Under the pieces are notes generated by a model, which saw only the letters and a program-made list of their open reading frames with translations, searched no databases and was not told where the DNA came from. Positions 1-64,000 of a stretch of DNA of 64,000 bases are shown one piece after another. Position 1 is the stretch's first letter. Each line of letters starts with the position of its first letter. The stretch is from Ardenticatenales bacterium (GTDB lineage: Bacteria; Chloroflexota; Anaerolineae; Epilineales; Epilineaceae). The translations under genes and the position numbers were made by a program. The DNA lies in the NCBI GenBank assembly GCA_020853525.1, contig JADYYS010000056.1, positions 1 through 64,000 on the forward strand, read 5' to 3'.

Positions 1-1
1 C

Positions 2-85
2 AAACGCTGGACCGGAGCCATCCAAGGCTGGCCCCTCGTCCTCAATCAGCTCGCCATCCGCTTCGATGACCGCCTCCCCCTCTGA
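2..85 (+). CDS. C-terminal end of a protein cut by the left edge
   Basis: An open frame enters from the left edge and stops at TGA 83-85, leaving 27 residues that end in WPLVLNQLAIRFDDRLPL. The composition and the WPLVLNQLAIRF tail recall the C-termini of some DDE transposases, but that is an impression, not an identification. If it is a transposase it would mark the right end of an insertion sequence. No terminal inverted repeat could be matched because the other end lies outside the window. Confidence 0.35.
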   Translation, partial: KRWTGAIQGWPLVLNQLAIRFDDRLPL

Positions 86-248
86 CCTGCGGCCGGCTGG
101 TTACACAAGATTCCCAACGCACCCGAGCCGCATCCGCACGTGCTACCATCGCCGTCGACACTGCTCCGAAGAACTTCGCTGCACGCCTGCCCCGCACACG
201 GCTCGACCCGTTCCTTCCTCTTACCCACGCACTAGGAGTACGCACAAT

Positions 249-488
249 ATGATCCGCAAGCTTTCCACCGACGAGCTCGCCGCCCGCCCCGATTACGTCC
301 AGTTCTTCAAGGGTCTCACCGTCGGCGAGGGCGGCATGGCGTCCATTGCCAGCGAGGGCGTCGGGCGGCAGTCCCTCAAGGGGCGACTGAAGTTGGCCGC
401 GGCGGCCGCGAAGATGCAGATCAAGTTCCGCCGGTCCGACAAGGCGACGGTGGTGTTCGAGGTGATCGGGCGCGACGGGGCCGGTTGA
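249..488 (+). CDS. Small conserved-looking hypothetical protein, 79 aa
   Basis: I do not recognise a family. The ATG at 249 is chosen because AGGAG lies at 234-238, a normal distance upstream, whereas the open frame further upstream has no ribosome site. The protein has no signal peptide or membrane segment. It contains an Ala-rich helix (LKLAAAAAKM) followed by a basic strand-like tail with IKFRRSDKATVVFEV. The DNA upstream (about 86-248) contains a possible extended -10 (TGCTACCAT around 140-148). Expression is likely but function is unknown. Confidence 0.55.
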   Translation: MIRKLSTDELAARPDYVQFFKGLTVGEGGMASIASEGVGRQSLKGRLKLAAAAAKMQIKFRRSDKATVVFEVIGRDGAG

Positions 489-617
489 GTCACCGCCCGT
501 TCGAGACGTCACACAGGTGTCGTCCGCACCACAGCACCATAGGCACCTTGGGCACCTTGGGCACCACAGCACCATAGACACCACAGCACCACATCGCCAT
601 GAGCACCACGGCACTAC

Positions 618-1085
618 ATGAACGCTCGCTTCTCGATGTTCATCGTCTACGTGCGCGACCAGGACGCGAGCACCCGTTTCTATGGGTCGGTGTTCCAGGA
701 AGCGCCGAGCACCCACGAGCCGGGCATGACCGAGTTCGCGCTGGGCGACGGCGTGTCCCTCGGGCTGATGCCCGCCGCGGGCATACGACGCCTCCTCGGC
801 GATGCCCTGCCCGACCCGGACGCCGCCGCAGGGATTCCGCGATGCGAGCTGTACTTGGTCGTGCCGGACGCTGCCGCGTGCCTGCAGCGCGCGCTTGACG
901 CCGGCGCCCGCGCGTTGAGCCCGCTGCTGCCGCGCGACTGGGGGCAGCGGGTTGGTTATTGTCTTGATCCGGATGGGCACGTGCTGGCGTTTGCGGAGGG
1001 TGGGGAGGGGGCGGAGGTCGCCGAGTTCGCCGAGGCGGCGGAGGGTGCGGTCGTTGGGGACGTCGCGGAGGCTGCGGTTGGGTGA
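618..1085 (+). CDS. VOC (glyoxalase/bleomycin-resistance fold) protein
   Basis: A 155-residue protein with the features of the vicinal oxygen chelate superfamily: an N-terminal FSMFIVYVRDQDAS strand followed by FYG, and near the C-terminus the DPDGHVLAF signature common to this fold. One VOC module of about 125 residues is present. The last 30 residues are low-complexity (repeats of AEV/AEF/AEA) and look like a late extension through GC-rich DNA. The substrate cannot be inferred. There is no clear ribosome site before the ATG; the 90 bases upstream are short direct repeats built on CACCACAGCACCATAG, so the true start is uncertain. Confidence 0.7.
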   Translation: MNARFSMFIVYVRDQDASTRFYGSVFQEAPSTHEPGMTEFALGDGVSLGLMPAAGIRRLLGDALPDPDAAAGIPRCELYLVVPDAAACLQRALDAGARALSPLLPRDWGQRVGYCLDPDGHVLAFAEGGEGAEVAEFAEAAEGAVVGDVAEAAVG

Positions 1086-1452
1086 CGGACGGGCGGGGTT
1101 CTTCGGCGGAGCGATGCGGCCGCGAGAAGGCCGGCCAGCATGACCAGCCATCCTGCGGCAGCGGCCAGCGCGGCGGTTCCGCCAGAGCGGTTGAGGCGGG
1201 CGATCAAGGGCGAACTAAGGTCGTCGGCGAGTGGGCGCAGGCGCGCACGGTACCGGTGAGCGCCATGGCGGCGCAAGGGTCGATGTTGCGGCCGTGGTCA
1301 GGGTTGTCCCATGTTCGGCGCGAGGCCCGCGAAGTCCCCCAAGTTCGCATGCTGATATGCCAAAGGACCACATGCCGAATCGGTGGAAGTCGGCATGCCG
1401 AATCGCCCCGTCATGGCCACGGGTTGGTCAATGGTCTGTCTGCAATCGGACT
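1086..1452. other. Intergenic stretch without a recognisable gene
   Basis: Open frames exist on both strands but none has a ribosome site, a recognisable domain or a plausible composition. The 12-mer CATGCCGAATCG occurs twice around 1373-1406. The only clear functional signal is the promoter/operator that follows it. Confidence 0.5.
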
Positions 1453-1492
1453 TTGTCGAGCCCTATGCCTGTACTAAGATACAGCAGTACAG
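1453..1492 (+). promoter_or_regulatory. Promoter with a palindromic operator for the toxin-antitoxin pair
   Basis: TTGTCG (1453-1458), 16 bases, TAAGAT (1475-1480) form a plausible sigma70 promoter. The -10 lies inside a perfect inverted repeat: CTGTACT at 1469-1475 and AGTACAG at 1486-1492, with a 10-base centre. A dyad over the -10 just upstream of an RHH antitoxin gene is the classic position for autorepression by the antitoxin/toxin complex. Binding is inferred. Confidence 0.65.
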
Positions 1493-1513
1493 TTCGCCGC
1501 CTGGAGGCTCGCA

Positions 1514-1789
1514 ATGGACTGCAAGATCACCGTGAAGCTCCCCGACACGCTCCGTCGCCGCGCCAAGGCGGTCGCGGCGTTGCGCGGTGAGACGGTTTCA
1601 GACGTCGTCCGCGACGCCCTGGAAGCCTACATCGCCGAATCCATGGAAGAGGCCGAAGACGTAAGAGCAGCGGATGAAGTCGAGGCGCGTTTGTTGGCGG
1701 GCACCGAGTCCATTCATGATCACGAGGCTGTCTGGCGTGAGATAGCGTCGCGCGAGGAATCGAATGGCGTACCGGCTCCGGTACGCTGA
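1514..1789 (+). CDS. RHH-type antitoxin
   Basis: A 91-residue protein that begins with a short strand and two helices typical of ribbon-helix-helix DNA-binding antitoxins (KITVKLPDTLRRRAKAVAA, then ETVSDVVRDALEAYIAES). The acidic C-terminal half would wrap and neutralise the toxin. Its last 26 bases overlap the next gene, the usual arrangement for coupled translation of a toxin-antitoxin pair. A GGAGG-like site (CTGGAGG, 1501-1507) precedes the ATG. It probably represses its own promoter through the dyad at 1469-1492. Confidence 0.8.
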   Translation: MDCKITVKLPDTLRRRAKAVAALRGETVSDVVRDALEAYIAESMEEAEDVRAADEVEARLLAGTESIHDHEAVWREIASREESNGVPAPVR

Positions 1790-2036
1790 CGCCGCCCGGC
1801 GTGACCTGCTCGACCTCGCCGGCAACTACCGGCAACGGATGAGGCGGACAATCGAGGCACTGGCTGTTCAGCCAAAGCCGGCGGGTGCCAAGGAATTGCG
1901 CGAACGACCGGGTCGATATCGCATCCGGGTCGACCGATGGAGGCTCATCTACCGCCTCGACGAAGAGGCAGGCCTTGTGCTGATCCTCCGCGTGCGCCGC
2001 AAGTCAGGTCCCGAGACCTACGACGACATCGAGTAG
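1764..2036 (+). CDS. RelE/ParE-family toxin
   Basis: A 90-residue basic protein with the RelE/ParE fold pattern: a YADAARRDLLDL helix, a central PKPAGAKELRERPGRYRIR strand pair, and the WRLIYRLDEEAGLVLILRV core ending in a basic tail. Family members are ribosome-dependent mRNA interferases (RelE) or gyrase poisons (ParE). The sequence alone does not decide which. It overlaps the antitoxin gene by 26 bases, so the two form one operon. Confidence 0.8.
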   Translation: MAYRLRYADAARRDLLDLAGNYRQRMRRTIEALAVQPKPAGAKELRERPGRYRIRVDRWRLIYRLDEEAGLVLILRVRRKSGPETYDDIE

Positions 2037-2043
2037 AAGCCGC

Positions 2044-2712
2044 TCAGTCTCCTCCCAGTCCCATCTCCTCCCGCCCCAGACAGATCATCGTCTCGAGATC
2101 GCCCGCGTCGTCGGGCATGAACCGCCCCACCGCATGGCGCACCGCATCCAACTGCCCATCGGACGCCAGCCCGAGCATGCGGGTGATGTCGCCGAGATCG
2201 ATCGTCCGCGACGCGGCGAGCTTCATCAGGATGAGGTAGGGCAGATCGAGGACGGGCAGACCGCTCGGGTCCGTCGCCAGCGCCCCGAATGCCTCATCGA
2301 TCCACGGGAAGCGGCCCTCGAGCACATCGACCTCGATCCCGTCGGGCGACCGCAACGTGCGTCCGGGGACGGCCAGCGCTTCGCCCGCCACGAATCCCGC
2401 CGCCGCCAGCAGCGCCACGACCGATTCCATATCGTCCGGGTGGACTACGATTTCGAGGTCCTGCGTCATCCGTTCGGGCATAAACGCACGGGTTGCCACG
2501 CCGCCGGCCACCGCCCAACGGGCATTCGTCAAAACCGCCCGCAGATCCGGCCACTCCTGTATCGCCGTCCTCCGTGAGACGAACGCCCGCGCGCTTCCCG
2601 TCCCCACCTGGTGGCGGCGTACGGCCATGTCCAGCAGCAGGCGACGCCGTTCGCGGGGCGTCGTGCGGACGGAGCCGGCGTGGTGGGACTGCACCGGGAC
2701 ATGGGTCGTCAT
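2044..2712 (-). CDS. Nucleotidyltransferase-fold protein (AbiEii/MNT-like)
   Basis: Residues around 65-92 read WAVAGGVATRAF followed by MTQDLEIVV, which matches the GG...T.D-x-[DE] pattern of nucleotidyltransferase-fold proteins of the AbiEii/MNT type. A YLILMKLAASRTIDLGDITRML segment follows, typical of the same group. Some relatives are toxins or phage-defence proteins; others are uncharacterised. In this copy the usual second Asp of the motif is Glu (DLE). The ATG at 2712 has GGAG about 14 bases upstream; an internal ATG at 2628 is the alternative start. It converges with the ParE-type gene, leaving 7 bases between the stops. Confidence 0.6.
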   Translation of the reverse strand: MTTHVPVQSHHAGSVRTTPRERRRLLLDMAVRRHQVGTGSARAFVSRRTAIQEWPDLRAVLTNARWAVAGGVATRAFMPERMTQDLEIVVHPDDMESVVALLAAAGFVAGEALAVPGRTLRSPDGIEVDVLEGRFPWIDEAFGALATDPSGLPVLDLPYLILMKLAASRTIDLGDITRMLGLASDGQLDAVRHAVGRFMPDDAGDLETMICLGREEMGLGGD

Positions 2713-2808
2713 GGCGATGAACGGTACTCCGGATGCCGGTCGGGACCCGCAGTTCAGAGGGCGGAGACCCTCCGGCAACCCCGGCACAGGACGATTGGCC
2801 GGGACTGT

Positions 2809-2937
2809 CCACGGTCCAGCCCCCGACCATCCGTGATCTGACTCCAAACCACTGTGATCCAGCCGCAGACCACCGACGATCCAGCCCCAAACCACCCACG
2901 ATCCGACGCCCGACCATCCATGGTCCAGCGCCCACCC
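2809..2937. repeat. Six degenerate 21-22 bp tandem repeats
   Basis: Units start at about 2809, 2830, 2852, 2873, 2895 and 2917. They follow the pattern GATCCAGCCCCAAACCA with 21 or 22 bases per unit. The repeats fill most of the 2713-3014 interval between the two minus-strand genes. No gene is evident there. The near-21 bp period means that every unit faces the same side of the helix. Confidence 0.75.
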
Positions 2938-3014
2938 GCCACCCCCGGCCCAACAAGAAGGCGGCGGCCCCATCGGACCGCCGCCGCCCCGTCGCCCGCC
3001 GCCGACCGCGTGCG

Positions 3015-3602
3015 CTACGCCGGTACGACCACCATCTCGCGCCGAACAAACGGCCTGAGCGACTGCGCCAACGCCCAGACCAGCGGCGCATAGACCGCGA
3101 ACATCAGCATCCATCCGACAACTGCTCTCCACAGCACGAGGTCGTCGACCAGCTGGCGGAGCACGAACAGCGTCGGAACGGCGGCCAGCGCGGCCAACGC
3201 GAACCGCACGCCGCGGTGCAGGTCCGTGCGGCCGAGGGCGAGGGCGGCGAGCAGCAGATACGGCAGCATCGGTGCCCCGGCGGCCAACCCCATCGGGATC
3301 GTGGCGACGATCGTGAGGATGCGCGTTGCGATCTGCCAGCCAATGGGCCATGCGGAGCGCCGTGCGATCGCCGCCACCGCCTGGCCAAGGCCGAATACGG
3401 CGAAGATCCCGATGATGCCCAGCGTCCCGCCCCACGAGAACTCATGCTCTGCCGAGATCACGCGCATCCACACACGGGCCACGACGCCCCAGATCGCCCC
3501 AGCCAGCGCCCCCGCCAGAATCGCCGCCCGCGGGTCTGCCGGGAGGACGAAGCGGGAAGCGCCTGGGACGATCGTGCTGAGGGGGGACGTTGGGTACGAC
3601 AT
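3015..3602 (-). CDS. Multi-pass membrane protein of unknown function
   Basis: A 195-residue protein with about five hydrophobic segments, including AAILAGALAGAIWGVVARVW, LGIIGIFAVFGLGQAVAAI, ILTIVATIPMGLAAGAP and VVGWMLMFAVYAPLVWALAQ. It ends in a basic/Val tail. No family is recognised. The start at 3602 follows the run of basic residues that would be out of place in front of a membrane protein. A damaged duplicate of its 3' part lies near 5191-5297. Confidence 0.6.
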   Translation of the reverse strand: MSYPTSPLSTIVPGASRFVLPADPRAAILAGALAGAIWGVVARVWMRVISAEHEFSWGGTLGIIGIFAVFGLGQAVAAIARRSAWPIGWQIATRILTIVATIPMGLAAGAPMLPYLLLAALALGRTDLHRGVRFALAALAAVPTLFVLRQLVDDLVLWRAVVGWMLMFAVYAPLVWALAQSLRPFVRREMVVVPA

Positions 3603-3756
3603 CGCTCGCGGACGGTAGCGCGCTCGGGGAGTGCGGTCAATGCACACAGCGTACCCGCAGATCGGCCGACCGAACCGCCGCGACACCGCCGCGCGGCCGT
3701 CGCGCAACCGTCGCGCGGCCGTCGCTGCCCCCGCATCCGCTCTCCCTTACCGGCCG

Positions 3757-3786
3757 TTGACGCGGCGTTGGCAGGGATTTTATACT
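3757..3786 (+). promoter_or_regulatory. Strong sigma70-type promoter for the CVNH-like gene
   Basis: TTGACG (3757-3762), 18 bases, TATACT (3781-3786), close to the housekeeping consensus. The predicted transcript start near 3793 leaves a leader of about 110 bases before the ATG at 3902. Confidence 0.7.
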
Positions 3787-3901
3787 GGCCGATCTCCGGC
3801 GGGGGGCGGTCGAAGTTGCCATCCCCAAGTCCCTATCCACGTCCGGGGGACCTCGATCGACGGCACGTCGGCACGTCGGGAGCAACCGGAGGAGAACCAC
3901 C

Positions 3902-5080
3902 GTGACCACACCGAACCAGTACGTCGCCGACGGCTCGTACGCGGCAACGAGCAGGAACGTGCGCATCACCATCGCCGCCGACTGCCTCAAGGCAAACGGT
4001 CGCGACCTCAATGCGTCGAAGGTCACCTATACGGCCCCGGACGCCGCCACCATCGCCGACATCACGAACGACGACGGCGAGTTGGTGCTGGTCAGGAGCG
4101 ACCATCCCACGCCCAACGCCAACAACCGCCTCGGCCGCTTCGTCCCGGCGGGCAGCTTCCAGGCGAGCAGCAAGAACATCGTGGTGACGGTCGAGGCCGA
4201 GTGCCTCAAGGTCGACCAGACGTACCACCTCAGCCACGTCTGGTTCCATGCGGAAGCAGCCAAGAACATCGCCGACATCGCCAACGTGGACGGCGACGTC
4301 CAGCTGAAGGTGCGTCGGTCCGGCAACGCCCTCGACGACGCCAAGGTCACGTGGACCGCCGCGGCCGACTACGACGCGTTGGCCATGGACGACTCGGCCC
4401 TGATCGGTGTCACCGCCGACGGGGCGACGACACCCATCGGGCCCGGCAGCTCCTACTCGGTGGGCTCGGTGAAGGGCGGCGTCGTGGTCACCAAGACGCT
4501 GCTCGGACCGAAGTTCACGGTCGTCGCTTCCGCAGCGGTCATCCGCATCGCCAGCAAGGGCGCCATCGGCGATATCGACGGGGTCGACGTCTCGGTCCTC
4601 GAAGCGCACGCCGACGCCGACATGGACCTGCTCTACGCCGGGGCGGGGGTCGGCTTCCGGCTCGCCGGGGGCAGCGCCTCGATCTTCGACTTCGACCTCG
4701 GCGTCGGGCTCAGCACCGGGGCCGGCATCAAGGACAACAGCGTCGAGGTCAAGCTCGCCGGTACCGGGGTCACCGTCGGCCAGAAGATCTCCATCTCCGT
4801 CTTCGACAACTCGTTCGGCCTGGACCTCGTTCGCACCGCTCACGCCGTCGGCTACGTCGGCAAGGAGCTGGCCGTCGCCGTCGCCATCGTCCCCGGTGCC
4901 TTCGCCAGTGCCGGGACGTCGCTGGCGGGCGAGTTCAAGGCCATGCCCGGAACCTTCGCCCAGGCCGGCGTGGGCATCGGCAGCGAAGCCGCCAAGATCC
5001 CCGGCGCCGTGGCCTCCGCCCCCGCCCAGATGTGGTCCGGCGTGGTGGACTCGGTCAAGGGCCTCGCCGATCTGTTCTGA
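3902..5080 (+). CDS. Tandem cyanovirin-N-like protein with a novel C-terminal region
   Basis: 392 residues. Residues 11-63 and about 82-137 are two copies of a module whose pattern GS[YF]xA[TS]S[RK]N[IV]...xAECLKxx...IADIxNxDG resembles the CVNH (cyanovirin-N homology) lectin repeat, which in known members binds high-mannose glycans. Each copy keeps only one Cys, so the usual disulphides are missing. Residues about 200-320 form a Gly-rich beta-like region (LLYAGAGVGFRLAGG, then GIKDNSVEVKLAGTGVTVGQ and ISVFDNSFGLDL). The tail consists of Ala/Gly-rich amphipathic helices. There is no signal peptide. GGAGGA at 3890-3895 is the ribosome site. The CVNH call is by pattern; the C-terminal region is unassigned. 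Confidence 0.6.
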   Translation: MTTPNQYVADGSYAATSRNVRITIAADCLKANGRDLNASKVTYTAPDAATIADITNDDGELVLVRSDHPTPNANNRLGRFVPAGSFQASSKNIVVTVEAECLKVDQTYHLSHVWFHAEAAKNIADIANVDGDVQLKVRRSGNALDDAKVTWTAAADYDALAMDDSALIGVTADGATTPIGPGSSYSVGSVKGGVVVTKTLLGPKFTVVASAAVIRIASKGAIGDIDGVDVSVLEAHADADMDLLYAGAGVGFRLAGGSASIFDFDLGVGLSTGAGIKDNSVEVKLAGTGVTVGQKISISVFDNSFGLDLVRTAHAVGYVGKELAVAVAIVPGAFASAGTSLAGEFKAMPGTFAQAGVGIGSEAAKIPGAVASAPAQMWSGVVDSVKGLADLF

Positions 5081-5190
5081 GCCCTCGGCCGCACGATCGC
5101 ACGATCACACGATCGCCCCCACGCTTGTTGGGCATGCTGACCACAAGCCGTCGGAGCGTGTGATCGACCCTGCCGAGGAGCCGCACTGGT

Positions 5191-5331
5191 GGTCGCCGAC
5201 CAGCTGGCGGAGCACGAACAGCGACGGCACGGTGGCCGGCACGGCCGGCGCGGCCAACGAGAACCGCCCTCCGCGGTGCAAGTCGGTGCGGCCGAGGTCA
5301 CGCCCATCCCGCTCTCCCTTGCTCGCCGTTG
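5191..5331 (-). pseudogene. Broken duplicate of the 3.0-3.6 kb membrane-protein gene and its upstream DNA
   Basis: 5191-5297 matches 3141-3238 closely, including a shared run GACCAGCTGGCGGAGCACGA, with one 9-base insertion. It is directly followed by 5301-5331, which resembles the DNA upstream of the intact gene (shared GCTCTCCCTT and GCCGTTG at about 3740-3759). The body of the gene between them is missing and no open frame remains. It is therefore a relic of a duplication followed by deletion. The rest of 5081-5507 holds the promoter at 5367 and no gene. Confidence 0.65.
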
Positions 5332-5366
5332 CTCGCCGCCGCTCGGTCTTTAAGATTGCTTATGTC

Positions 5367-5395
5367 TTGACATTGCCCTTCGGCTGTGCTACTCT
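5367..5395 (+). promoter_or_regulatory. Consensus-like sigma70 promoter for the cohesin-LysM gene
   Basis: TTGACA (5367-5372, perfect -35), 17 bases, TACTCT (5390-5395). It is preceded by an AT-rich patch (5348-5366) that is unusual for this GC-rich DNA and could act as an UP element. The leader to the ATG at 5508 is about 105 bases. Confidence 0.75.
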
Positions 5396-5507
5396 AGCCC
5401 GCGGTAACCCGCAGATCGCCTCCGCCGCCGTCCCGCCGTGTCGCGGGCCCCACCACGGACCCGGGTCGAGGCGCAGAAAACAACACGCGACCGAAGGAGG
5501 TTCCGAG

Positions 5508-6737
5508 ATGACCACGTTCGTGCGTGCCTTGGCACGCGTACGTGCCCTGACGCTGGTCGGGGTGGCAACGATGGCTGGAGCGGCGATCATCGGCCATGCC
5601 GGCACCGTGCAGGCCAGCGGTCTGCAGACGGCCCTGCAGCAGGGGACGACGGTGGCGGTTTCGCCGGCCGTTGCCTCCGTTGGCTGCGGTGAGACCGTGA
5701 CGGTCGACATCCAGATCAACTCCGTCACCGGCCTGTACGGGCTGGACTTCAAGCTGAGCTACGACCCCGCCGTCGTCGAGGTTGTCGACGCGAACGCGGC
5801 GGCGCCCGGCGTCCAGATCCAGTCCGGGCCGTTCCCGGACGTGACCGCCGGTCAGGGCCTCATCCAGGTGAACAACGTGGATATCGCCGGCGGCGTCATC
5901 AGCTACGCCGCCAGCCTGATCAACCCGACCCCGGCCGTCGACGGCAGCGGCGTCGCCGCGCAGGTGACGTTCCGCGGGCTCGCCGCCGGCAGCTCGCCGC
6001 TGAGCTTCGTGTCGGTGCTCCTGAGCGATCGCCAGGCCAGCCCGATCACCGTCACCCCGGTCGACGGCACCGTGCGCGTCACGTGCACCGGCACCCCGCG
6101 CCCGACCGCCACGCGCCCCTCCGGCACGGCACCGCGCCCGACGGCCACCCGCCCCGGCGGCGGCCCGACGGCCGTGCCGTCGACGGACAAGTGCTACCAC
6201 GTCGTCGCCAAGGGCGAGACGATGTACGGCATCGCGGCGCAGTACGGCACGACGGTTGCCGCGCTGCAGCAGTTGAACGGCATCGCCAACCCCAACTGGA
6301 TCGTCGCCGGCAGCCGGCTCAAGATCCCGTGCGGCACCGGCCCGCAGCCGACGACGGTCCCCGGCGCCACGGCGGTACCGGGCGGCGGCCATCCGGGCGG
6401 CGGCAACTGCTTCAACTACATCGTGAAGATGGGCGACACCCTCTCGCGGATCGCTTCCTGGAACAACGACACCGTCTACGGCATCGCCTCGCGCAACGGC
6501 ATCGCCAACCCGGACCGCATCCGCGCCGGCCAGTCGATCTCCGTCTGCCCGAGCGGCGGCGGTTCGTACCCGCCGCCCCCGACGGGGCAGTGCAAGCAGC
6601 AGCACTACGTGAAGCCGGGCGAGACGCTCTCGGGCATCGCGTGGATGTACGGCCTGAGCACGTACGTCCTCCAGCAGGCGAACGGCCTGTCGAACCCGAA
6701 CCTGATCTACGCCGGCCAGACGCTCTGCATTCCGTAG
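5508..6737 (+). CDS. Secreted cohesin-like protein with three LysM domains
   Basis: 409 residues. A signal peptide (LTLVGVATMAGAAIIGHAGTVQA) ends near residue 35. Residues about 47-192 form a cohesin-type beta-sandwich (VDIQINSVTGLYGLDFKLSY, DPAVVEVVD, GSGVAAQVTF). A Pro/Thr-rich linker follows, then three LysM modules at about 229-276, 301-347 and 365-409 (CYHVVAKGETMYGIA, FNYIVKMGDTLSRIA, HYVKPGETLSGIA). LysM binds peptidoglycan-type glycans, so the C-terminal half should anchor the protein to the wall and leave the cohesin free for a partner. No dockerin protein is visible in the window. AAGGAGG at 5494-5500 fixes the start. The consensus promoter suggests an abundant product. Confidence 0.85.
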   Translation: MTTFVRALARVRALTLVGVATMAGAAIIGHAGTVQASGLQTALQQGTTVAVSPAVASVGCGETVTVDIQINSVTGLYGLDFKLSYDPAVVEVVDANAAAPGVQIQSGPFPDVTAGQGLIQVNNVDIAGGVISYAASLINPTPAVDGSGVAAQVTFRGLAAGSSPLSFVSVLLSDRQASPITVTPVDGTVRVTCTGTPRPTATRPSGTAPRPTATRPGGGPTAVPSTDKCYHVVAKGETMYGIAAQYGTTVAALQQLNGIANPNWIVAGSRLKIPCGTGPQPTTVPGATAVPGGGHPGGGNCFNYIVKMGDTLSRIASWNNDTVYGIASRNGIANPDRIRAGQSISVCPSGGGSYPPPPTGQCKQQHYVKPGETLSGIAWMYGLSTYVLQQANGLSNPNLIYAGQTLCIP

Positions 6738-6822
6738 GACTCCTCCGCCGCTGCGCGGCCGCGGATTGGGAGCGGATCGGGAGCGGGCGGCTGCGTGACG
6801 TCGAATCCGCGGATAGGATTGC

Positions 6823-6846
6823 GGGGGTCGCCTTCGGGCGGCCCCC
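6823..6846 (+). terminator. Hairpin with a UUCG loop downstream of the cohesin-LysM gene
   Basis: GGGGGTCGCC pairs with GGCGGCCCCC (one G-U pair) around a TTCG tetraloop. It is a very stable stem about 85 bases after the stop. The U-run that follows is weak (GTTCGCGTTT), so it may be an intrinsic terminator or a 3' stabiliser. Confidence 0.5.
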
Positions 6847-6927
6847 GTTCGCGTTTGGCGAGTCGCCGCGACTACCTTAACGGCATGCGCCGCAACACAA
6901 CCATGACGGCCATCCACGACAACCGAT

Positions 6928-7024
6928 GTGTAGGGGCACGGCATGCCGTGCCCGGACGATCGGAAACGCGCAGCCGTCGCGGTTACCATTCGTGCGATGG
7001 GCACGGCATGCCGTGCCCCTACAC
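6928..7024. repeat. Perfect 26-bp inverted repeat of the TAGGGGC palindrome family
   Basis: Arms at 6928-6953 and 6999-7024 are exact reverse complements. Each arm contains the self-palindrome GGCACGGCATGCCGTGCC and ends in GTGTAGGGGC/GCCCCTACAC. The 45 bases between are unique. The element lies just upstream of the DUF92 gene and fills most of the gap 6850-7099, which holds no gene. Related elements occur at 12191, 16779, 50531, 53634, 54678 and 56445. Confidence 0.85.
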
Positions 7025-7099
7025 GTGTTTTGGGAAGTACCCCACGGTCCGATTCGGATGGATGCCGTTCTCTCGCCGCCCCCCAAGGAGCGCCCCACC

Positions 7100-8026
7100 A
7101 TGACCCCCGTGGCCATCGACCTCGCCACCGGTGCCGCGCTGGCCGCCGTCGGGGCGTTCGCTGCGCATCGGCTAGGCCTGTTGACCGCCGGCGGGGCCGT
7201 CGGCGCGGCCGTGATCGGCGCCCTGACCTTCGGCCTCGGCGGCTGGGAATGGGCGCTGCTCCTCGTGATCTTCTTCGCCACCTCCAGCGCTGTGACGCAG
7301 TGGCAGGCCGACGAGAAGGCCGAGGCCGGACGCACGTTCGCCAAGGGCGGGCGGCGCGATCTCGGCCAGGTCCTGGCCAACGGCGGCCTGCCCGCGCTCC
7401 TGGCGATCCTCCACTGGCGCTGGCCCGACGCCTGGCTGTTCGCCGCCTACACCGGCGCGCTGGCCGTGGCCACCGCGGATACATGGGCCACCGAGGTCGG
7501 GCTGCTGGCCGAGGCGCCGCCCCGGCTCGTCACGTCGGGCCGGATCGTGCGCCCCGGCACATCCGGCGGCGTGACCGTCCTCGGCACCGTCGCCGCCGTC
7601 GTCGGCGCGGCGGTCGTCGGCCTGTCGGCGGCCGCCCTCTACAGCCTGCGCGACGTCGTCACGTTCGGCGGCCTCGGCCTCTGGGACACGTCCGGCCTGC
7701 CGCTCCTGCCGATCGGCGCCCTCGCCGGCCTCGTCGGAACGGCCGTCGACAGCCTTCTGGGCGCCACGCTGCAGGCGCAATACCGATCCGGGGGCGATCG
7801 GGGGCACGGCATCGCGGATCACGCGGCCCACGCAGCGCACAACGACGGTGTGCCGCACGGCGGCATCGCCCCGTCCCCGCACGGTGACACGGAGCGCGCC
7901 ACGGCCCTCGACGGGACGCGGAACGAGCGCGTGCGTGGGTGGCGGTGGATGACGAACGATGTCGTGAACGTGGTGGCGGTGGGGGTGGGGGGGGTGGTGG
8001 CTTGGGGGCTGCAGCTCTTGCTCTGA
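7100..8026 (+). CDS. DUF92 (TMEM19/VTE6-like) integral membrane protein
   Basis: 308 residues with 6-7 hydrophobic segments and the DUF92 hallmarks: LTAGGAVGAAVIGALTFGLG near the N-terminus, FFATSSAVTQWQADEKAE, ADTWATEVG and GTSGGVTVLGT. The family includes the plant/cyanobacterial phytyl-phosphate kinase VTE6; the bacterial members are mostly uncharacterised. Residues about 233-280 form a His/Gly-rich insert before the last membrane helix. AAGGAG at 7085-7090 supports the ATG. Confidence 0.85.
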   Translation: MTPVAIDLATGAALAAVGAFAAHRLGLLTAGGAVGAAVIGALTFGLGGWEWALLLVIFFATSSAVTQWQADEKAEAGRTFAKGGRRDLGQVLANGGLPALLAILHWRWPDAWLFAAYTGALAVATADTWATEVGLLAEAPPRLVTSGRIVRPGTSGGVTVLGTVAAVVGAAVVGLSAAALYSLRDVVTFGGLGLWDTSGLPLLPIGALAGLVGTAVDSLLGATLQAQYRSGGDRGHGIADHAAHAAHNDGVPHGGIAPSPHGDTERATALDGTRNERVRGWRWMTNDVVNVVAVGVGGVVAWGLQLLL

Positions 8027-8203
8027 GCACGAGGTCTGATCGGCCGGCAGCGAACCCACCTGCAACAATCGCTTTGCGTAGCGCCTATGGGATGCAGGGT
8101 GTGTATGAAGGTGCGTATGACAGAGTGCAGCCGCCGGTTGGCGCGGCATCACCCAAGAGGTATGATCAGCGCGTCCAGTAGAACTATCGCATGGAGTATG
8201 ACT

Positions 8204-8476
8204 GTGAGCACCAAGGTTGGCCTCAAGGGACAAGTGGTGATCGAGAAGGAGATTCGCGACGCGCTCGGCGTTGTTCCGGGATCGATCGCCGTCCAGCGGG
8301 TGGTCGAGGATCGGGTCGAGATCCGCTTCCTGCCGCCCGAGCACATGGAGTCCTTGTACGGGATCCTGGCCTCGCATGTCACCCGTTCGCTGACGGACGA
8401 TGAGCTGGAGGCCGCAGTCGCAGAGGCCGCCGAACAGGCGGCAGTGGATCGCTATCGGCTGGCCGACGGTGGCTGA
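8204..8476 (+). CDS. vapB: AbrB/MazE-fold antitoxin (VapB type)
   Basis: The N-terminus (STKVGLKGQVVIEKEIRDAL) is the swapped-hairpin AbrB/SpoVT DNA-binding domain found in VapB and MazE antitoxins. The C-terminal half (LTDDELEAAVAEAAEQAA) is the expected acidic toxin-binding helix. The GTG at 8204 lies 7 bases after GGAG (8193-8196); an in-frame ATG at 8198 is the alternative but sits too close to that site. The stop overlaps the toxin start by 8 bases. Confidence 0.8.
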   Translation: MSTKVGLKGQVVIEKEIRDALGVVPGSIAVQRVVEDRVEIRFLPPEHMESLYGILASHVTRSLTDDELEAAVAEAAEQAAVDRYRLADGG

Positions 8477-8885
8477 TCCGGCTGCCGACGCGGTCGGCCT
8501 GCTGGATACCAGCGTCCTCGTTCGTTATCTCACGGGAGACCCACCGGCTGCGGCGATGCGGGCCAGGGACATCATCGAGGACGATGGCATCGTCCTCGTC
8601 AGCGACGTCGCCCTCTTGGAGACGGCCCACGTGCTGCGCGCCGTCTACAGCGTGCCTCGTGAAACACTGCTGGACGCGCTGATCTCGTTCGTCCGCCGAG
8701 CGAACGTCCGACCGGCCGATCGGCCCAAGGAGATCATGGTTACCGCGTTGGCGTTGTGCCGGGCGTCCGGCCGCGTCTCGATCGGGGACGCGCTGATCTG
8801 GGCGGCAGCCAAGGCGTCCGGTGTGCCGGTCCATACGTTTGACAAGCGCTTCCCCGCCGAGGGGGTCGAGGTGCGCGCGACATAG
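8469..8885 (+). CDS. vapC: PIN-domain ribonuclease toxin (VapC type)
   Basis: 138 residues starting at a GTG that overlaps the antitoxin gene. All four acidic PIN residues are visible: Asp in GLLDTSVLVRYL, Glu in ALLETAHVLR, Asp in SIGDALIWAAA and Asp in HTFDKRF. PIN toxins are Mg-dependent RNases that cut tRNA or rRNA; the target cannot be told from sequence. Expression would depend on the antitoxin through translational coupling. Confidence 0.85.
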   Translation: MADPAADAVGLLDTSVLVRYLTGDPPAAAMRARDIIEDDGIVLVSDVALLETAHVLRAVYSVPRETLLDALISFVRRANVRPADRPKEIMVTALALCRASGRVSIGDALIWAAAKASGVPVHTFDKRFPAEGVEVRAT

Positions 8886-8902
8886 TGGCTCGCGCCGCGG
8901 CC

Positions 8903-10564
8903 CTACCGCTCATCCGCCCCCATCGGCACCCTGAGCCCCTCCGCCCTGGCCGTCTCCACCGCCTCGGCATACCCCGCATCCGCGTGCCGCAGCACCCCAA
9001 GCGCCGGATCGTTCGTTAGCACGTTCCGCAGCCGCACCGCCGCCTCGGCCGTGCCGTCCGCCACCGTCACCTGCCCGCTGTGCTGGCTGAAGCCGATGCC
9101 GACGCCGCCGCCGTGGTGGAAGCTGACCCACGTTGCCCCGCTGGCCACCGCCGTCATCGCGTTCAGCAGCGGCCAGTCGCTGACGGCGTCCGTGCCGTCC
9201 AGCATCGCCTCGGTCTCGCGGCGCGGGCTGGCCACCGATCCGGTGTCGAGGTGGTCGCGGCCGATGACGATGGGCGCACGCAATCGACCATCCGCGACGG
9301 CGGCGTTGAACGCGAGGCCCGCCTTGGCGCGCTCGCCCTGGCCCAGCCAGCAGATCCGGGCCGGCAGGCCCTGGAACGCGATCCGCTCGCGGGCCAGCTT
9401 GAGCCAGCGCTGCAGGCCTTCATCGTCCGGGAACAGCTCGGCGACGATCGCGTCCGTCGTGTAGATGTCGTCGGGGTCGCCCGACAGCGCCACCCAGCGG
9501 AACGGCCCGCGGCCGCGGCAGAACTGCGGGCGGATGAACGCGGGCACGAAGCCGGGGAAGGCGAAGGCGTCTGCCACGCCCGCGTCGAAGGCGCGCTGGC
9601 GGAGGTTGTTGCCGTAGTCGAAGACGACGGCGCCCGCGGCCTGGAAGCCGAGCATCGCCCGGACGTGTTCGGCCATGCTGGCCATCGACTCGCGCTCGTA
9701 CGCGGCCGGATCGTCGCGCCGCAGTGCGTCCGCCTGCTCGACGCTCAGATGGTGTGGGACGTACATGCTCACGTCGTGCGCCGGCGTCTGATCCGTTACG
9801 ATGTCGATCTTCACATTCGATCGCAGGATCGTGTGCGCCGCCTCGCACGCATTGCCGAGCAGGCCGATGGACAGCGCCTGCCCGGCGTCGCGCGCCCGCT
9901 GCGCACGGTCAAGGGCGTCCTCGACGTCGTCCGTCCACTCGTCCAGGTAGCGCGTCTCGATCCGCCGCTCGATCCGGTGCCGATCGACCTCGACCACGAT
10001 CGCCACACCGTCGTTCATCGTCACCGCCAGCGGCTGCGCGCCGCCCATCCCGCCCAGGCCGGCCGTGAGCGTGATCGTCCCCTTCAGCGACCCGCCGAAG
10101 TGCTGCCGCGCGCACTCGGCCAGCGTCTCGTACGTCCCCTGGACGATCCCCTGCGTGCCGATGTAGATCCACGACCCGGCCGTCATCTGCCCGTACATCA
10201 TCAGCCCGCGCGCGGCGAGGTCGTCGAAGTGCGCCTGCGTGGCCCAGTGGGGCACGAGGTTGCTGTTGGCGATGAGGACCCGCGGGGCATCCCGGTGCGT
10301 CGTCAGGACGCCGACGGGCTTGCCGGACTGCACCAGCAGCGTCTCGTCATCGCCCAGCCGCTCCAGCTCGCGGACGATCGCATCGAACGCCTCCCACGAC
10401 CGCGCCGCCTGGCCGCGGCCGCCGTAGACCACCAAGCGGTCCGGGTCCTCGGCGACCTCGGGGTCGAGGTTGTTCATCAGCATGCGCAGCGCGGCTTCCT
10501 GGAGCCAGCCGCGGCAGCGGAGGGTGGTGCCGCGGGGGGCGCGGACGGGGCGGGGAAGGGACAT
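8903..10564 (-). CDS. hutU: Urocanate hydratase
   Basis: 553 residues, the normal length of HutU, which converts urocanate to 4-imidazolone-5-propionate in histidine breakdown. Diagnostic segments are [20 protein letters not shown], the NAD-binding [39 protein letters not shown] (with the conserved active-site Cys) and [20 protein letters not shown] site lies 7 bases before the ATG. No hutH, hutI or hutG is in the window, so the gene stands alone here. It converges with vapC with an 18-base gap. Confidence 0.97.
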
Positions 10565-10723
10565 GGGTGGACTCCCGGTGAGGCGAAGGAATCTCGATGG
10601 TAATCCCGATTCCGCGCGCGCGCGCCATCGCGCCGTTCTGATGGGAGACCGCCGCGCATCCGTTGCACGCTATGATTGCGGCGACGACATCACAGGAAGC
10701 CGTAGCGTTGGAAGGAATGCCGC

Positions 10724-10834
10724 ATGCTCCCGCGCACCGAGACGCTCGACTTCTTCATCGCCGGCATTCCGGGTACGGGCGGCAACCGGGCCTGCCTGCC
10801 GGGTGAACGGGCGCTTCGCCGGACGTTTCACTGA
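10724..10834 (+). CDS. Possible 36-aa remnant, sulfotransferase-like N-terminus
   Basis: A short frame with GAAGGA just upstream begins MLPRTETLDFFIAGIPGTGG, which recalls the FFI-x-G-x-P-x-x-GT 5'-PSB loop of sulfotransferases, and then stops after 36 codons. It is probably either a decayed gene start or coincidence. The rest of the interval 10565-10837 holds no gene. Confidence 0.2.
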   Translation: MLPRTETLDFFIAGIPGTGGNRACLPGERALRRTFH

Positions 10835-10837
10835 TCG

Positions 10838-12190
10838 ATGTCCACCCCCCACTGGCACGCCGACCTCACCCCGCCCGTCGCCCCGCTGACCGAACTCCCC
10901 CCCCACGCCGACATCCTCGTCGTCGGCGCCGGCCTCACCGGCACGTGGCTCGCCCTCGCCCTCGCCGAGGTCGGCCGCCCGCCGCTCGTCCTCGAGCGCG
11001 CCCACCTGGCCGCCGGCGCGTCGGGCCGCAACGGCGGCCTGCTCCTGCCCGGCACCGCCGAGCTCTACCCCGCCCTCGTCGCCCGCCACGGCCCCGCCGC
11101 CGCCCGCACGCTCTGGGCGTGGGCCGTCGCCGGAGCCGCCGACGTCGTCGCCACGATCCGCCGCTACGGCATCGACTGCGACTGGCGGCCGGAGGGCGCG
11201 CTGCACGCCGCGGTCAGCGAGGCCGAGGCAACCCATCTGCACGACGCCGCCGCGCTGCTCGCCGCGGACGGCTTCTCAGGCGAGTGGCTGTCCGCAAGCG
11301 ATGTCGCCGCCTGGCTCGACGTCCCGCGCCCCGTCGACATCCACGGCGCCCTCCACCTCCCCGATGGCGGCGCGTTCCACTCCGGCCGCCTCGTCGCCGG
11401 TCTCGCCGCGGCCGCCGCATCGCGCGGCGCGACGTTCGTCGAGGGCATCGACGTGCGGGGGATCGACCGCCGCGCTGGCGACAGCGACGCCGTCAACCTT
11501 CAAGCCAGCGACCGCCGCACCGTCGTCGAGCATCACCCCGACCAGCCCCCGATCGTCGTCCACACCGACCGCGGCCCGATCACCGCCGAGGTCGTCGTCG
11601 TCGCCACGAACGCCTGGCTGCCCGAGCTGCTGCCCGGCTTCCGCGACGCCGTCGTCCCCGTCCGCGGCCAAGTCCTGTCCTCGCGGCCGCTCCCGAAGCG
11701 CATCATCCGCGGCGCCTGGAGCCTGAACAACGGCTACGAGTACCTCCAACAGCTCTCGGACGGCCGCCTGGTCTTCGGCGGCATGCGCTGGTCCGCGCCC
11801 GACCGCGAGGTCGGCCCACACTTCGTCGCGCCCGACGTGAACGACGCGATCCATTCCGGCCTCGACCGCTGGCTGGCCGGCCACTTCCCGTCGCTCCCGA
11901 TCACGGTCGAGCGCCGCTGGGCCGGGCCGATGTGCTGGACGGCCGATCGGCTGCCGCTCGTCGGACCGGTCGCCGCCCCGTCGTCCGGCCTTCGCGGCGA
12001 CACCGACGTAGATCCCGCCACCGCCCGGCTCTGGATCACCGGCGCCTACAGCGGCCACGGCGTCCCGGTGGCGCCGGCGGCGGCGCGGCTGGTGGCGGCG
12101 GGGTTGACCGGGCGGGCGATGGGCCCGGCCGCGCCGCTTGTGGTCCCAACCCGACCACTGGCAGATCCCGTCGCAGTCGCCACCCCGTAG
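10838..12190 (+). CDS. FAD-dependent amino-acid/amine oxidoreductase (DAO family)
   Basis: 450 residues. An ADP-binding VVGAGLTGTWLAL near residues 26-40 and the GASGRNGGLL FAD motif mark the DAO family. The C-terminal half has GYEYLQQLSDGRLVFGGMRW and TADRLPLVGPV, and ends with ITGAYSGHGV, the usual second FAD contact. The closest style is the PuuB-like gamma-glutamylputrescine oxidase group, but the substrate is inferred only. There is no signal peptide, so it is cytoplasmic. No ribosome site is obvious before the ATG at 10838. Confidence 0.85.
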   Translation: MSTPHWHADLTPPVAPLTELPPHADILVVGAGLTGTWLALALAEVGRPPLVLERAHLAAGASGRNGGLLLPGTAELYPALVARHGPAAARTLWAWAVAGAADVVATIRRYGIDCDWRPEGALHAAVSEAEATHLHDAAALLAADGFSGEWLSASDVAAWLDVPRPVDIHGALHLPDGGAFHSGRLVAGLAAAAASRGATFVEGIDVRGIDRRAGDSDAVNLQASDRRTVVEHHPDQPPIVVHTDRGPITAEVVVVATNAWLPELLPGFRDAVVPVRGQVLSSRPLPKRIIRGAWSLNNGYEYLQQLSDGRLVFGGMRWSAPDREVGPHFVAPDVNDAIHSGLDRWLAGHFPSLPITVERRWAGPMCWTADRLPLVGPVAAPSSGLRGDTDVDPATARLWITGAYSGHGVPVAPAAARLVAAGLTGRAMGPAAPLVVPTRPLADPVAVATP

Positions 12191-12219
12191 GTAGGGGCGG
12201 GTCTCAGACCCCCGCCCTC
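12191..12219. repeat. TAGGGGC-family hairpin after the oxidoreductase stop
   Basis: GTAGGGGCGGGTCT pairs imperfectly with AGACCCCCGCCC right after the TAG stop at 12188-12190. It belongs to the palindrome family described elsewhere in the window. It may also act as a terminator that separates this gene from the riboswitch operon. Confidence 0.55.
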
Positions 12220-12263
12220 CCCCGTCCGTTCTCGCGAGGCCCACTGGGCAATGCCCCCTTGAC

Positions 12264-12272
12264 TGCTATACT
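12264..12272 (+). promoter_or_regulatory. Extended -10 promoter of the cobalamin riboswitch operon
   Basis: TGCTATACT: an extended -10 (TG at 12264-12265, TATACT at 12267-12272). No good -35 is present at the usual distance, which an extended -10 tolerates. Transcription would start near 12279, about 20 bases before the aptamer. Confidence 0.6.
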
Positions 12273-12297
12273 CCCCCCGCAGCCCACACGCTGCCCC

Positions 12298-12452
12298 CTG
12301 CCGGTCCCGCGCAGCCCGGATGCGCGCGGGGGAGCGGGTTCGCCCGCCCAGGGGAAGCCGGTGAGAGTCCGGCGCTGACGCGCAACGGTAACCGCACGGC
12401 CGACGTCGACGACGTCGCCCCGGCCCGCGGAAGCCCGATCGCCTACCGGCAG
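12298..12452 (+). promoter_or_regulatory. Cobalamin riboswitch
   Basis: The closing P1 helix is visible as CTGCCGGT (12298-12305) with ACCGGCAG (12445-12452). Inside lie the B12-box elements GGGGAAGCCGGTGAGAGTCC and GGCGCTGACGCGCAACGGTAA, and at the 3' side GGAAGCCCGATCGCC. These follow the cobalamin-aptamer consensus, with some variation in the last box. A GC hairpin (GCCCC, 6-base loop, GGGGC at about 12473-12488) lies between the aptamer and the start codon and could be part of the switch. No U-run follows it, so the mechanism (termination or masking of the site at 12555-12560) is open. Adenosylcobalamin is the likely ligand. Confidence 0.88.
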
Positions 12453-12564
12453 AGGTTCCGTCCGATGGCAGGCCCCCGCGCTCGGGGCACCGGACGTGAC
12501 CGCGCCCCACGCGCTCGCGCCCCTCCCGACGCCGCCCGCCCCGTCGCGTCAAACGGAGGGACCC

Positions 12565-14802
12565 GTGATCGCATCTCGCCGCCGCCAGCCGATCCTGCGG
12601 CCGATCGCTCTTGCAGCGACCCTGCTGTCGCTCATCGGCATCGGACGGAGCGCCGACGCCGCCTCGTCGCTCGCCCAACCCGCCCCGTCCTTCCTCGGCA
12701 CCGCCGACGTCGTCGTCGACTTCGACGACGGCCGAGTCGCCATCCACCGGATCGCGTCCGACGAGGGGCCGACCGGAGAGGCGCTGCTGCGGAGCGCGGG
12801 CATCGACGCCCAGCTGAAGGACGGCGCCGTCTGCCGAATCGGCGGCGCCGGCTGCCCCCTGTCCAACTGCTTCTGCGGCCCGTACTGGGCGTACTACTGG
12901 CGCGCCGACGACGGCGGGTGGGCCTACGCCTCGACCGGCGCGGCGGCCCGCACGCTCAAGGACGGCGACGTCGACGCCTGGGTCTGGCGCGGCGCCCGAG
13001 CGCCCATCACCGCCACCGCCCAGCAGCGCGCCGTCTGGCTCGGCGCCCGCTGGCTGCGCGACCAGCAACTCCCGAACGGCGACTTCCCGTCACCCGGCCT
13101 GGCCGTCGAGGCGATCCTGGCGGCGCGGGCGGCAGGCGAGGATCCCGGGCAGTGGACGAACGGGGGGCGCAGCGTCGTCGACTACCTCGTGGACAACCTG
13201 TACGACTACAGCCAGCCCAGCGCCGCCCAGGCCGGCAAGGGCCTTGTGGGCATCGCCGCCGCCGGCCTCGAGACGGACGAGATGGGCGGCTTCCATCCCA
13301 GCGCCAACCTGTCGCGCTTCTACGATCCGACGACCGGCCGCTACGGCCTCTCGACGTGGGAGCAGGCCTGGGCGATGCTCGGCGTCGTCGCCGCCAACGG
13401 TCCGCACGGCCAAGCATCGCCGCTCGCCCGCCAGGCGCTCATCGACGGCGCTGCGCCAACCGGCGGCTGGAGCTCCATGCTCGGCGAAGCCGAGGCCGAG
13501 ACGGACGCCACGGGCCTGGCGATCCAAGCCCTCATCGCCGCCGGCGAGCCCGTTACATCGACGGCCATCGTGACGGCCCTCGCGTACCTCGACACCGCCC
13601 AACGCGCCGACGGCGGCTTCGGCCACGACGGCCATCACGAGACGACGAACGCGAACAGCACGGCGTACGCGCTTCAGGCGCTCTACGCCGCCGGCGAGTC
13701 GCCGACCGACCCGCGTTGGACTTCGACCGAAGGCCGCACGGCCGTCGACTACCTGATGAGCCTGCAGCGCGTGAACGGCGCGTTCGACTTCGACGCGGCG
13801 GCCGCCGGCAACGTGCTCGTCGCCTCCGGCCAGGCCGTGCCGGCGCTCAGCGGGCGGTCCTTGGCCGTCCACGGCACGCAGGTCGCCGCCGACCGCGCGC
13901 GCGGGTGGCTCCATCAGGCGCGCGGCGCGGACGGCAGCTTCGCCGGCGGCGCCGCGAATCCCGGTGCCACGATCGAAGCCGTCCTGGCCATGACGGCGCA
14001 CAGCCACTGGACCGATGGCCGCGAGGGGGGCACGCCCGGCCGGCCGTCGGTTGCGGCCTATCTCGGCACCGCCGCCGCCGACTACGCGGCACGCGGCCCG
14101 AGCGCCGCCGGCAAGCTCCTCGCCGGCATCGCCGCTCTCGGTGCCGATCCGCGCGCCTTCGGCAACATCGACGTCGTCGCCGCCCTCACCGCGCGCCTCG
14201 ACCCGGCCACCGGCGCCTTCGGCGACGGCGCACCGTGGAACCAGGCCTGGGCGATCCTCGGCCTTCGGGCCGTCGATGTCGACGTGCCGTCCAAGGCCGT
14301 CGACGCGCTGCGCACCGCCGCCTCGCCCGCCGGCGGCTGGGGCTTCGAGGCCAAGGCTGCCGCGCCGGACGTCGACTCCACCGGCCTGGCGCTGCAGGCG
14401 CTCGGCGCGGTCGGGCTGAACGCCGACGACAAGGCCGTCGCCGACGGCATCGCCTTCCTCCGCGGCACGCAGAACGCCACCGGCGGCTGGCCGGGCTTCG
14501 GTCCGCCCGACGGCGCCAGCATCGACGCTACCGCCGCCGCCGTCCTCGGCCTCGTCGCCGTCGGCCAGCACGTCGACCGCACGGCGTGGTATCGCCCGAG
14601 CGCGGCCCACCCGCTCGGACTCGGCCCGTTCGACGCCCTTGCGGCGGCGCCGTCGCCGTCGGGCGCCTTCCCGGGCTTCGGCGGTCCCGACGACGTCGTG
14701 GCCACCGCCGCTGCGCTGCGCGCCCTCGTCGCGCGCGCCCGGGACGCATCGCCGGCGACGTCCACGATCCACCTGCCGTACGCCGGCTTGGCGGGACGGT
14801 GA
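12565..14802 (+). CDS. Secreted transcobalamin-like protein: DUF4430 plus alpha/alpha-toroid repeats
   Basis: 745 residues. GGAGGG (12555-12560) and a signal peptide right after the GTG (PILRPIALAATLLSLIGIG) fix the start. Residues about 45-125 are a DUF4430 domain (ADVVVDFDDGRVAIHRI, GEALLRSAGID, PYWAYYWRADDGGWAY, LKDGDVDAWVW) with an inserted Cys cluster. The next 600 residues are squalene-cyclase/prenyltransferase-type alpha/alpha repeats (LPNGDF, GGFHPS, TGGW, ADGGFGHDG, GAFDF, DGSFAG, GGWGFE, GGWPGF), long enough for two toroids. Animal transcobalamin and intrinsic factor pair the same two folds to hold B12, in the opposite order. With a cobalamin riboswitch in front and an ECF transporter behind, corrinoid capture is a strong inference, not shown. 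The C-terminus ends STIHLPYAGLAGR. Confidence 0.8.
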   Translation: MIASRRRQPILRPIALAATLLSLIGIGRSADAASSLAQPAPSFLGTADVVVDFDDGRVAIHRIASDEGPTGEALLRSAGIDAQLKDGAVCRIGGAGCPLSNCFCGPYWAYYWRADDGGWAYASTGAAARTLKDGDVDAWVWRGARAPITATAQQRAVWLGARWLRDQQLPNGDFPSPGLAVEAILAARAAGEDPGQWTNGGRSVVDYLVDNLYDYSQPSAAQAGKGLVGIAAAGLETDEMGGFHPSANLSRFYDPTTGRYGLSTWEQAWAMLGVVAANGPHGQASPLARQALIDGAAPTGGWSSMLGEAEAETDATGLAIQALIAAGEPVTSTAIVTALAYLDTAQRADGGFGHDGHHETTNANSTAYALQALYAAGESPTDPRWTSTEGRTAVDYLMSLQRVNGAFDFDAAAAGNVLVASGQAVPALSGRSLAVHGTQVAADRARGWLHQARGADGSFAGGAANPGATIEAVLAMTAHSHWTDGREGGTPGRPSVAAYLGTAAADYAARGPSAAGKLLAGIAALGADPRAFGNIDVVAALTARLDPATGAFGDGAPWNQAWAILGLRAVDVDVPSKAVDALRTAASPAGGWGFEAKAAAPDVDSTGLALQALGAVGLNADDKAVADGIAFLRGTQNATGGWPGFGPPDGASIDATAAAVLGLVAVGQHVDRTAWYRPSAAHPLGLGPFDALAAAPSPSGAFPGFGGPDDVVATAAALRALVARARDASPATSTIHLPYAGLAGR

Positions 14803-15848
14803 CATCCGAGACCTTCGGCGGCCGGGCGGCGGTGGGGCGGCACCCGTTCTGGATCTCGCGTCACCTTCTCCCCCCAGCCCTCTCGCTCGCCGCCGTCCTC
14901 ACTGGCACCACCGCGGCCGTCCCCCGCCCCGCCGCCGCCCAGCCGCCGAACCGCGCCGGCCTCGTCATCCAACTCGGCGACGGCTCCGTCCGCACGTACT
15001 GCATCGCCTTCCCGGAGCCGACCATCACGGGCGACGCGCTCCTGCGCCGTTCCGGCCTCGATGTCCGCGCCGACGTCAGCGTGCTCGGAACGACGGTCTG
15101 CCGGATCGACGAGACCGGCTGCGACCACCCGCGCGAGGCGTGCTGGTGCCACTGCCGAACGCTCGGCGCCGGCTGCACGTACTGGGGCTACAACACGCTG
15201 GAGGGCGATCGGTGGTCCTTCAGCGTCCTCGGCGCCGCCGCCCGCGTCGTCCGCGACGGCGATGTCGACGGCTGGGCGTGGGGCCAGGGCGCGATCGTGG
15301 CCGGCGCAGCGCCGCCGGTGATGACGTTCGAAGATCTGTGCGCGTCGACAGCGTCGACAGCGGCAACCGCGTCGATCCACCCGCCCACCCCCGACCTCAC
15401 CCACAATCCCCCGGTCGGGGCACGGCGCCGCGGTGCCCTCCCCACGCCGACCGGCATCGCACCGAAGACCACGATGTCGACCCACGCGTCACCGGCCGAT
15501 GCCTCGTCGAACGACCCCGTCCCCACCGCCTCGCGACCTCCCGCCGTCCCGCCCGCCGACGTCGCCGCCACCGCACTCCCACCACCGGGCGCCGCACCGC
15601 TCGACGTCGCACCGCTCGACCCCGCGCCCAGCGACCGTATGTCCACCGACCATACGCCCACCGAGGACCACCCCGCCCGCCGCCCGATCCGGGGCGTCGG
15701 ACCCACCGCGCCGGCCGGCACGACGCAGCCGCCTGCCGCGCCCCGGCGGACCGACGGGCGGGCCGCGGACCGCATCGCGCTGGCGGCATACGTCGGCCTC
15801 GTCGTCGCCTTGGCGGCCACTGGATTGTGGCTGCGACGCGCACGCTGA
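14799..15848 (+). CDS. Membrane-anchored DUF4430 protein
   Basis: 349 residues. The GTG overlaps the previous stop (GTGA), so translation is coupled. A signal-like segment (LLPPALSLAAVLTGTTAAVP) precedes one DUF4430 domain (about residues 45-160: VIQLGDGSVRTYCIAF, GDALLRRSGLDV, RVVRDGDVDGWAWG). That domain holds an unusually dense Cys cluster (CRIDETGC, ACWCHC, GAGC). A Pro/Ala-rich linker of about 140 residues follows, then a C-terminal membrane helix (IALAAYVGLVVALAATGLWL) ending in RRAR. The layout suggests a surface relay that takes corrinoid from the soluble binder to the transporter. That role is inferred. Confidence 0.75.
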   Translation: MTSETFGGRAAVGRHPFWISRHLLPPALSLAAVLTGTTAAVPRPAAAQPPNRAGLVIQLGDGSVRTYCIAFPEPTITGDALLRRSGLDVRADVSVLGTTVCRIDETGCDHPREACWCHCRTLGAGCTYWGYNTLEGDRWSFSVLGAAARVVRDGDVDGWAWGQGAIVAGAAPPVMTFEDLCASTASTAATASIHPPTPDLTHNPPVGARRRGALPTPTGIAPKTTMSTHASPADASSNDPVPTASRPPAVPPADVAATALPPPGAAPLDVAPLDPAPSDRMSTDHTPTEDHPARRPIRGVGPTAPAGTTQPPAAPRRTDGRAADRIALAAYVGLVVALAATGLWLRRAR

Positions 15849-15867
15849 GCCGGGCCGGGCTGTCGTC

Positions 15868-18800
15868 GTGCGATCCGAGCGCACCGTGACCCGGCGTCTT
15901 GCTGGGGTGACGATCGCCCTTGCCAGCCTCGTCGGCTGCGGTGTGCTGGCGGCGCCGCTGTGGCCCGGCGGCGGGGCGGTCGCGGCGCGGGCGGCGGGGG
16001 TTCCGGTGCTGTTGGGCGGCATCGTTCTGCTCTGCTTTGCCGCGGCCGCGCTCGAGGCCGGCGTCGGGCTCGGGCCGAAGGCGGTGGCGATGCTCGGGGC
16101 GCTCGTGGCGTTCAACAGCGTGCTGCGGTTCGTGGAGGTCATCGTCCCGGGACCTGGCGAGTTCTCGCCGATCTTCGCGCTCGTGATCCTGGCGGGCTTC
16201 GCGTACGGCGCTCGGTTCGGCTTCCTGACGGGCGCGCTGACGCTCATCGTCTCGGCGCTGATCACCGGCGGCGTCGGGCCGTGGCTGCCGTATCAGATGC
16301 TCGCCGCCGGATGGGTCGGCCTGAGCGCCGGCTGGCTGCCGGGCGCCGGCGGCGACCGCGTGCCGTCGCGGTCCACGGTGTGGGCGCTCGCCGTCTTCGG
16401 CGCGCTGTGGGGGATCGGCTACGGTGTGATCCTGACGCTTTGGGACTGGCAGTTCCGCGAGATCGGTGCCGCCGGCCCTCCCGTCGACGCATGGCGCCGC
16501 TTCGCCGTGTTCTACCTCGCCACGTCGCTCCCGTTCGATGCCTTCCGCGCCGCCGGAAACGCCGCCCTCGTCGCCGTCGCGGGTGGGCCGACGCTGACGC
16601 TGCTCGGGCGGTTGGGGCGACCGTTCGTGGACGTCGATTCCGATCGACCGCATGGCGACCGCGGTGGATCTTCGCGGGACGGGTGCAGGGGCGCACAGTC
16701 GTACGCACCTACCATCGATCCTCGCGCGGTCATCGATCATCGTGCGGGCGGCGGCGCCGCCGGTGCCGGCATGGGGGAGGGCACGGCACGCCGTGCCCCT
16801 ACCGTCGAACATCGTGCCGGCGCGGGACCCGGCGACGCCGTCCATCCAGCCAACCACCACCCCCGCGCCTGGCTCGCCTGGCTCGTCGCCGCCCTGGCGA
16901 TCGGCTCCGTGACGCGCAACCCGCTCGTGCTCGTCCTCGTTTGGCTGGCGCTCGGCGTCGTGCAGGGCGCGGCGATGCGAGGCGCGGCGGCCCGGGGCGG
17001 CGAGGGCAAGGCGTGGCCGGTCGGGCGATGGGCGCCGTGGATCGTCGGGAGCACGGCGGTCTACAACGCGCTGATGGCCCACAGCGGCGACACCGTGCTG
17101 GCGCGCCTGCCCGCATCGTGGCCGCTCGTCGGCGGGGCGATCACGTTCGAGGCCGTTGTCCAGGGTGTCGCGAACGGGTTGGCGCTGATCGTCCTGATGG
17201 CCGCCTTCGCCGCCTTCGAGGCCGCGCTGCCGACGCGGGCGATGCTGATCCTCGTGCCGCGCGCCTTCGGTTCGCTCGCCATCGCCGTCGCCGTCGCCCT
17301 GACGGGTGTGCCGTCCGTGCGACGGCAGCTGGCCGAGGTGCGCGAGGCGCTGGCGCTCCACGGGCAGACGTCCGGCCTGCGTGGCTTCGTCGCCGCGGCC
17401 GGCCCCACGCTGGCGGGCGGGCTCGAGCGGGCGGTGCGCTTGGCCGAGTCCCTCACGGCCCGCGGGCTCGTCGCGGCCACGCCGCCCCCGACCGCGGCCC
17501 GGACGGCCATCGGCGGCGGCCTGGCGTTGCTGGCGCTCGGCGGCACCGGACTGGCGGCGGCACCCGGGGTGTTCTGGGCGGTGATGGCCGTCGCCGGCAC
17601 CGCCGCCGTCGCGATCGGCCTGCATGCGGCCGGGCGGGCGCACCGTCGGACGGCGTGGCGACCGGTGCCGTGGCGCGCCGGCGACACGGTGCTCGTCGCC
17701 TCGGGCGCGGCCGTCCTCGGCCTGGCGATCTGGCCGGCGGCGCGCGCCACGCTGGCCTACTCGCCCTACCCGCGCGTCGGCTGGCCGCCCCTCGACCCGG
17801 CCGTCGTCTTCGGCTGCGCGCTGCTGGCGCTGCCGGCGTGGCGGCTGGTGCGGGAGGTGCGGGAGGTGCAGCTGGTGCGGGAAGCGCGGGAAGCGCAGGG
17901 CATGGCCGATCGAGCGCCGGCCGGGACGGCCGAGGCGGACGGGCATGTTGCGCCGTCATCGCCGGCCGCGATCCTGTGCGACGCGTTCGGCGTTCGATTC
18001 GCGACCGAGGCGGTCCGCGATGTCGTTCCGCCGGCCCTCCCTCCGCTCGACGCCGCGTTCGCCGGCGGGATCACGCTCGTCGCCGGCCCGAGCGGCGCCG
18101 GCAAGTCGACGCTGCTGCGGGCGATGTGCGGCTTGGTGCCGCACTTCACGGGCGGGCGCGTCACCGGCCGCCTGCGTGTCGGCGATCGCGATCCAGTGGC
18201 GCTCGGGCCGGCGGCGATGAGCGGCATGGTCGGCTTCGTCGGCGACGCGCCCGAGTCCGCCTTCGCGCTCGACGAGGTGGCCGACGAGGTCGCGTTCGCC
18301 CTCGAGCACCAGGGCTGGCCGGCCGATCGCATCGCCGCCGCCGTCCGCGCCGCGCTGGACGCCGCCACCGTCGGGCCGCTGGCCGACCGGGCGATCGACA
18401 CGCTCTCGGGCGGCGAGGTGCAGCGGGTGGCGATCGCGACGGCGCTGGCACGATCGCCCAAGGTCCTCGTGCTGGACGAGCCGACGTCCCAGCTGGACGA
18501 CGGGCACGCGGCGGCCGTGCTGGCGGTGGTCCGCGCGCTGGCCGATGCGGGCGTGACGGTCGTGTTGTCCGAGCACCGCCTCGAGCGCGTCGCGCCGCTG
18601 GCCGATCGGATGTTGTGGCTGCCGGGGGGCGGCGCGGCCGGGATCATCGGGCCGCCGGCCGACGTGCTGGCGGGGCTGGCGCTGCCGACGCCGGCGATGC
18701 GGCCGACGCAGGCGGGTCGGCCCGGCGCCGCACGGAGCGGGACGGCGGACGATGCACATCGCGACGATGTCGATGCGGATCCTGCTCCGACACCGGCACT

Positions 18801-19416
18801 GGCCTTCGACGGCGTGGCGCTCGCCTACGGTGATGAGCCGTTGTTCACCGACGTCACGCTGTCCGTCGCGCCGGGCGAGCTCGTCGTGCTCATGGCCCCG
18901 AGCGGCGCCGGCAAGACGACGCTCCTGCGGCTGGCGGCGGGACTCCGTCGTCCGACCGCCGGCCGGATTCGTGTCGCCGGGCGCGACGTCGCAGGTGAGC
19001 CGCCGCACGTTGTGGGACGGCGCCTGGCGTATGTGCCGCAGGCGGCGGGGCAGCTGCTCGTCGGCAGCACCGTCGGCGCGGCGATCGGGCACGCCACGGC
19101 GGCGTGGGCCGGCGGAACGGCGGCGGCTGCGGCCGATGACCTACTGGACCGGCTGGCCGTCGGTCATCTCACCGCGCGTCATCCGCTCGATTTGAGCGCC
19201 GGCGAGCGCCAGCGGATCGCGCTCGCGCTCGCGCTCGCCCCCGGCCGCCCGGCCGCGGCGCTGGACGAGCCGACGCGCGGCCTGGATGCGTGGGCGTTGG
19301 TGCGGCTGGTCGACGTGCTGCAGCAATGCCGTGCGGCGGGCGTCGGGGTGCTCGTCGCGACGCACGATCGGCGGATCGTGGGGGCGGCGGATCGGGTGGT
19401 GGGATTGGGGGAATGA
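15868..19416 (+). CDS. All-in-one ECF transporter: S, T and two ATPase domains in one chain
   Basis: 1182 residues in one uninterrupted frame. Residues about 7-250 form an ECF S component of the CbrT type (GEFSPIFALVILAGFAYGAR, LPYQMLAAGWVGLSAGWLPG, GALWGIGYGVILTLWDW). Residues about 332-620 form the EcfT scaffold (VTRNPLVLVLVWLALG, FEAVVQGVANGLALI, LAESLTARGLV). ATPase 1 has Walker A GPSGAGKST near 740, signature LSGGEVQR near 846 and VLVLDEPTSQLD near 867. ATPase 2 has APSGAGKTT near 1010, LSAGERQR near 1108 and LDEPTRGLD near 1131. ECF subunits are normally separate proteins. With the riboswitch and DUF4430 proteins upstream, the substrate is very likely a corrinoid. The start could also be the GTG at 15886. 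Confidence 0.88.
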   Translation: MRSERTVTRRLAGVTIALASLVGCGVLAAPLWPGGGAVAARAAGVPVLLGGIVLLCFAAAALEAGVGLGPKAVAMLGALVAFNSVLRFVEVIVPGPGEFSPIFALVILAGFAYGARFGFLTGALTLIVSALITGGVGPWLPYQMLAAGWVGLSAGWLPGAGGDRVPSRSTVWALAVFGALWGIGYGVILTLWDWQFREIGAAGPPVDAWRRFAVFYLATSLPFDAFRAAGNAALVAVAGGPTLTLLGRLGRPFVDVDSDRPHGDRGGSSRDGCRGAQSYAPTIDPRAVIDHRAGGGAAGAGMGEGTARRAPTVEHRAGAGPGDAVHPANHHPRAWLAWLVAALAIGSVTRNPLVLVLVWLALGVVQGAAMRGAAARGGEGKAWPVGRWAPWIVGSTAVYNALMAHSGDTVLARLPASWPLVGGAITFEAVVQGVANGLALIVLMAAFAAFEAALPTRAMLILVPRAFGSLAIAVAVALTGVPSVRRQLAEVREALALHGQTSGLRGFVAAAGPTLAGGLERAVRLAESLTARGLVAATPPPTAARTAIGGGLALLALGGTGLAAAPGVFWAVMAVAGTAAVAIGLHAAGRAHRRTAWRPVPWRAGDTVLVASGAAVLGLAIWPAARATLAYSPYPRVGWPPLDPAVVFGCALLALPAWRLVREVREVQLVREAREAQGMADRAPAGTAEADGHVAPSSPAAILCDAFGVRFATEAVRDVVPPALPPLDAAFAGGITLVAGPSGAGKSTLLRAMCGLVPHFTGGRVTGRLRVGDRDPVALGPAAMSGMVGFVGDAPESAFALDEVADEVAFALEHQGWPADRIAAAVRAALDAATVGPLADRAIDTLSGGEVQRVAIATALARSPKVLVLDEPTSQLDDGHAAAVLAVVRALADAGVTVVLSEHRLERVAPLADRMLWLPGGGAAGIIGPPADVLAGLALPTPAMRPTQAGRPGAARSGTADDAHRDDVDADPAPTPALAFDGVALAYGDEPLFTDVTLSVAPGELVVLMAPSGAGKTTLLRLAAGLRRPTAGRIRVAGRDVAGEPPHVVGRRLAYVPQAAGQLLVGSTVGAAIGHATAAWAGGTAAAAADDLLDRLAVGHLTARHPLDLSAGERQRIALALALAPGRPAAALDEPTRGLDAWALVRLVDVLQQCRAAGVGVLVATHDRRIVGAADRVVGLGE
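16779..16802. repeat. GGGCACGGC palindrome inside the ECF fusion gene
   Basis: A near-perfect palindrome of the same family as 6928-7024 lies in frame within the ECF gene, in the non-domain linker (residues about 252-331) between the S and T parts. It is translated as part of GMGEGTARRAPTV. The neighbouring linker DNA also has short repeats (ATCGATC, CATCGTGC). Confidence 0.8.
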
Positions 19417-19444
19417 TGGGGGATGAAAGGGGGGCGGGAGGGGG

Positions 19445-19717
19445 TTAGGGGGCAGTGGCGGCGGCGTCGTCGTCCTTATCGGCGGGTACGATGAGGTCGC
19501 TGGTCAGGGCTTCGTCCAGCTCGGCGAGGGACGCGTAGCCGGCGGAGAGAACGGCTTGGCGGACGAGGCCGAGCGCTTCGCCGCGCAGATGGGGGGCCAG
19601 CTGGCCGAAGTTCTGGTAGAGGCGATGGCGACCGCTGGAAGACATGAGGGTCTTGACGGCCAACTGCTTGCGGCGCGCGTTGATCTCGACGGAGACGACG
19701 CTTTCGTGACTGGCCAT
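19445..19717 (-). CDS. Small cytoplasmic protein of unknown family, 90 aa
   Basis: The protein starts MASHESVVSVEINARRKQLA, then has a SSGRHRLYQNFGQLAPHLRG segment and an acidic tail (DKDDDAAATAP). It has no signal, membrane helix or recognised motif. A possible -10 (TACAAT, minus strand, complement of 19802-19807) lies about 85 bases upstream, and GAGGAT lies about 12 bases before the ATG. Its composition looks like a real protein rather than antisense reading, but no function can be given. Confidence 0.5.
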   Translation of the reverse strand: MASHESVVSVEINARRKQLAVKTLMSSSGRHRLYQNFGQLAPHLRGEALGLVRQAVLSAGYASLAELDEALTSDLIVPADKDDDAAATAP

Positions 19718-19822
19718 GGCGGCTTTGTATCCTCTGTTGGGGTTGGGATCGCGTGTCGGTGACGGGCATCGCCCTGCGCCCGACATCGCGCGGCGACAGG
19801 CATTGTACCCGCAAAAGCACGC

Positions 19823-19853
19823 GACGGGCGGGAAGCAGTGCCTCCCGCCCGTC
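19823..19853 (-). terminator. Intrinsic terminator for the discoidin gene
   Basis: GACGGGCGGGA and TCCCGCCCGTC form a perfect 11-bp stem with a 9-base loop. Read on the minus strand it lies 55 bases after the stop at 19908 and is followed by GCGTGCTTTTG. Confidence 0.65.
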
Positions 19854-19907
19854 ACGTCTGTGGCAGGGCTACCCCAGGCTGGTCCTGGGTGTGTCAGTTG
19901 TGGAACG

Positions 19908-21437
19908 TCACTCGGTGGCAGCCGTCGCAGGCGCCGGCACGGCACCGGACGGGAGCTGGACCGGGCCGAACGACGGACCGCCGACGCTGAAGTCGGTCAC
20001 GGGCGCGCTCCGCCCAGCGCCGCCGCGCAGCTCGAACCGGCCCAGCGGGAGCGGGGGCGGCGGCGGGGCGGGCACGGTCGGGGTCGGCGGCGTGATGCTG
20101 CCCCCGCTGGTGCCGGCGGAGTAGCGCAGGATCTCGAACTCCCGAAGGGCAACCGTCGCCGACGGTCCGGCGGTGGCCGAGAGGAGCAGGTAACGCGTGT
20201 TGAACGCCCGCAGGTCGATCGTCTCGTCACCGCCCGTCGCGTTGCGGCGCTCGTACAGGCCGGCCCACGTGGAGCCGTTCCAGGCGTAGAGGATGTATGC
20301 GGAGGCGTGCTTGCCGGCCGCCCAGCGCAGGATCACGCGGTTGATCGTCGTCGTCGTGCCGAGATCGACGTAGATCCAGCCCGGCAGGCGGGCCGTTTCG
20401 AACTGCGTGTTCACGTCGCCGTCCACGGCGCCGGCCGCCGGGAAGCCGGGCGTCTCGTGCTCGGCCGAGACCGTCTTGCCGCGCGCGACGTTCTCCCAGG
20501 TCGGACCGGTGCCGCCGGCCGTCGCGCCCGGACCCTTGATGATCCAGTCGCGGAGCTCATAGTGGCCGCCGGACAGGTAGGGGTTCACGAGGTAGAGCAT
20601 GAAGTACCGGCCGCGGACCGTACCGCCGCCGCGGATCGTCCAGGTGTCGTTGCCGGTGCCGTAGTTCGTTGACCCCATCTGACGCCAGGCGTTTGCGCCG
20701 GCGATCCACTGGTAGAGCGCGTAGCCGCGGGCATGCCGCTGCGGGCCCCAGAGCGTCTGGATGCTGGCCACATCCGTGTCCGCGCCGAGGTCGACGTAGA
20801 TCCACTGGATGTTCTGGGCGCGATAGAATGGGTCGCTGCCCGGGTGGCTGGACCACGGCGTGTTCGGGTCCGCGTCGACGGCGTTCTCCGCCGGGAAGCC
20901 GGGCTGGGACGACGAGGCGACGATCGTCCGGCCGAACGCCAGGTTGTCGCTCCCGCCGCCGACGGGCGTCGCGGTCGGCACACCGGGCAGCGGCGTGGCC
21001 GTTGGCGGCGGCACGGCGGTTGCGGTGGCCGTCGCCTGTCCCGGGACGGTCGTGCCGTTGGGGCACGGGTTCGTCTGGTTCTGGATGCTGACGACGTTCA
21101 AGTAGGTGCCGCCGGTGCACGTCACCCGCGTCCCCGAGACTTCGACCCACTGGCCGTAGAAAGCCGCGAACGACCCGGACCCGCCCGGGCCCTTGAGCTG
21201 TTCGACGACCGCACCGGTGCAGTCCAGCAGAACGGCGTCCGGGAAGCAGACACCGACGCCGGTCGTGACGATGCCGGTAGCCTGAACGGCCTGCTGCATC
21301 GGGGCGGCCACCGGCGCCTTGGCCGGCGCGGCGCCGGCGGGTGGCGTGGGTGTCAGGGTTGCCAGGACCAGCCCGGCTGTTGCGGCAACGGCCGCCACGA
21401 ACGATACGGAATGGATGAAACGGTTGAATCGGGACAC
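19908..21437 (-). CDS. Secreted protein with two discoidin (F5/8 C) domains
   Basis: 509 residues from a GTG with AGGAG 6 bases upstream. A signal peptide (FVAAVAATAGLVLATLTPTP) is followed by a Cys-containing module at about residues 50-130 (four Cys, ending YLNVVSIQNQTNPCPNG) that recurs in the protein at 36576-38018. After a Thr/Pro linker come two discoidin-like beta-sandwiches at about 162-300 and 310-440 (NLAFGRTIVASS...NAVDADPNTPWSS; NVARGKTVSAEHE...AVDGDVNTQFET). The C-terminus is Pro-rich. Discoidin domains bind carbohydrate or anionic surfaces, so an extracellular glycan-binding role is likely. Confidence 0.8.
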   Translation of the reverse strand: MSRFNRFIHSVSFVAAVAATAGLVLATLTPTPPAGAAPAKAPVAAPMQQAVQATGIVTTGVGVCFPDAVLLDCTGAVVEQLKGPGGSGSFAAFYGQWVEVSGTRVTCTGGTYLNVVSIQNQTNPCPNGTTVPGQATATATAVPPPTATPLPGVPTATPVGGGSDNLAFGRTIVASSSQPGFPAENAVDADPNTPWSSHPGSDPFYRAQNIQWIYVDLGADTDVASIQTLWGPQRHARGYALYQWIAGANAWRQMGSTNYGTGNDTWTIRGGGTVRGRYFMLYLVNPYLSGGHYELRDWIIKGPGATAGGTGPTWENVARGKTVSAEHETPGFPAAGAVDGDVNTQFETARLPGWIYVDLGTTTTINRVILRWAAGKHASAYILYAWNGSTWAGLYERRNATGGDETIDLRAFNTRYLLLSATAGPSATVALREFEILRYSAGTSGGSITPPTPTVPAPPPPPLPLGRFELRGGAGRSAPVTDFSVGGPSFGPVQLPSGAVPAPATAATE

Positions 21438-21524
21438 GTCGCTCTCCTCTCCCCTTCAATGGACCGTTCGGCCCACAATGAACGCACGGCCGTCTCGGCC
21501 GACTGCGTGGGGCCGATAACGACG

Positions 21525-21556
21525 ACCGCCGGCCCGCGTTATGGCAGGCCGGCGGT
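21525..21556 (-). terminator. GC-rich hairpin downstream of the cupredoxin gene
   Basis: ACCGCCGGCC and GGCCGGCGGT make a perfect 10-bp stem with a 12-base loop, 43 bases after the stop at 21599 on the minus strand. It lies before the discoidin gene start. The following bases are not U-rich, so termination is likely but not certain. Confidence 0.5.
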
Positions 21557-21598
21557 CCGTTTCCGGACGAATGTCGGTCCGAAGGACGGTCGGCGCGA

Positions 21599-23851
21599 TC
21601 AGCCGCCCAAGGGCACCAGCTTCAGACCGACGGGCAGGAAGATCTTGTGGCCCGTCGTCGGCGCCGTCGCGGGCGGCGTCGTCGGCGTCGGGACGGGCGT
21701 CGTGGGCGAGGGCGTCGTCGGCACGGCCGTCGGGACGCCGGACGGGTCGAATGCGCCGGCGGCGATTCGGCCGATGGTGTCCGGGCTCTGGCTGGGCCGC
21801 CCCGTGGCCGGCCCGTCGATGTCATAGGTCACGAGAACGTCGCCGTTCGGCTCGAACACCATCGCCGTGACGGACGACACGCCCTTCACGACCGGCACGG
21901 TCTGCACCGCCCCGCCCGTCGCGGACAGCTCGGGGACGTAGGAGATTCGTCGCGCGCCGAGTTCGGCGACGTACAGCCGGCCGGCCGGGCTGTAGGCAAG
22001 CGCCGTCGGCCGGTCGAGGCCGGCGACGAGCTCGTTCGTCTCGTTCTCGTCCAGGACGTCACCGTCCTTGTTCACGTCCGTCAGCCGCAGGATGCGGCCC
22101 GTCGGCCCCGCGAATCCGCCGAGGAGCGAGACGTAGGCGGTGAACGGGTCGACGGGCGAGAACGCGAGGCCGGTCGGGATCGCCTCCTGGGCGCCGTCCT
22201 CGTACGGCTCGAGGACCGCCCATGTCGAGAGCGCGCCGGTCGTCGGGTCCATCTTGAGGATGTCGTTCGCGCCGGCGTCGACGATGAACACGGCGTCGCC
22301 GGCCGGGCTCGGAACGAGGCGCCACGGGTTGGAGTCGATGCCGCCCTGCGTCGGGTCGGCACCGTCCGGATTGTTGGCGGTCTCGTAGGCCAGCGTGTCC
22401 GCCAGCACGGTCGGGGTGCCGAGGATCAGCCCGACCTTCAGGATCTTCGCCGCCTCGGCCGGGCGGAGCTGCCCTGGGCCGCCGGACTGGGCGACCAGCA
22501 GGCTGAGCGACGTCGGCGGCGTGCTCGGATCGAGCGGCCACGGGATCGCGTGGTTCGCACCGATGATCCCGGCGCCCGGGTCGATGGCATTCGTCATGTT
22601 GTCCATGATCGTCAACTGCAGCGCCGGGTTGTCGAGCCCGAGCACCTGGACGCGACCGTCACCGCTGCCGGGCGTGAACTCGCCGGGCTTCGGCGCGCCG
22701 GTGCCGCCCTCGCTGACGATGAGCGCGGCCTGCGCCACACCCTGGAACGTGACGCTTTGGTACCACAGTCCGTGCGGGTTCCTCAGGTCGCGGACGACGG
22801 GTGACACGGCGACGGTCGGCGGCGCGGTCGGCGAGGGCGTCGGCGACGCCGTGGCCGTCAATGACGGCGGCGGGGTCGACCCCTCGGCTTCGACGACGAG
22901 CGTGCCCTCCATGCCGTTCGCGCGGTGCATCCCGACGGAGCAGTAGTAGACGTACGAGCCCGGCGCGGCCGGTGCGTCGAAGACGAGATCCTCCGTGCCG
23001 GGGGCCTGGAACCGGCTCGTCTGCAGCTTGCGGCCGCCGTCGAGCTCGAAGACGATGTCGTGGAAGCCCATGTCGTTCTTGAACTCGATCGTCACCGGTT
23101 CGGACGGCCTGACGGTCACGCGATTCGGGTCGTACGCAAAGTTCGTGCCCACGATCGTCACCTTGCGGCGCTCGGGCGGTGCGGCGACGACGAGCGTGCC
23201 GAACATGCCGTTCGCGCGGTGCATGCCAACGGTGCAGTAATAGTCGTACGTGCCCGGCGTGACGGGGGCGTTGAACTTCAAGCTGGCTTCCGAGCCGGCC
23301 TGGATGCGCGCCGTCTTCTCCTGCCGCCCGGCGTCGAGGTCGAAGACGATGTCGTGCGTGCCCTGCACGTTCTTGAACTGGACGTCGAGCGCCTCGCCCG
23401 GCGTGGCGACGATCTCGCTCGGCACGTACTTGTAGTTCGACCCCTCGACCGGAACGACGCGCGCCGCCTGGCCGGGGCTGCCGACGATGAGCGTGCCGGT
23501 CATGCCGAGCTGGCGGTGGTTTCCGACGTCGCAGTAGTAGTCGTACAGACCGGGCTCGACCGGTGCGTTGAACTTGAGCTTATGCGAAACGCCGAGCGTG
23601 GCCGGCTCGGTTCCGACCGTGTTGCCGCCGCCCAAGTCGAAGCGGATGGAGTGGGCGCTCGTGAAGCCGACACCGACGAAGGTGATGTCCAACTCCTCGC
23701 CGGGATCCGCCGTGAGTTCGGTCTTGTCGAACGTGTTGTCGCTGCCGGCGATCGTGATCGCGCGCTGCGGCGCCGCAAGGGCGATCGCGCCGCCGATCAG
23801 GGCCGTGGACAGGGCGAGTGCGACGGCGCCCAATCGGGTCATGCCATGCAT
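21599..23851 (-). CDS. Secreted triple cupredoxin fused to a ScyD/ScyE-like domain
   Basis: 750 residues. A signal peptide (LGAVALALSTALIGGAIAL) is followed by three plastocyanin-type domains at about 30-125, 130-225 and 229-325. Each ends with a complete type 1 copper set: YYCDVGNHRQLGM, YYCTVGMHRANGM and YYCSVGMHRANGM, plus an upstream His (AHS, THD, FHD). After a Pro/Thr linker, residues about 355-700 resemble the ScyD/ScyE beta-propeller family (NPHGLWYQSVTFQG, SNPWRLVPSPAGDAVFIVDAGANDILKMD, RPTALAYSPAGRLYVAELG). The tail is Thr/Pro-rich and ends GHKIFLPVGLKLVPLGG. Likely a cell-surface electron-transfer or redox protein. AAGGA lies 7 bases before the ATG. Confidence 0.85.
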   Translation of the reverse strand: MHGMTRLGAVALALSTALIGGAIALAAPQRAITIAGSDNTFDKTELTADPGEELDITFVGVGFTSAHSIRFDLGGGNTVGTEPATLGVSHKLKFNAPVEPGLYDYYCDVGNHRQLGMTGTLIVGSPGQAARVVPVEGSNYKYVPSEIVATPGEALDVQFKNVQGTHDIVFDLDAGRQEKTARIQAGSEASLKFNAPVTPGTYDYYCTVGMHRANGMFGTLVVAAPPERRKVTIVGTNFAYDPNRVTVRPSEPVTIEFKNDMGFHDIVFELDGGRKLQTSRFQAPGTEDLVFDAPAAPGSYVYYCSVGMHRANGMEGTLVVEAEGSTPPPSLTATASPTPSPTAPPTVAVSPVVRDLRNPHGLWYQSVTFQGVAQAALIVSEGGTGAPKPGEFTPGSGDGRVQVLGLDNPALQLTIMDNMTNAIDPGAGIIGANHAIPWPLDPSTPPTSLSLLVAQSGGPGQLRPAEAAKILKVGLILGTPTVLADTLAYETANNPDGADPTQGGIDSNPWRLVPSPAGDAVFIVDAGANDILKMDPTTGALSTWAVLEPYEDGAQEAIPTGLAFSPVDPFTAYVSLLGGFAGPTGRILRLTDVNKDGDVLDENETNELVAGLDRPTALAYSPAGRLYVAELGARRISYVPELSATGGAVQTVPVVKGVSSVTAMVFEPNGDVLVTYDIDGPATGRPSQSPDTIGRIAAGAFDPSGVPTAVPTTPSPTTPVPTPTTPPATAPTTGHKIFLPVGLKLVPLGG

Positions 23852-23969
23852 GCGGAGGTCCTTTCATGTCGAAACCGGGCGCATTCGAATCACGGGACTC
23901 GTTGCGGTTGGACGGGGTCGGAAGCCACAGGATGCACGTTTGTGGTCGTTCCGACAAGCGATAATGCCC

Positions 23970-26546
23970 TCAGACCCGCGCCACCCGCGCCAGGATCTGG
24001 CTGACGACCTCGTAGTTGATCGTCCCGAGCCACCCCGCCACCGTCTCGGCCGAGATCGCCTCCCCACCCTGGCGGCCGATGAGGACGACCTCGTCGCCCC
24101 GCCGCACGCCCGGGATGTCCGTCACGTCGATTGCCGCCTGGTCCATCGAGACGCGGCCGACGATCGGGGCCGGCGCCTCGCGGACGAGGACGTGCTGCCA
24201 GCGCACCGGGCCGCGCCGGAAGCCGTCGGCGTAGCCGACCGGGATCGTGGCGACGCGCGACGGGCGGGCGGCCGACCACGTCCGCCCGTAGCCGACGGTG
24301 TCGCCCACGTCGAGGTCGTGGACCTGCGCGACCTGGGTCTTCCAGCGCAGCGCCGGCCGGAGCGCCGGATCGCCGACCTCGTTCGAGGGCGCCAGGCCGT
24401 ATAGGGCGATGCCGGGACGGACGAGGTCGAACGCCGCGTCCGGGCGGCTGAGGACGGCGGCGCTGTTGGCGGCATGCACGACGGGCGGACGCAGCTCGGC
24501 GACCTCGAGGTCGGCGACGACGGCGCGGAAGGCGGCGAGCTGCGCATCCGTGGCGGCGTGGGATGGCGGCGCGGCCTCATCGGCCACGGCCAGGTGGGTG
24601 AACAGGCCGACGACGACGACGTGCGACAGGCGGCGGAGGTCGCGCACGAAGGCGAGCACGTCGGCAGGCGCCAAGCCGAGCCGGTGGAGCCCGGTGTCGA
24701 CCTTCACGTGCACCGCCACGACGCGGTCGAGGTCGCGGCCGGCGTCGTCGAGCGCGCGGGCCGTGTCGCGGTCGTAGACGGCGAGCTCGACGTCCAGCGC
24801 TGCGGCATCGCGGGCCTGCCAGGCGGGCGTCCAGCCGAGCACGAGGACGGGCGCGTCGATTCCCTCGCGCCGGAGCGCCGCCGCCTCGGCCAGACAGGCG
24901 ACGCCGAGGCTGTCCGCACCGTTGTGGAGCACCGTGCGGGCGACGCGGATCGCGCCGTGGCCGTACGCATCGGCCTTGATGACGGCCATCAGCCGCGCGC
25001 CGCCGGCCCGTTCCTTGAGCCACCGCGTGTTGTCGGCGACGGCCCCGAGGTCGATCTCGAGCCACGTGGGCCGGTCCGGGCGGAGGACGACGATCTGGCG
25101 CCAGGCAGCGTCCTGGCGGACGAGGACATCGACCGCTCGCTCGGGATCAGCCATCAGCCCGGTGGTGACGTGCTCCATGCGCGCCACGGCACTGCCCTTG
25201 ACGAGGACGACGGTGTCGGCATCGAGGAGCGGCTCGACCGCTGCGATGGCGTCCTGGGCGCGATACGTGACGGTGATCCGATCGCCCGCCAGCCCGGCCG
25301 CCCGCGCCCCGGCGGCGATCCCCTCGGCCTCGGCGCCGCGCGTTACGAGGCGATCGGCGACGCGCGCGGCGTGCGCGCCGACGGCCCGATGGGCCTCCGC
25401 CGAGGCGTCGCCCAGCTCGGCCATGTCGCCGAGGACGGCGATCCGCCGGCCGGCGGGCAGCGCGGCCAGCACGTCGAGCGCGGCGGCGACGGCGGCCGGG
25501 CTGGCGTTGTAGCTGTCGTCCAGAACGGTGCTGCCGGCGCGGCCGGCAAGCGGGTTCAACCGCCCCTTCTGCGGCGGCAGCGTCGCCAGCCGCGCCACGA
25601 CCTCGTCGACGGTCAGCCCGAAGCGGCGGCCGACGGCGACGCCCATGAGGGCGGCGGTGACGAAGTGGGCGCCGAGCCACGGGATGCGGGCAGGGATCGT
25701 CACGCCGTCGCCCGCCTCGCCGCGCACGACGATGTCGAACGCCGTGCCGTCGCGGGCGAGGCGGAGGTGGACGGCGGAGAAGTCGGCCGCCGGGTCGCCT
25801 GCGCTGCTGACCGTGATCACGGACGCGCGCGTCCGATCGCGCATGCGGGCCACGCGCGGGTCGTCGGCATTCAGGACGGCCAGGCCGTCGACGGGCAGCG
25901 CCTCGACGAGCATCCCCTTCTCGCGCTCGACGCCGTCGAGGTCGCCGAGGGCGTGCAGGTGCGCGGGGGCGACACGGGTGACGAGAGCGATGGTCGGCGG
26001 GGCGATCGCGGCGAGCTCGGCGATCTCGCCGAAGCGGTCCGTCGCCATCTCGAGGACGAGCGCATCGGGGGCGCCGGTTCGGTCGTCGATCTCGCCCAGC
26101 GCGATCGGGAGGCCGAACATGTCGTTGAAGTTGCCGGGGTTGTGGAAGGCGTCGAGTCGCCCGCCGAGGACGTGGGCGACGAGATCCTTGGCCGACGTCT
26201 TCCCGACGCTGCCCGTGATCCCGACGACCGGCGAGCCGAGGTCCCGAATGCGCCGCGCCGCCCAGCGCTGCAGGGCCGCCCGGGTGTCCGGCACGACGAC
26301 GCACGTCGCGCCCCAGGACGCGACGTCGACCGGCCGGTGGCACAGGACGCCGGTCGCACCGCCGCGCATGGCGCTCTCGATGTGGTCGTGGCCGTCGGCC
26401 TTGGCCGTCTGGACGGCGACGAACAGCTGGCCGGGGCGAACGATCCGCGAGTCGTAGGCGAAGCCCGACCACGCGTCGGCGAAGACCGGGCCGGCCACGG
26501 CGGCGTCGGGGACGGCGGTGAGGAGTTCGGCCAGGCGGACGGTCAT
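23970..26546 (-). CDS. Bifunctional MurF ligase / alanine racemase
   Basis: 858 residues. The N-terminal half (to about 490) is MurF, which adds D-Ala-D-Ala to UDP-MurNAc-tripeptide: P-loop GITGSVGKTSAKD near residue 110, NPGNFNDMFGLP, NADDPRVARM, LDDSYNASPAA, and VLGDMAELG. The C-terminal half is alanine racemase: the PLP lysine is in VIKADAYGHGA near residue 520, the second catalytic residue is the Tyr in VGYGRTW, and GRVSMDQAAIDVT follows. MurF-Alr fusions are known in Bacteroidota; here one sits 14 bases downstream of ddl. The operon therefore holds all three D-Ala steps. The protein is cytoplasmic. Confidence 0.93.
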   Translation of the reverse strand: MTVRLAELLTAVPDAAVAGPVFADAWSGFAYDSRIVRPGQLFVAVQTAKADGHDHIESAMRGGATGVLCHRPVDVASWGATCVVVPDTRAALQRWAARRIRDLGSPVVGITGSVGKTSAKDLVAHVLGGRLDAFHNPGNFNDMFGLPIALGEIDDRTGAPDALVLEMATDRFGEIAELAAIAPPTIALVTRVAPAHLHALGDLDGVEREKGMLVEALPVDGLAVLNADDPRVARMRDRTRASVITVSSAGDPAADFSAVHLRLARDGTAFDIVVRGEAGDGVTIPARIPWLGAHFVTAALMGVAVGRRFGLTVDEVVARLATLPPQKGRLNPLAGRAGSTVLDDSYNASPAAVAAALDVLAALPAGRRIAVLGDMAELGDASAEAHRAVGAHAARVADRLVTRGAEAEGIAAGARAAGLAGDRITVTYRAQDAIAAVEPLLDADTVVLVKGSAVARMEHVTTGLMADPERAVDVLVRQDAAWRQIVVLRPDRPTWLEIDLGAVADNTRWLKERAGGARLMAVIKADAYGHGAIRVARTVLHNGADSLGVACLAEAAALRREGIDAPVLVLGWTPAWQARDAAALDVELAVYDRDTARALDDAGRDLDRVVAVHVKVDTGLHRLGLAPADVLAFVRDLRRLSHVVVVGLFTHLAVADEAAPPSHAATDAQLAAFRAVVADLEVAELRPPVVHAANSAAVLSRPDAAFDLVRPGIALYGLAPSNEVGDPALRPALRWKTQVAQVHDLDVGDTVGYGRTWSAARPSRVATIPVGYADGFRRGPVRWQHVLVREAPAPIVGRVSMDQAAIDVTDIPGVRRGDEVVLIGRQGGEAISAETVAGWLGTINYEVVSQILARVARV

Positions 26547-26560
26547 GCGTGCACCGCCGC

Positions 26561-27673
26561 TCAGGCCAACGGCCCGCGCTTCGCCCGATGCGCGGCCAGG
26601 GACCGTTCGAGGATCGTCGTCAGCAGGTCGTGCGGCAGGATACCCTCCTCGATCGGGCCGAGGAAGATCGTCGAACTCGGGCTCGAGCCGGGCAGCGTGT
26701 TCGGCTCACCGACGATGATGCGCGGTCGCCCGTTGGGCGCGTCGGCGACGTCGCCGAGGTCGCCGAGGTCGCCGACGACATACATGTCGATGCGGGCGAA
26801 GACGCGCAGCTGCAGGGCGGTGAAGGCGCGCTCGGCGACGTCGCGGACGGCGTCGAGCACGGGGGCCGGCAGGCGCGCCGGGGTGATGTTCTCGCCGTAG
26901 CCGGGCAGGAACTTCTCCTCGATCGTCAGGAACGCGCCCTTGGCGGGCGTCTCGGTCGGGGCGAAGGCGTGCGGCCGGCCCGCCTCGTCCTCGAGGACGA
27001 CGACGGTGACCTCGACGCCGCTGAGGTGCTCCTCGACCAGGGCGTGCGTGTCCCATCGGAGCGCTTCGTCGATGCTGGCGCGCAACGGTTCGATGTCGCG
27101 CGGCACGGCGAGGGCCGTCGAGCAGCCCTCGCGACTGGGCTTGACGACGCACGGGAAGCCGGGCGACGCGGCGATCCGGGCGAGGATCGCATCGGCGTCG
27201 GCGGCCCAGGCGGCGGCCGGGACGGCGACGGTGGCCGGGACGTCGATGCCGGCCTGTCGGAGCAGATCGCGCTGGACGCGCTTGTCCATCCCGAGCGCGC
27301 TGCCGAGCACGCCCGAGCCGACATACGGAACGTCGATCAGCTCCAACAAGCCCTGGAAGCAGCCGTCCTCGCCGTACTTGCCGTGCAGGCCGATGTAGAC
27401 GATGTCGAAGCGCTCCGCGAGCGACTCCCACGGCAGCCGCTCGGCGTCGTGCGCCAGGCGCGCGTCGATGTCGGCGCACGTGTTCTGGACGACGAGCGGC
27501 AGCGGGATGGCCCACAGGCCGCCGCGGGCGTCCATGTAGACGGCCGAAGGATCCCAGCGGGCGCGGTCGATGGTCTGGAAGATGTGCCGGCCGCTCTCAA
27601 GCGAGATCTCGCGCTCGGAGGAACGGCCGCCGAGGACGACGGCGACGCGGGGACGGGTGGAGAGGGCGGACAT
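26561..27673 (-). CDS. ddl: D-alanine-D-alanine ligase (first of two)
   Basis: An ATP-grasp ligase of 370 residues. RVAVVLGGRSSEREISLESG is the N-terminal Ddl signature. The ATP-grasp part holds VVKPSREGCSTA, ALVEEHLSGVEVTVVVLE, and GEPNTLPGSSPSS near the end (the metal/substrate loop, with NT where most Ddl have NT/NP). Two features differ from typical Ddl and are shared with the copy at 45773: the insert VVQNTCADI and HGKYG in place of HGxxGEDG-type HGPYG. It makes D-Ala-D-Ala for MurF, encoded 14 bases downstream. ATGs at 27691 and 27703 are alternative starts. Confidence 0.9.
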   Translation of the reverse strand: MSALSTRPRVAVVLGGRSSEREISLESGRHIFQTIDRARWDPSAVYMDARGGLWAIPLPLVVQNTCADIDARLAHDAERLPWESLAERFDIVYIGLHGKYGEDGCFQGLLELIDVPYVGSGVLGSALGMDKRVQRDLLRQAGIDVPATVAVPAAAWAADADAILARIAASPGFPCVVKPSREGCSTALAVPRDIEPLRASIDEALRWDTHALVEEHLSGVEVTVVVLEDEAGRPHAFAPTETPAKGAFLTIEEKFLPGYGENITPARLPAPVLDAVRDVAERAFTALQLRVFARIDMYVVGDLGDLGDVADAPNGRPRIIVGEPNTLPGSSPSSTIFLGPIEEGILPHDLLTTILERSLAAHRAKRGPLA

Positions 27674-27710
27674 CGGTGGGGTGGGCTCCATCGTCGGGTT
27701 CATCGACCGG

Positions 27711-27770
27711 TTACAGTTAAATGGCTGGTTGCAGCTAAATGGCTGGTTGCAGCTAAACGACTGGTTGCAG
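27711..27770. repeat. 18-bp tandem repeats upstream of ddl
   Basis: Units at 27711-27728, 27729-27746 and 27747-27764, plus a 6-base partial copy, follow TTGCAGCTAAATGGCTGG. The array begins 38 bases upstream of the ddl ATG at 27673 and is more AT-rich than its surroundings. It fills most of the gap between ddl and the nuclease gene. It could be a set of protein-binding sites or a promoter-spacing tract. Confidence 0.85.
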
Positions 27771-27813
27771 CAGGCGGGATACCGTCAACTGGCATCCGCC
27801 GGATCCCATCGAC

Positions 27814-29238
27814 CTAGAGGTCGAAGACTTGGCCCCGCGCCGGTACCTCCACCGACCGCATCCCGCGCGCCTTCAGATCGCCCGCCAGCTTGAACGCGAC
27901 GTCCTCCTCGCCGTGGACGAGGAACGTGCGCTGCAAGGTGCCGCGCGCGTGCACGCCGTCGGCCCAGGCGATCAGCTCGTCGTGGTCGGCGTGGGCGCTG
28001 TAGCCGGTGATCTTCGTGATCTCGGCGCGGACCCCGTACGGCTCGCCGAAGACGAGGACTGGATCGACCCCGTCGAGGATCTTGCGGCCGAGCGTCTCCT
28101 GGGCCTGGAAGCCGACGAACAGCACTGTCGTCGAGCTCTGGCCGAGGTGGTTCTTGAGGTGGTGGAGGATCCGGCCGCCCTCGCACATGCCCGAGGCGGC
28201 GATGATGACCATGGGGCCGTCCATGAAGTTCAGCGACTTCGACTCCTCGGTCGTCTGCGTGAAGCGCAAGCCCGGGAAGCCGATCGGGTCGCCGTCGCGG
28301 TCCTCGGCCAGGGCGCGGGCCATCTCGGCGTCGTAGCACTCCGGGTGGCGGCGCAGGACTTCCGTGACGTTGATCGCCAGCGGGCTGTCGACGAAGACCG
28401 GGAGACGCGGCAGCTCGCCGCCCTCGATCAGTTGGTTCAATCGGAACAGGAGCTCCTGCGTGCGCCCGACCGCGAAGGCCGGGATGAGGAGCTTGCCGCC
28501 ATCGTGGATCTTGTCGGCGACGATCCGGCGGAGCGCCTCCTTTGCCTCGCCGGTGCCCTCGTGCCGCCGGTCGCCGTACGTGCTCTCCATGATCAGGACC
28601 TCGGCGCCGTCCGGCACCTCGGGATCGGGGACGATCGGCATCCCGGTGCGCCCGATGTCGCCGCTGAAGACGAGACGGCGACGGACTTCGGGCGCGTGCA
28701 GGCCGAGGCCGGGCTCGCTGAGGTCCAGGATCACGCTGGCGGCGCCGATGATGTGCCCCGCGAAGATGAGCCGGGCCTCGACGCCCGGGATCGGGCTGAA
28801 GGGCTGGCCGAACGGCACGGACTGCATGAGCGACAGCGTCGCCTCGACATCGTCCGAGGTGTAGAGCGGCTCGAACGGCCGCTGGCGCTTGGCCTCGCGG
28901 CGTCGGTTGACGTACTTGACGTCGCTTTCCTGGATGTGGGCCGAGTCCAGCAGCATCGGCCGGCAGAGGTCCTGCGTGGCGGCCGAGGTGTAGATCGGCC
29001 CGCGGAAGCCGCCTTTCACGAGCGACGCCAGGTTGCCGCTGTGGTCGATGTGGGCGTGGGACAGGATCACGGCGTCGATCGACCGCGGGTCGAACGGCAG
29101 AACGCGGTTGCGCTCGAACGCGATCTTGCGCGGGCCCTGGAACAGGCCGCAGTCCAGCAGGAGCCGCCGGCCGCCGACGTGCACGAGGTGCATCGAGCCG
29201 GTGACGGTGCGGGCCGCGCCCCAGAACTGGAGTTGCAT
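27814..29238 (-). CDS. Metallo-beta-lactamase / beta-CASP RNA nuclease
   Basis: 474 residues of the RNA-processing MBL family (YSH1/CPSF73-like). The metal motif LSHAHIDHSGN is at about residues 60-70, with FAGHIIGAAS and FSGDIGRTGMPI following. The beta-CASP part holds LIMESTYGDR, KLLIPAFAVGRTQELLF, VFVDSPLA and IIAASGMCEGGRILHHL, and ends with ITGYSAHADHDELIAW and TFLVHGEEDV. Bacterial members act as endo- or exoribonucleases in RNA turnover. There is no signal peptide. It is convergent with none; ddl lies just downstream on the same strand. Confidence 0.93.
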   Translation of the reverse strand: MQLQFWGAARTVTGSMHLVHVGGRRLLLDCGLFQGPRKIAFERNRVLPFDPRSIDAVILSHAHIDHSGNLASLVKGGFRGPIYTSAATQDLCRPMLLDSAHIQESDVKYVNRRREAKRQRPFEPLYTSDDVEATLSLMQSVPFGQPFSPIPGVEARLIFAGHIIGAASVILDLSEPGLGLHAPEVRRRLVFSGDIGRTGMPIVPDPEVPDGAEVLIMESTYGDRRHEGTGEAKEALRRIVADKIHDGGKLLIPAFAVGRTQELLFRLNQLIEGGELPRLPVFVDSPLAINVTEVLRRHPECYDAEMARALAEDRDGDPIGFPGLRFTQTTEESKSLNFMDGPMVIIAASGMCEGGRILHHLKNHLGQSSTTVLFVGFQAQETLGRKILDGVDPVLVFGEPYGVRAEITKITGYSAHADHDELIAWADGVHARGTLQRTFLVHGEEDVAFKLAGDLKARGMRSVEVPARGQVFDL

Positions 29239-29330
29239 GAGCGAGGAACCTCGGTAGGGGACATGTCGGCGGATGGGGTGGCGAGAAGAGGGCCGCGTGC
29301 CGGTGGCGGCAATGGTAACACGGGGGCCGA

Positions 29331-29339
29331 TGCTAGAAT
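29331..29339 (+). promoter_or_regulatory. Extended -10 promoter for prfC
   Basis: TGCTAGAAT (TG at 29331-29332, TAGAAT at 29334-29339). The transcript would start near 29346, with a leader of about 120 bases. No clear -35 is present. Confidence 0.5.
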
Positions 29340-29464
29340 CGCCTCAGCCCGCCGATTCGGCGCGCCACGTGCGAACCGTCACGTGAGGACCAACCTGCAC
29401 GTCGCTCATGCGTCTGCCTTGTCCAGGCGCATTCGGAGCGTGGTGCGTGAGGCGGATAGATCAA

Positions 29465-31111
29465 GTGACCCTCATCAACGCGCCGTCCCCAGCCGCGCTG
29501 GCCGCGGCGCCGGTGTCCATGGCGGATGCGATCCGCGTCCGCCGCACGTTCGCCATCCTGTCGCACCCGGATGCCGGCAAGACGACGCTCACCGAACGGC
29601 TGCTCCTGCACGGGGGCGCCCTGCAGGAGGCCGGGCTGGTCAAGGCGCGCCGCGGCCAGAGGCGGGCGACGTCGGACTGGATGAAGATCGAGCAGGAGCG
29701 CGGGATCTCGGTCACGTCCACCGTGCTGCAGTTCAACTACGGCGGCTACGCGCTCAACTTGCTGGATACGCCGGGGCATGAGGACTTCTCGGAGGACACG
29801 TACCGCACGCTCCTGGCGGCGGACAGCGCCATCATGGTCATCGATGCGGCCAAGGGGATCGAGGATCAGACCCGGAAGCTGTTTCGCGTCTGTCGCCAAC
29901 GCGGTATCCCGATCATCACGTTCATCAACAAGATGGACCGCCCGACCAGGGATGTGTTCGGGCTGCTGGACCAGATCGAACGCGAGCTGGCGATCCGCAC
30001 CGTGCCGATGAACTGGCCGATCCGCCACCACGATACGCTGCTGGGCGTCTGCGATCGGGCGACGGGCCTGGCGCACCTGTTCCCAGCCGGCCTGCCGCGG
30101 CACGCCGAGCTGCGATCGCCGGACACCACGCTGCGCATCGATTCGTTGGCCGACCAACTGGATCCGGCGGCTTACGAGCAGCTGGCGGAGGATCTGGCCC
30201 TGCTCGATGCGGCCAGCGAGCCGTTCGATCGCGGGCGCTACCTTACCGGCCAGCAGACCCCCGTGTTCTTCGGCAGCGCGCTGACGGGCTTGGGCGTGCA
30301 GCTGTTCCTGGATGCGTTCGTGGCGCTCGCGCCACCGCCCAGCGCGCGCCTTGCCGATATCGGCCCCGTCCCCCCGGATCGGGACGGGTTCGCGGGCTTC
30401 GTCTTCAAGATCCAGTCGAACATGGATCCCAAACATCGCGACAGCATCGCCTTCGTTCGCGTCTGCGCCGGGCGCTTCGAGCGGGACATGTGGGTCGATC
30501 ACGCCCGCAGCGGCAAGCGGATCCGCCTCAGCCGACCGCACCGCACGTTCGCCCAATCGCGTGAGATCATGGAGGAAGCGTATCCCGGCGACGTCATCGG
30601 GCTCGTCAACCCCGGCGTCTTCGCGGTGGGCGATTCCATCTCCGCCGGGCCGCCGGTCTGCTTCGACGCCCTTGGCCGCTTTGCGCCCGAGCTGTTCGCT
30701 CGCCTGCACAACACGGACACCGCGCGCTACAAGCAGTTCCAGACAGGGATGCGCCAACTCGAGGCCGAGGGCGCCGTGCAGGTGTTCGTGACCACGGACT
30801 CGATCCGGCGCGAACCGATCGTCGGAGCGGTCGGCCGGTTGCAGTTCGACGTCCTGCAGTTCCGCCTCGAGAACGAGTACGGTGCGCGAACGCGCATCGA
30901 GTGGCTGCCGCACACCACGGCCCGCATCGTGACGGGCGAGGCGGCCGGCCTGGCCATGCTCCCGCCGTCGAGCGTGATGCAGCTCGTCGACGCGGACGGA
31001 GCGACGGTGCTGCTCTTCCCGTCGAGCCGTGAGGCCACGTTCTGGCAGGAGCGGCTGAAATTGCCGCTGCGCGAAATCGGCGAGGAAGCCGGCGCGTTGC
31101 AGACCTGGTAG
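29465..31111 (+). CDS. prfC: Peptide chain release factor 3
   Basis: 548 residues. RF3 is a GTPase that recycles RF1/RF2 from the ribosome after peptide release. G1 is SHPDAGKTTLTE near residue 33, and the family-specific KARRGQRRATSDWMKIEQERGISVTS follows. G3 is LLDTPGHEDFSEDTYRTL and G4 is FINKMDRP. The C-terminal RF3 domain has VGAVGRLQFDVLQFRLENEYG. The GTG at 29465 is chosen; the ATG at 29519 (MADAIRVRRTFAI) is the alternative and would also give a complete protein. It converges with the CBS gene (12 bases between the stops). Confidence 0.95.
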   Translation: MTLINAPSPAALAAAPVSMADAIRVRRTFAILSHPDAGKTTLTERLLLHGGALQEAGLVKARRGQRRATSDWMKIEQERGISVTSTVLQFNYGGYALNLLDTPGHEDFSEDTYRTLLAADSAIMVIDAAKGIEDQTRKLFRVCRQRGIPIITFINKMDRPTRDVFGLLDQIERELAIRTVPMNWPIRHHDTLLGVCDRATGLAHLFPAGLPRHAELRSPDTTLRIDSLADQLDPAAYEQLAEDLALLDAASEPFDRGRYLTGQQTPVFFGSALTGLGVQLFLDAFVALAPPPSARLADIGPVPPDRDGFAGFVFKIQSNMDPKHRDSIAFVRVCAGRFERDMWVDHARSGKRIRLSRPHRTFAQSREIMEEAYPGDVIGLVNPGVFAVGDSISAGPPVCFDALGRFAPELFARLHNTDTARYKQFQTGMRQLEAEGAVQVFVTTDSIRREPIVGAVGRLQFDVLQFRLENEYGARTRIEWLPHTTARIVTGEAAGLAMLPPSSVMQLVDADGATVLLFPSSREATFWQERLKLPLREIGEEAGALQTW

Positions 31112-31123
31112 GCCGCGCCCGGC

Positions 31124-31582
31124 TCAGACGAAGACCTTGCCCGGTTGCTGAGGAGGCAAGCCGCGCGCGACGAGCTTGAAGATGTCGCTCTCCGTGATGA
31201 TGCCCACCAAGGCGCCGCGCTCGAGCACCGGCAGGGCGCCGATCCGCTGGTCGACCATCAGCTGCGCGGCCAGGGCCACGGAGTCGTCGGCGCCCACCGT
31301 GACCACCCGGCTGCTCATGGCCCGGCGCACGGACGGAATCCCGGCCTGGGCGGCCTGACCGGCACCGTGGAAGGGCACGCCGGACGGCATCACCCGCCGC
31401 GCGTCGTCCAAGGTGACCATGCCGACGAGATGCTGATCCGAGCCGCCGACGACCGGGAGCCGACGGATCTGGCGCTGCTGCATGAGTTCGATCGCCACGT
31501 CGATCTTGACGTCCTGGTCGACCGTCACGGGCGAACGGCTCATCACGTCGCGGACGCGTGTCTCGATCATCGGGTTGGTCAC
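31124..31582 (-). CDS. Protein with two CBS domains
   Basis: 152 residues that consist of a CBS pair: RVRDVMSRSPVTVDQDV...MQQRQIRRLPVVG...LVGMVTLDDARRV and SVRRAMSSRVVTVGADDSV...MVDQRIGALPVLE...LVGIITESDIFK. Such stand-alone CBS pairs sense adenine nucleotides. The GTG at 31582 is chosen because AAGGAG lies 8 bases upstream; the open frame continues further but without support. No partner enzyme lies next to it. Confidence 0.88.
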   Translation of the reverse strand: MTNPMIETRVRDVMSRSPVTVDQDVKIDVAIELMQQRQIRRLPVVGGSDQHLVGMVTLDDARRVMPSGVPFHGAGQAAQAGIPSVRRAMSSRVVTVGADDSVALAAQLMVDQRIGALPVLERGALVGIITESDIFKLVARGLPPQQPGKVFV

Positions 31583-31660
31583 GACCTGTGCTCCTTCTGA
31601 ACTGAAAACCGACGGGGCAAGCATGGGTGCAATCGCCGGGGCGGTCAACCGTTCACCCCC

Positions 31661-33646
31661 TCATCGCGCCCGCCGTGCGATCGGCAGCCAGAGGCGCGGC
31701 GCCGTGGCGGTCGGCACCGGCCCGGCGGTCGTCGTGGGCGTCGTCGTTGCGGGCGCCGTCGGCTCGCCCGTCATCGTCGGCGTCGTGGTCGGCGCTGCGG
31801 ACGCGGTCGCGGTCACGGTCACGGTCACGGTCACGGTCACGATGTCCGTCGCAGTCGCAGTCGCAGTGGCCGTCGCCGTCCCCCTCGTCTCGTCCTCGGC
31901 CACCGTGAACCCCACCGCCCGCCCCGGCCCCCACGCCCCGTCGTTCCCGCGCGCTGCGACGACGGCGTAGTACGTGCCGGGCGGGAGGTCGGCGACGTCG
32001 ACGACGAGGCTCGCCGCCTCGTCCCGGCTGTCGAACGCCCCATCGCCGGCAACCAGCGCCGCACCGCCGCCGCTCGGCGACGTGGACGGAGGGAGCGATG
32101 CCGGCAAGCCGGCCCACGGCCCGCCTGCACGGCCGAATACGACCTCGGCACCCGCCGCCCAGCGCGCCGGCGTGCCGGCCACGTCGATGTGGGCGTCGAC
32201 GCGCAGCGCGCGGCCGTCGCCGCCAGGGGCCGGGACGATCGAGGCGGTCAGCGCCGTGACCTCGGGGCCGCGGATGCGCGCGTAGGGCCGGTCCGCGAGG
32301 GCCAGCGTGAGGTCGAGCGCGGCGGCGTGGGGGTCGAGGATCGCGTCGAGGTCGGTGCATCGTGGGAAGAAGTCGTCGCCGCGCAGCTCGATGACATAGG
32401 CCGGGATCCCGAGTTCGCCGTAGGCCCAGTCGCGCGTGTTGCCGCTCACGGCGTAGAGCGCGGACTGCCGAGCGTAGTCCACGCGCGCGGCGTAGCGGTC
32501 GCCGATCGCGTTCAGGCCGTCCGCATTCGGCGGTGGAACCGTCGTCCAGCCCCACGGGGTGAGCACCGTGCCGCGGTTCGTGAAGCTGTGGAAGTTGATC
32601 AGCACGCCCGTCGTCTCGTCGGGCGCGACGTCGGCGTCCGCCGGCGGACGCTGATCGGGCACGACGGCGCGCACCGCCGCCTCGTAGGCGGCAATCTCGG
32701 GCTCGGAGCCGGCGCTCCGGCCGCGATACGTCTCGGCGCAGGCGTCGTTCGAACCGCCGCCGGCCGTCCACTTGAAGACATGGTTGCGGTTCAGGTCGAC
32801 GCCGTCGTGCCGGCCGGTCGTCGGCGGCCAGGCGCACGGCGTCGGCAGGGCGCTCGGGCGGGCGTTCTTGCGCCAGTACCATGGCGTCCCGCCGTAGCGT
32901 GCGCTCGCGCCGAGCTCGACGAGCCGCCGGCCGTCCGGGTTCATCGCGATCCCGACGTAGACCTCGCGGTGATCGAGCAGCCACGTGACGTTCGCGTCGA
33001 CGCCGTAGGCTGCGACGAGGCGCCCGATCGTCCGCCGCATCAGCTCAGTCGTCGCGAGTTCGCGAGCGTGCAGGCCGCCGTCGATCCAGAGGCGGCCCGA
33101 CTTGGGGGCGGTCGAGGCGGCGGCGGTGATCCGCGCAACGAGGACATCGTCGCCCGGCAATCGGTCGCCGCCCGGCGTCGTGCAGCCGCCGGCCGTCCTG
33201 CAGTAGCTGTCGCCGATGTCGAGCACCGTGACGAGGTCGGGTCGCGCCGCCGCGAGGTCGTTGAGCCAGATCACGAGGTCGTCCAGCGCCGTGATGCACG
33301 CCGGCCACGCCGCCACCGCCGCTCGCCCCGCCCCCACGACGCGCACCGGCAGCCCGGCGGCCACGGCCCGCTCGGCGGCGGCGCGGTCGACGGTCAAGCG
33401 CGTGGCGCCGGCGTTGATCGCCTCCTCCCAGGTGGGCAGCAGGCCGGCGAGGGCGGCGGCCTCGGCGCCCGTCGGGTCGTCCAAGTCGATGACGACGGGG
33501 TCCGCTGAGGTGGGGGCGGCGAGGGCGGTCGCGACGGTCAGGGCGATCGCTGCGATGGCCGCGAGGGGTCCGGCGTAAACGCGCGGATGGCGTGAGCGCG
33601 AGCATCGCTTTTCCGACAAGCGCCCGGAGGCTGAGGAATTGCTCAT
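31661..33646 (-). CDS. Secreted M14 zinc carboxypeptidase
   Basis: 661 residues. A signal peptide (AGPLAAIAAIALTVATALA) is followed by the M14 domain: zinc ligands in GGLHARELAT (HxxE) and NFHSF, substrate contacts in AMNPDGRR and DGVDLNRNHVFKW, and the catalytic Glu in YVIELRGDD. Then comes a beta-type module (ALTASIVPAPGGDGRALRVDA) and a Thr/Val/Ala repeat tract encoded by GTCACG-type hexamers (31805-31875). The C-terminus is PRLWLPIARRAR. It should trim C-terminal residues of peptides outside the cell. An ATG at 33718 is an alternative start. Confidence 0.9.
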   Translation of the reverse strand: MSNSSASGRLSEKRCSRSRHPRVYAGPLAAIAAIALTVATALAAPTSADPVVIDLDDPTGAEAAALAGLLPTWEEAINAGATRLTVDRAAAERAVAAGLPVRVVGAGRAAVAAWPACITALDDLVIWLNDLAAARPDLVTVLDIGDSYCRTAGGCTTPGGDRLPGDDVLVARITAAASTAPKSGRLWIDGGLHARELATTELMRRTIGRLVAAYGVDANVTWLLDHREVYVGIAMNPDGRRLVELGASARYGGTPWYWRKNARPSALPTPCAWPPTTGRHDGVDLNRNHVFKWTAGGGSNDACAETYRGRSAGSEPEIAAYEAAVRAVVPDQRPPADADVAPDETTGVLINFHSFTNRGTVLTPWGWTTVPPPNADGLNAIGDRYAARVDYARQSALYAVSGNTRDWAYGELGIPAYVIELRGDDFFPRCTDLDAILDPHAAALDLTLALADRPYARIRGPEVTALTASIVPAPGGDGRALRVDAHIDVAGTPARWAAGAEVVFGRAGGPWAGLPASLPPSTSPSGGGAALVAGDGAFDSRDEAASLVVDVADLPPGTYYAVVAARGNDGAWGPGRAVGFTVAEDETRGTATATATATATDIVTVTVTVTVTATASAAPTTTPTMTGEPTAPATTTPTTTAGPVPTATAPRLWLPIARRAR

Positions 33647-33785
33647 ATCACTTACCGTGCGAGTATCGTCATACACCGTTGCAGCGCCCGCCGGCCGCGA
33701 GCTTCGCGCGTTCCCCACCCCTGCAGCCGGTCCTGCCCCGATTTACGGGTTCCCCACCCCAACTTCGAGAGGCGCCTGTGCACAG

Positions 33786-33821
33786 TGTGATGTTCAAGAA
33801 CCATGTGATGTTCAAGAACCA
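33786..33821. repeat. Exact 18-bp tandem duplication upstream of the ECF sigma gene
   Basis: TGTGATGTTCAAGAACCA occurs twice in a row (33786-33803 and 33804-33821), about 75 bases before the sigma factor start. GTTCCCCACCCC is also duplicated nearby (about 33712-33760). The position suits a regulatory site, but no promoter match was found. Confidence 0.75.
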
Positions 33822-33896
33822 CTTGACCCCCAAGATGGGCCGCTCGGCCGCGCGCCCCGCGAGCACGACGGGTCATGAATCCCCGGAGGCGAGGCG

Positions 33897-34550
33897 ATGA
33901 GCCTCGAGAGCATCCGTAACACGAGTTCGCCGCCCCGCGTTATGACCGGCAAGCCGGAGGATGGCAATGCCGCACCCAACTTGGATGCCGAGCGACAGCT
34001 GGCAGCCAAGGCGTGTGGCGGCGACCGAGCCGCGTTCGGCACATTGTACGAGCGTTACGTCGACCGGATCTATCGCTACGTCTACTTCAAAGTGGGCAAC
34101 CGGGCGCAAGCGGAGGATCTGACGAGTCAGACCTTTCTCAAGGCCTGGGATGCCATCGGCGACTACGAGTGGCGCGATCACCCGTTCGGAGCCTGGCTCT
34201 TCCGGATCGCCCACAATCTGGTCGTCGACTACCATCGCTCCCGCCGCGAGGTGTTGGGTCTGGACGACGCGACGCGCCAACTGGAGGCCAAGGCCAGTCG
34301 GGACGACGCTCGTCCCGAACGGATGCTCGCCGAACTGATCTCGATGGAGCGGGTCCGCCACGCCATCGGCCGCCTGACCGAGGAGCAACAGCAAGTGCTC
34401 GTACTGAGGTTCTTCGAAGGACTGGACACCGGCGAGGTGGCCGATCTGATGGGCAAGCGCCGCGGCGCGATCCGCGGCCTGCAGTTCCGCGCCCTCTCGG
34501 CGCTGCGCGAGCTGCTGCACCGCGAACAAGACGAGCTCATCCTGAGCTAA
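33897..34550 (+). CDS. ECF-type RNA polymerase sigma factor
   Basis: 217 residues. Region 2 reads YERYVDRIYRYVYFKVGNRAQAEDLTSQTFLKAW, with the typical DLTSQTF. Region 4 is RHAIGRLTEEQQQVLVLRFFEGLDTGEVADLMGKRRGAIRGLQFRAL-like, with a helix-turn-helix. GGAGG at 33885-33889 lies 7 bases before the ATG. The next gene starts 25 bases later and encodes a membrane protein with a DUF5667 domain, the usual partner of such factors in this phylum. Release of the sigma factor at the membrane is inferred. Confidence 0.9.
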   Translation: MSLESIRNTSSPPRVMTGKPEDGNAAPNLDAERQLAAKACGGDRAAFGTLYERYVDRIYRYVYFKVGNRAQAEDLTSQTFLKAWDAIGDYEWRDHPFGAWLFRIAHNLVVDYHRSRREVLGLDDATRQLEAKASRDDARPERMLAELISMERVRHAIGRLTEEQQQVLVLRFFEGLDTGEVADLMGKRRGAIRGLQFRALSALRELLHREQDELILS

Positions 34551-34575
34551 CGCGAAAAGATACCGGACGCCGATC

Positions 34576-36579
34576 GTGGACCCCTCTTCCCTCGCCCGGG
34601 CGCTCGATGCCCACATCGACGGCCGACGCCGCGCCGGCCCCGCCGCGCTCGACGGTGCCGAGTCCCTGCCTGCGGGCGACGTCGACCCGGCGGGCCACGA
34701 GGCGTTGGCCGAGCTGATCGCGCTCGCCGTTGCGCTCGACGAGCTCCCCGAGATGCCGGCCCCCGAGGCCGCGTTCCGCGCGTCCCTCGCCGAGCGGTTG
34801 GCCTGTGCCCCGGCGCCGTCGACGGTTCGTGCGCCCGCGGCGGCCGGGTCATCGCCGCGCGCGGCGGCCACGGCAGCGGCCTCGGCCGTCGTTGAGCCGG
34901 GCTCGGTGCTCTCGACCGGGCAGCTCTCCCAAGCCTTCGACGCCTCGCTCGTCGCACTGGCAGCCGGCGTGGCGCGCGAGGATGTGCTGGCGATGTTGGG
35001 CGAGGCGGCCGGCGACGGGGACCTGACGGATCTCGTCGGGCTGGCCGCCACGCTGTACGAGCTGCCGGACGTACCGTCGCCCCGTGCGTCGTTCCGCGCG
35101 CAACTGCGCGATGTGCTGGCTGCGGCGCCCGAGCCGCGCACCGTGCGCCATGCGGTTCGACCGACGCTCTGGTCCCGCCTCGGGCTGCACGTCTGGCAGA
35201 GCACCAAAGCCATGGCCGGCGTGGCGGCCGCCTTCATCCTGTTCGCCGGCGCCGGCGTCACGTTTGCGTCCGCCAACGCGCTGCCGGGCGACGCGCTCTA
35301 CCCCGTGAAGCGGACGACGGAGCGCGCCCAGCTCTGGCTCGGCGGCCCGGCCGACGCCCTGCACCATCACCTATCCTTCGCCGACCGCCGACTGGACGAA
35401 GCGGTCGCCCGGCCGCCGCTGGCCGGCCTGACGCTGGCCGAGTTCAACCGCGAGGTTACCGCCGCGCTCGCCTCGGCCGACGAGGCCGTCGCCCGCCAGG
35501 TGCCGCGCGACCGCGTGATCGAGCCCCTCCTCCGGTGGCTGCTCGGCGCCCGGCACGACCTCGTCGTCGGCCGCCCCGTCCTGCCGCCGATGGCCTGGCG
35601 CGGCGCCCGCGCCCTCGTCGACGAGGCGATCCTGGCCCTCGACGGCGGCCGCCCGCTGGCCGAACGCGCCGTCCCGCGCCTGGCGCACGCCGACGCCGTG
35701 CTGGCGCTGCGCGCGGAGGACGCGCAGCCGTGGACACGCCTCTTGCCCGCGACGACCGATCTCGGCGCCGGTGCGGCGTTGCCCGCCACGTTGCCCGCGA
35801 AATCGCCCGCCGTGCCCGACGTCCGTGTCCGAGCCGCAGGCTCGGGTTCGGACGCCGCTGCGTCGCGGGCGCCCTCCGCCCTCGTGGCATCGGCGCCGCC
35901 GACCGGCCCCGGCGCCGCGACCGGACCGGGCAGCGGCATCGTCGTCGTCGAGCCGCGCGACACGACACCGCTGGATACGACGCCGCGCGACACGAACCCG
36001 CGCCCGACGTCCCGACCATCCAAGCCGACGGCCACGGAGCGCAGCGCAACCGCCGAACCGACGATCGAGCGCCCGTCGCCGACGCGCGACATTCCGACCG
36101 AGCAGCCTCCGGCGCCGACCGAGCCGCCGGCCGTCGACCCGACGCCCGCCACGGTGTCACCGACGCCGACCGAGCCGCCGGCCGCCACGCCGACGTCGCA
36201 GCCGGCGCTGCCGGCCGACCTCGTGCTCTCATGCGGCCGGGGCGGAGGCGAGGTCGTCGTCGAGGTCTTCCAGACCGTGGCGTGCACGCTCCGGCTGCCC
36301 GACGGCTGGACGCTGCCCGAGGGTTGGGTCATCCGCTGGACGACGACGAGCCTGAACCCGCCCGAGGATCCCGAGCTCGAGCAGGACGACGAGCGGTCGC
36401 CGAGCGCGCGCTACACGCCCAAGATCGCGCTGGCCGGGCTGATCAAGATGGTCGTGCATCTCGACGCAACGGTGCGCGACGGCGAGGATCGGCCGCAGGC
36501 GAGCGGCAAGGCCACCCTGTTCGTCGTGCCCCGCAACCACGGCACGAACGATGTGGCCCCGTCCGAGGCCCGACCGTGA
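34576..36579 (+). CDS. DUF5667-type anti-sigma / membrane sensor protein
   Basis: 667 residues from a GTG. The cytoplasmic part (1-210) contains two related helical modules with ALAELIALAVALDELPEMPAP and LTDLVGLAATLYELPDVPSP, each followed by a FRA[SQ]L helix, so the sigma-binding unit appears duplicated. One membrane helix follows (about 212-232, AGVAAAFILFAGAGVTFASA), and then the DUF5667 start ALPGDALYPVKRTTERAQL. The rest is a long Pro/Thr linker and a C-terminal beta-type domain. No zinc-binding HxxxCxxC anti-sigma motif is present. It overlaps the next gene by GTGA. Confidence 0.75.
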   Translation: MDPSSLARALDAHIDGRRRAGPAALDGAESLPAGDVDPAGHEALAELIALAVALDELPEMPAPEAAFRASLAERLACAPAPSTVRAPAAAGSSPRAAATAAASAVVEPGSVLSTGQLSQAFDASLVALAAGVAREDVLAMLGEAAGDGDLTDLVGLAATLYELPDVPSPRASFRAQLRDVLAAAPEPRTVRHAVRPTLWSRLGLHVWQSTKAMAGVAAAFILFAGAGVTFASANALPGDALYPVKRTTERAQLWLGGPADALHHHLSFADRRLDEAVARPPLAGLTLAEFNREVTAALASADEAVARQVPRDRVIEPLLRWLLGARHDLVVGRPVLPPMAWRGARALVDEAILALDGGRPLAERAVPRLAHADAVLALRAEDAQPWTRLLPATTDLGAGAALPATLPAKSPAVPDVRVRAAGSGSDAAASRAPSALVASAPPTGPGAATGPGSGIVVVEPRDTTPLDTTPRDTNPRPTSRPSKPTATERSATAEPTIERPSPTRDIPTEQPPAPTEPPAVDPTPATVSPTPTEPPAATPTSQPALPADLVLSCGRGGGEVVVEVFQTVACTLRLPDGWTLPEGWVIRWTTTSLNPPEDPELEQDDERSPSARYTPKIALAGLIKMVVHLDATVRDGEDRPQASGKATLFVVPRNHGTNDVAPSEARP

Positions 36580-38018
36580 ACGGTCCCTGCGGCGATTCGG
36601 CGCAGGCGGACAAGGTCACGAACCCGTCCGCCCTTCGCCGCACGGCGGCCCGAGGACGTCGATCGCACATCATTGCCCTTGTCGCGGCGCTGGCGGTCGT
36701 GTTCGCGCCGTCGGTCGTTGCGCCGGCGCGGCCCGCGGTGGGCGCACCGGCGCAGCAGCAGACGCCGACGCCGGTGACGCTGGACGGCGTCCTGCGACCG
36801 TTCTCGTCGGCGAGCTGTCCGTCCGTCCAGTATCGGCTTGAGCCGTGCGACGGTGGGGCGCCGGTCCTCATCGGGTCGTCGCTCTCCCTCGCCGACTATG
36901 CCAACCTCGCGGTGGCGATCAACGGCCGATCGCGCAGCTGCCCGGGCGGCGGCAGCTACGTGGACGTCACCGGCATCTCGCCCCACCCGTGCGCCTCTCC
37001 GACGGCCGTGGCATCCGATCCGAACCTGGCGCTCGGCAAGCCGGTCCAGATCCCGCCCGGCAATCCCGACCAGAACGGCGGCCGCGTCAACGACGGGGAC
37101 ACCGCGTCGCTGTGGCGCGCAACGGGTGGCGCCAGCTGGCTGTACATCGACCTGCAGTCGGCACAGAACGTCCACAAGTTCGTCTTCCGCTGGGGGGCTG
37201 CGTACGCCAAACGCTTCGGGGTCTACATGTGGGATCCCGGCAACGGTCCGTCCGGCGACTGGTCGGCGCTGTACTACACGCCCGAGGGCAAGGGCGGGGA
37301 CGAGACCGTGGTCGTGCCGCTCGTTCGGGCGCAGGTGTTCCTGCTCTACCTCGTCGAGCCGTCGAATCCCGACATCGGGTTCGAGCTGGGCGAGTGGGAG
37401 GTATACGGCAGCGCGGTGACGAACCTGGCCCGCGGTCACCACATCGAGGCGTCGACGGAGCGGCCGCTCAACCCGGCGCGCCATGCCGTCGACGGCGACG
37501 AATCGACGGCGTGGCACGGCGAGGCCGCGCGGCGCATGACGCAGCCGACGTGGCTCCGCGTGATCTACGCGCCGCTCCGGGCCGACATCTCGGCCGTCCG
37601 CATCCTCTGGGCCGGCGGCTACGCCCTCAAGTATCGCGTCCACTTCCGGGTGGATGGAGAGTGGCTCAAGGCCCAGTTCTCGCTCGAGAACGACCGGCCC
37701 GACTTCCCGAACGTCGTGTCGTGGCGCTTCCCGCTCAGCGTCGACGAGGTCTGGGTCGTCGTCGACGAGTCCGACCCCAACCACGACTACGTCGGCATTC
37801 GCGAGCTCGAGCTATACGCCCAGCCGCCCAGCGACCAGGCGCTGCAGTTCGCCACGTCGCTCGATCCGCGACGCGCGCTGATCGGCGACGTCGTCGTGCA
37901 GGGCGCCCGGCTGCGCGCATCGGGCGCGACGTTCGACGGGATCGGCGACTACGATGCGCCGGCCGCGGACGCGCCCTCCGGCACGCCGCCCGACGCCGCC
38001 GCCGGCAGCGTGAAGTAG
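36576..38018 (+). CDS. Secreted discoidin protein of the sigma/anti-sigma operon
   Basis: 480 residues from a GTG that overlaps the previous stop. A signal peptide (HIIALVAALAVVFAPSVVAP) precedes a Cys module at about 65-145 that matches the one in the protein at 19908-21437 (C...LEPC, RSCPGGGSYVDVTGISPHPC). Two discoidin-like domains follow (NLALGKPVQIPPGNP...GRVNDGDTASLWR and NLARGHHIEAST...AVDGDESTAWHG). It is likely the exported target or signal partner of the ECF sigma pair. Its last 70 bases overlap the convergent histidine kinase gene. Confidence 0.8.
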   Translation: MNGPCGDSAQADKVTNPSALRRTAARGRRSHIIALVAALAVVFAPSVVAPARPAVGAPAQQQTPTPVTLDGVLRPFSSASCPSVQYRLEPCDGGAPVLIGSSLSLADYANLAVAINGRSRSCPGGGSYVDVTGISPHPCASPTAVASDPNLALGKPVQIPPGNPDQNGGRVNDGDTASLWRATGGASWLYIDLQSAQNVHKFVFRWGAAYAKRFGVYMWDPGNGPSGDWSALYYTPEGKGGDETVVVPLVRAQVFLLYLVEPSNPDIGFELGEWEVYGSAVTNLARGHHIEASTERPLNPARHAVDGDESTAWHGEAARRMTQPTWLRVIYAPLRADISAVRILWAGGYALKYRVHFRVDGEWLKAQFSLENDRPDFPNVVSWRFPLSVDEVWVVVDESDPNHDYVGIRELELYAQPPSDQALQFATSLDPRRALIGDVVVQGARLRASGATFDGIGDYDAPAADAPSGTPPDAAAGSVK

Positions 38019-39616
38019 AACGCGTTTCCGCCCGACGGCCCGGCCGCGTGCCACAGCCGCCCGCCGTGCGCCTCGACGATGCCGCGCGCCACGGCCAACC
38101 CGAGGCCGGTGCCCCGCGTTCCACGCACCGCCGGCGACGGCCGCCGAACGAACGGCTCGAAGATCCGCGCGGCGTCGTCCGCGCGGATCGTCTCGCCCAG
38201 ATCGATCACCGCCATCCGGGCGCCGGTGGAATCACCCGTCAGCTCGATCGTGATCGGCCGATCGATCGGGCCGTACTTGACGGCGTTGCCGACGAGATTG
38301 GCGAGCACCTGGGCGATCCGGTCGGGATCGGCGTCGACGTGGAGGGCGCGCCGCGGCAGCTGCAGCGTGATCTCGGTCGACGGAACGGTGGTTTGCACGT
38401 CGGCGACGACCGCCCGGATCACGTCCGCCGGGTCGAAGGTACGCCGTTTGAGCGTGAACGACAGGCTGCCGAGCCGCGCCAGCTCGGTGATCTCATCCAC
38501 CTGCCGCGAGAGCACCCGCGCCTTGTCGATGACGAGTGAAGCCCACTCCGCACGCCGCTCGGCATCGGCGTCCGGGCGGTCGTGCAGCAGGTGGGCATAG
38601 CCCAGGACGCTCGTCAGCGGGGTCCGGAGCTCGTGGCTGACGACCTCGATCACCGCCCGCAGGCGCTCGCGCGCCTCGTTCGCCTCGCTGCTCTGCTGCC
38701 GGAGCTCGTTCTCGAGGCGGGCGCGCGCCGTCGCGTCCTGCAGCGCCATCAGGATGCCGCCGCCCGCGTCGCCCCTCCGCTCGCCCGTGCCGCCGAGCGG
38801 GTCGGCCAGCGGGATGAGCGTGACGCTGTACACCTCGCGCGTCGGCCGGCCGGCACGGTCGGTCAGCCGGATGTTCGCCAGGTGGCCGGGCACGCCGCGG
38901 AGCGCCGCCTGCAGTGCGCCGCCGGCCCGCGACCGGCCGAGGAACGGCAGCACCGTCAGCGCGGGCCGGCCGATGAGCGCCTCGACGGCCTGGCCGGTGA
39001 GCTGGCAGAACGTCTGGCTGGCGCTCGTGAACAGCAGCCGGCGGTTCAGCGTGGCGATGCCGAGCGGATCGCCGCCGCCGAGGCTGACCGGCTCGTCGTC
39101 CCGCGCCGCCAGCGGCGTCAGCTCGGCCAGCCGCGTCTGTTCGATGAGCAGCGCCGCCGCGTCGGCCAAGATGGATGCCTGCCCGCGCGCGTCCGGCGAG
39201 AATGCGCCCGGCTGTCGGCTCGTCAGCTCGAGGACGCCGAGGACCGGCACGCCTGCCCGAAGCGGCAGCCCGAGGAAGGCGTGCACGGGCGGCGGCGTCT
39301 CCCAGTCCGCCCGCTGGTGGAGCGCGCGGGGGTCGGCCCCGACGTCGTCGCTCACCAAGCTGCGCGCCTCGGCCGCGACGCGCCCGACGAGCCCCTCGCC
39401 GACGGCCAGCCGATGGCCGACAGCCGACGGCGGCAGGCCGTGTCCCGCCGCGAGCACGAGGTCCCCCTCCGCCGCGTCCACGAGGTAGATCCCCGCCGCG
39501 TCGGCGTCGAACGCGCGGACGGCGGTGCCGAGCAGACCGGCGAGCGTCGCGGCGAGGGGGCGGCGGGGGGGGGCGGTCGGGTCGGCATCGGCGAGGCTGT
39601 GGCCGTCGAGGGACAT
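37949..39616 (-). CDS. Soluble GAF-PAS histidine kinase
   Basis: 555 residues without membrane helices. A GAF domain lies at about 25-165 (AAGIYLVDAAEGDLVLAAG, ALHQRADWETPPPVHAFLGLP), a PAS domain at about 185-300, and HisKA at about 320-385 with His328 in VVSHELRTPLTSVLGYAHLL. The ATPase domain follows, with NLVGNAVKYGP and GTGLGLAVARGIVEAHGG. The G1 box is DLGETI rather than DxGxGI, so nucleotide binding may be altered. It is divergent from the NtrC-type regulator at 39755, its likely partner. Confidence 0.88.
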   Translation of the reverse strand: MSLDGHSLADADPTAPPRRPLAATLAGLLGTAVRAFDADAAGIYLVDAAEGDLVLAAGHGLPPSAVGHRLAVGEGLVGRVAAEARSLVSDDVGADPRALHQRADWETPPPVHAFLGLPLRAGVPVLGVLELTSRQPGAFSPDARGQASILADAAALLIEQTRLAELTPLAARDDEPVSLGGGDPLGIATLNRRLLFTSASQTFCQLTGQAVEALIGRPALTVLPFLGRSRAGGALQAALRGVPGHLANIRLTDRAGRPTREVYSVTLIPLADPLGGTGERRGDAGGGILMALQDATARARLENELRQQSSEANEARERLRAVIEVVSHELRTPLTSVLGYAHLLHDRPDADAERRAEWASLVIDKARVLSRQVDEITELARLGSLSFTLKRRTFDPADVIRAVVADVQTTVPSTEITLQLPRRALHVDADPDRIAQVLANLVGNAVKYGPIDRPITIELTGDSTGARMAVIDLGETIRADDAARIFEPFVRRPSPAVRGTRGTGLGLAVARGIVEAHGGRLWHAAGPSGGNAFYFTLPAAASGGVPEGASAAGAS

Positions 39617-39725
39617 GGCGGGATGGTAGCCGACGCGGCGGCCGATGGAAATCGGATCCCCGCCGTCCTCCGATCGCCCGCCCCCCGTCAGCGATCGGCC
39701 TGCCACCGTGGCCCCCGGCGGCCGG

Positions 39726-39731
39726 TATAAT
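39726..39731 (+). promoter_or_regulatory. -10 element in the kinase/regulator divergent region
   Basis: A perfect TATAAT (39726-39731) lies 24 bases before the regulator ATG. The -35 region is weak (CACCG-type), which suggests that an activator is needed. The leader would be about 17 bases. Confidence 0.5.
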
Positions 39732-39754
39732 CCGCGCCACCACGGGGGCACGCA

Positions 39755-41137
39755 ATGAGCCGCAACGGCCTGGGCGACACGATCCTGATCGTCGACGACG
39801 ACGCCGCCATCCGCGCGCTGGTGCGCGAGTACGTGTCCGACCTGGCGCCGGACATCGTCGTCGTGACCGCCGAGACCGGCGCCGAGGCGCAGGCGCGGTT
39901 CGACGAGGCGAAGCCGGACGTCGTCCTGCTGGACATGCACCTGCCGGACACGGACGGTCTGGACGTCCTGGCCCGCTTCCGGTCGGCCGCGGACGTGCCG
40001 GTCGTCGTCATCACCGCGGACTCGAGTTCGTCGCGGACGATCCGTGCGATACAGGCCGGCGCGTATGACTACCTCGTCAAGCCGCTCGAGCCCGAGACCG
40101 TGCGCCACGTCGTCCAGCGGGCCCTCGATCACCGCCGCCTGGCGGCGTCCGTGCGCGCCCTCCCCGAGGCCGGCGCGCGCGACGCACGTGAACGGATCGT
40201 CGGCGCCAGCGGGCCGATGCAGGCGGTCTACAAGCTGATCGGGCGGGTGGCAGGCAGCGACATCCCGGTGCTCATCACCGGCGAGACCGGCACGGGCAAA
40301 GAGCTCGTGACGGAGACGCTGCACGCCAACTCCGCCCGTCGGCGCGGCCCGCTCATCCGCGTGAACTGCGCCGCGCTGCCCGAGTCGCTCCTCGAGAGCG
40401 AGCTCTTCGGCCACGAGAAAGGCGCCTTCACGGGCGCCCTCGAGCGCCGCAAGGGCCGCTTCGAGCTGGCGGACGGCGGCACGATCTTCCTCGACGAGAT
40501 CGGCGACATCGCTCCCTCCGTGCAGAAGAAGCTGCTGCGCGTCCTGCAGTTCGGTGAGTTCGAGCGCGTCGGCGGCCAGGTGACGGTGAAGTCCGACGTG
40601 CGCGTCGTGGCCGCGACGAACGTCGACCTGGAGGCGGCCGTGGCCGCGGGACGATTCCGCGAGGACCTCTACTATCGCCTGAACGTCATCCGGATCGACA
40701 TGCCCCCCTTGCGCGCCCGGACGGACGACGTGCCGGCGCTCGTCGCCCACTTCCTCGACCGCTACCGCAGCCGACCCGGCGCGGCGCCGACCAAGATCAG
40801 CGCCGAAGCGATGCAGGCACTGCTGGACCACGACTGGCCCGGCAACGTGCGCGAGCTCGAAAACGCGATCCAGCGCGCCGTCGTGCTGGCGAACGACCGG
40901 CTGATCACCCCGGAGACGCTCGAGCTCGGCACACCGCATACCCGCATCGCGCTCGATGTCGATGCCCTCGTGCGGGACGGCGCAACGCTGGCCGGCGTCG
41001 TGCAGGACGTCGAGCGGGCCATGGCCGAGGCGGCGCTCCGGCGCGCCCACGGCGATGCCGGCGAGGCGGCGCGGCTCCTCGACATCGCACCCGAGCGCCT
41101 CGGCGGGCTCGTCGGCAAGCGGGAGGCGGCGCGATGA
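39755..41137 (+). CDS. Sigma54-dependent response regulator (NtrC family)
   Basis: 460 residues. The receiver domain has DDD at 14-16, Asp60 in [14 protein letters not shown] and the Lys in YLVKPLEPE. The AAA+ domain has Walker A GETGTGKE, the sigma54-contact loop GAFTGA in [13 protein letters not shown], Walker [12 protein letters not shown], and the arginine finger in [13 protein letters not shown] short Fis-type helix-turn-helix ends the protein ([21 protein letters not shown]). It overlaps rpoN by 4 bases (ATGA). It should activate sigma54 promoters on signal from the divergent kinase. Confidence 0.95.
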
Positions 41138-42543
41138 CGATGGGGATGCGCTTCGATCAGGGCCAGCACATGAGCATGCGGCCCTCGCCGAGCCTGATCG
41201 CGTTCACCGAGATCCTGCAGCTCACCGGCCAGGAGCTCGACACGCTGATCCAGGACGAGCTGGCCGCCAATCCGGCGCTCGAACTGCGCGACGTCGAGCG
41301 CTGCCCGGCGTGCGGCGACGCCCTCCTGTCCAACGGCACGTGCTTCCGCTGCGCCCGCGGCGAGACGCTGTCCCGGGACGCGGCGCGGGACGCGGCCGAT
41401 TTCGACGACGAGGATCTGGATGTCTTCCGCACCGTCGCCGACCAGCGATCGATGACCGAGCACCTGATGATCGAGCTGGCCGCCGTCCTGTCGGACGACG
41501 ACCTCGAGATCGCCGAGTTCCTCATCGGCGAGCTCGACGACCGCGGCATGATCCGGATGCCGCTGACCACCGTCGCCGCCTCGCTGCGCGTCGGCGTCGA
41601 GCGGGTCGAGCACGTGCTTCAGGCGCTGCAGTCCGTCGGCCCGCTCGGACTCGGCGCGCGCTCGATCGCCGAGTGCCTGCACCTGCAGCTCGCGCGCTGG
41701 GCGGAGGTCGGAGCGACGCACCCGCTGGCGATGGACCTCGTCACCCACCACCTGGACGATCTGGCCCACGGCCGCTTCAGCGCGATCGCCGCCGCCCTCG
41801 GCGCCACGACGGACGACGTGATCGCCGGCCGCGACTTCATCCGAACCCATCTCCGACCCTTCCCGGTGGCGGAGCTGATCGACCTCCAGCCGTGGGACCG
41901 TCAGACCGGCCCCGGCAGCGTCGCCCCGGACGTCGTGCTGCGCTACGGCCGCGACGGCGGGATCACCGTCGAGATCGTCGGCTCGCTGCGCACGGGGCTG
42001 TCGATCGACCCGCTGTACCGGAGCCTCGGCGGAGCGGCGATGTCCGCATCGTCGCCGTCCGATTCAACCGCCGGTACGCCCGACACGATGTCCGCCACGG
42101 ACCGGGCCCACATCGCCGACTACGTCGAGCGCGCCCGCCGCTTCCTGAACTACATCGACGAGCGTCGGGCGACGATGCTGCGGGTGACGACGTACGTCGT
42201 GCGCGTTCAGGAAGCGTACGTCCGCCACGGCCCGCGCCACGTGGTGCCGCTCACGCGCAGCGAGGTCGCCGAGGCGCTCGACCTGCACGAGTCGACGATC
42301 AGCCGCGCGACAGCCGGCAAACACGTCATGCTGCCGAACCGGCACGTGATCCCGTACGCCTCGTTCTTCCGCGCCGCGCTGTCCGTCCAGGACGTCCTGC
42401 GCGAGCTCGTCGACAACGAGCTCGCGCCGCTGACGGACACCGAGCTGGCGGCGTTGTTGGCGGAGCGCGGCTTCAAGATCGCGCGGCGGACGGTGGCGAA
42501 GTATCGGGAGCAGATGGGGATCCTGCCGTCGGCGTTACGGTAG
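41134..42543 (+). CDS. rpoN: RNA polymerase sigma54 factor with an inserted zinc ribbon
   Basis: 469 residues. Region I is present (MRPSPSLIAFTEILQLTGQELDTLI, then NPALELRD), followed by core-binding repeats and the DNA-binding part. The C-terminal RpoN box is ARRTVAKYRE, and a helix-turn-helix lies before it (SEVAEALDLHESTISRATAGK). Between region I and the core-binding domain is CPACGDALLSNGTCFRC (about residues 54-70), a four-Cys zinc-ribbon motif not found in textbook sigma54. The gene is translationally coupled to its own activator, so the pair is a self-contained sigma54 module. Confidence 0.95.
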   Translation: MTMGMRFDQGQHMSMRPSPSLIAFTEILQLTGQELDTLIQDELAANPALELRDVERCPACGDALLSNGTCFRCARGETLSRDAARDAADFDDEDLDVFRTVADQRSMTEHLMIELAAVLSDDDLEIAEFLIGELDDRGMIRMPLTTVAASLRVGVERVEHVLQALQSVGPLGLGARSIAECLHLQLARWAEVGATHPLAMDLVTHHLDDLAHGRFSAIAAALGATTDDVIAGRDFIRTHLRPFPVAELIDLQPWDRQTGPGSVAPDVVLRYGRDGGITVEIVGSLRTGLSIDPLYRSLGGAAMSASSPSDSTAGTPDTMSATDRAHIADYVERARRFLNYIDERRATMLRVTTYVVRVQEAYVRHGPRHVVPLTRSEVAEALDLHESTISRATAGKHVMLPNRHVIPYASFFRAALSVQDVLRELVDNELAPLTDTELAALLAERGFKIARRTVAKYREQMGILPSALR

Positions 42544-42563
42544 GCGGATGAACCCCTATCCGT

Positions 42564-42610
42564 CAGCGCCTTCGGCGCTGCCACCTTTCCCCACCGGAGG
42601 TGGAGAAAGG
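42564..42610 (+). terminator. Double hairpin after rpoN
   Basis: CAGCGCC-TTC-GGCGCTG (42564-42580) is a perfect 7-bp stem. It is followed by CCTTTC..CCACC pairing with GGTGG..GAAAGG (42584-42610). Together they lie 20 bases after the rpoN stop. They may form the terminator or a second small palindrome family. The rest of the gap to 42795 holds no gene. Confidence 0.55.
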
Positions 42611-42795
42611 ATGCTTCAGGTGCGAAGGCAACGCGTGTGGGCCGGTGGGCAGGTCATCCAGGTGTGGGCCGTGGGCAGCGCCGGCATCCAACCCCCGCCC
42701 CAATCCGTTGGTCCTCTCCAGCAACAGCTGGGGAGGACAGGTCGCGCATCGCGCGGCCGGGAGGGGTTGCAGGCCGTCGGATGCACCGCGCAAGT

Positions 42796-43248
42796 TCACC
42801 CCTCCACAATCCACCGATCCACATCCCGCCGATACTCGATCACCTCCCCCGCCCCGAACCACAACCCCAACTCCCGCTCCGCGTCCGCCGCGTTCGCCGA
42901 GGCGTGGATGAGGTTGCGGCCGATGTCGACGCCGTAGTCGGCGCGGATCGTGCCGGGCGCGGCCTCGGCGGGCTTCGTCACGCCCACGGTCGTGCGGACG
43001 AGGGCGATCGCGCCCGGGCCGTCGACGGCCATCACGACGACGGGCGCGGATGTGATGTAGGCGACGAGGCCGGGGAAGAAGCCCTTGCCGACATGCTCCC
43101 GGTAGTGCTCGCCGGCGAGGGCCTCGGTCACGTGGATGAGCTTGAGGCCGCTGATCCGAAGGCCGCGGCGCTCGAGCCGCGTGATCAACTCGCCGACGAG
43201 GGCACGCTGGACGGCGTCCGGCTTGAGGATGATGAGGGTTCGTTCCAT
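42796..43248 (-). CDS. ndk: Nucleoside diphosphate kinase
   Basis: 150 residues, normal for Ndk, which balances NTP pools with ATP through a phospho-His. Visible motifs: RTLIILKPDAVQRALVG, the GKGFFPGLVAYITSAPVVVM core, GTIRADYGVDIGRN, and the active-site His in NLIHASANAADAERE near residue 117. GGAG lies 7 bases before the ATG. It converges with rpoN. Confidence 0.96.
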   Translation of the reverse strand: MERTLIILKPDAVQRALVGELITRLERRGLRISGLKLIHVTEALAGEHYREHVGKGFFPGLVAYITSAPVVVMAVDGPGAIALVRTTVGVTKPAEAAPGTIRADYGVDIGRNLIHASANAADAERELGLWFGAGEVIEYRRDVDRWIVEG

Positions 43249-43664
43249 GACAAGGCTCCATTCCGTCGATTTCGGGGCGCCGGGCGCGGCGGGGGATGGT
43301 AGCACCTACCCGTTACCGGAGGGCACTTGGCCCGTTTGCAGAGGGCATTTGGCAGCGGCGCAAACACGCCTATCCTCAGGCCATCTCTCCGATACGAAGG
43401 GGGGATATCCGGGACTGGGGTGATGTTGGGGAGCGAAGCCTCAGTCCCGGACTTGTCACCATCGCGCGGTCGGCCGGGCGCTTGGGGTCGAGGCGCGGGA
43501 TCTGTCGAGGCGCGGGATCTGTCGGGCATGTGAGGGGCGTTTCGCGCGGCGCGCGGGGCGCCCCTCATGCGTGTCCGGCGGCGGCCGCTGGCGCTGCCTG
43601 AGCGCTCGCGATATCCTTGCGCCGGCGCCGTCGCACCCGCCGGATCCGCACCGTGGAGGCCCGC
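43249..43664. other. Repeat-rich intergenic region without a gene
   Basis: No supported gene. It contains a 13-base inverted repeat with one mismatch (43408-43420 with 43439-43451, TCCGGGACTGGGG), an exact tandem 17-mer (43487-43503 and 43504-43520, GTCGAGGCGCGGGATCT), and a 9-bp stem (TGAGGGGCG 43531-43539 with CGCCCCTCA 43559-43567). GAGGGCA[CT]TTGGC is also repeated near 43320-43355. Confidence 0.7.
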
Positions 43665-45731
43665 ATGACCGCCGATCGTCCCGTTCCGACCCTGCGCCAT
43701 CGAGCCGTCATCGGCGCGACCGGCCTTGTCGCCGCTGCGGCAGTGTTGTCAGCGGCGTCCAGGCATGACGTCGCGCTCCGGGCCAGTGCCGTGCTGTCGC
43801 CTGCCGCCCAGGCCTGTCCGATCCGGCCGCTCTCGCCGCCGGTCGCCCCGTTCTTCGAGGACGTTTCGATCGCCAGCGGCATCAAGCCCGCCGCGCTGCC
43901 CGCCGGCACGCGCGCCCACCCGCGCGTGCGCTGGGCGGACATCGACGGCGACGGCTGGGACGACATCGCGGCGCCGACGATGTTCCCGGGCACGCGCGTC
44001 GGCGACGCGAACCCACAGCCGTTCGACTGGCTGATCTGGCGGAACAACCGGGACGGGACGTTCAGCGACATCTCGGTCGAGAGCGGGCTGAAAGGCGTGC
44101 AGGCAGGATTCTTTGCGTTCGGGGACTTCGACAACGACGGCGACCAGGATGTGTTCGCCGGGCTGGACATCCACAACCATTACGACACGTCGGTGCCGCA
44201 CACCCACCAGGTCCTGCTGAACGACGGCCGGGGCCACTTCACGGTCAAGGCGCGCAGCGGCGTCGAGGTGGCGGGCGGCATCGACGAGACGGGCGTCGTC
44301 TACTGGGGCGCCGGCAACGCGGCGCTGGGCGACTACAACGCCGACGGCAACCTGGACATCTTCGTCGGCAACGGCCAGACCAGCTACGCGATGCCCGACC
44401 AGCTCTTCTTCGGCCGGGGCGACGGTACGTTCACGGACGCGACGCCCAACCTCGCCGGCAACCCGCAGCGTCCGTCCAACGGCTCGACGACGTGCGATGT
44501 GGACGACGACGGCGATCTCGACATCTTCGTCAGCACGTACGGCGTCTCGGTCGAGCGCGGTCACAAGATCCTGTGGATCAACGACGGCAAGGGCCGCTTC
44601 ACGAACGAGGCCCGCGCGCGCGGCATCGAGGCGTTCGAGGGCGGGAACACTTGGCGCGCCGACATGGAATACGGAAAGAAGCCGCAGGGCGGGCCGCCGG
44701 AGGAATGGATCGGCTCGAACGGTTTCGGCGTGGACTGCGAGGACGCGGACGGCGACGGCGACATGGACATCCTGATGGCCACGATCGCCCACTCCACCGA
44801 GATCCCGCCCGGCTACCGCGGCTGGCCGCAGTCCGAGATCGATGCCCTGAACTTCACCCGCCGCTGGGCCGATCCGTCGCAGCTCCTCGTGAACCAGGGC
44901 GCCGCGGGCGGCTGGTCGTTCAAGAACGAGTGGCAGACGCGCAAGCTGCCGTACAACGAAGGCGACATCGACGCCGCGTACGCCGACTTCGACAACGACG
45001 GCCGTCTGGACGTCGGTGTATCGCGCGACCGGAAGTACGACGCGAACCCGACGTTCATCGAGCCCGACCAGAAGGGCTGGTTCGGCCTCTATCATCAGCA
45101 GCCGGACGGCACGTTCGCCACCGTCGGCTACACGAGCGGCATCAATGTCCCGACCGACCCCGAGGCCGCCGCCCGGATGCGCGGCTCCGGCAACATCAAC
45201 TGGTCCGATTACGACCGCGACGGCGACCTCGACCTCCTGCTCGGCGGCGGCCCGGGCGCGTCGAGCGGCCACCTGTTCCGGAACACGATCGGCCAATCCA
45301 ACGATTGGCTCCAGGTCCGCGTCGTCGGCGACGGCGTGACCGTGAACCGCGACGCGATCGGCGCGCGCGTCACGCTGCGCTGGGCGGCGGACGGTGCGGC
45401 GACGATCGGCAGCCCGGCGGGCGAGCAGATCACCCGCCAGGTGAAGGCCGGCCGCGGGACGTACAACTCCACGGACACCCGCGTCCTCCACTTCGGCCTC
45501 GGCGCGCGCGACTGCGCCTACACGATGACCGTTACGTTCCCGGACGGCACGGCGCACACGTTCGCCGGCGAGACGGTCGGCCGCAACCGCCACGTCCGGG
45601 TGAGCTACGACGGCGCGCTCGCGGACGACGTCGTGGACGGGCCGGTGCCGGTGGTGCCGACGGCGGTGCCGACGGCCGAACCGACGCCGGGGCGGGCTAC
45701 GGTGTACTTGCCGAAGGCGCTGCGGGAATAG
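43665..45731 (+). CDS. Secreted FG-GAP/VCBS repeat protein with an ASPIC/UnbV-like end
   Basis: 688 residues. A signal peptide (AVIGATGLVAAAAVLSAASR) is followed by at least six FG-GAP-type repeats with calcium-binding DxDxDG cores (ADIDGDGWDDI, DFDNDGDQDVF, DYNADGNLDIF, DVDDDGDLDIF, DCEDADGDGDMDI, DYDRDGDLDLLLGG), which build a beta-propeller. The C-terminal part (NDWLQVRVVGDGVTVNRDAIGARVTLR, REVKAGRG-like, LHFGLG) matches the ASPIC/UnbV module. The tail is Pro/Thr-rich and ends TVYLPKALRE. GGAGG (43655-43659) fixes the start. Likely a surface-exposed binding protein. Confidence 0.88.
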   Translation: MTADRPVPTLRHRAVIGATGLVAAAAVLSAASRHDVALRASAVLSPAAQACPIRPLSPPVAPFFEDVSIASGIKPAALPAGTRAHPRVRWADIDGDGWDDIAAPTMFPGTRVGDANPQPFDWLIWRNNRDGTFSDISVESGLKGVQAGFFAFGDFDNDGDQDVFAGLDIHNHYDTSVPHTHQVLLNDGRGHFTVKARSGVEVAGGIDETGVVYWGAGNAALGDYNADGNLDIFVGNGQTSYAMPDQLFFGRGDGTFTDATPNLAGNPQRPSNGSTTCDVDDDGDLDIFVSTYGVSVERGHKILWINDGKGRFTNEARARGIEAFEGGNTWRADMEYGKKPQGGPPEEWIGSNGFGVDCEDADGDGDMDILMATIAHSTEIPPGYRGWPQSEIDALNFTRRWADPSQLLVNQGAAGGWSFKNEWQTRKLPYNEGDIDAAYADFDNDGRLDVGVSRDRKYDANPTFIEPDQKGWFGLYHQQPDGTFATVGYTSGINVPTDPEAAARMRGSGNINWSDYDRDGDLDLLLGGGPGASSGHLFRNTIGQSNDWLQVRVVGDGVTVNRDAIGARVTLRWAADGAATIGSPAGEQITRQVKAGRGTYNSTDTRVLHFGLGARDCAYTMTVTFPDGTAHTFAGETVGRNRHVRVSYDGALADDVVDGPVPVVPTAVPTAEPTPGRATVYLPKALRE

Positions 45732-45772
45732 GTGGGGTGAGCGACGGCCTACCGCCCCCTCCATCCGCCCCG

Positions 45773-46888
45773 ATGACGACCCTCCTCCCCCGCGTCGGCG
45801 TCCTCCTAGGCGGCCGCTCCAGCGAGCGCGAGGTCTCGCTGTCCAGCGGACGGCAGGTGGTCTTCAACCTCGACCGGACGCGGTTCACCGCCGTGCCGCT
45901 GTTCATGGACGGCGGCGGCCGGCTGTGGCGCCTGCCGGACAAACTCGTCGTCCAGAACACGTGCGCCGACATCGAGGCGCGGCTGGCGGCCGACGCCGAG
46001 CGGGTGGCGTACGAGTCGCTGCCGGAGATCATCGACGTGGCCTTCATCGCCCTGCACGGCAAGTACGGCGACGACGGCTGCGTGCAGGGGATGCTGGAGC
46101 TGTGCGGCGTGCCGTACACCGGCTCCGGCGTCCTGGCCGCCGCGCTGTCGCTCGACAAGCCGATGGCCCACCGGCTGCTCAGCGCGCACGGGTTCGAAGT
46201 GCCGCGCGAGGTCGTGATCACGGCGGGCGCATGGGCGGCGGATCGGGACGGGTGCGTGGCGCGGATCGCCGCCGAGGTCGGCGCACCGCTCGTCGTGCTG
46301 CCTGTACGCGAGGGATCGAGCGTCGGGGTGAGCGTGGTCGCCGACATCGAGGACATCGAGAACGGCGGGAACGGCACCGACGCCGCGGACGGCGACAGCG
46401 CCCGCGGCCTGGTCGCCGCGATCGACGAAGCGCTCGCGTGGGACACTGAGGCGCTCGTCGAGACGTTCCTGGATGGGATGGAGTTCAGCGTGATCGTGCT
46501 GGGCACGGACGACGGCGGCGCCGAGGCTCTCCTCCCGACGGAGACCGTCAGCCCGAACCCGTTCATGACGTACGACGACAAGTACATGCCCGGCCGCTCG
46601 CAGAAGATCACGCCGGCGCGGGTCGATCCGGCGACGCTCAACCGGATGCAGCGCGAGGCGGAGCGACTGTTCATCGCCTTCGGATTCAAGGGCTACGCCC
46701 GCCTCGACGGCTTCCTGATGGCCGACGGGCGGCTGCTGTTCACCGATCCGAACAGCACATCCGGCATGTCGCCGAGCAGCTTCATGTTCCACCAGGCAGC
46801 GGAGGCGGGGCTGACGGCGGGGATGGTGGTGGAGCGGCTGCTTGCGCAGGCCCGCATCGACCATGCGGCCAAGCGCGGGCCCCTGTAG
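45773..46888 (+). CDS. ddl: D-alanine-D-alanine ligase (second copy)
   Basis: 371 residues, closely related to the copy at 26561-27673: VGVLLGGRSSEREVSLSSGR, VVQNTCADIEARLAADAER, ALHGKYGDDGCVQGMLEL, and SLDKPMAHRLL. The ATP-grasp half has PVREGSSVGVSV, DTEALVETFLDGMEFSVIVLG, ETVSPNPFMTYDDKYMPG, and DPNSTSGMSPSSF (DPNSTSGM where most Ddl have NTxPGM). Two copies in 20 kb point to a duplication and possibly different substrates or regulation. Its stop lies inside the 12-bp repeats that lead to the rib promoter. Confidence 0.88.
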   Translation: MTTLLPRVGVLLGGRSSEREVSLSSGRQVVFNLDRTRFTAVPLFMDGGGRLWRLPDKLVVQNTCADIEARLAADAERVAYESLPEIIDVAFIALHGKYGDDGCVQGMLELCGVPYTGSGVLAAALSLDKPMAHRLLSAHGFEVPREVVITAGAWAADRDGCVARIAAEVGAPLVVLPVREGSSVGVSVVADIEDIENGGNGTDAADGDSARGLVAAIDEALAWDTEALVETFLDGMEFSVIVLGTDDGGAEALLPTETVSPNPFMTYDDKYMPGRSQKITPARVDPATLNRMQREAERLFIAFGFKGYARLDGFLMADGRLLFTDPNSTSGMSPSSFMFHQAAEAGLTAGMVVERLLAQARIDHAAKRGPL

Positions 46889-46950
46889 CGGCCCCTGTAG
46901 CGGCCCCTGTGGCGGCTGCTGCGGCGGCCGTTGCAGCGGCCGTTGTTTCG
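46879..46950. repeat. Six 12-bp tandem repeats between ddl and the rib promoter
   Basis: Units of 12 bases begin at 46879, 46891, 46903, 46915, 46927 and 46939, from GCCCCTGTAGCG to GCCGTTGTTTCG, drifting along the array. The first unit supplies the ddl stop codon and the fifth supplies the likely -35 of the rib promoter. Confidence 0.85.
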
Positions 46951-46961
46951 GGTGCTATACT
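46931..46961 (+). promoter_or_regulatory. Promoter of the riboflavin operon
   Basis: TTGCAG (46931-46936), 19 bases, TATACT (46956-46961) with an extended TG at 46953-46954. The transcript would start near 46968, just before the FMN aptamer. Confidence 0.7.
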
Positions 46962-46973
46962 GGCCGCACAACT

Positions 46974-47128
46974 CAGCCTTCAGGGCAGGGTGAGACGACG
47001 GGCACGGATTCGCGCCCATCGCCGATTCCCGACCGGCGGTAGGGGCCGCAAGGCCCGAGCCCGCGAGCCGCAAGGCAGATCTGGTTCGATGCCAGAGCCG
47101 ACGGTACAGTCCGGATGAAAGAAGGCTG
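46974..47128 (+). promoter_or_regulatory. FMN riboswitch (RFN element)
   Basis: P1 closes as CAGCCTTC (46974-46981) with GAAGGCTG (47121-47128). The RFN core is clear: CAGGGCAGGGTGA, then TTCCCGACCGGCGGTAG, AGCCCGCGAGCCG, GGCAGATCTGGT and GAGCCGACGGTACAGTCCGG. The hairpin between GGGTGA and TTCCCGACC is enlarged by about 35 bases (ACGACGGGCACGG to CGCCGA) compared with the usual short loop. The expression platform lies in 47129-47292 and contains GC-rich stems. FMN should repress ribDEBH. Confidence 0.93.
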
Positions 47129-47292
47129 ACGAGCTCGCGCCACCGCGCGCCGGGCCGGCCTTGGCCGTCCGCGCCGGGCGGTCGTTCCGCACAGGACGAC
47201 GGCCTGCGCGGAAGCCGCGGGTCGGCTCCACGCGTCGGCGCGGCCCGTCGCGCCCCGATGCCCTGCAGGTTGTTGCCTGGAGGGCGATTCCT

Positions 47293-48525
47293 TTGTCGAT
47301 CCGACGTCCTGGTGCGCAACCCGCGATGCGCGCTCCGAGGCACGCATCCCCGGCCGACGCGGCCTTCATGGCCCGCGCCCTCGCGCTGGCGGAACGCGGC
47401 CTCGGCCGCACGAGCCCGAACCCGTCGGTCGGCGCGGTTCTCGTCCACGGCGACGCCGTCGTCGGTGAGGGCCGGACCGCGCCGGCCGGCGGTCCGCACG
47501 CCGAGACCGTCGCGCTCGCCGCAGCCGGGGCGGCGGCGGCCGGCGCGACGGTATACGTAACGCTGGAACCCTGCGCGCACCACGGCCGGACGCCGCCGTG
47601 CGCCGACGCCCTCATCGCCGCCGGCGTGTCGCGGGTCGTGTATGCGCTCCGCGACCCCAACCCGAGCGTCGATGGCGCCGGCGCTGCACGGCTGCTGGCC
47701 GCGGGCCTCGACGTCGTCGAGGGCGTCGGTGCGGATGTGGCGCGCACGCTCTACGCGCCCTTCGCCCGCTGGATCACGACCGGCCACCCATTCGTCACCG
47801 CCAAGTGGGCGATGACGCTCGACGGCCGGATCGGCACCCGCACCGGCGACAGCCGCTGGATCAGCAGCGCGCCCGCTCGCGCCGAGGCCCACCGGCTGCG
47901 CGACCGCGTCGACGCGGTCGTCGTCGGCTGCGGCACCGTTCTTCGCGACGATCCTGCGCTGACGGTGCGCCTCGACCGCGCCGATGCCCGCCAGCCTCTG
48001 CGCATCGTCCTGGACAGCACCGGCCGCGTACCGCTCTGGTCCCGCGTGTTCGACGTCACCGAGGCACCGACGCTCGTCGTGACCGTGAAGATGCCCGCCG
48101 GCCGCGCGGCTGAACTGCGCGAGCGGGGCGTCGAGGTCGTCGAGGCGGCGGGCGATTCCGATGGTCGCGTCGACATCGCGGCGCTCCTCGACATCCTTGG
48201 CCGCCGCGGCGCGCTGCACGTCCTCGTCGAAGGCGGTGCCGCGGTGCACGGCAGCTTCGTCGCCGCGCGCGCCGTCGACGCCGTGTGGGCCGTCGTCGCG
48301 CCGGTGATCGTCGGTGGGCGTGAAGCGCCGGGGCCGGTGGGCGGGCACGGTGTGGCGCGGATGGCGGATGCGGTGCGGTTGGCGGACGTCAGGTTGTCGC
48401 CCCTTGGCGACGACATCGTGATCACCGGGACACCCCTGTGGCCGCCCCACGAAACAACGCTTCCATCGCGAGCCGAGGCTGCGCCCTCCCACGCACCGGC
48501 GACGATGTCGCCATCGGCCCGCTGA
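47293..48525 (+). CDS. ribD: Bifunctional riboflavin deaminase-reductase
   Basis: 410 residues. The deaminase domain has the zinc set in GGPHAETVAL and EPCAHHGRTPPCADAL. The reductase domain has GHPFVTAKWAMTLDGRIGT, GDSRWISS, VGCGTVLRDDPALTVR and HVLVEGGAAVHGSF. It converts the GTP cyclohydrolase II product to the ribitylamino-pyrimidine phosphate. The TTG at 47293 is chosen because GGAGGG (47279-47284) lies 8 bases upstream; an ATG at 47326 is the alternative and has no site. First gene after the FMN riboswitch. Confidence 0.95.
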   Translation: MSIRRPGAQPAMRAPRHASPADAAFMARALALAERGLGRTSPNPSVGAVLVHGDAVVGEGRTAPAGGPHAETVALAAAGAAAAGATVYVTLEPCAHHGRTPPCADALIAAGVSRVVYALRDPNPSVDGAGAARLLAAGLDVVEGVGADVARTLYAPFARWITTGHPFVTAKWAMTLDGRIGTRTGDSRWISSAPARAEAHRLRDRVDAVVVGCGTVLRDDPALTVRLDRADARQPLRIVLDSTGRVPLWSRVFDVTEAPTLVVTVKMPAGRAAELRERGVEVVEAAGDSDGRVDIAALLDILGRRGALHVLVEGGAAVHGSFVAARAVDAVWAVVAPVIVGGREAPGPVGGHGVARMADAVRLADVRLSPLGDDIVITGTPLWPPHETTLPSRAEAAPSHAPATMSPSAR

Positions 48526-48527
48526 CG

Positions 48528-49211
48528 ATGTTCACCGGCATCGTCGAGACCCTCGGCCACCTCGCTGCCGTGCGCACGCGCGACGGCGTGCGCATCTTCG
48601 ACATCGCCGCGCCCGCCATCGCGGACGGCATCGCCGTCGGCGACAGCGTCAGCGTAAACGGCGCCTGCCTGACCGCCGTCGCGGCGGATCCGGACGGCTT
48701 CACGGTCGAGCTCGTGCCCGAGACGCTGGCCAAGACGGCGCTCGGCACGCTCGCCGTCGGCGACGCGGTGAACCTCGAGCGGTCCGTGACGCCGAGCACG
48801 CGGCTGGGCGGCCATATCGTCCAAGGCCATGTCGAGGCCGTCGGCGAGGTCGTCGCCCTCGAGGACGAGGGCGGCGGTGCGCGCCGCGTTCGGGTCCGTG
48901 CGCCGGACGACATCCTGCGCTACGTCGTGCGCAAGGGCTTCATCGCCGTCGACGGCGCCAGCCTGACCGTCGTGGATGTCGACGCCACGACGTTCTCGAT
49001 CGCCTTCATCCCGCACACCCTCGCCGTCACGGTGGCCGGCGGATACCACGTCGGCACGCACGTCCAGCTCGAGAGCGACATCCTCGGGCGATACGTCGAG
49101 CGCCTGTTGGGCGCCGGCGTCGCGCAGCCGGGACAGCTACCGCCCATCGAGCAGCAGCCCATCGAGCCACAGTCCATCGAGCCGCAGTCCACAAGGGAGG
49201 ATCCCCAATGA
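48528..49211 (+). CDS. ribE: Riboflavin synthase alpha chain
   Basis: 227 residues, starting with the family signature MFTGIVETLG, two bases after the ribD stop. Two lumazine-binding repeats follow, each with a VNGACLTA / VDGASLTV type motif, and GGHIVQGHVEAVG between them. It joins two lumazines to give riboflavin. The C-terminus has an unusual PIEQQPIEPQSIEPQS repeat tail from 15-16 base DNA repeats (49144-49190). The gene overlaps ribB by 4 bases. Confidence 0.95.
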   Translation: MFTGIVETLGHLAAVRTRDGVRIFDIAAPAIADGIAVGDSVSVNGACLTAVAADPDGFTVELVPETLAKTALGTLAVGDAVNLERSVTPSTRLGGHIVQGHVEAVGEVVALEDEGGGARRVRVRAPDDILRYVVRKGFIAVDGASLTVVDVDATTFSIAFIPHTLAVTVAGGYHVGTHVQLESDILGRYVERLLGAGVAQPGQLPPIEQQPIEPQSIEPQSTREDPQ

Positions 49212-49963
49212 GCCTGATCTCCGTGCCCGAAGCCGTCGCCGAGGTGCGCGCCGGGCGGTCGCTGATCGTCGTCGACGACCCGCACCGCGAGAACGAGGGC
49301 GACCTGATCGTCGCCGCTTCGTGCGTGACCCCGGATCACATCAACTTCATGGTCACGCACGCCCGCGGCCTCGTCTGCGTGCCGATGACGGCCGGCCGAC
49401 TGGCCGAGCTCGATCTGCCGCTCATGGTCGAGCGCAACACGACACCGACCGGCACGGCCTTCACCGTTCCGGTCGACGCCCGCCACGGCACGACGACCGG
49501 CATCTCGGCCTTCGAGCGATCGAACACGATCCGCGTCCTCATCGACCCGGCCACCCGGCCGGTCGACCTGCTGCGCCCCGGCCACATCTTCCCGCTGCAG
49601 GCCGCCGACGGCGGCGTGCTCGCCCGCCCCGGCCATACCGAGGCGGCGGTCGACCTGGCGCGGTTGGCCGGCCATTACCCGGCCGGCGTGGTGTGCGAGA
49701 TCCTCGACGACGACGGTCACATGGCCCGCGGCGCGCAGCTCGTCTCGTTCGCGCTGCGGCACGGTCTCGGGATGCTGGCGATCGCCGATCTGATCGCATG
49801 GCGCGCCGCGAACGATCCGGCCGGATCGTCGATGCAGTCGTCGTCCACGCAGTCGTCGTCCACGCAGTCCGGCCTCACGCTCGTCGAAGCCGCCCGCTCC
49901 TCCGTCGCCCCTGCCGGCATCGCCGCGCCGCCCGCGCTGGCGATCGTGCGTCACCCGTCGTGA
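49208..49963 (+). CDS. ribB: 3,4-dihydroxy-2-butanone-4-phosphate synthase
   Basis: 251 residues. The DHBP synthase motifs are present: IVVDDPHRENEGDLIVAAS, RNTTPTGTAFTVPVD, GTTTGISAFER, and GHIFPLQAADGGVLARPGHTEAAVDL. Only the DHBP synthase domain is present. The GTP cyclohydrolase II domain that usually follows in Gram-positive-type RibBA is replaced by a 40-residue Ser/Gln/Thr repeat tail (SSTQSSSTQSG). RibA must be encoded elsewhere. It overlaps ribH by 4 bases. Confidence 0.95.
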   Translation: MSLISVPEAVAEVRAGRSLIVVDDPHRENEGDLIVAASCVTPDHINFMVTHARGLVCVPMTAGRLAELDLPLMVERNTTPTGTAFTVPVDARHGTTTGISAFERSNTIRVLIDPATRPVDLLRPGHIFPLQAADGGVLARPGHTEAAVDLARLAGHYPAGVVCEILDDDGHMARGAQLVSFALRHGLGMLAIADLIAWRAANDPAGSSMQSSSTQSSSTQSGLTLVEAARSSVAPAGIAAPPALAIVRHPS

Positions 49964-50493
49964 GCGTCGATCCGGGCGCGACGCGTGCGGCCGACGGCGA
50001 CAAGGCGGTCGTGCGTGCCGCCGCGAACACGGTCGACGTCCCCCCCGACGGCACGGGCCTCAGGATCGCGCTCGTCGTCGCGCGGTTCAATGAGTTGATC
50101 ACGCGCGCGCTGCTGCGCGGGGCGGAGGCGGCGCTGCTCCGCGCCGGCGTCGCGGCCGCCGACACCACGACGGTCTGGGTCCCCGGCGCCTGGGAGCTTC
50201 CCGTCGCGGCCTTGTGGCTGGCCGAGAGCGGGCGCTGCGACGCCGTCGTGTGCATCGGCGCCGTGATCCGGGGTGAAACCGACCACTACACCCACATCGC
50301 AGCTGCGGCGACGAACGGCGCAGCCCAGGTCGCGCTCACCACGCGCGTGCCGGTGGCCAACGCGATCCTCACCGTGGACACGGCCGAGCAGGCGCTGGCA
50401 CGGTGCGGGATCAAGCACGGGAACAAGGGGGGGGAGGCGGCGATGGCGGCCGTCGAGATGGCGGGGGTGCGGCGCGTCATGGAAGGGTCGTAA
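49960..50493 (+). CDS. ribH: Lumazine synthase
   Basis: 177 residues from a GTG that overlaps the ribB stop. After a 35-residue extension comes the family core: IALVVARFNELITRALLRGA, TVWVPGAWELPVAALWLAE, CIGAVIRGETDHYTHIA and GNKGGEAAMAAVEMA. It condenses the RibB and RibD-pathway products to lumazine. The usual active-site His appears as DHYTHI. Last gene of the operon; a palindromic element follows. Confidence 0.95.
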   Translation: MSVDPGATRAADGDKAVVRAAANTVDVPPDGTGLRIALVVARFNELITRALLRGAEAALLRAGVAAADTTTVWVPGAWELPVAALWLAESGRCDAVVCIGAVIRGETDHYTHIAAAATNGAAQVALTTRVPVANAILTVDTAEQALARCGIKHGNKGGEAAMAAVEMAGVRRVMEGS

Positions 50494-50530
50494 TACCAGT
50501 CCGACGCATTGCGGGCGTGTGATGCCCTAT

Positions 50531-50604
50531 GTAAGGGCACCCCTTGTGGGTGCCCTCCGTCCGCTGCAATGCCCGCGAGGGCACCCACAAGGGGGGGCCC
50601 CTAC
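50531..50604. repeat. TAGGGGC-family inverted repeat after ribH
   Basis: GTAAGGGCACCCCTTGTGGG.. (50531-50557) pairs with ..CCCACAAGGGGGGGCCCCTAC (50577-50604) with a small bulge and a 19-base loop. Its right end provides the stop codon of the minus-strand DUF697 gene (CTA at 50601-50603) and probably terminates both converging genes. Confidence 0.8.
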
Positions 50605-51677
50605 AGGGGGTTGTCGTCGTGCGTCGCGGGGCGATCCAAGATCGTCGCCTCTGCGTCGCCGTCCTCATCCTTCCGCCCGCGGACCCGATCGACGACGGAT
50701 TCGGCCAGCCCGCGCGCACCGGCCGTCGCCTCCGTGAGAAGCGCCCGGACCTCGCTGCCCTCGATGCGGCGCCCCTCGAGTGCCCAGCGCTCGACGACGA
50801 GGCCGATCACGCGCGTGCCGGCATAGGCCACGGCCACCTTGGGGACGATGCCGACGACCGGGATGAGCCCGACGAGCTCGCGCGCGATCTGGCGCATCAA
50901 CAGCCCGCCGCCGAGCACGCTGACGATCTCGCCGATCACATCGCGCGGTTGGCCGTTCTTGCCGGCGGCGAGGGCGATCTTGTAGGCCATGATCAACTGG
51001 TTCTTCGTCAGCACGATGACGTCGGCGGCGTTCAGCGGCAGGTTGAGGATCGGCACCCACTCGGCCAGCCCGGTCGTCGCGGCATACATCGCGTTCGCGC
51101 GCGCCGTCGGGTCGATGAGCGATGCGATGACGTTGCGGCGCAGCGCCGGCAGCTGGCGGGCAAGGGCGACACGGGCGCCGTCGTCGGCCGGGAGGCGCTC
51201 GAACAAGGCGGGCGCCAATTGCGCGACCAGCACGTCTCCCGGCAGTCCCGCCGGCAGCACGACGCGGGCGGTCTCGCCCGGCCGCGGCGTCGCGGCGCCG
51301 ACGAGGTCGACGGCGTCATCGTTCAGCACGACGCTCAGTGACGGGATGCGCAGCGCCCGCAGCCGCGACAGAGCGGTGCGCGCGACGGCGTCGGGATCGA
51401 CGCCGTCGTTGAGCACGAGGGCCACGGTGAACCCGTCGCTCGGTCCGGGTGCCGAAAGCCCGTCCGACGCCGCGAACGGCAGCGGCACGACGCGCACCCA
51501 GGGGTGGATGCCGTGCTTGCCCGGCGCGGCCGACAGCGCCTCGGCCAGCCGCGTCGCCGCGCCGACCTCGCCCACGACGTGCAGCGTGAACGGTTGATCC
51601 GCCTCGCGCTTGATCTCGCGCAGGTTCACCTCGCGCAACAGGTTGAACACGACCATGCCGCTGCCCAGCGCGCCCAT
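50601..51677 (-). CDS. DUF697-type membrane-associated protein
   Basis: 358 residues. The N-terminal part (NLREIKREADQPFTLHVVG, then VALVLNDGVDPDAVA) has an alternating pattern that resembles a degenerate GTPase-like domain but lacks a P-loop. The C-terminal half (about 200-330) matches DUF697: ANAMYAATTGLAEWVPILNLPLN, VIVLTKNQLIMAYKIALAAG, IGEIVSVLGGGLLMRQIAREL and GLIPVVGIVPKVAVAYAGTR, with two or three membrane-like helices. AGGAG lies 6 bases before the ATG. Function is unknown. Divergent from dnaX. Confidence 0.75.
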   Translation of the reverse strand: MGALGSGMVVFNLLREVNLREIKREADQPFTLHVVGEVGAATRLAEALSAAPGKHGIHPWVRVVPLPFAASDGLSAPGPSDGFTVALVLNDGVDPDAVARTALSRLRALRIPSLSVVLNDDAVDLVGAATPRPGETARVVLPAGLPGDVLVAQLAPALFERLPADDGARVALARQLPALRRNVIASLIDPTARANAMYAATTGLAEWVPILNLPLNAADVIVLTKNQLIMAYKIALAAGKNGQPRDVIGEIVSVLGGGLLMRQIARELVGLIPVVGIVPKVAVAYAGTRVIGLVVERWALEGRRIEGSEVRALLTEATAGARGLAESVVDRVRGRKDEDGDAEATILDRPATHDDNPL

Positions 51678-51826
51678 CGACTGCTCCTGTGGACAAAAGG
51701 ACGGCATCGCCCGCCCTGTCGACAACGCGGAAGCCGCGTCGGCGGGCGAAGTATACGCGGGCGGCCGAGCGCCGTTGCGTACAGCTTCGCGCAGGTCGAA
51801 CGGCACAGGCCACCACTCGCGAACGG

Positions 51827-51855
51827 TTGTTCGCCCTCGCCCTCGCTGCTACACT
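51827..51855 (+). promoter_or_regulatory. dnaX promoter giving a nearly leaderless transcript
   Basis: TTGTTC (51827-51832), 17 bases, TACACT (51850-51855). The predicted start near 51862 is only 4 bases before the dnaX ATG at 51866. No ribosome site precedes the ATG. Confidence 0.6.
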
Positions 51856-51865
51856 CGACCTTCCT

Positions 51866-53587
51866 ATGGCTGAAGCTCTCTACCGCCGCTGGCGGCCGAA
51901 GACGTTCGACGACGTCGTCGGGCAGGACCACATCACCGGCACGCTGCGCAACGCGCTCGCTGCCGGGCGTTTGGCGCATGCCTATCTGTTCACCGGCGTC
52001 CGCGGCACCGGCAAGACCACCGTCGCGCGCTTGCTGGCCAAGGCCGTCAACTGCACGGGCGACGACCCCGGCGGCCCACCGTGCAATGCTTGCCCGACGT
52101 GCCTGAGCATCGGCGAGGGCCGCTCCCTCGACCTCATCGAGATCGACGCGGCGTCGAACACCGGCGTCGATGATGTGCGCGACCTGCGCGACAAGATCGG
52201 CTACAGCCCAGCCGAGGCGCGCTACAAGGTCTACATCATCGACGAGGTCCACATGCTCTCGACGGCAGCGTTCAACGCGCTCCTGAAGACGCTGGAGGAG
52301 CCGCCGCCGCATGCCTTGTTCATCCTGGCCACGACCGAAGCTCACAAGGTCCCCGAGACGATCCAGTCGCGCTGCCAGCGCCACGACTTCCGACGCGTCG
52401 CACCCGCGCTGGTGGTGGGCAAGCTGACGCGCATCTGCGCCGCGGAAGGGCTCACCGCCGAACCGGCCGCACTCGATCTGCTGGCCCGCTACGCCACCGG
52501 CAGCCTCCGCGACGCCGAGAGCCTGCTCGACCAGGTCAGCGCCGCCGACGGTGCCGTGACCGTCGCCAGCGTGCACGCCGCGCTCGGCACGCCGGACGCA
52601 GCAGCCGTGTCTGCCATCGTCGCCGCGCTCGCCGACCGCGACGCGGCCGCCGGTCTGCGGGCGATCAACGCCTGTCTCGACGAAGGCACGGACGCACGCC
52701 AGCTTCAAGCGGGCATCCTCGATGCTCTGCGCCGCCTTCTGCTCATCCAGACCGGCATCTCCGACACGCTGATCGACGCCGATCCCGAGGACCTGCCGGC
52801 GCTCCGGGGTCTTGCGGAACGGATCCCGACACCGCTGCTCGTCGGTGCGATGCACCGCTTCGGCGACGCCCGCCCGTCCGCCGAGCACCACCAGCCGGCG
52901 CTGGCCATGGAGCTGGCGCTCGTCGAGTCGCTGCTCGCCTCGGCGTCGGCAGCCCCCGCAATGCCGCAGCCCCCGGCGCAAGGCGCGGTGGGACAACCCT
53001 CATCGTCGTCGGTCGCGACGCAGCGGCCGGCAGCCCACGCGGCCGCGCCGCCGTCGTCCCCGTCGTCCCCGTCGTCCCCGTCGTCCGTGTCGTCCGTGTC
53101 GTCCGTGTCGCCCCCTGCCGCCGCGTCGTCCCCGGCATCGACCGCCCGCGAGTCCCAGTCGGCCGATCCGCCGAGCCCGGGTCCGCTCGCCCCTTCCGGC
53201 GACGCTTCGACCCTCGCCACGCTGCGGGACCGCTGGCCGGCGATCGTCGACTCCGTGGCGCGGGCGGACCGGAACACGGCCGCGCTGCTCAAGGACTGTC
53301 GGCCGGTGGATGCCGACGAGGCATCGATCACACTCGGCTTCTTCTACGAGTTCCACTGCCGCCGAGCCGCCGAGCCCGCCCGCCGCGCCGCCATCGCCGC
53401 CGCGGTCGGTGCGGCGATCGGCGGAACGCGGGAGGTGCGCTGCACGGTCGTGCCCGCCGGCGAGGCCGACGCGGCGCGGCCGCGGACGAAGGCCGATCAC
53501 GCCAGGAACGACCCTGTCGTCCGCCATGCGATCGACGCGCTCGGTGCGCGCGTGGCGGGGATGAAGCCCGAATCCGAAGACCCGTGA
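51866..53587 (+). CDS. dnaX: DNA polymerase III tau/gamma subunit
   Basis: 573 residues. The clamp-loader ATPase is complete: YRRWRPKTFDDVVGQDHI, Walker A GVRGTGKTT near 44-52, zinc-binding CNACPTC, Walker B YIIDEVHML, sensor ATTEAHKVPETIQSRCQR. After domain III comes a Ser/Pro/Val linker encoded by 9-base repeats (about 53053-53110), then a C-terminal domain (LRDRWPAIVDSVARADRNTAALL). No A-run frameshift site of the E. coli type is visible. First gene of dnaX-ebfC-recR. Confidence 0.96.
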   Translation: MAEALYRRWRPKTFDDVVGQDHITGTLRNALAAGRLAHAYLFTGVRGTGKTTVARLLAKAVNCTGDDPGGPPCNACPTCLSIGEGRSLDLIEIDAASNTGVDDVRDLRDKIGYSPAEARYKVYIIDEVHMLSTAAFNALLKTLEEPPPHALFILATTEAHKVPETIQSRCQRHDFRRVAPALVVGKLTRICAAEGLTAEPAALDLLARYATGSLRDAESLLDQVSAADGAVTVASVHAALGTPDAAAVSAIVAALADRDAAAGLRAINACLDEGTDARQLQAGILDALRRLLLIQTGISDTLIDADPEDLPALRGLAERIPTPLLVGAMHRFGDARPSAEHHQPALAMELALVESLLASASAAPAMPQPPAQGAVGQPSSSSVATQRPAAHAAAPPSSPSSPSSPSSVSSVSSVSPPAAASSPASTARESQSADPPSPGPLAPSGDASTLATLRDRWPAIVDSVARADRNTAALLKDCRPVDADEASITLGFFYEFHCRRAAEPARRAAIAAAVGAAIGGTREVRCTVVPAGEADAARPRTKADHARNDPVVRHAIDALGARVAGMKPESEDP

Positions 53588-53633
53588 TCCCCCCGAACCC
53601 CGTAAGCGCCCCCGAATCACGAAGCCCGTCATT

Positions 53634-53663
53634 CCTGTAGGGGCGGGCCTCGTGCTCGCCCTT
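53634..53663. repeat. TAGGGGC-family palindrome between dnaX and ebfC
   Basis: CCTGTAGGGGCGGGCCTCGT followed by GCTCGCCCTT: a half element with an internal stem. It lies 47 bases after the dnaX stop and would sit inside the operon transcript. Confidence 0.55.
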
Positions 53664-53710
53664 CATCGCCAACGAACCCGCCCTCCCTCACCACCCAAGG
53701 AGCCCTCACA

Positions 53711-54067
53711 ATGGCCCGAGGCATGCCCCCACCCCCCATGAACCCCCGCGGCGGCCAGAGTCAGAACATGATGCGCCAGATCCAGGAAATGCAGGAGCGC
53801 ATGCTCCTCGAACAGCAGGCGCTCGGCGCCGCCACGGTCGAGGTGTCCGTGGGCGGCGGCGCCGTGACCGTGGTCATGAACGGGCACCAGAAGGTGCAGG
53901 AGATCCAACTCGATCCCCAGCTGCTCGATCCGGCCGAGGTCGACATGCTGCGAGACCTGCTGATCACGGCGATGAACCAAGCCGTCGAGCGTTCACAGGC
54001 GCTGGCGCACGCCCGGATGAGCGACGTGACGAAGGGCCTGCAGCTGCCGCCGGGGCTGGGGTTCTAG
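53711..54067 (+). CDS. ebfC: YbaB/EbfC nucleoid-associated protein
   Basis: 118 residues, the usual size. The helical NMMRQIQEMQERMLLEQQALG and the central beta part VEVSVGGGAVTVVMNGHQKVQEIQLDPQLLDP are the family core, followed by MLRDLLITAMNQAVERSQ. It binds DNA as a dimer and is classically found between dnaX and recR, as here. AAGGAG (53697-53702) lies 8 bases before the ATG. The N-terminus has an extra Pro-rich stretch (MPPPPMNPRGG). Confidence 0.95.
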   Translation: MARGMPPPPMNPRGGQSQNMMRQIQEMQERMLLEQQALGAATVEVSVGGGAVTVVMNGHQKVQEIQLDPQLLDPAEVDMLRDLLITAMNQAVERSQALAHARMSDVTKGLQLPPGLGF

Positions 54068-54068
54068 C

Positions 54069-54680
54069 TTGAGCAGCGCGCTCCCCCGCCCGGTCGCCCG
54101 CCTCATCGATGCGTTCGCGCGCCTGCCGGGCATCGGCCCCAAGACGGCGTCGCGGCTGGCGTTCCATCTGCTGCGGATGCCGGACGACCACGCGCTGCAG
54201 CTGTCCGAGGCCCTCCGCGCCCTCAAGGAGAGCGTCGTCCACTGTCAGCGCTGCTACAACATCGCCGAGACGAGCCCGTGCGAGGTATGCGCCGATCCGT
54301 CCCGCGACAGCGGAACGGTCTGCGTGGTCGAGGAGCCTCTTGACGTGATCGCGCTCGAGCGGACCGGCGAGTACAAGGGTCTCTACCACGTGCTGCATGG
54401 CGCCATTTCGCCCGTCGACGGCATCGGCCCGACGGACCTGCGGATCGACGAGCTCGTCCGCCGGATGGGTGTCGAGCCGATCCGCGAGATCATCCTGGCC
54501 ACGAATCCGTCCCTCGAGGGCGATGCGACGGCCATGTTCATCGAGCGCGCCCTGCGCGCGAACGGCAGCGAGGTCCGCCTGACGCGTCTCGCCCGCGGCC
54601 TGCCGGTCGGCGGCGACATCGAGTATGCCGACGAGGTGACGCTTGGTCGGGCGATGACGGGGCGGAGCGAGGTTCGATAG
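54069..54680 (+). CDS. recR: Recombination mediator RecR
   Basis: 203 residues from a TTG one base after the ebfC stop. The N-terminal helix-hairpin-helix has FARLPGIGPKTASRLAFHLL, the zinc finger is CQRCYNIAETSPCEVC, and the TOPRIM domain has VCVVEEPLDVIALERTGEYK and ATNPSLEGDATAMF. With RecO/RecF it loads RecA on gapped DNA. Its stop codon is the TAG that opens the palindromic element at 54678. Confidence 0.96.
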   Translation: MSSALPRPVARLIDAFARLPGIGPKTASRLAFHLLRMPDDHALQLSEALRALKESVVHCQRCYNIAETSPCEVCADPSRDSGTVCVVEEPLDVIALERTGEYKGLYHVLHGAISPVDGIGPTDLRIDELVRRMGVEPIREIILATNPSLEGDATAMFIERALRANGSEVRLTRLARGLPVGGDIEYADEVTLGRAMTGRSEVR

Positions 54681-54728
54681 GGGCGGCCCGTCGCGCCCAA
54701 AGGGCGGTTGGGCGCCCGCCGCCCCTAC
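54678..54728. repeat. TAGGGGC-family element that carries the recR stop codon
   Basis: TAGGGGCGG (54678-54686) pairs with CCGCCCCTA (54719-54727), with an inner stem GCGCCCAA / TTGGGCGC. It is a nested, nearly closed hairpin. It doubles as the likely recR terminator. Confidence 0.8.
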
Positions 54729-54748
54729 ACCATCCGTCCCGTTGCCCT

Positions 54749-54754
54749 TATAAT
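54749..54754 (+). promoter_or_regulatory. -10 element of the SH3-type lipoprotein gene
   Basis: A perfect TATAAT (54749-54754). The -35 position falls on the end of the palindromic element (CCTACA region), without a good match. The leader is about 80 bases. Confidence 0.5.
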
Positions 54755-54840
54755 CGCGCGGTTGGCGCGGCCCGTGGTCGAGCCCAGCAACGATCCGCCC
54801 CCCGGTTGCCCATCCAGGTGCCCATCCAAGGAGTTGCGCC

Positions 54841-56406
54841 ATGGCGCGTCACCCATTGCGAGCCGCGCTGTTCATGACGTGTGCGGCCGTCACGCTGGCC
54901 GCGTGCGGCAAGAAGACGCCGGAGGACCTCGGGACGCCGACGGCAGCGGCGCCCGTCGCCGCCGGCCCGTCGCTGTCGGCCGTCGCCCCCAAGGTCGAGT
55001 ACAAGGTCAGCGAGACGGACCCGGCCACCGAGATTGCCGCCGGCGAGTCCGTGACGGTCACGCCGGGCGCAAACATCCTCATCGGCGAGAACGGCCACGG
55101 CGCTCTCGCCTGGCCCGAGTTCCTGACGAACGACCTGTACAGCGGCACGGATTCGCTGATCAGCCTGAGCGTGCCCGAGCGCCGCCAGGCGTTCCTGGAT
55201 CAAGCGTCCGGCACCGCGCGCTACCAGGTGGCCGGCGACGGGGCCGCCGAGGTGAAGGTCCGGGCGAACTGGATCGAAGTCAAGGTCGCCAGCGGCCCCG
55301 CGGACTTCGTGATCAGCTACATCCCCGGCGCCGACCCAACCGCGTGGGTCGTCATGTTGGACGGCACGGCAACCGTCGATCCCGTCCGAGCGGAGGGCGG
55401 CGGCGCATCCGCCACCACCGCCACCACGGTCACGCTTCGAACGGGCGAGGCGGCGGCATACACGGCCACGGCCTTCACGACCGAGGGTGCGTTGCCCAAG
55501 CCGCTCGGCATCGACCCCACCCAGGTCAAGGCCTGGCTGGAGCGACTGGGTACCGGTAGCGCCAAGACGTCGATCGCCGGTGTCGCCTTCCGCTGTGAGA
55601 TCAAGGGTGACGACGTCGGCCTGCGCGACACGCCGTCCGAGGACGCCGAGGCAGGCGAGGCGATCCCGGCCGGCACGGTCGTCGTCGTCACCGAGCGCGA
55701 CGACACCGCCAGCTGGCTCAAGGTGCGCCTGCTGGACGGCACCGACGAAGGCTGGCTCCCGGTGGACGCGTTGACGTGCCTCGCCCCGCCGGCAGACGCA
55801 CCCGTCGCGAGCGAAGAGGGCGTGGCGACACCGACCCCGCGCCCCCTCCCGACGCGCAACCCGTTCGTCGTGCCGATCACCACGCCGCTCCCCACCCCGA
55901 CCTACCTTGGCACACCATCCCCGACGCCCACCGTCGCCCTGAACATCAAGTTCAGCGCCGACAAGACCCGCATCACGGCCGGCGAGTGCGTGAACTTCAG
56001 CTGGGAAGTCGAGAACATCGACGCCGTCTACTTCAACGGCAAGCCCGCCACCGGCAAGGGCTCCTCCAAGGAGTGCCCGCCGACCTCGGCCACCTACACG
56101 CTGCGCGTCGTCCTCCGCGGCGGCGCCGAAGAGAAGCGCTCGATCGAGGTCAAGGTCGTGGCCAAGGATGCGACATCCACGCAGGCCGTCCCGCCGACGA
56201 AGACGATCGCGCCTCCGCCGGCGACGAACACGCCGGTGCCCGTTCCGCCTACGGCGACGGACGTGCCGCCGACCAGCGTGCCGCCCGCGCCGGCGACGAA
56301 CACCCCTGTGCCCGCAACCCCCGAACCCGCAACCCCCGAACCCGCAACCCCCGAACCCGCAACGCCTGAACCGGCCACCCCCGAGCCCCAGCCCACCACG
56401 CCGTAA
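54841..56406 (+). CDS. Lipoprotein with an SH3-type domain
   Basis: 521 residues. A lipobox LAAC with Cys22 (TLAACGKK) ends the signal peptide, so the protein should be lipid-anchored. Residues about 60-245 form an unassigned beta-rich domain (TLRTGEAAAYTATAF near its end). About 252-315 is a bacterial SH3 domain (GDDVGLRDTPSED, GEAIPAGTVVVVTERDD, WLKVRLLDGTDEGWLPVDAL). About 370-435 is an immunoglobulin-like module (INFSA-type: KFSADKTRITAGECVNFSWEV). The C-terminus is (PATPE)n repeats. AAGGAG (54828-54833) lies 7 bases before the ATG. A wall- or matrix-binding role is likely. Confidence 0.82.
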   Translation: MARHPLRAALFMTCAAVTLAACGKKTPEDLGTPTAAAPVAAGPSLSAVAPKVEYKVSETDPATEIAAGESVTVTPGANILIGENGHGALAWPEFLTNDLYSGTDSLISLSVPERRQAFLDQASGTARYQVAGDGAAEVKVRANWIEVKVASGPADFVISYIPGADPTAWVVMLDGTATVDPVRAEGGGASATTATTVTLRTGEAAAYTATAFTTEGALPKPLGIDPTQVKAWLERLGTGSAKTSIAGVAFRCEIKGDDVGLRDTPSEDAEAGEAIPAGTVVVVTERDDTASWLKVRLLDGTDEGWLPVDALTCLAPPADAPVASEEGVATPTPRPLPTRNPFVVPITTPLPTPTYLGTPSPTPTVALNIKFSADKTRITAGECVNFSWEVENIDAVYFNGKPATGKGSSKECPPTSATYTLRVVLRGGAEEKRSIEVKVVAKDATSTQAVPPTKTIAPPPATNTPVPVPPTATDVPPTSVPPAPATNTPVPATPEPATPEPATPEPATPEPATPEPQPTTP

Positions 56407-56444
56407 CACAACGGCGCGCACACGACGGCCATCGCGAAAACGCC

Positions 56445-56715
56445 CCGCCGCCCACGTTGTCCTGTAGGGGCAGGTCCCCGTGCCTGCCCCCAGGCCCCCC
56501 AAATACCCGCCACCCCCGGCCCAACCCCCCAACACCCGCCCGTTGGGCGGTTGGGCCGGGCGCATGAGGGGCCGGGCGCATGATGGGCCGGGGTGGGATG
56601 GGGTGGGATGGGGTGGGGTGCGATGGGATGGGGTGTGGGCCGGGGGTGTGGCTGGGGCCGGGGGGTCTGGGGGCAGGCACGGGGACCTGCCCCTACAGGA
56701 CAACGTGGGCGGCGG
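56445..56715. mobile_element. MITE-like element with 56-bp inverted repeats
   Basis: The arms 56445-56500 and 56660-56715 are reverse complements at 55 of 56 positions. The inner parts carry the family core CCTGTAGGGGCAGGTCCCC. The 159-base centre is strongly strand-asymmetric: C-rich with CCGGCCCAACCCCCC, then G-rich with GGGATGGGGTGGGATGGGGT repeats. It contains no gene. It fills nearly the whole gap between the lipoprotein and the convergent VWA gene. The structure resembles a non-autonomous transposable element or a large terminator. Confidence 0.75.
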
Positions 56716-56751
56716 ATCGCGGCGGGCGGGCGTTGCGCGTTTCCGCGCGTG

Positions 56752-59589
56752 TCACCGACACCCGACGTCGCCTGCGATCTCCCGGTAGACCGTCCCCAGC
56801 TCGCCCGCCGACGGCGCGAAGCGGTACAACGATGTGTCCGTAGCGACCCGCGCCAGGAGCTCGCCCGCCGCATCCTCGCCCAGTCCGACCGCGAACACCG
56901 ACACGGCTTCCACACGCGCCCGCGCGGCCGCTGCCAGCACATCCGCCTCGGACCCCCCATCCGGACGGCCGTCCGTCAGCAGCACGACGATCTGGCGCAC
57001 ACCCGGCCGCACCGCCGCCTCGAGCACGTCAAGAGCCGTCCCGATCCCGAGATCGATGCGCGTTCCGACGCCCGTCGTCAGGCCCGTCAGACCGCTCCGC
57101 AGCCGCGCCCGGCTGGCAGTCAGCGGCTGGACGACGCGCGCCGCATTGTCGAACGCGACAACGGCCGCCTGATCACGCGGCAGGTGGATCAAGTCGATGA
57201 AGCTCCGTCCCGCCTCCGTCGCCGCCGCCAGCTTGTCGCCGGCCATCGACGACGACGTGTCGATCGCCAGGACGACCTGCACCACCGGGCGGCGCGCCGG
57301 ATCGCAGTAGAAGCGCTCGGCGATCGGCAGGAACAGCCGCACCCGCCGGTGTGCCGTTGTCGCTGTCGCCGTCGACGGAACGGGTCGCCCTGTCGGCGAG
57401 GCCGACGGCCAGGCGATCGTCGTGGCACTGGCCGTCGCGGTCGTCGTCGCGATGGGTGTGCCGGGGGTATCCGTCGGCAGCGCCGTGGGCACTTCGGTCG
57501 CGCCGTCCGTCGGCGTGGGCTCGACGTCAGGCGTGGCCGTCGGGCCGCACACGGACCGCCAGGACAGACGCACCGGCTGCGACGCGTACCGCGCCCCGTC
57601 CGCCAGCGCGTGCAGCGTCAGGTCGTACGTACCGTCCGGCGTCAACGGCGGCGGTGCGACCGTGACGTCGAACGCCCTTTCGATCCCTTCCGGAGGCACC
57701 GCCAAGTCGAGATGCTCCCTCGGCGACCACATCACCCACGGCGCCAGCACGACCGGTTCGACATCGCCCGCCAACCTCCGCACTTGCCGTCCCGTGGAGC
57801 CGACGAGCGACGTCAACGCGGCGGGCAGCTCGCTGGCGGCGCCGACCTCCATCGCACCGCCCCCCGGCGCCGTGCGCAGCGCCCAATCGCGCCAGTACGC
57901 CGTCAGCCGATCCGGTCGCCCGCGCACCCCCGCCGGGGCCGTGCCCGTCACCCCGACGACGAGCGTGATCCCGGCATCCGCCAAGTCCGGCAGCACCGAC
58001 TGCCAATCCAGATCATCCGCCGAATACGGCGCCATATCCGGCCCGCTGTCCCGCCAGCGCACCGGCAATCCGGGCGACCAGATCCCCGGCACAAACCCGC
58101 CGACGACACCCGCGTTCAGATCCTCATCCCGCGGCACCGAATCCCCGAACAGGGCGATCACCTTCCTCGCACCGGCCCGCCAGCCCATCCGCGGGTCGTC
58201 GATCACCCCGCGAAGGGCAGCCGCATACGCCTCCGGCTCGTCCCCTCCCCCGCCCGCCCAGAGCTCCCCCGCCGCCACCGCCAGATCCGCCGGCTCCGTC
58301 GACAGCGCCCCGCGCAGCCGCCAGGGCCAGTCCGTCGCCTGCCCGGCCGCGCCGTACGGGACATCGCGCACGTCGACGACCGCCACCGCGACATCGGGCG
58401 CCAAGTCCCTCAGGCGCGCCGCCAGCTCGATCGCCCGCGCCCTGGCGGTGGACACGACGGCTTCCATGCTGCCCGTCGTGTCGAACACCAGCACGACGTC
58501 CGTCCGCGGCGCCACCGACGGCAGCTCGACCGCCAGCGCCAGCCGTGCCGGCTCGCCCGGGCAGGCCGCGACGTCGACGACCCCGCGGAGCGTAGTCGGC
58601 ATCGACGTCGGCGGCGGCGAACCCGCCGTCGCCGTCGCCCCGGCACCGCCGGGCGCGAAGATCGCCACGCGCCGGTTGCCCCGGTCCGCGACCCAGACCC
58701 GCCCATCCGGCCCAACCGCCATGTCGCTCGCCATCCGCAGCTCTCCGGCGCCGGGGCCGAAGCCGCCGAAACGGGCGATCGGCGCGCCTCGGCTGTCGAG
58801 CGTGAAGACCGTGTCGTCCGCCAGGAGCGCGACGACGCCATCGTCCGCCGTGTGCGCGACGGCGACCGGCCGCTCGGGCAGCGGCCAGCGGGCTACCGGG
58901 TTGCCGTCGCCGTCGAAGAACGCCAGCCGCCGATTGCCGAAGTCCGCCACCACACGGCGGCCGTCAGCCAGCACGTCGACGTCGAGCGGCGCCAGGAAGC
59001 TGCCGGGTCCCATGCCGGCCGTGCCGAGGCGCTGGCGCAGAATCCCGCTCGCCGCGTCGTACCCCACCAGCCGCGCATTCGCTATATCCACGCCGTACAC
59101 CCGATCACCCGTTGCCGCCAACCCCCGCGCCGAAGGCCCGAAGTCCGGATGGCCGTCCCCGGCTGGACGATCGAACCGCACGCCGCCGCCCGCGTCGTAC
59201 CCCACCAGCTGATCCGCCGTGGCGATGACCAGCAAGCCGTCCGGCAGCGACGCGACGGCCAGCGGCAGCAGCTCCCGCCCCTGGCTGTCGCGCGGCACGC
59301 GGCTGGCCGTGATGGTGCCGGCGGCGTCGACGAAGCGCAGGGCCGGGAACGCGGCGGGCTGGGCCACAGTGGGTGCGACGGCGATGACGGCGCTGCCGTC
59401 CGGGGCGACAGCAAGCGCGACGGGCTCGCCGTCGGGGATCGGGATTTCGGAGGCGAACGTGAAGTCGCCGGGGCCGAGCCGGTGCACGGCCCGCCCAGGA
59501 GGCGTTGGCGCGAGGCCGACGGTGGCGCAGAGCGACAGCGCCGCGGCGAGCGAAAGGGCGAACCCGACTCGACCGGACGCGCCGCTCAT
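56752..59589 (-). CDS. Secreted beta-propeller protein with two VWA domains
   Basis: 945 residues. The ATG at 59589 overlaps the upstream stop (ATGA); a GTG at 59595 is the alternative. A signal peptide (VGFALSLAAALSLCATVGLA) is followed by NHL-type repeats (about 40-320: GPDGRVWVADRGNRRVAIF, GRRVVADFGNRRLAFFDGDG). VWA 1 lies at about 355-560 (MIDAS VFDTTGSMEA). A Pro/Thr linker carries VRLFLPIAERF. VWA 2 lies at about 760-930 (AIDTSSSMAGDKL, LLTDGRPDGG). VWA domains bind ligands through a metal. It is a paralogue of the next gene upstream and forms an operon with it. Confidence 0.85.
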   Translation of the reverse strand: MSGASGRVGFALSLAAALSLCATVGLAPTPPGRAVHRLGPGDFTFASEIPIPDGEPVALAVAPDGSAVIAVAPTVAQPAAFPALRFVDAAGTITASRVPRDSQGRELLPLAVASLPDGLLVIATADQLVGYDAGGGVRFDRPAGDGHPDFGPSARGLAATGDRVYGVDIANARLVGYDAASGILRQRLGTAGMGPGSFLAPLDVDVLADGRRVVADFGNRRLAFFDGDGNPVARWPLPERPVAVAHTADDGVVALLADDTVFTLDSRGAPIARFGGFGPGAGELRMASDMAVGPDGRVWVADRGNRRVAIFAPGGAGATATAGSPPPTSMPTTLRGVVDVAACPGEPARLALAVELPSVAPRTDVVLVFDTTGSMEAVVSTARARAIELAARLRDLAPDVAVAVVDVRDVPYGAAGQATDWPWRLRGALSTEPADLAVAAGELWAGGGGDEPEAYAAALRGVIDDPRMGWRAGARKVIALFGDSVPRDEDLNAGVVGGFVPGIWSPGLPVRWRDSGPDMAPYSADDLDWQSVLPDLADAGITLVVGVTGTAPAGVRGRPDRLTAYWRDWALRTAPGGGAMEVGAASELPAALTSLVGSTGRQVRRLAGDVEPVVLAPWVMWSPREHLDLAVPPEGIERAFDVTVAPPPLTPDGTYDLTLHALADGARYASQPVRLSWRSVCGPTATPDVEPTPTDGATEVPTALPTDTPGTPIATTTATASATTIAWPSASPTGRPVPSTATATTAHRRVRLFLPIAERFYCDPARRPVVQVVLAIDTSSSMAGDKLAAATEAGRSFIDLIHLPRDQAAVVAFDNAARVVQPLTASRARLRSGLTGLTTGVGTRIDLGIGTALDVLEAAVRPGVRQIVVLLTDGRPDGGSEADVLAAAARARVEAVSVFAVGLGEDAAGELLARVATDTSLYRFAPSAGELGTVYREIAGDVGCR

Positions 59590-62500
59590 CGACACGGCAG
59601 CTCCGCCGCGACCCGACGGTAGATCTGCTCGAGGTCGGACGGATTGGGGGCGTGGAAGTAGTGGCGGCTGCTCGTGGCAACCGCGATCAGGAAGGTGGCG
59701 TCGGCGTCGCCGAGCCCGATCGCGAAGACCGTCGCACCCGTCCGCCGAACGTCCGCTGCCGTGCGCAGCGCGGCGTCGCGCGTCCCGGCCGTCGGCTGGC
59801 CGTCCGACATGAAGATGAGCACGCGCTGGCTGCCGTTGCGAGCGCGAAGGCGAAGCTCATCGGCGCCCTTGGCCAGACCGAGATCAACGCGCGTACCGGC
59901 TGCGGTCGTCATCTCGTCGAGCGCCGTCTTGACGAGCACGGCGTTGGCCGTCAACGGTTGGGCGAGCCGCGCCTGGCCGTCGAACGTCACCAGCGCCGAG
60001 CGGTCACGGCGGCGGTCGAGCAGATCGACGAACTGCCGGCCGGCCGCCTTGGCCGCCGCCAGCTTGTCGCCCGCCATCGATGACGACGTATCGATGACGA
60101 GAACGATCTCGGCGCCGAGGCGTGCGTCATCCGGCTGGCAGTGGTTGCGCTGCGTGATCGGCAGGTAGACCTCGGACGGCCCGGTGACGCGCGGCGTCGG
60201 CGTCGGCGTCGGGGCGGGTAGGACCTCGACCTCGGGCACCGGGAACTCGAACGTGAATCGCCGGCCGTCCGCGGTGTAGCTGGCCGTGGCGAGCGTGTTC
60301 GTCGGGATGCGGCCGACGCGGCCCGGCGTCACCCGCATGCTCACGGTGGCGTTGCCGCTCGGCAACGCGCCGAGCGTCCAGACGACGTCCGTGCCGACCA
60401 GCGTCCCGCCGCGCGTCGCCGAGCCCGGGACGAACGTCACGTCGGGGCCGAGGCCGTCGACGATCCGCACGTCGGTGGCGGCGACACCGCCGACGGTCTG
60501 CGAAAGCTCGGCATAGATGGACGCCAACTGGTCGGGCCGCGGCGCGGCGAAGTAGCGGCTCGAGGCGCCGGCGACGGTGACCAGAAGGTCGGTCTCGATC
60601 GTGTCGCCCAAGCCGATCGCATAGACCAGCGCGCCGTGCGCCTTGGCGCGGGCCGCCTCGATGACGGTGTCCACGTACGGCTGGCCGATCCGGCTCGGCT
60701 TGCCGTCGGTCATCAGGATCAGCACCGGCCGCGCGCCCGGCCTGGCCGCCTCGAGCACGTGATCCGTCGCCCGGCGAAGGGCGGTGGCGATGTCCGTGTT
60801 GCCGGTGTGCTGGATGTCGCCGACGGCGGCGCGGATGGCGGCGCGGTCGTGGGTCAGCGGCTGGTCGAGGGAGATGAGGTCGGAGAACGAGACGAGGCCG
60901 ACGCGGTTCGTCGTCAGGTCGAGGCTCGGCGAGGCCACGAAGCTGTCGGCGGCGGCCTTGGCGGCGGCCAGCTTGACCCCGGCCATCGAGTTCGAGCGAT
61001 CGATGATCAGCATGATCTCGCTGGCCGGCGCCGTGCCGCCGCGGCACTGGATGTCGAGGAGGAGGTTGATCGTCACCGGCCGGCCGAGGACGACCTGTGC
61101 CGGCGCGGCCGTCTTGTCGCCCGTGACGGTGCAAGGCGGGTCGGGTGTCGGCGTCGGCGTCGGCTGTGTGCCCGGGCCCGGCTCGTAGACGAGCACCGCC
61201 TTCGAGGTGCTGTCCAGGACGTACAGGCGGCCGTTCGGGCCGGCGGCAAGGTCGGACGGCACGCCCCCGGGGTAGGTCGCCACCGCCTCGATGGGCCAGG
61301 CGGCCAGCGGTTGGCCGTCGGACGCCCAAGCGGCGACCGTGCCGTCGAAGCGGAGGGTGAACACGGTGCCGTCCGGCCCGACGCTGATCCGGTGCGGGCC
61401 GCCGCCGCCGGTCGGCCAGCTGCCGAGTAGCTGTCCGGTCGTCGGGTCGAGAACGCGGACGTCGCCCTGCTCACCGCCGGCGGCATACAGGCGGCCGTCC
61501 GGCCCGCGGTCGATGTCGAGCGGCCAGGCGTAGCCGCTCTGGGTCGGGGTGAAGCGGCCGAGCGGCTCCCTGCCGGCCGGATCGTACGCCAACACCGTGC
61601 CGGACAGCGCCGACGTGGCGTACACCCGGTCGTTCGAGGCGGCGAGGCCGAGGCCGTTCAGGCAATCGCACGTCCAACGCCAGCTCTCCCGCCCGGTGAC
61701 CGGATCGATCCGTGTGGCGTACGAAACACTGCTGATGCCGAGCAACAGCCCACCGTCCGGCGTCGTGGCCACCTCGTCCGCGCCGAGGCTGGGCAGCGCG
61801 CGTTCGAAGCCGCCGTCGTGGCGAAAGAGCCGGACGATGCCAAGGTCACGTTCGGCGACGGCGAGCTGCCCGTCGGGCAGCGTGTCGAGGGCGATCGGAT
61901 CGAGGGCCGTCGGTGCGGCCAGCGGGTCGAGAAGCGTCGCGGCGGTCAGGACGGGCAAGCCCGCCCCGGTGGCATACAGTCGCAGCCCCTGCGTCGGGCG
62001 GCCGGGATCGCCGGTCGGACCGGAGGCGAGGGCCAGACGGCCGCCGGTGTTCAGGGCGAGGCGCTCGGCCGGCGCGAAGCGGGCAGGCTCGGGCAGCATG
62101 TCGCTCGTGATCGCATCCGTTTGCGCGAGCGCGCTGTCGAGGACCTTGATCTCATCGCGGTCGCCGGAGGGGCCGTTGAGCAGGACGTACACCGTGCCGG
62201 AGTCCGGGTGCACCGCGACGTCGCGGATCCCTTTGAATGCGTGGCGCTCGATGAAGGCGCCGGTGCTCGCAAAGACCGAAAGCCGCCCGAGCGGCACCGA
62301 GCGATCGTCGCTCGGCGCGCCGGCGGTGTCGGCGACGAGGATCCGGCCGTCGGGGGTCACCGCCAGCTCGTTCGGCCCGGCCAGCTGGTCGGCCGCGCCG
62401 CCGGCCCCGCCAAAGCCGCTCAACCACGTGCCGTCCCACGTGAAGCGCTCGACACGCCGGGAGCCGTCGGACAGCACGAGGACATCGCCGTTCGGAGCGA

Positions 62501-62984
62501 GCGCGACGGCATGCGGGACGAAGGCTTGGAAGTCGGCGGCGGCCATCCACTGCGACACGGGCTCACCGGTGAGCGTGAACACGGAGAGTCGCCGGTTCGC
62601 GCGGTCGGCCACGTAGACGCGGTCGCGCGCCGCGTTCACCGCCACGTCGCGCGGCTGGTTCAGCTCCGCCGGCCCGTTGCCGTACCGGCCGAATGCGCGT
62701 TCCACCCGGCCGTCCGTCCCCACGACGGCGATCCGGTGGTGGCCGCTGTCGGCGACGTAGAACAGGCCGCCCGGCGCGGCGGCGACCCCGCCGGGGAGGT
62801 AGAGGCCGCCGGTATCGAACGCGGCCATGCGCGTCTCGACGAGCGACCACTGACGCAGCGGCTGCGCGCGGGCGGTCTCGGGGCCGGGGGGAGAAGGCAT
62901 TCCCAGCGTCAGCAGCAGGGCGGCCATGAAGGCGCCCGCCATGCAGGTCCGCAGCCGGTGGGGGGGCAGGAACGGCACGGGCAT
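59586..62984 (-). CDS. Secreted NHL-repeat protein with two VWA domains
   Basis: 1132 residues. A signal peptide (MAGAFMAALLLTLGMPSPPG) is followed by about 570 residues of NHL/beta-propeller repeats (FYVADSGHHRIAVVG, VYVADRANRRLSVF, ILVADTAG, RLYVLDSTSKAVLVYE). VWA 1 lies at about 670-840 (LIIDRSNSMAGVKLAAAKA, LMTDGKPSRIG). A DUF11-like module follows (DVTFVPGSATRGGTLVG, PTNTLATASYT). A linker carries SEVYLPITQRN. VWA 2 is at about 960-1125 (VIDTSSSMAGDKLAAAKAAG, FMSDGQPTAG). A large surface adhesin or scaffold is likely. First gene of the pair. Confidence 0.85.
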   Translation of the reverse strand: MPVPFLPPHRLRTCMAGAFMAALLLTLGMPSPPGPETARAQPLRQWSLVETRMAAFDTGGLYLPGGVAAAPGGLFYVADSGHHRIAVVGTDGRVERAFGRYGNGPAELNQPRDVAVNAARDRVYVADRANRRLSVFTLTGEPVSQWMAAADFQAFVPHAVALAPNGDVLVLSDGSRRVERFTWDGTWLSGFGGAGGAADQLAGPNELAVTPDGRILVADTAGAPSDDRSVPLGRLSVFASTGAFIERHAFKGIRDVAVHPDSGTVYVLLNGPSGDRDEIKVLDSALAQTDAITSDMLPEPARFAPAERLALNTGGRLALASGPTGDPGRPTQGLRLYATGAGLPVLTAATLLDPLAAPTALDPIALDTLPDGQLAVAERDLGIVRLFRHDGGFERALPSLGADEVATTPDGGLLLGISSVSYATRIDPVTGRESWRWTCDCLNGLGLAASNDRVYATSALSGTVLAYDPAGREPLGRFTPTQSGYAWPLDIDRGPDGRLYAAGGEQGDVRVLDPTTGQLLGSWPTGGGGPHRISVGPDGTVFTLRFDGTVAAWASDGQPLAAWPIEAVATYPGGVPSDLAAGPNGRLYVLDSTSKAVLVYEPGPGTQPTPTPTPDPPCTVTGDKTAAPAQVVLGRPVTINLLLDIQCRGGTAPASEIMLIIDRSNSMAGVKLAAAKAAADSFVASPSLDLTTNRVGLVSFSDLISLDQPLTHDRAAIRAAVGDIQHTGNTDIATALRRATDHVLEAARPGARPVLILMTDGKPSRIGQPYVDTVIEAARAKAHGALVYAIGLGDTIETDLLVTVAGASSRYFAAPRPDQLASIYAELSQTVGGVAATDVRIVDGLGPDVTFVPGSATRGGTLVGTDVVWTLGALPSGNATVSMRVTPGRVGRIPTNTLATASYTADGRRFTFEFPVPEVEVLPAPTPTPTPRVTGPSEVYLPITQRNHCQPDDARLGAEIVLVIDTSSSMAGDKLAAAKAAGRQFVDLLDRRRDRSALVTFDGQARLAQPLTANAVLVKTALDEMTTAAGTRVDLGLAKGADELRLRARNGSQRVLIFMSDGQPTAGTRDAALRTAADVRRTGATVFAIGLGDADATFLIAVATSSRHYFHAPNPSDLEQIYRRVAAELPCR

Positions 62985-63178
62985 GTCTCACCTATCGCGT
63001 TGGCGGTCGGTCGACGGGCGCGCAGGCAGTGCGCACCGGAGATCCCGGCAGCGGGGGGGGTCGTCGGCCGGTGGGGGGAGGGATTGGGCGCCAAGCTTAG
63101 CGCCGTGGGCGGGGCATCGCCAGCCGTGGGCGGTCCAATCGACCTCCGCGGGGTTAGACGCGGAAGGGGGGGTCGAGG

Positions 63179-64000
63179 TTATGGGGGATGCGCGGGCAGG
63201 GAACGTGGCGAGGCCTGAAACGACAGAGATTCGGCGTAGGCGCGCTCCAGGGACATGACCCGCGTCGACCAGACGTATTCCTTGGAAACCCGCGTCCGTG
63301 CGCCGTCACCGAGGCGTTCGCGAAGGGATCCGTCCCGCAACAGGGCGACGACGGCCTCGGCCATGACGTCGACGTCGCCCGCGGCGACGACGCGCCCGCT
63401 CTCGCCGTCGACGACGACCTCGCGCAGCTCGCCGACGGCGTCGGCGACGATCGGAAGTCCGGCGCTCATCAGCTCGAGGAGCTTGAACGGCGACTTCGTG
63501 CGGTTGACGAGCGTGTCGTCGAAGGGGTAGAGGGCGATGGCGGCCTGGGCGAACGTCGTGGCCGCGGCCTGCGGGTCGAGCCAGCCGTGCATCTCGACGG
63601 CATCGGCCAGACCGCGACGCGCCGCCAGTTCGGCGAAGCGCCGCTCCTCGCCGAACAAGCCCTTGCCGGCGACGACGAGTCGCGCGTCCGGCACCGCGGC
63701 GCGGACGCGGGCGAGGACGTCGAGCGGGCGGTCGAGGGCGAACTCGAAGAAGCGGGTGTAGAGGAGGAGCGTCGGCGGGCGCCGCGACGTGGGTCGACCG
63801 TGGTCCGTCGACATCGAGGCGTTGTACAGGCTGTCGTCGATCGCGTTCGGCAGGTACGTCACCCGCGCCGGAGGCACGCCCATCGCCCACGCCAATCCTT
63901 CGAGCGCGCGGCTGGCGACGGTCACGTGGTCGGCGTGGGTGAGGCCCCAGCGTTCCTGGAGCGCGAAGACGGCGCGCTGGGCGCGGCTGTAGCGTTCGAG
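63179..64000 (-). CDS. GT4-family glycosyltransferase, cut by the right edge
   Basis: The frame is open to the right end and encodes the C-terminal 273 residues. It contains the GT-B donor-binding domain: TLLLYTRFFEFALDRPLDVLAR, ARLVVAGKGLFGEE, VEMHGWLDPQAAATTFAQAAIALYPFDDTLVNRTKSPFKLLELMSAGLPIVAD and VGELREVVVDGESG, with the E-x7-E-like contact as KLLELMSAGLPIV. It transfers a sugar from a nucleotide sugar, probably for surface polysaccharide. The in-frame GTG near 63925 is unlikely to be the real start because the same reading continues upstream (LERYSRAQRAVFALQERWG). The gap 62985-63178 holds no gene. Confidence 0.88.
   Translation of the reverse strand, partial: LERYSRAQRAVFALQERWGLTHADHVTVASRALEGLAWAMGVPPARVTYLPNAIDDSLYNASMSTDHGRPTSRRPPTLLLYTRFFEFALDRPLDVLARVRAAVPDARLVVAGKGLFGEERRFAELAARRGLADAVEMHGWLDPQAAATTFAQAAIALYPFDDTLVNRTKSPFKLLELMSAGLPIVADAVGELREVVVDGESGRVVAAGDVDVMAEAVVALLRDGSLRERLGDGARTRVSKEYVWSTRVMSLERAYAESLSFQASPRSLPAHPP

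Follow-up and report, generated by a model that had tools for sequence, protein, structure and literature searches.

A riboswitch-controlled operon of transcobalamin-like proteins and a single-chain ECF transporter, probably for cobalamin import, in an Ardenticatenales bacterium

The analyzed stretch of 64,000 nucleotides, referred to here as the window, comes from Ardenticatenales bacterium (Chloroflexota, Anaerolineae; GCA_020853525.1, contig JADYYS010000056.1, forward strand). An initial annotation had described a cobalamin riboswitch before three tightly coupled genes, and all parts (the riboswitch core and the genes denoted P1, P2 and P3) are present. The riboswitch, gene order, folds, conservation and B12 need of the genome were computed here. 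The features of the locus are:

12350..12449, + strand: cobalamin riboswitch core, GGGGAAGCCGGTG...CGCAACGGTAACC...GGAAGCCCGATCGCC (Rfam RF00174, family model R1 and covariation)
12565..14802, + strand: P1, secreted; signal peptide, transcobalamin-beta-like (DUF4430-like) domain, two alpha/alpha toroids (translation, Pfam, AlphaFold)
14799..15848, + strand: P2, secreted; signal peptide, transcobalamin-beta-like domain, long linker, one C-terminal TM helix (AlphaFold, Foldseek, VIA-align, TM)
14937..15371, + strand: transcobalamin-beta-like domain of P2, modelled stretch (AlphaFold, fold comparison)
15868..19416, + strand: P3, complete ECF transporter in a single ORF (PF12822, ABC_tran, TM segments, Walker A/signature motifs, orthology)

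P1 begins with a GTG codon just preceded by GGAGGG, and the start of P2 overlaps the end of P1 by 4 bases (GTGA).

The Rfam Cobalamin model RF00174 matches positions 12351-12426 with 22.7 bits (E 6.8e-4) and does not reach its gathering score of 31.5 bits. A covariance model, R1, was built from 16 riboswitches of related operons with the window left out; when the whole genome was searched, R1 matched 12350-12449 with 55.6 bits (E 2.2e-10), and the runner-up site scored 20.2 bits, leaving the operon riboswitch as the sole clear match. The covarying pair CUG/CAG -> CGG/CCG is consistent in all 18 aligned switches, the window among them, and the conserved core and covarying pairing are common to the window and to relatives above the Rfam cut-off. 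The anticipated cobalamin-model match thus exists, being weak with Rfam and strong with the family model.

The gene order is conserved in related genomes, and the homologues sit with cobalamin riboswitches rather than with another nutrient's genes. An Rfam cobalamin match lies no more than 6 kb upstream on the same strand in at least 42 of the 62 operon genomes of the class, and 54 of 60 related loci of the class contain exactly one R1 match each. Relatives beyond the class were sought by a profile search of genome contigs with 12 closer rows; the R1 riboswitch was also present in Actinomycetota (L131-L133, L137-L139) and in Fimbriimonadaceae (Armatimonadota, L136). In Kitasatospora (L137), toroid and beta-domain genes come after the cobalamin riboswitch. 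The operon family occurs in about 40% of the sampled genomes of the class and also in actinobacteria (SCO2321/SCO2322).

The AlphaFold model of the P2 domain (pLDDT 92.1) has a beta-grasp fold in which a beta-hairpin (43-57) comes after a helix (32-38). Foldseek and VIA-align comparisons of this model gave Z scores of 10.9-12.3 against human transcobalamin, intrinsic factor, haptocorrin and 3u7z, a DUF4430 crystal structure, versus 5.3 for the next fold family after the transcobalamin clade; the matches also include 5np4, the isolated human beta domain with bound cyanocobalamin. The structural match to transcobalamin is therefore specific. Pfam DUF4430 (PF14478) matched neither P1 nor P2 and, unconvincingly, only one of 55 relatives (E 0.041), and a purely sequence-based PDB search, run with a profile of 55 P2-domain sequences, was negative. 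The DUF4430 assignment rests on fold, and it is the modelled structure that places the P2 domain in the DUF4430/transcobalamin beta domain superfamily. The description of P2 as a C-terminally anchored DUF4430 protein accordingly stands for the C-terminal TM helix and for the fold, but not at the level of the Pfam family.

P1 was modelled by AlphaFold with pLDDT 87.3 and pTM 0.82. Its beta domain is followed by two alpha/alpha toroids that are 33% identical to one another, and Pfam SQHop_cyclase_C/Prenyltrans match it above cut-off. PF01122, the eukaryotic cobalamin-binding toroid, gave matches too weak for the Pfam cut-off (E 0.13 for P1, 0.04 for toroid 1 alone). Fold searches with full-length P1 returned toroid matches only and were uninformative on its beta domain. 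Of the combination of DUF4430 and toroid first proposed for P1, the toroid fold is present; it is doubled, however, and nearest to terpene-cyclase toroids, and a Pfam DUF4430 match is lacking.

Among solved structures, the P1 toroids come closest to class II terpene cyclases, squalene-hopene cyclase among them, and to glycosidases, raising the alternative that P1 is a secreted enzyme of terpene cyclase or glycosidase type whose product the operon imports. The DxDD motif, however, is present in just 4 of the 93 toroid proteins, and none of the 93 carries DxDDT; the terpene cyclase reading was rejected on this ground. What is conserved alongside the toroid gene is a B12 riboswitch and domains of transcobalamin type. 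Moreover, the cobalamin-binding half of animal transcobalamin is an alpha/alpha toroid too. We regard an enzymatic P1 as extremely improbable.

P3 carries a match to PF12822 (ECF S component, 40.1 bits) and two ABC_tran stretches, with TM segments and the first Walker A/signature motifs found. The approximate layout by residue is S 1-250, T 330-690, ATPase 1 700-960 and ATPase 2 970-1180. The T part is CbiQ-like, and orthologous T proteins reach the CbiQ Pfam cut-off. By these sequence criteria, with the T part assigned through orthology to CbiQ-matching proteins, P3 is an ECF transporter of S, T and two ABC ATPases; the complete transporter of the initial annotation is thus present, but as one S-T-A-A polypeptide, a fusion that recurs in L047. 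NCBIfam searches with the S component gave a folate S family as best match in 7 of 22 members and nothing for the window, and a PDB search with the S part returned no significant match. The S component is without a close solved or named relative, so its sequence does not mark it as a B12 S component.

The genome encodes six B12-binding domains, read as being of MetH and methylmalonyl-CoA-mutase type, and a PduO-type cobalamin adenosyltransferase. Searches of the window's genome for cobJ, CobS and a FecCD/BtuC-type permease found none of the three. Since B12-dependent enzymes and the adenosyltransferase are present and cobJ, CobS and a BtuC-type permease are absent, the bacterium probably cannot make vitamin B12 and imports intact cobalamin. 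Some operon-bearing genomes do contain cobJ, so the operon is not limited to auxotrophs.

Cobalamin riboswitches also control cobalt transporters and salvage genes, and two other cargoes were weighed against these genome data. In one reading the operon would import cobalt (or nickel) and be controlled by B12, much like CbiMNQO, and its beta domain would bind metal. Its T and ATPase parts are indeed CbiQ/CbiO-like, and the PDB title of 3u7z reads 'putative metal binding protein'. However, free cobalt would be useless for making B12 without corrin-ring synthesis, and the cobalt importer reading was rejected on the absence of cobJ; in addition, no CbiM model matches the window S part, which PF12822 does match, and cobalamin is the ligand of the nearest folds for which one is known. 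A metal cargo is therefore very unlikely. In the other reading, the same binder and transporter workings would bring in an unfinished form of B12, either a precursor or an incomplete corrinoid (cobinamide), which would fit riboswitch control of salvage genes and has a parallel in ECF-CbrT, which binds and transports cobalamin and cobinamide alike (PMC5997447). The window's genome, with neither CobS nor cobJ, could not finish such a precursor by the known route, whereas it does encode an adenosyltransferase for finished cobalamin, and we consider cobinamide an unlikely cargo. The locus is very probably a corrinoid-repressed import operon, with intact cobalamin as its most likely substrate.

We infer cobalamin as the ligand, transport, and the order P1 to P2 to P3, which together suggest the following mechanism. 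Low intracellular cobalamin would permit expression through the riboswitch. P1 would be exported and capture cobalamin with its transcobalamin-type beta domain and alpha/alpha toroids; P2, tethered to the membrane by its C-terminal helix, would offer a second beta domain and hand cobalamin over to P3 at its S part. The single-chain transporter would then drive it across the membrane to the adenosyltransferase and B12-dependent enzymes of the cytoplasm, which could use it. In one related family (L055, L065, L074, L086, L090) the anchored beta domain and the ECF S component lie in one ORF, which supports a relay from the anchored domain to the importer.

ECF transporters are viewed in textbooks as doing without extracytoplasmic binding proteins. 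We see about even chances that this one has dedicated extracellular binders, with a soluble transcobalamin-like catcher passing ligand to a tethered beta domain that loads the S component directly. If so, extracellular binders that feed an ECF transporter would break the textbook view, and the window system would be a capture relay reduced to three polypeptides, while one related family joins its relay domain to the S component. The analysis suggests such an ECF transporter supplied by binding domains outside the cell, and gives a likely function to a family common in the class and in actinobacteria (NCBIfam SCO2321/SCO2322).

Among known importers, ECF-CbrT of Lactobacillus delbrueckii is a group II ECF transporter for cobalamin whose S component CbrT itself binds cobalamin with nanomolar affinity (PMC5997447). 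P3 is proposed to carry the same ligand as a dedicated S-T-A-A chain, and PDB and NCBIfam searches found no sequence relation between its S part and CbrT. BtuFCD likewise combines an extracytoplasmic binder with an ATP-driven cobalamin importer, but every part has another fold and the window genome is without FecCD-type permeases. P1 and P2 are distant relatives of the SCO2321 and SCO2322 families, scoring under the family cut-offs (81.1 bits against 300 for NF053823; 30.1 bits against 85 for NF040672); these models assign no function.

Like animal transcobalamin, intrinsic factor and haptocorrin, the operon combines the beta domain fold (Z 10.9-12.3) with an alpha/alpha toroid. The likeness to animal B12 carriers that had been drawn for this locus holds for the beta domain and is weaker for the toroid half, whose closest solved folds are terpene cyclases. 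The animal carriers hold cobalamin between an N-terminal toroid and a C-terminal beta domain, whereas P1 has the reverse order and two toroids; the window also has a second, toroid-less, membrane-anchored copy, identity is about 10-13%, and the partner is an ECF transporter instead of an endocytic receptor.

The idea of bacterial transcobalamin-like B12 scavenging was already published in 2007: Burroughs et al. (PMC1796856) predicted transcobalamin-like SLBB proteins as B12 scavengers beside CbiO/CbiQ, in a clade of low-GC Gram-positives, planctomycetes and some euryarchaea. Searches of freely readable papers for a description of the window branch turned up this paper alone. As in those systems, the window operon has a secreted beta-grasp domain whose helix is followed by a hairpin, alpha/alpha toroids joined to such a domain or encoded next to it, and paralogous SLBB proteins encoded together with genes of ECF type, and B12 scavenging is predicted. 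It differs in that its branch lies in Chloroflexota, Actinomycetota and Armatimonadota, is missed by Pfam DUF4430 and includes a riboswitch, S-component fusion and single-chain transporter, none of which PMC1796856 reports. The proposal of 2007, in which bacterial relatives of the animal B12 carriers do the work that those carriers do, gains fold and regulatory evidence here and can now be tested directly; what is new is a divergent, riboswitch-controlled branch of predicted transcobalamin-like scavengers, the likely function given to two unnamed NCBIfam families, and the fusions.

The genome holding the window is 4.27 Mb and 96.9% complete; most of its relatives with named records are Anaerolineae and other Chloroflexota. 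It encodes a candidate B12 uptake operon of three genes, P1 to P3, arranged as follows:

12350-12449, + strand: cobalamin riboswitch, ahead of the three-gene operon
12565-14802, + strand: P1, toroid protein, first gene after the riboswitch
14799-15848, + strand: P2, membrane-anchored beta-domain protein, with a GTG start overlapping the P1 stop
15868-19416, + strand: P3, ECF transporter, third gene after the riboswitch

At its own threshold, Rfam detected no cobalamin riboswitch across the window; its sole match was an ordinary FMN riboswitch (46972-47130, 98.8 bits), which precedes what look like the riboflavin synthesis genes ribD, ribE and ribBA in one operon. With an E-value threshold, the Rfam cobalamin model gave its single match in the genome at 12351-12426, scoring 22.7 bits where the cut-off is 31.5, and this match ends too early, since the 3' strand GGAAGCCCGATCGCC sits beyond it. 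A family covariance model trained on 16 riboswitches that precede related operons, the window being excluded, scored 12350-12449 at 55.6 bits (E 2.2e-10, whole genome), and the second-best site in the genome reached 20.2 bits. CUG/CAG is replaced by CGG/CCG in 6 of 18 riboswitch sequences, both strands changing together, with no mismatches. The cobalamin riboswitch of the initial annotation is recognized by Rfam only below cut-off and clearly by the family model, and the tight gene coupling is borne out by the overlap of P1 and P2.

Domains of the SCO2322 family (NCBIfam NF040672), to which P2 is distantly related, were present in 62 of the 150 genomes sampled from the class. In at least 42 of these 62, an Rfam cobalamin riboswitch sits upstream on the same strand at a distance of up to 6 kb, a placement roughly estimated to arise by chance in well under 1% per genome, and several of the remainder also carry one when rescanned as loci. 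With the family model, 54 of 60 related loci showed a single riboswitch each; in most of the other six, a contig end cuts the locus close to the operon. The gene order recurs, most commonly as a toroid gene, then one or two genes for beta-domain proteins, then T, ATPases and S. The same operon and riboswitch are present in Actinomycetota (loci L131-L133, L137-L139) and in one Fimbriimonadaceae genome (L136).

Behind its signal peptide, P2 has a beta domain joined by a long linker to a single C-terminal helix; in P1 a signal peptide is followed by an N-terminal relative of the P2 domain and then by two alpha/alpha toroids. Both had been designated DUF4430 proteins, a label that the Pfam model does not support, as it matches neither protein and only 1 of 55 relatives (E 0.041). 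The proposed structural likeness to transcobalamin held for the predicted P2 domain (AlphaFold pLDDT 92.1). Its best 16 Foldseek hits, each at probability 1.00, are all transcobalamin, intrinsic factor, haptocorrin or 3u7z, a Ruminococcus gnavus DUF4430 structure; hit 17 falls to 0.11. VIA-align gave Z 10.9 to 12.3 for this group and 5.3 for the best fold outside it. The model also carries a beta-hairpin after the helix, typical of the transcobalamin clade (Burroughs et al., PMC1796856).

The P1 model (pLDDT 87.3, pTM 0.82) contains a pair of clear alpha/alpha toroids that share 33% identity. The number of toroids ranges from one to three among relatives, the tandem triplets being in L056 and L109. 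The toroid of the initial annotation is present, and doubled, but its closest folds are class II terpene cyclases, squalene-hopene cyclase among them, so that the toroid alone is no pointer to transcobalamin. Within their last residues, 26 of 93 toroid proteins carry a C-terminal motif (hydrophobic, then aromatic/His, then LP), perhaps a sorting or anchoring signal, that also occurs in several secreted-looking window ORFs. The window positions concerned are:

12496-14802
21599-23851, - strand
31661-33718, - strand
43617-45731

The secreted protein at 21602-23851 (- strand) has three cupredoxin domains and, after them, a stretch weakly matching NHL repeats.

In P3 a single reading frame encodes the S component of an ECF transporter (PF12822), two ATPases and a T part, the last recognized via orthologues that pass the CbiQ cut-off. 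This confirms a complete ECF transporter. Such a one-protein S-T-A-A transporter was found only here and in L047 (9343-13581), of the same family; other loci encode the parts separately. In five loci of one family (L055, L065, L074, L086, L090), an anchored beta domain is fused to the S component in one ORF of 731-821 aa, with no operon-type ATPase pair adjoining it. This natural fusion supports hand-over from P2 to P3. The S component of P3 has no close characterized relative in PDB or NCBIfam, so that the assignment of specificity depends on leader, fold and the needs of the genome.

Six B12-binding domains, read from sequence as probably belonging to MetH and methylmalonyl-CoA-mutase type enzymes, and a PduO-type adenosyltransferase are encoded in the genome, which contains no cobJ, CobS or BtuC-type FecCD permease. 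This combination favors import of finished cobalamin through this operon. An ECF operon could instead import cobalt, which is argued against by the lack of corrin-ring synthesis (no cobJ), or cobinamide, against which the missing CobS argues less strongly. What computation establishes is a leader responsive to B12, a pair of extracellular domains of transcobalamin type, tandem toroids and a complete ECF motor, in a genome that needs B12 and in which none of the other known routes tested was found. P1 would capture the ligand, P2 would relay it and P3 would import it. Such a binder-relay-importer scheme was already put forward in the initial annotation.

By analogy, the operon may work like animal transcobalamin, joined to an ECF importer. 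P1 nevertheless neither passes the cut-off of the PF01122 model nor has its domains in the order seen in the animal family, and the operon is therefore not a member of that family. Burroughs et al. (2007, PMC1796856) defined a transcobalamin-like SLBB clade that is fused to toroids in either order and occurs in operons with CbiO and CbiQ, proposed B12 scavenging for it, and named low-GC Gram-positives, planctomycetes and some euryarchaea as hosts. No description of the present branch was found in the literature searched, subscription journals lying outside that search. We conclude that the operon is a divergent branch of these Burroughs-type transcobalamin-like systems.
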